Below the pieces are notes generated by a model, which worked only from the letters and a program-made list of their open reading frames with translations, ran no database searches and was not told the DNA's origin. DNA of 10,000 nt from NCBI GenBank assembly GCA_020216985.1, contig JAIWOH010000164.1, positions 1 to 10,000 of the forward strand, read 5' to 3'. The translations under genes were made by a program, and so were the position numbers. Every line of letters starts with the position of its first letter. Position 1 is the stretch's first letter. Below, piece after piece: positions 1 to 10,000 of this stretch. Origin of the DNA: Nitrospira sp. GTDB taxonomy: Bacteria; Nitrospirota; Nitrospiria; Nitrospirales; Nitrospiraceae.

Positions 1-335
1 GACCCCAAGGAGCATCGGCTCCCATTCGCCGCCGGCTTTTCGAATGCTCATGGACCAGGAGTATAACGAGACAATCGGCGGAAAAACAAGCGAGAGTCTT
101 GACGGAAATCCGAGTGGCTCTCCGCCTGCGGGGCTCGTGGCGATCATTCGAACGGCCGTCTTGATGGGTCACCTTTGCAACATGCGGAGGGGTGTCAGGG
201 CGAAAAGAGAGCACGCCTTACCCCGTTTCTTGGGAACAACGAGGGGGCGCCAAAGACATCCTCGAACGAGAAACCTTTCCGTTTCTTAACGTCAAGCGCC
301 CGGTTCTCGGCGATCTGGCTCATCACGCGATACGC
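1..335. other. Left-edge region without a confident gene
   Basis: I recognise no gene here. Two weak minus-strand candidates exist. One is a 42-codon frame from ATG 323 to a TGA at 195-197, starting 12 bases after the stop of the 336-701 gene. It contains a KGFSFEDVF segment faintly like the start of BrnT-type toxins, but it has no clear ribosome binding site. The other is a frame open from ATG 147 (or ATG 51) that runs off the left edge. A TATACT box at 60-65 with TTGTTT 18 bases upstream (84-89) sits only 8 bases before ATG 51, so a leaderless partial gene beginning MSIRKAGGEWEPM is possible. The short hairpin GGAGC/GCTCC at 9-22 lacks a T tail. Plus-strand frames here look like noise. Confidence 0.35.
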
Positions 336-701
336 TCATGCCCGAATACTTTTCCACCAAGCACCTATATGGTGTGCCACGAGCACGACGAGGGCAAACG
401 TGAGTAATCCGATTGACCAGGACAACATCCAGTTGGGTGGTTCAGCACAGGAGAACCACAACCCCAGCGTGTTGTTCCAGAAACCATGAAAGAACAAGAG
501 CACGCCAGACACGACCAACGGGGCATCAGCCAACGTGAGCAGGCGGGAAGTCGTTTTGAGCTTCTTCTTTTCTTCTTCGTCTCGAACCTTTTTGATCCGG
601 TCAATCAGCCACAGCCGTATCGTAGCGACATAGGCCGAGAGGGCGACAATCAGGGTCAGAAGGGCGATCGCGTCAGAAGTGGGCAAAAAGTCGTGAGTCA
701 T
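336..701 (-). CDS. Small three-helix membrane protein, unknown function
   Basis: I do not recognise this 121-residue protein. It shows three hydrophobic segments: about residues 10-33, 54-75 and 93-115. A strongly charged stretch (RIKKVRDEEEKKKLK, about 35-49) lies between the first two and is probably cytoplasmic. No signal peptidase site, catalytic motif or metal-binding motif is visible. ATG 701 is supported by a GAAGG-like ribosome binding site about 8 bases upstream on the minus strand. The gene lies 64 bases downstream of the channel-like gene 766-1668 on the same strand, so the two are probably co-transcribed and may act together at the inner membrane. Base composition is near 50% GC, lower than the genes to the right. 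The membrane character is well supported; the function is open. Confidence 0.7.
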   Translation of the reverse strand: MTHDFLPTSDAIALLTLIVALSAYVATIRLWLIDRIKKVRDEEEKKKLKTTSRLLTLADAPLVVSGVLLFFHGFWNNTLGLWFSCAEPPNWMLSWSIGLLTFALVVLVAHHIGAWWKSIRA

Positions 702-765
702 TGTCCAGCCTTCGCGGCTACCAGATCAACGCCATCATTCGATGTACGATTCGCGCGCTCTTTCT

Positions 766-1668
766 TTATCGTTTTGTAAGGAACGTTACTCCGGTTCCAA
801 CGAGCACGAAGGCCGTCAGTGCGTGTGCGATAACGACCATTTGGCCGAACCCGCTCTGGGGAGTGAAGTTCGTGTACGCGCCAAAAGCGAAGAGATTGAT
901 GAACGCGAGGAAAATCGCCGCCCAAACTCGGCCGCTTTGATCGAGGCCGTTATGAGCTTTCGCGAGGACAACACCGTCGCCACCCAGCAGGTAGCCGTAC
1001 AAACATGAAAAGACCGCGATTGAGAGAATGAAAAATATAGTCCACCGGCGAGGGCTGGTTCCATATCTGGTAACACCGCCCCAAATTGCAAGAACGAAGC
1101 ACCGCAGTAAATCGTTCTCGTACCAGGAACGAAGTCGTTTAATGTCAAGCCGGAGAGCATGGGCTTCATCGCTCTTCTCCTCTTCCCCAAGATCTGAGAA
1201 TTGGGCTTTAGCCCTTCCCGCCGACCTAAGCCCGAGTTCAAGGGTCCGTCTCACACCGTCGCCTTTCGCGCTGTTCTTTTTTGAAACATCGAACGCCCGT
1301 AGCGCAGAATTGAAGTAGCATTGCGCGGAACGCTCGAGCAAATCCGATTGCCGCAGCTCATTGGCCGCAAAGTGGTAGTACACCGCGCTGACGTCTGCCT
1401 GCTCAGCATTGACGGTCTTCCCAGCGCCAAATGCTTCGTGCTTTGCCAGAACAAGATACGCAAGGGCTGCGTCCAACCGTTTTTCCCTTTCTGTGCTGCC
1501 GCGGGCGGCTTGGGCGGTTTTCAGCAATCTTTCCCTCAGAAGCTCTAAAGACGCTTCGGCAGCCTTTTTCAGTTCTCTCTCGTATTTCTCCAACTTTTCG
1601 TTTGCGGTCGGATCACTGAACTTGTCCAACAGATAGTATGTGTAGTTGTGTCCGCCAAGAATGTTCAT
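766..1668 (-). CDS. Helical-repeat protein with C-terminal channel-like (Ion_trans_2-type) membrane module
   Basis: This 300-residue protein has two parts. Residues about 15-190 are charged and helix-rich, with several AxxAYLVLAKHEAF-like and ALRAFDVSKK-like segments that resemble TPR/SNAP-type helical hairpins. This part is probably a cytoplasmic interaction domain. Residues about 207-300 look like a two-helix potassium-channel module: RRWTIFF begins the first helix (209-227), a short pore-helix-like segment covers 247-262, and the last helix (about 277-297) ends in the typical basic TKR. The expected filter (TxGYGDxTP) reads FGAYTNFTP at 262-270, so only Tyr265, Thr269 and Pro270 remain. 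It may not conduct potassium and could be a sensor or anchor. The frame could begin at a TTG (1686), but ATG 1668 is preferred because AAGGAAG ends 4 bases before it. The domain assignment is by eye and moderately sure. Confidence 0.72.
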   Translation of the reverse strand: MNILGGHNYTYYLLDKFSDPTANEKLEKYERELKKAAEASLELLRERLLKTAQAARGSTEREKRLDAALAYLVLAKHEAFGAGKTVNAEQADVSAVYYHFAANELRQSDLLERSAQCYFNSALRAFDVSKKNSAKGDGVRRTLELGLRSAGRAKAQFSDLGEEEKSDEAHALRLDIKRLRSWYENDLLRCFVLAIWGGVTRYGTSPRRWTIFFILSIAVFSCLYGYLLGGDGVVLAKAHNGLDQSGRVWAAIFLAFINLFAFGAYTNFTPQSGFGQMVVIAHALTAFVLVGTGVTFLTKR

Positions 1669-1672
1669 GAAT

Positions 1673-1679
1673 CTTCCTT
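1673..1679 (-). promoter_or_regulatory. Ribosome binding site that sets the start at 1668
   Basis: AAGGAAG on the minus strand lies 4 bases before ATG 1668. It overlaps the codons that would follow the alternative TTG at 1686, which has no comparable site. This is why the shorter 300-residue product is annotated. Confidence 0.6.
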
Positions 1680-1710
1680 GCCACAAACCGATGTCAGCCC
1701 ATGTCGTCTT

Positions 1711-1735
1711 GAAAGCTTTCCTTAACGTCCGTTAA
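1711..1735. repeat. Two adjacent palindromes in the leader of the channel-like gene
   Basis: GAAAGCTTTC (1711-1720) is a perfect 10-bp palindrome. One base further on is TTAACG-TC-CGTTAA (1722-1735), an inverted repeat with 6-bp arms. Both lie between the promoter candidate at 1768-1796 and ATG 1668, where an operator or an RNA structure in the leader could act. A regulatory role is inference. Confidence 0.4.
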
Positions 1736-1767
1736 AGCCCATAAACATTCCACGGGCTCGGCAGGGC

Positions 1768-1796
1768 ATCATAAGCCAATGCCGTTTTTCTCACAA
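1768..1796 (-). promoter_or_regulatory. Candidate sigma70-type promoter for the 1668-336 gene pair
   Basis: On the minus strand TTGTGA (1796-1791) and TATGAT (1773-1768) are separated by exactly 17 bases, matching 4/6 and 5/6 of the housekeeping consensus. The predicted transcript would begin near 1761, with a leader of about 90 bases to ATG 1668. The 1669-2039 interval is otherwise a divergent intergenic region: this promoter fires left and the ispA promoter candidate fires right. Confidence 0.35.
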
Positions 1797-1962
1797 CGGG
1801 CAACCGTCCATGAACCACTTACGATAGCCCCTGTGGTGATTGGCATGATGCTCATTCTTTTTTATGAGACTCACCCTCAACATACTGTCATGCCGCGTTC
1901 CCTGATTCCTGACCAGAACCTCGAACAAAGTCTCCTCTCTCTTTCCCCCGTGCTTCTCCCCT

Positions 1963-1992
1963 TTGACCTGCCTCCCCGCCGTTTGCTACGCT
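1963..1992 (+). promoter_or_regulatory. Candidate promoter for ispA
   Basis: TTGACC (1963-1968, 5/6 of consensus) is followed after 18 bases by TACGCT (1987-1992). The -10 box is preceded by TGC, giving an extended -10 appearance. Transcription would begin near 1999, about 40 bases before the ispA ATG. The -10 box is weak (3/6), so support is moderate at best. Confidence 0.35.
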
Positions 1993-2025
1993 CCGCGCGG
2001 GCCGGTCAGGATCACCAGCACCAGT

Positions 2026-2034
2026 GGAAGGGGG
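2026..2034 (+). promoter_or_regulatory. Ribosome binding site deciding the ispA start
   Basis: GGAAGGGGG, 5 bases before ATG 2040, is the best purine-rich site in the region. It argues against the 87-codon in-frame extension back to 1779. Confidence 0.55.
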
Positions 2035-2039
2035 CCTCC

Positions 2040-2930
2040 ATGACCATTACCGACTATCTTGAAGCCAAACGGATGGCCGTTGATCAATTTCTCGATCAAG
2101 TGACACCACCAGCCATCACGCCGCCGGCCACACTCCATGAGAGCATGCGCTATAGCCTCATGGCGGGCGGCAAACGGATCCGACCGATTTTGACCGTCGC
2201 CGCGGCCGAGGCGGTCGGCGGCGATGCGCCGGGGCTGATGGCCGTCGCCTGTTCGCTCGAATTGATCCATACCTACTCGCTCATCCACGACGACCTCCCG
2301 TCGATGGACAACGATGACTACCGGCGCGGCAAGCCGACGAACCATAAGGTCTATGGCGAGGCCATCGCGATTCTCACAGGCGACGCGCTGCTCACCATGG
2401 CCTTTGACTGGATCAGCCGTCCCGACCTCATGAAAGGCTGCGATCCGGCGAGGCAAGTACGGCTGATCCAAGAACTGGCCCATGGCGCCGGCCATCGGGG
2501 CATGGTGGGGGGGCAGGTCCTCGACATCCAAGCTGAAAACCAGGACATCGATCTACCGGCCTTGCAATCGATCCATAAACACAAGACCGGCATGTTGATC
2601 CGCGCGGCGGTCCGGATGGGGGCGATCGCCGCAGGGGCGACCGAGCGACAGTTGGACGATTTGACCGGCTACGCCGAGGACATCGGTCTGGCCTTTCAGA
2701 TCGCCGACGACGTGCTGAACGTGACCGGCACACGTGAAGAGCTGGGCAAAAATCCGAATACCGACGCGGAACGGGGGAAGAAAACCTACCCCACATTCTA
2801 CGGCGTGGATGGCGCAAGACGGTTGGCGGACGACTGTGTGGAACGGGCCATCGGGCGGCTTTCCTCCTTCGGACCCACCGCTGATCCGCTCCGCGAGATC
2901 GCCCGCTACATCACCGCACGAAAGCACTAG
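2040..2930 (+). CDS. ispA: Polyprenyl (farnesyl/geranylgeranyl) diphosphate synthase
   Basis: This 296-residue class I trans-prenyltransferase condenses isopentenyl diphosphate with allylic diphosphates to give C15 (possibly C20) precursors for hopanoids, carotenoids and quinone side chains. It acts in the cytoplasm. Seen in order: the GGKRIRP substrate-binding motif in the N-terminal third; the first aspartate-rich motif DDLPSMD at 84-90, preceded by HTYSLIH as in bacterial IspA; GDALL; GGQVLDI; the HKHKTG lysine motif; and the second aspartate-rich motif DDVLN at 223-227. In that last motif the usual final Asp is Asn227. Length and motif order match bacterial FPP synthases. ATG 2040 is chosen because GGAAGGGGG (2026-2034) lies 5 bases upstream and homology begins here. 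The frame stays open back to 1779, but that extension is low in family character. The usual Gram-negative neighbours xseB and dxs are absent; hpnA follows after 70 bases. C15 versus C20 cannot be decided from sequence. Confidence 0.94.
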   Translation: MTITDYLEAKRMAVDQFLDQVTPPAITPPATLHESMRYSLMAGGKRIRPILTVAAAEAVGGDAPGLMAVACSLELIHTYSLIHDDLPSMDNDDYRRGKPTNHKVYGEAIAILTGDALLTMAFDWISRPDLMKGCDPARQVRLIQELAHGAGHRGMVGGQVLDIQAENQDIDLPALQSIHKHKTGMLIRAAVRMGAIAAGATERQLDDLTGYAEDIGLAFQIADDVLNVTGTREELGKNPNTDAERGKKTYPTFYGVDGARRLADDCVERAIGRLSSFGPTADPLREIARYITARKH

Positions 2931-2982
2931 GAGCGACGATCAGCGACCAGCTATTGATTGTGATGGGTGACAGGCTCTATCT

Positions 2983-2995
2983 AGACGGACCGTCT
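2983..2995. repeat. 13-bp palindrome just before the hpnA start
   Basis: AGACGG-A-CCGTCT has perfect 6-bp arms and ends 5 bases before ATG 3001. It occupies the place where a Shine-Dalgarno sequence would be expected, and none is visible there. It could be an operator or a small hairpin that affects hpnA translation. Chance occurrence is possible. Confidence 0.4.
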
Positions 2996-3000
2996 TCACG

Positions 3001-3984
3001 ATGAAAGTGCTCGTCACCGGTGCAACGGGATTCGTAGGGGGCGCGGTGGCTCGCGCGCTCGTGCGCGCCGGCTACGACGTCCGGGTGCTGACCAGACCCC
3101 ACGCCGACCTGAGCAATCTCAAGGGACTCACAGTCGAGCACGTTCTTGGCGACCTGCGTGATCCCCCCTCGCTCCGAACGGCGCTGAAGGGATGCCGGCA
3201 CCTCTATCACGTCGCGGCTCATTATGCACTGTGGGCCCAAGATCCCTCTATCTTTTATGAGGTCAATGTCACCGGCACGGTCAATCTGTTGGAAGCCGCG
3301 CGCGACGTCGGCACGGAACGGATCGTCTATTGCAGCACGATCGGGGCCATCGGCTTGCCTCCGGATGGAGGGCTGGGCACCGAGGAGACGCCCGTGTCGC
3401 TCTCGCAAATGGCGGGACATTACAAACGATCAAAGTATCTCGCCGAGCAGGAAGTCCTGTGCCTCGCCAAGGAGGGGCTGCCGGTCGTGATCGTCAATCC
3501 CAGCGCGCCGGTCGGGGAGGGCGACGTCAAACCGACTCCGACGGGGCAGATCATCGTCGATTTCATGAAGGGCCGCATGCCGGCCTACATCGAGACCGGC
3601 ATGAACATCGTGGACGTGGACGATGTGGCAGAGGGCCACCTGTTGGCCATGCAAAAGGGGCGAATCGGCGAACGGTACATCCTGGGAGGCAAGAATCTCC
3701 TGCTGCGCGAGGTGTTCGACATTCTGAGCGCCGTGACGGGTATAAAGGCTCCGTGGCTTAAGCTGCCGCGCCTGGCAGTCCTGCCCCTGGCCTATGTCAA
3801 TCATTGGATTGCCGACGTGACCGGCATCCCGCCGCGCATTCCGCTCGAAGGCGTCAAAATGGCCAAGTACAAAATGCACTATGACTGTTCCAAGGCGATT
3901 CGCGAACTCGGCATCCCCCAGACCCCTCCCGACGTTGCAATCGAAAAGGCCGTGCGATGGTTCAAAGCCCACGGCTACGTGTGA
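3001..3984 (+). CDS. hpnA: Hopanoid-associated sugar epimerase/dehydratase HpnA
   Basis: This 327-residue protein of the extended short-chain dehydrogenase family is predicted to be an NAD(P)-dependent sugar-nucleotide epimerase. Its natural substrate is not established; it is grouped with hopanoid genes because of conserved neighbourhood. The N-terminal GATGFVGG (about residues 7-14) is the Rossmann dinucleotide site. D50LRD and the NVTGTVNLLEAA helix follow. The catalytic set is CST at 111-113 with Y141-K-R-S-K145 (YxxxK). Features I associate with HpnA are GHYKRSK, VVIVNPSAPVG, KPTPTG, NIVDVDDVAEGHL and GERYILGG. Length is normal and the start is fixed by the dinucleotide motif beginning at residue 7. 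No clear ribosome binding site precedes it; a 13-bp palindrome sits there instead. It lies 70 bases after ispA and 141 bases before the CruF-like gene, consistent with an isoprenoid-lipid cluster. No squalene-hopene cyclase is in the window. Confidence 0.92.
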   Translation: MKVLVTGATGFVGGAVARALVRAGYDVRVLTRPHADLSNLKGLTVEHVLGDLRDPPSLRTALKGCRHLYHVAAHYALWAQDPSIFYEVNVTGTVNLLEAARDVGTERIVYCSTIGAIGLPPDGGLGTEETPVSLSQMAGHYKRSKYLAEQEVLCLAKEGLPVVIVNPSAPVGEGDVKPTPTGQIIVDFMKGRMPAYIETGMNIVDVDDVAEGHLLAMQKGRIGERYILGGKNLLLREVFDILSAVTGIKAPWLKLPRLAVLPLAYVNHWIADVTGIPPRIPLEGVKMAKYKMHYDCSKAIRELGIPQTPPDVAIEKAVRWFKAHGYV

Positions 3985-4125
3985 CGCGTGACCGTCCCCC
4001 TCTTCACTCCTGTGCCGGCCTTGCACCGACAGGGGGAGCAATGGTACCGTTCCGCGGGCTGTTCCAGGCTCGTCGTGTCAAGTGAACTCCAGCGATTAAC
4101 TACGAGCGGTCACATCTGACGATCG

Positions 4126-4962
4126 ATGGACTTCATTATCCTGTTCCTCAAGACGGTAGCCTTCCGGCCCTACGTGTTTGTCTTCTTGGCGGCCTTTCTC
4201 TATGCCGGCACACAACTGATCGGCTGGAACCGTACCTGGCGCTTTTGGCTCATCAGTTGGTTCACGGCCTTCGTTTGCGAATACTCCTCGACGCGCACGG
4301 GCATCCCTTTCGGCTGGTATTTTTACAATGGGTCCACCGTGGGGCAGGAACTGTACATCGCGGACGTGCCGTTCATGGACTCCATTTCGTTCAGTTTTCT
4401 CCTTTACGCCGCCTACTGCGTGGCGCTATGCCTCCTGTCACCCCATAAGGGATCTTCATCGCTTGGGCGGTTCAGGTTGAAACAACTCCGCTTGACCGGC
4501 GACGAGCGCACCGCCCTGCCCGCGCTCGCCTTAACCGTCTTTCTGTTTATGTTCATCGACATGGTGATCGATCCGGTCGCGCTGCGCGGCGACCGGTGGT
4601 TTCTCGGCAAGATTTACTATTATCCCGATCCCGGTGTTCACTTCGGCGTGCCGTTCGCCAACTATGTCGGCTGGGCGGTCGTCGGAACCCTGTCCCTCGC
4701 CGTCTATGTTCCGCTTGAACGTCGATTGCCGCCGCTTGACCCTTCCGACTTGCCGACTTCCCGCCTGCTCTTGGGGGTTGGACTCTATTATGGCGTTCTG
4801 TTCTTCAACTTGGGTGTCACCTTCTGGATCGGCGAATGGTTCATGGGGACAAGCGGCTTGCTGATGCACCTGCCGATTCTGGGGCTCTTGATCCATCGGG
4901 TCGTGGAATTTCCCTCCCCATTCTCTTCTTCCTATCGCAGCAACGTCCCGGTGAAAAACTGA
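4126..4962 (+). CDS. cruF: CruF-like carotenoid biosynthesis membrane protein (carotenoid hydratase family)
   Basis: This 278-residue integral membrane protein of the Caroten_synth/DUF422 type includes carotenoid 1,2-hydratase CruF and bisanhydrobacterioruberin hydratase. These enzymes add water to the psi-end double bond of linear or monocyclic carotenoids. Family-like features seen: an N-terminal helix, E-Y-x-S-x-x-x-G-I-P-F-G-W-Y-x-Y near residues 49-63, VPFMDSISFSFLLYAAY, MVIDPVALRG, YYYPDPGVHFGVPFANYVGW around 164-184, and a late pair of hydrophobic helices. About seven membrane segments can be counted, and length is typical. The ATG is chosen because the first hydrophobic helix begins directly after it; the ribosome binding site is weak. 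No phytoene synthase, desaturase, cyclase or CruG glycosyltransferase lies in the window, so the actual carotenoid is unknown. Its stop codon is the first base triplet of a 16-bp palindrome. Family assignment is fairly sure; the precise reaction is less so. Confidence 0.8.
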   Translation: MDFIILFLKTVAFRPYVFVFLAAFLYAGTQLIGWNRTWRFWLISWFTAFVCEYSSTRTGIPFGWYFYNGSTVGQELYIADVPFMDSISFSFLLYAAYCVALCLLSPHKGSSSLGRFRLKQLRLTGDERTALPALALTVFLFMFIDMVIDPVALRGDRWFLGKIYYYPDPGVHFGVPFANYVGWAVVGTLSLAVYVPLERRLPPLDPSDLPTSRLLLGVGLYYGVLFFNLGVTFWIGEWFMGTSGLLMHLPILGLLIHRVVEFPSPFSSSYRSNVPVKN

Positions 4963-4975
4963 ACGGCGCCGTTCA
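4960..4975. repeat. Uninterrupted 16-bp palindrome overlapping the cruF stop codon
   Basis: TGAACGGCGCCGTTCA is perfectly self-complementary over 16 bases and starts with the cruF TGA. As RNA it would fold with a 6-bp stem and a GCGC loop. No T run follows, so it is not a standard intrinsic terminator. It overlaps the -35 box of the promoter candidate at 4972-5001 and could be an operator. Confidence 0.5.
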
Positions 4976-5001
4976 CAGTCAGACACGATTCTCTGTATGA
5001 T
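4972..5001 (+). promoter_or_regulatory. Candidate promoter for the exported-protein gene
   Basis: TTCACA (4972-4977) and TATGAT (4996-5001), each 5/6 of consensus, are 18 bases apart. Transcription would begin near 5008. That is downstream of the first ATG codons (4997, 5000) and at ATG 5009, which would make the message leaderless if this promoter is used. Confidence 0.35.
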
Positions 5002-5389
5002 GGAATCGATGGGATATGCTCGGCAAAAGAGAAGTCGTGAAAGAGCCGTGGCGGCAGGCCTGTGGGCCCTGCTGGCGCTGTGGTGCGTTGCTGCATTGTG
5101 GGGGGATCTTCCGGCGGTTCATGCGGCCGACAAGCCGGTCCAACATGTCGTCGGCACCGTCGCGGCCATCGACCAGAAACGCCTCGTCGTTACGACGTTC
5201 AAGGGCCAAACCATCTCGATCAAACTGACGAAACAGGTGCGATACAAGGATAAGACGAACCCGCAATCCAATCGCCCGCCCGCCGTCGGCGACCGAGTGA
5301 TCGTGGAGGCCGTTCGAGACAAGAAAATCCTGACCGCCGTCACCGTCCACTATTCGCCCACGAGTCAACCGGCCGAACCATCCGACTAG
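4997..5389 (+). CDS. Small exported protein with a DUF5666-like beta domain
   Basis: This protein of up to 130 residues is probably periplasmic. Residues 1-43 form a signal peptide: basic n-region (RQKRSRER), hydrophobic AVAAGLWALLALWCVAALW core, and a likely cleavage after AVHA (about residue 43). The mature part is an approximately 85-residue small beta-rich domain with the pattern VVGTVAAIDQKRLVVTT, then ISIKLTKQVRY, then VGDRVIVEAV. This is the strand-turn rhythm of OB-like/DUF5666-type domains, which often occur in exported proteins of unknown role. No catalytic residues or lipobox are apparent. The start is uncertain: ATG 4997, 5000 and 5009 are all in frame, none has a good ribosome binding site, and a promoter candidate would favour 5009 (126 residues). 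CGATTC/GAATCG (4986-5008) could place the first ATGs in a hairpin loop. It lies 34 bases after cruF and 27 before the holin-like gene. Confidence 0.75.
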   Translation: MMESMGYARQKRSRERAVAAGLWALLALWCVAALWGDLPAVHAADKPVQHVVGTVAAIDQKRLVVTTFKGQTISIKLTKQVRYKDKTNPQSNRPPAVGDRVIVEAVRDKKILTAVTVHYSPTSQPAEPSD

Positions 5390-5416
5390 CCGACCGGCCC
5401 TGACAGGCTCTTGACA

Positions 5417-5875
5417 ATGTCAACCATTCGCTTCTTCCACTTCTCCCACAAGTCATCCCGGCAAGGCGGATTACGCGCCACCATCGCTCGTGTCCTGATC
5501 ACGGGCGTGGCGGTGTTTCTGGCCGTGGCGACCGTCCCCGGCCTGGAAGCCGACAGCCTGACGGCAGGCATTGCGGCCGTCCTCGTCTTGACCATTCTCA
5601 ACCTGATTCTTCGGCCGATTCTCCTGCTGATCACCCTGCCGCTAATCGTATTCACCCTTGGGCTCTTTCTGGTCGTGCTGAACGCTCTCCTGTTGGAGCT
5701 GACGGCTTACCTGGTAAAGGGCTTTACAGTGTCGGGATTCTGGTCGGCGGTCGGCGGGGCGCTTGTCATCAGTCTCGTCACGACCGTGCTCACCGGTTTG
5801 ACCGTTGACCGTCGTCCACCGCCGACCTTTCCGGACGAGCCCCGCCGCCCTCCTAAGATCATTAATCCTGAGTAG
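5417..5875 (+). CDS. Phage holin family 4 (YvlD/DUF360-like) four-helix membrane protein
   Basis: This 152-residue inner-membrane protein resembles the 'mycobacterial 4 TMS phage holin, superfamily IV' family (PF04020), which is widespread in chromosomes and mostly not phage-derived. Four hydrophobic segments are visible: ARVLITGVAVFLAVATVPG, LTAGIAAVLVLTILNLIL, PILLLITLPLIVFTLGLFLVVLNALLLELTAYLV, and FWSAVGGALVISLVTTVLTGL. The family-like motif ILNLILRPILLLITLPLIVFTLGLF is well preserved. The C-terminal tail (residues about 130-152) is rich in proline and charged residues. A TTG at 5411 is also in frame, but ATG 5417 with AGG about 11 bases upstream is preferred. A probable terminator follows 26 bases after the stop. 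Its role is unknown; a membrane-integrity or envelope-stress role is speculation from the family. The name should not be read as evidence of a prophage. Confidence 0.85.
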   Translation: MSTIRFFHFSHKSSRQGGLRATIARVLITGVAVFLAVATVPGLEADSLTAGIAAVLVLTILNLILRPILLLITLPLIVFTLGLFLVVLNALLLELTAYLVKGFTVSGFWSAVGGALVISLVTTVLTGLTVDRRPPPTFPDEPRRPPKIINPE

Positions 5876-5900
5876 GGCGGGTCGCAATCCAGCCCTGCAT

Positions 5901-5936
5901 CCGGGAGCTTCATCAATATCGGCTCCGGCTTTTCTT
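5901..5936 (+). terminator. Probable intrinsic terminator after the holin-like gene
   Basis: CCGG(G)AGC at 5901-5908 pairs with GCTCCGG at 5922-5928. That gives 5 bp, a bulged G, and 2 bp more, with a 13-base loop. CTTTTCTT follows at once. It begins 25 bases after the TAG at 5873-5875 and would end the ispA-to-holin transcription unit, separating it from the methyltransferase. Confidence 0.5.
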
Positions 5937-5980
5937 CCAAATGACCGAGCCAGCGAGCCCAGGTCACCGACCGGCGTCAT

Positions 5981-6011
5981 CTGAGGGTACGGAGGTGACG
6001 ACGGCCCTCAG
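5981..6011. repeat. Perfect 7-bp inverted repeat touching the methyltransferase -35 box
   Basis: CTGAGGG (5981-5987) and CCCTCAG (6005-6011) are perfect complements separated by 17 bases. The right arm ends one base before the -35 candidate TTGACG (6013). A second, mutually exclusive pairing exists between GTCACC (5963-5968) and GGTGAC (5994-5999). The position suggests an operator for a dimeric regulator or a back-up terminator; neither is shown. Confidence 0.45.
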
Positions 6012-6012
6012 C

Positions 6013-6042
6013 TTGACGGAACAGTCTTCCCGACGGTAGGGT
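6013..6042 (+). promoter_or_regulatory. Candidate promoter for the methyltransferase gene
   Basis: TTGACG (6013-6018, 5/6) is followed after 18 bases by TAGGGT (6037-6042, 3/6 but with the conserved TA...T). Transcription near 6049 would leave about 80 untranslated bases before ATG 6130. It would also make the TTG at 6052 an unlikely start. The probable terminator at 5901-5936 makes a separate promoter here expected. Confidence 0.35.
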
Positions 6043-6129
6043 ACAACCTCCTTGGCTCTCGTGCCGCTCGGGAGAGCACTGAATAGACCAAAGCATGTCC
6101 ATCCCATCGCGTTCACACACCCATTCGGC

Positions 6130-7128
6130 ATGATGACCGTACTCCTCTGGACGATCGCGGTATTGACGGTCCTTCTTCTGATCGGGCTGGCTCTGTACCT
6201 GCTCTTTCCCCGCAAGTATCAATCCGCGGAGTCCGTGGCCACATCCTATGACGACTGGACGAACGACGGCATCCTCGAGTTTTACTGGGGCGAACACATC
6301 CACCTGGGGCACTATGGCTCTCCGCCCCGCAAGAAAGATTTTCGCCAAGCCAAGGCCGACTTCGTCCATGAAATGGTCCGATGGGGCGGGCTGGACAAGC
6401 TGCCTCCCGGCACGACGCTGTTGGATGTGGGCTGCGGCATCGGAGGCAGCAGTCGTATCCTCGCGCGGGAGTACGGCTTTGCCGTCACCGGCATCACCTT
6501 GAGCCCCCAGCAAGTCAGGCGAGCCCGAGAACTGACCCCCCCGGAGGTGACTGCGCGATTTCAGATCGATGATGCGCTGGCGCTTTCGTTCCCCGATGCC
6601 AGTTTTGACGTGGTCTGGTCGGTCGAGGCAGGCCCCCACATGCCGGATAAGGCCCGCTTTGCCAGGGAACTCTTGCGCGTGCTGAAACCGGGCGGCATTC
6701 TGGTCGTCGCCGATTGGAATCAGCGGGACGATCGCCGGGTTCCGCTCAATTTTTGGGAACGGCCGGTGATGCGACAACTGCTCGATCAGTGGGCTCATCC
6801 GGCCTTCTCCAGCATTGAAGGGTTCTCGGAATTGCTGGAGGCAACGGGACTGGTGGCGGGCCGCGTCACCACGGCGGATTGGACCGCCGAAACCATACCC
6901 TCCTGGCTTGATTCCATTTGGCAAGGGGTTGTCCGTCCTGAAGGGATCGTTCGGTTCGGCCTGATCGGCGTGATCAAATCCTTACGAGAAGTGCCGACCT
7001 TTCTGTTGATGCGACTGGCCTTTGGAACCGGGCTCTGCCGCTTCGGGATGTTTCGGGCGGTACGGGCCGATGTCCCGACAAGCCGAGTCCTGTCCACACA
7101 GACGGAAGAACGGCTTGTCCGATCGTGA
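6130..7128 (+). CDS. MPBQ/MSBQ-type benzoquinol methyltransferase (plastoquinone/tocopherol pathway homologue)
   Basis: This 332-residue SAM-dependent class I methyltransferase has an N-terminal membrane anchor (residues about 2-25, a hydrophobic run ending LLFPRKYQS). It closely resembles, as I remember them, the cyanobacterial Sll0418 / plant VTE3 enzymes that methylate 2-methyl-6-phytyl- or solanesyl-benzoquinol. Shared-looking features in order are YDDWTNDGILEFYWGEHIHLGHYG; motif I LLDVGCGIGGSSRIL with Asp99 and GCGIG 101-105; VTGITLSPQQ; FDVVWSVEAGPHMPDK; LKPGGILVVADWNQRDDR; NFWERPVMRQLLDQW; and a C-terminal EVPTFLLMRLAFGTGLCRFGMFRAV. The last resembles the membrane-associating tail of that subfamily, extended here by about 20 residues. 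The frame is open back to TTG 6052, but ATG 6130 directly precedes the anchor; no strong ribosome binding site is seen. In a non-phototroph the likely product is a plastoquinone-like quinone. The family assignment is firm; the exact substrate is inference. Confidence 0.92.
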   Translation: MMTVLLWTIAVLTVLLLIGLALYLLFPRKYQSAESVATSYDDWTNDGILEFYWGEHIHLGHYGSPPRKKDFRQAKADFVHEMVRWGGLDKLPPGTTLLDVGCGIGGSSRILAREYGFAVTGITLSPQQVRRARELTPPEVTARFQIDDALALSFPDASFDVVWSVEAGPHMPDKARFARELLRVLKPGGILVVADWNQRDDRRVPLNFWERPVMRQLLDQWAHPAFSSIEGFSELLEATGLVAGRVTTADWTAETIPSWLDSIWQGVVRPEGIVRFGLIGVIKSLREVPTFLLMRLAFGTGLCRFGMFRAVRADVPTSRVLSTQTEERLVRS

Positions 7129-7143
7129 GCCTAGTCCGCTCCC

Positions 7144-7380
7144 TCACCGCCATCGCCGGACGGTGTCGCACATGGTCTTCAGCGACGCCTGCCCCCATTG
7201 GACAAGACAGGCCCGACACAAACGCCCATCATCCGGGGCGTCACAACCGATGGTGTTTCGTCGATTCGGCGAAATGGACAGGTCGAAACACCAACAATCG
7301 CCCCTCCCGGCGGCCAATCCACAGCCGTTGGGTCGCCAGCACAGGGGACAAACGGAGAAATCACGCGAGTCGGCGCTCAT
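7144..7380 (-). CDS. Cysteine-rich CWC family protein
   Basis: This 78-residue small cytoplasmic protein has nine cysteines: 11, 14, 20, 29, 31, 46, 55, 58 and 71. The pattern CPLCWRPNGC, then GDCWCFD (the C-W-C signature at 29-31), then CRACL matches the Cys_rich_CWC family, whose members are short and of unknown function. Paired CxxC motifs at 11-14 and 55-58 plus CWC suggest one or two bound zinc ions or an iron-sulfur site; that is inference. ATG 7380 overlaps the metE stop as ATGA, so the two genes are likely translationally coupled, with GAGG inside the metE end as a possible ribosome binding site. The frame extends upstream inside metE, but the overlap start fits the family length. The stop lies 15 bases from the convergent methyltransferase stop. 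Confidence 0.85.
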   Translation of the reverse strand: MSADSRDFSVCPLCWRPNGCGLAAGRGDCWCFDLSISPNRRNTIGCDAPDDGRLCRACLVQWGQASLKTMCDTVRRWR

Positions 7381-9686
7381 GATCTCGCCTCGGCCAGTTG
7401 ACGGCGGACGTGCCGCGCCGCCTCCACCATATTGGTCAGCGCCGCCTCGACCTCCGGCCAGCCTCTGGTCTTGAGTCCGCAATCGGGGTTCACCCACAGT
7501 CGCTCCACCGGCACGACACGGCCCGCTCGGAGCAGGAGGTCCGCCATTTCTTCCTCGGCCGGCACCCGAGGCGAATGGATGTCATAGACGCCGGGACCGA
7601 TCTCATTCGGATACTGAAAGCGCGCGAAGTCTCTCAGCAGCTCCATCTTTGAGCGGGAGGTCTCGATTGAGATGACGTCGGCATCCAGCTCCGCGATCGC
7701 ACCCAGGATATCGCCGAACTCCGAATAACACATGTGGGTATGGATCTGAGTCTCATCCCGAACTCCGGCCGTGGCCAGCCTGAACGATTCCACCGCCCAG
7801 CGAAGATAGGCCTCCCATTGCCGGCGGCGGAGGGGAAGCCCCTCTCGGAGCGCCGGTTCATCGACCTGGATCATCGCAATACCGGCCCGCTCCAGATCGA
7901 GCACCTCGTCGCGAAGCGCCAGGGCGATCTGCCGGCAGGTCTCCTCACGCGGTTGGTCGTCCCTCACAAACGACCATTGAAGCATCGTGACCGGCCCTGT
8001 AAGCATCCCCTTGACCGGTCGAGGCGTGAGCGACTGCGCATAGACGGCCCAGTCCACCGTCATGGGGCGCGGCCGCGCGACGTCACCGACGATCACGGGA
8101 GGTTTCACGCAACGGGACCCGTAACTCTGCACCCACCCCTGTTCGGTGAAGATGAACCCGTCCAATTGCTCACCAAAGTATTCCACCATGTCGGTGCGCT
8201 CGAACTCGCCGTGCACCAACACATCAAGCCCGATCGCCTCCTGTCGTTGCACGCACTGGCGGATCTCCCCTTTGAGAAACGCCTCATACTCCGCCGTCGC
8301 CATCCGCCCGGCCCGCCAGGCGGCTCTGGCGGCTCGCACGGGTTCGGTCTGGGGAAACGACCCGATCGTCGTCGTGGGCAGCAGAGGAAGGTGAACGCGA
8401 GCTTTTTGTTTCGCGGCGCGAACCGGATAGGGTGAGCGCCGCCGCATCATCGAGTCGGTCACCACCTTCAATCGATCCCGCACCGTGGGATTTCTGACCA
8501 GAGGGGATGTGGCCCGCTCCATCTTCACCCTGCGGGATTCCTCAAAGAGGGGCCCGGCCGGGCTGGCCAATTCGGCTGCATCGGCCAAGGCCCGCAGCTC
8601 GGCCAGTTTTTGCTCCGCAAACGCAAGCCAGCTTCGGACCCCTTGATCCATCTTCGTCTCGTGACGGGCATCCACCGGCACATGGAGCAACGAACAGGAG
8701 GACGCTACCAATACCCGATCCGATCCCAACGCCATGGCCGCGCGACGGACCACCGCATGGGCGGCATCAAGATCGGCTCGCCAGACATTCCGGCCGTCGA
8801 TCACCCCCAGGGACAGACTCATCGCCGGAGGCAACGCGGCCAAGACCTGATCCAACTGTTCCGGCGCCCGCACGAGATCAACGTGCAAGGCCTCGCAGCC
8901 GGATTCCACGGCAAGCGAGAGATTGTCTTCCAAGGCCCCAAAATAGGTCGTGAGCATCAGCTCGGGACGGTCGCTGTTTCCCGTTAGTTTGACTAACGCT
9001 CGGCGATAGGCTTCTTTCTTCTCCTGGTCGAGATCCAACACCAGGCCTGGTTCATCAAGCTGCGCCCGGCTCACCCCCCTTCTCGCCAGTTCGTGAAACA
9101 GCTCTTGGTACACCGGCAACAGCCGATCGAGTAATTGTAAGGGGCTTGTGTCCTTGTCTCGACCTTCCATCTTCGACAAGAGCAGAAAGGTCACAGGCCC
9201 GAGGACCACCGGCCGAGGTTCGATACCAAGAGCACGGGCCTCGCTCAGCTCCGTGAGCAGTTTCGACCCATCAAGGGAAAACTGCTGGGTCCGCTCCAGT
9301 TCCGGCACAAGGTAGTGGTAGTTGGTATCGAACCACTTGGTCATCTCCAAGGCCGGTACGTCGATGCCGGCCTGCCGATCCTGGAGCCCGCGCGCCATGG
9401 CGAAGTAGCGGGTCAAAGGATCGGCAATACTCCGGTACCGTGACGGCACGGCGCCGATGGTCACGGCCATGTCCAATACATGGTCGTAGAGCGAAAAATC
9501 GCCGATCGGGACCAGATCAAGACCGGCCGCTTTCATCACAGACCAATGACGCCATCTCAACTCAGCAGCGGTCCGGTGCAGTTCGTCCGCCGTCAGCCGA
9601 CCGGACCAAAATGCTTCAAGCGCTTTCTTGAGCTCGCGGGACGCACCGATCCTGGGATAGCCAAGACACGTGGCAAGAACCGACAT
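7377..9686 (-). CDS. metE: Cobalamin-independent methionine synthase
   Basis: This 769-residue protein, 5-methyltetrahydropteroyltriglutamate-homocysteine S-methyltransferase, transfers the methyl group of methyl-folate to homocysteine in the last step of methionine synthesis, without vitamin B12. It is cytoplasmic. The N-terminal barrel begins with the family-like GYPRIGASRELKKALE. The C-terminal catalytic barrel begins near TTTIGSFPQT (438-447). All four zinc ligands are visible: His651 and Cys653 (HMC), Glu675 (ISIE) and Cys736 (NPDCGLKTR). Each is ten residues beyond its E. coli counterpart, so the enzyme looks intact and full length. ATG 9686 is chosen for the AAGGAG site 8 bases upstream and for family alignment. 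It lies 71 bases downstream of nrdB and overlaps the CWC gene by 4 bases. No cobalamin, SAM or other riboswitch fits the short leader. Confidence 0.98.
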   Translation of the reverse strand: MSVLATCLGYPRIGASRELKKALEAFWSGRLTADELHRTAAELRWRHWSVMKAAGLDLVPIGDFSLYDHVLDMAVTIGAVPSRYRSIADPLTRYFAMARGLQDRQAGIDVPALEMTKWFDTNYHYLVPELERTQQFSLDGSKLLTELSEARALGIEPRPVVLGPVTFLLLSKMEGRDKDTSPLQLLDRLLPVYQELFHELARRGVSRAQLDEPGLVLDLDQEKKEAYRRALVKLTGNSDRPELMLTTYFGALEDNLSLAVESGCEALHVDLVRAPEQLDQVLAALPPAMSLSLGVIDGRNVWRADLDAAHAVVRRAAMALGSDRVLVASSCSLLHVPVDARHETKMDQGVRSWLAFAEQKLAELRALADAAELASPAGPLFEESRRVKMERATSPLVRNPTVRDRLKVVTDSMMRRRSPYPVRAAKQKARVHLPLLPTTTIGSFPQTEPVRAARAAWRAGRMATAEYEAFLKGEIRQCVQRQEAIGLDVLVHGEFERTDMVEYFGEQLDGFIFTEQGWVQSYGSRCVKPPVIVGDVARPRPMTVDWAVYAQSLTPRPVKGMLTGPVTMLQWSFVRDDQPREETCRQIALALRDEVLDLERAGIAMIQVDEPALREGLPLRRRQWEAYLRWAVESFRLATAGVRDETQIHTHMCYSEFGDILGAIAELDADVISIETSRSKMELLRDFARFQYPNEIGPGVYDIHSPRVPAEEEMADLLLRAGRVVPVERLWVNPDCGLKTRGWPEVEAALTNMVEAARHVRRQLAEARS

Positions 9687-9694
9687 GCGAGAGG

Positions 9695-9700
9695 CTCCTT
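9695..9700 (-). promoter_or_regulatory. metE ribosome binding site
   Basis: AAGGAG on the minus strand, 8 bases before ATG 9686, is a near-ideal Shine-Dalgarno sequence. It is the clearest one in the window, where many other genes lack an obvious site. Confidence 0.7.
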
Positions 9701-9757
9701 TCGTTCAACGAGTCCCGTTTTGACAACGTCTCCCTACATCTCACCGGCCCGTCACCG

Positions 9758-10000
9758 TCAGAACGTTTCGTCGAGGGCGACCTCCCCCGTCACCCCCACT
9801 TGATAGGCAGAGACCCGTCGCTCGAAGAAATTGGCGAGTTCCTGCACGTCTTGCAGGTCCATGAAGGGGAATGGATTCCTCGACCCGAATCGCTTCCGGA
9901 AGCCGAATGCCGCCAGCCGTTGATCGGCGACACACTCCAGATAGTGCCTCATGTCGCGCAGGGAGAGGCCGGCGATCCCTTCGCCCAGCAGATCCTCCGC
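9758..10000 (-). CDS. nrdB: Ribonucleoside-diphosphate reductase, beta (R2) subunit, C-terminal end
   Basis: Only the last 80 residues are inside the window; the gene continues beyond 10000. The small subunit of class I ribonucleotide reductase holds the metal-radical cofactor and passes the radical to the alpha subunit to make deoxyribonucleotides. The visible part has features of the R2 C-terminus: a conserved helix RHYLECVADQRLAAFGF, then the FGSRNPFPFMDL motif (commonly NPFPWM), then FFERRVSAYQVG. It ends with a flexible acidic tail terminating in phenylalanine, which in this family docks on the alpha subunit. The metal ligands and radical tyrosine lie in the missing part, so Ia/Ib/Ic type cannot be judged. 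The stop (9758-9760) is 71 bases before the metE start on the same strand. Confidence 0.9.
   Translation of the reverse strand, partial: AEDLLGEGIAGLSLRDMRHYLECVADQRLAAFGFRKRFGSRNPFPFMDLQDVQELANFFERRVSAYQVGVTGEVALDETF

Follow-up and report, generated by a model that had tools for sequence, protein, structure and literature searches.

The closest described counterpart of the enzyme considered in this study is the MPBQ/MSBQ methyltransferase of cyanobacteria, which in Synechocystis we take to be Sll0418. According to a review, the orthologue in Synechocystis methylates quinones and tocopherols, plant VTE3/APG1 is highly divergent from it and orthologues of the Synechocystis enzyme are absent from land plants (PMC5159609). 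A second cyanobacterial protein, Slr0320, is known from a Synechocystis mutant with slow electron transfer from QA to QB; the authors of that report state that quinone methylation cannot be excluded and needs proof (PMC8065906). Within the genus Nitrospira, methyl-plastoquinones (mPQ), whose rings are methylated at positions 3, 5 and 6, are the sole quinones of N. inopinata and N. moscoviensis (PMC12324825), and the proteins of the mPQ pathway have been named MpqA to MpqE (PMC13386864).

Against this background we propose, with a probability of roughly 0.72, that mPQ ring methylation in some Nitrospira is carried out by a transferred cyanobacterial-type enzyme, which would be a B12-free substitute for a B12-binding radical SAM protein encoded next to mpqE and related to cyanobacterial Slr0320 (hereafter RSMT), and that RSMT was then lost in several lineages. 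The proposal starts from observations on the enzyme family, the pathway marker of the host, the distribution of the genes, the repeated loss of RSMT with its scars and the isozymes independent of B12, together with cobalamin riboswitches, that accompany the methyltransferase.

The stretch of DNA analysed in this study (the window, 10,000 nucleotides) belongs to a genome of 2.26 Mb that is 87% complete (G000) and that its nearest relatives place in the Nitrospira family. On its forward strand lies an intact open frame of 332 amino acids that runs from ATG 6130 to a stop at 7126–7128; an upstream TTG at 6052 is a possible alternative start, and the aligned homologues begin at or beside the MM of 6130. 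The features of the window are as follows.

2040..2930, + strand: farnesyl diphosphate synthase-type prenyl synthase, a neighbour on the methyltransferase's strand
3001..3984, + strand: HpnA hopanoid-associated sugar epimerase (468.6 bits versus a cut-off of 367.65)
4126..4962, + strand: CruF-like carotenoid-synthesis membrane protein (PF04240; below the NCBIfam CruF cut-offs)
4997..5389, + strand: DUF5666 protein, a neighbour
5411..5875, + strand: PF04020 membrane protein, a neighbour
6130..7128, + strand: predicted cyanobacterial-type MPBQ/MSBQ (2-methyl-6-prenyl-benzoquinol) C-methyltransferase, 332 aa, with an N-terminal membrane helix and a class I SAM-methyltransferase domain
7377..9686, − strand: MetE, B12-independent methionine synthase, in convergent orientation to the methyltransferase gene
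9758..10000, − strand: C-terminal end of NrdB (small subunit of the B12-independent class I ribonucleotide reductase), truncated where the window ends; its 80 residues share 96% identity with the NrdB of locus L056

The methyltransferase gene thus faces metE, with nrdB behind it on the strand of metE and the nrdB stop 71 bases before the metE start. This nrdB–metE–methyltransferase order is also present in L056, L057, L058 and L163, and the NrdB of L057 matches PF00268. Elsewhere in the window, the protein encoded at 766–1686 (− strand) weakly resembles HalA, the effector of the anti-phage system Hailong, scoring 22 bits versus a cut-off of 250.

An earlier, sequence-only reading had taken the gene product for the plastoquinone/tocopherol ring methyltransferase of cyanobacteria and plants. 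All five motifs that it quoted are present in the translation of 6130–7128, and the membrane anchor that it noticed corresponds to hydrophobic residues 1–25 and to a helix predicted at 2–25 in an AlphaFold2 model of fair quality (mean pLDDT 79.6), in which a class I SAM-methyltransferase domain, with the motif DVGCGIGG in its core, lies behind the anchor. The nearest solved folds to this model are AtmM, MitM, RebM and a sarcosine/dimethylglycine-type enzyme, at 20–28% identity. The 120 best database matches, with E values from 1e-214 to 7.6e-179, lie far beyond chance; by local alignment they include proteins of N. inopinata (96% identity), N. japonica (88%) and Ca. N. kreftii (85%), while named cyanobacteria, at 78–85%, follow the Nitrospira matches or mix in with them. 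Many of these 120 matches carry the JGI name MPBQ/MSBQ methyltransferase, and two Nitrospira matches are named 2-methyl-6-phytyl-1,4-hydroquinone methyltransferase by NCBI; no Synechocystis-named record is among the 120 best matches listed, whether the query is the window protein or that of Cyanothece sp. BG0011. Across a 15-row alignment the other rows are 77–96% identical to the window protein, with the nine cyanobacterial rows at 77–84%. Judged by its sequence, the window gene product is a cyanobacterial-type MPBQ/MSBQ methyltransferase, so the cyanobacterial half of the earlier assignment holds, whereas the plant half does not agree with the divergence of the plant enzyme described in PMC5159609.

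By the same kind of comparison it is not a UbiE: the UbiE model TIGR01934 gives 42 bits against a cut-off of 158.35, the other UbiE models listed score lower, against cut-offs of at least 158, and the MpqE model is not among the 25 of 33 families listed for the protein. Of the broader models, Pfam PF01209 does match above its threshold (29.6 versus 20.1), and a profile match to the MpqE of the same genome spans the SAM core only.

That MpqE is itself the marker of mPQ synthesis in the host (NF052510, 409 bits versus a curated cut-off of 335). Together with what PMC12324825 reports on the quinones of N. inopinata and N. moscoviensis, it bears out the statement, in the sequence-only reading, that Nitrospirota have been reported to make mPQ. 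The search for partner genes gave a mixed outcome: the genome holds a single UbiA match, of the 4-hydroxybenzoate type (TIGR01474, 277.1 bits versus 275.45), and no match to a UbiD-type decarboxylase was found in what is an 87% complete assembly.

Sampling 395 genomes from the phylum, we found close homologues of the methyltransferase confined to the window's own family, with five genomes outside it yielding matches of 32–46% identity. Within the Nitrospiraceae the methyltransferase occurs in 45 of 175 genomes (E 1e-34 or better, fragments included) and has no close homologue in the other 130, incomplete ones included, while MpqE exceeds its cut-off in 157 and RSMT is present in 156 (E 1e-30 or better, fragments included). 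N. japonica is G149 and Ca. N. kreftii G147 in our numbering, and the genome of N. inopinata was not recognised among the 175. Two genomes, G411 and G055, presumably N. moscoviensis and N. defluvii, respectively, are without the methyltransferase and have RSMT. If G411 is indeed N. moscoviensis, the methyltransferase is not required for mPQ in general. It is not general to mPQ makers, an observation that is new here. The earlier suggestion of a natural candidate for one ring methylation of the mPQ pathway is thus matched by the host, with its MpqE and UbiA, and is not supported for a general pathway enzyme, given the 130 genomes without a close homologue.

Two other candidates were set aside. 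One, considered as a general ring enzyme, is a second methyltransferase type of ~280–385 aa, 40–47% identical over the SAM core and present in many family genomes; its copy in G411 lies ~0.9 Mb or more from ubiA/mpqE, and the membrane anchor is apparently missing. The other is a UbiE paralogue on contig C92, which by our reading adjoins an acyl-ligase-like gene.

RSMT, a protein of ~545 aa, is encoded on the same strand as mpqE and 8–471 bases behind it in all ten methyltransferase-lacking genomes whose mpqE locus was taken, and likewise behind mpqE in four genomes that carry both RSMT and the methyltransferase. It contains a radical SAM domain; its match to the B12-binding Pfam model falls just under the cut-off (31.6 versus 32.1), and a B12-binding domain appears among the precomputed domains of its relatives. 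The best family model is that of Slr0320 (NF045585, 446.4 bits versus a cut-off of 775), a score that makes RSMT a relative and not a member of the Slr0320 family. Its AlphaFold2 model is poor (mean pLDDT 45.6). Among other neighbours of mpqE in 19 fetched loci are a NirJ2-like radical SAM/SPASM protein (16 of 19) and a Usp-PCP_red protein of ~700 aa (15 of 19), both noted at L177:2355–5866, and in N. defluvii both of these have PF08369 motifs known from protochlorophyllide reductase.

Of the 175 genomes of the family, 19 lack RSMT and one has a broken copy, and the methyltransferase is present in 12 of these 20 compared with 33 of the 155 with RSMT (Fisher p 0.0006, kinship ignored). Four lineages or more combine the presence of the methyltransferase with an RSMT that is deleted, scarred or stop-ridden. 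The scar in G189 keeps 459 codons with five stops, and N. japonica retains clear remnants of RSMT residues 1–13 and 502–534 only. Remnants 18–38 and 463–551 flank a methyltransferase–monooxygenase cassette in G248, and beside such a cassette in G050 residues 519–547 are left. In G438 and G436, a C-terminal RSMT remnant adjoins the methyltransferase, and mpqE is gone from the locus; no MpqE was found at E 1e-40 in either genome (83% and 70% complete, respectively), and these two may make their quinone without the MpqE methyl. Their methyltransferase genes lie between uvrA and the Usp/PCP_red gene (L202 and L203). G290 has the methyltransferase adjoining mpqE and no RSMT trace, and in the host genome and G324 the scar amounts to 12 codons at most (E 0.034 in the host genome). 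The methyltransferase is mostly encoded apart from mpqE, coming within 3 kb of it in G290, G050 and G248.

On a tree of 25 chosen genomes, which was built from mpqE and a neighbour and so is not an independent species tree, RSMT changes state at least five times. G218, where one island holds the methyltransferase as well as an intact RSMT, is placed by this tree within the clade of the window, which otherwise lacks RSMT, so that either RSMT was lost more than once in that clade or the tree is wrong; unless the tree is in error, G218 fits a gain of the methyltransferase before the loss of RSMT. Both proteins are kept in 33 of 175 genomes, and replacement is therefore not obligatory. Neither is found in eight, five of which are also without MpqE at E 1e-40. 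Among the genomes with neither, the contig of G262 ends inside metE on the side expected for the methyltransferase, mpqE of G453 lies at a contig end, and G330, whose mpqE locus is cleanly without RSMT, is an unexplained case. Three methyltransferase-lacking genomes counted as having RSMT, namely G282 and G165 with one internal stop each and G312 with three RSMT matches, may have a damaged RSMT too.

Taken by itself, the patchy occurrence of the methyltransferase, with 45 of 175 genomes carrying it and 33 of these keeping RSMT, would also suit an acquired extra enzyme with another role, in lipid antioxidant quinols or in carotenoid or hopanoid modification, the loss of RSMT being coincidental. 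The gene surroundings lend this some support, as the window gene comes after those for FPP synthase, HpnA and the CruF-like protein, and in 14 of 33 loci the gene immediately downstream encodes a glutathione peroxidase (161 aa, PF00255), a hint of a link to lipid peroxides (L062, L066, L068, L069, L071–L074, L076–L078, L082, L086 and L101). We nevertheless consider such a role improbable, because the methyltransferase accompanies RSMT remnants at the mpqE locus (G248, G050) and at the former mpqE locus (G438/G436) and is the direct neighbour of mpqE in G290; its contexts vary by lineage, yet RSMT loss recurs, and the Synechocystis orthologue acts on quinones and tocopherols (PMC5159609).

The monooxygenase of the cassettes calls for separate comment. 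It is a UbiH/UbiF-type FAD monooxygenase that travels with the methyltransferase (L065, L061, L159, L160, L189 and L190), its copies being 80–97% identical in six genomes of three genera, compared with 57–68%, or 70–82% in three genera, for the other homologues listed in the family; both kinds occur in G189 and G290. It is a candidate ring hydroxylase, although its Ubi-OHase score of 128.6 bits stays below the cut-off of 224.65. A homologue is present in 155 of 175 genomes, and none was found in the host genome, which is incomplete. RSMT might then be an oxygen-independent, BchE-like ring hydroxylase for which this monooxygenase was substituted, with the methyltransferase a passenger. The two genes do adjoin each other in G050, G248, N. 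japonica, G189 and G208, and RSMT is weakly similar to BchE (41.5 bits). We give this idea little credence all the same, as homologues of the monooxygenase and RSMT, in 155 and 156 of 175 genomes, mostly co-occur, the window's clade and G438/G436 have lost RSMT with no monooxygenase near the methyltransferase in the fetched stretches, and the top family match of RSMT, Slr0320, is followed by other B12 radical SAM families.

Substitution of the B12-binding RSMT by a B12-free methyltransferase also agrees with what surrounds the latter. B12-independent isozymes (MetE, NrdAB) lie near it in the window's clade and in four other lineages; counted by locus, MetE or NrdA is nearby in 8 of 33, and additionally in G290. 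A close MetE is found in 11 of 175 genomes, nine of them without intact RSMT and ten with the methyltransferase; a twelfth MetE match, in G402, is 40% identical over part of its length. Cobalamin riboswitches (90–125 bits) stand before nrdAB or metE in L056, L057, L058, L061/L194 (one locus), L159, L160 and L188, which are all seven of the searched loci that reach that far (five of seven and three of six sources in the respective searches). None was found before nrdAB or metE in the window and L163, both of which end before the operon start, and none in L189, L190 and L084. A search of the window plus 12 other sources, which represent 11 distinct loci, likewise found none that precedes the methyltransferase on the strand of that gene. 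In N. japonica the methyltransferase sits between a riboswitch–metE unit and a unit of riboswitch, TonB receptor and cobalamin adenosyltransferase, and in G050 a MetE fragment of 57 residues lies between the monooxygenase and the methyltransferase. Besides those before nrdAB or metE, two cobalamin riboswitches lie in such loci, one at L159:9893–10065 before a TonB receptor and cobalamin adenosyltransferase, the other at L160:4153–4358, where the gene that follows would encode a 2OG-Fe(II) oxygenase of 250 aa. In L194 (G208), where nrdAB and a riboswitch are also present, metE is split in two and one more piece of it lies close to the methyltransferase. A general loss of B12 use is not supported, as MetH is present in 167 of 175 genomes (E 1e-60), from which it follows that B12 is spared, not lost; MetE, class I NrdAB and the methyltransferase would all be B12-free stand-ins.

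As to origin, the median identity between Nitrospira and cyanobacterial sequences (80.0%) equals that within cyanobacteria (80.0%; 35 versus 53 sequences, the former including one record labelled Nitrosospira and the latter drawn from the best 80 of 374 matches and not a random sample). The Nitrospira sequences form one side of a branch with a support of 96/93 in an unrooted tree; rooting with distant Nitrospirota homologues failed, with outgroup branches of ~10 changes per column. A single transfer from cyanobacteria into Nitrospira is the simplest reading that fits these sequences, its direction being one that we infer, as the tree is unrooted. Of the two origins that the sequence-only reading had offered, transfer from cyanobacteria fits the family-limited distribution and the equal medians better than does an ancient shared quinone pathway. 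Vertical inheritance of such a pathway, with many losses in Nitrospirota, would be compatible with the one Nitrospira clan and with a gene composition that matches the neighbours' (GC 0.609, GC3 0.720), but we judge it very unlikely, because close homologues are limited to one family of the phylum sample, an identity at the within-cyanobacteria level is too high for a divergence at the root of two phyla and the gene neighbourhoods differ between lineages. In the cross-genus pair G050/G248, the monooxygenase (96.7% identity) and methyltransferase (92.6%) exceed MpqE (75.0%) and UvrA (89.6%), which points to movement of the first two within the family.

Returning to the transferred enzyme as a substitute for RSMT, we envisage a membrane-anchored, SAM-dependent enzyme, which would methylate the prenylated benzoquinol ring during mPQ synthesis. 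Position 5 or position 6, the two of the PQ type, would be the most likely target. MpqE, of the UbiE type, would add the methyl next to the prenyl chain, a role that is itself inferred from UbiE chemistry. The methyltransferase gene would have entered Nitrospira once from cyanobacteria and then spread patchily. RSMT, if the two proteins are equivalent, would perform the same ring step with cobalamin chemistry, and in several lineages, the window's included, the cobalamin-free substitute would have made RSMT dispensable, whereupon it was lost. If a methyltransferase stands in for RSMT, then RSMT itself should be a C-methyltransferase of the quinone ring, and Slr0320 may be one as well. Following from this, we see an even chance for a wider proposal, in which RSMT and Slr0320 are cobalamin-dependent benzoquinone-ring C-methyltransferases, for mPQ and plastoquinone, respectively, and the MPBQ methyltransferase is their cobalamin-free analogue, exchanged several times in Nitrospira within a B12-independence island with MetE/NrdAB and thereby freeing quinone synthesis from B12.

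In many ecosystems the oxidation of nitrite and the complete oxidation of ammonia are driven by Nitrospira, and the first report of their quinone dates from 2025; the mPQ pathway is the subject of Elling et al. 2025, as cited in PMC12324825 and PMC13386864. If our reading is true, one ring methylation is served by two unrelated enzymes, which makes the high-potential quinone pathway of Nitrospira a mosaic, and vitamin B12 supply is tied to respiratory quinone synthesis in nitrifiers. It would also provide a testable function for the conserved radical SAM protein beside mpqE and for cyanobacterial Slr0320, and would explain the slow QA-to-QB transfer of the slr0320 mutant. In the literature covered (titles and abstract openings, with subscription papers mostly outside coverage), we found no work that joins the facts on the methyltransferase, mPQ, RSMT and B12.

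Set beside the known systems, the window protein most resembles the cyanobacterial MPBQ/MSBQ methyltransferase, with which it shares near-full-length identity (77–84% to nine orthologues), the anchor, the length and the database names; it differs in its host, a non-phototroph that makes mPQ, and its ring substrate would differ in methylation. Plant VTE3/APG1 catalyses the same reaction in plants and is reported to be highly divergent and of other origin (PMC5159609). MpqE, UbiE and Coq5 are likewise SAM-dependent quinone-ring C-methyltransferases with a similar SAM-binding core, but the window enzyme belongs to another family, and its host genome encodes a separate MpqE. MetE and NrdAB under cobalamin riboswitches represent a similar principle, in which an enzyme that needs B12 is replaced by one that does not, and are physically near the methyltransferase, which differs from them in having no riboswitch on its strand in the loci searched. 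Slr0320-type B12-binding radical SAM proteins, tied to plastoquinone use in Synechocystis by mutant phenotype (PMC8065906), are unrelated to the methyltransferase in fold and chemistry, and it is their Nitrospira relative that holds the place beside mpqE which in some lineages the methyltransferase has taken.
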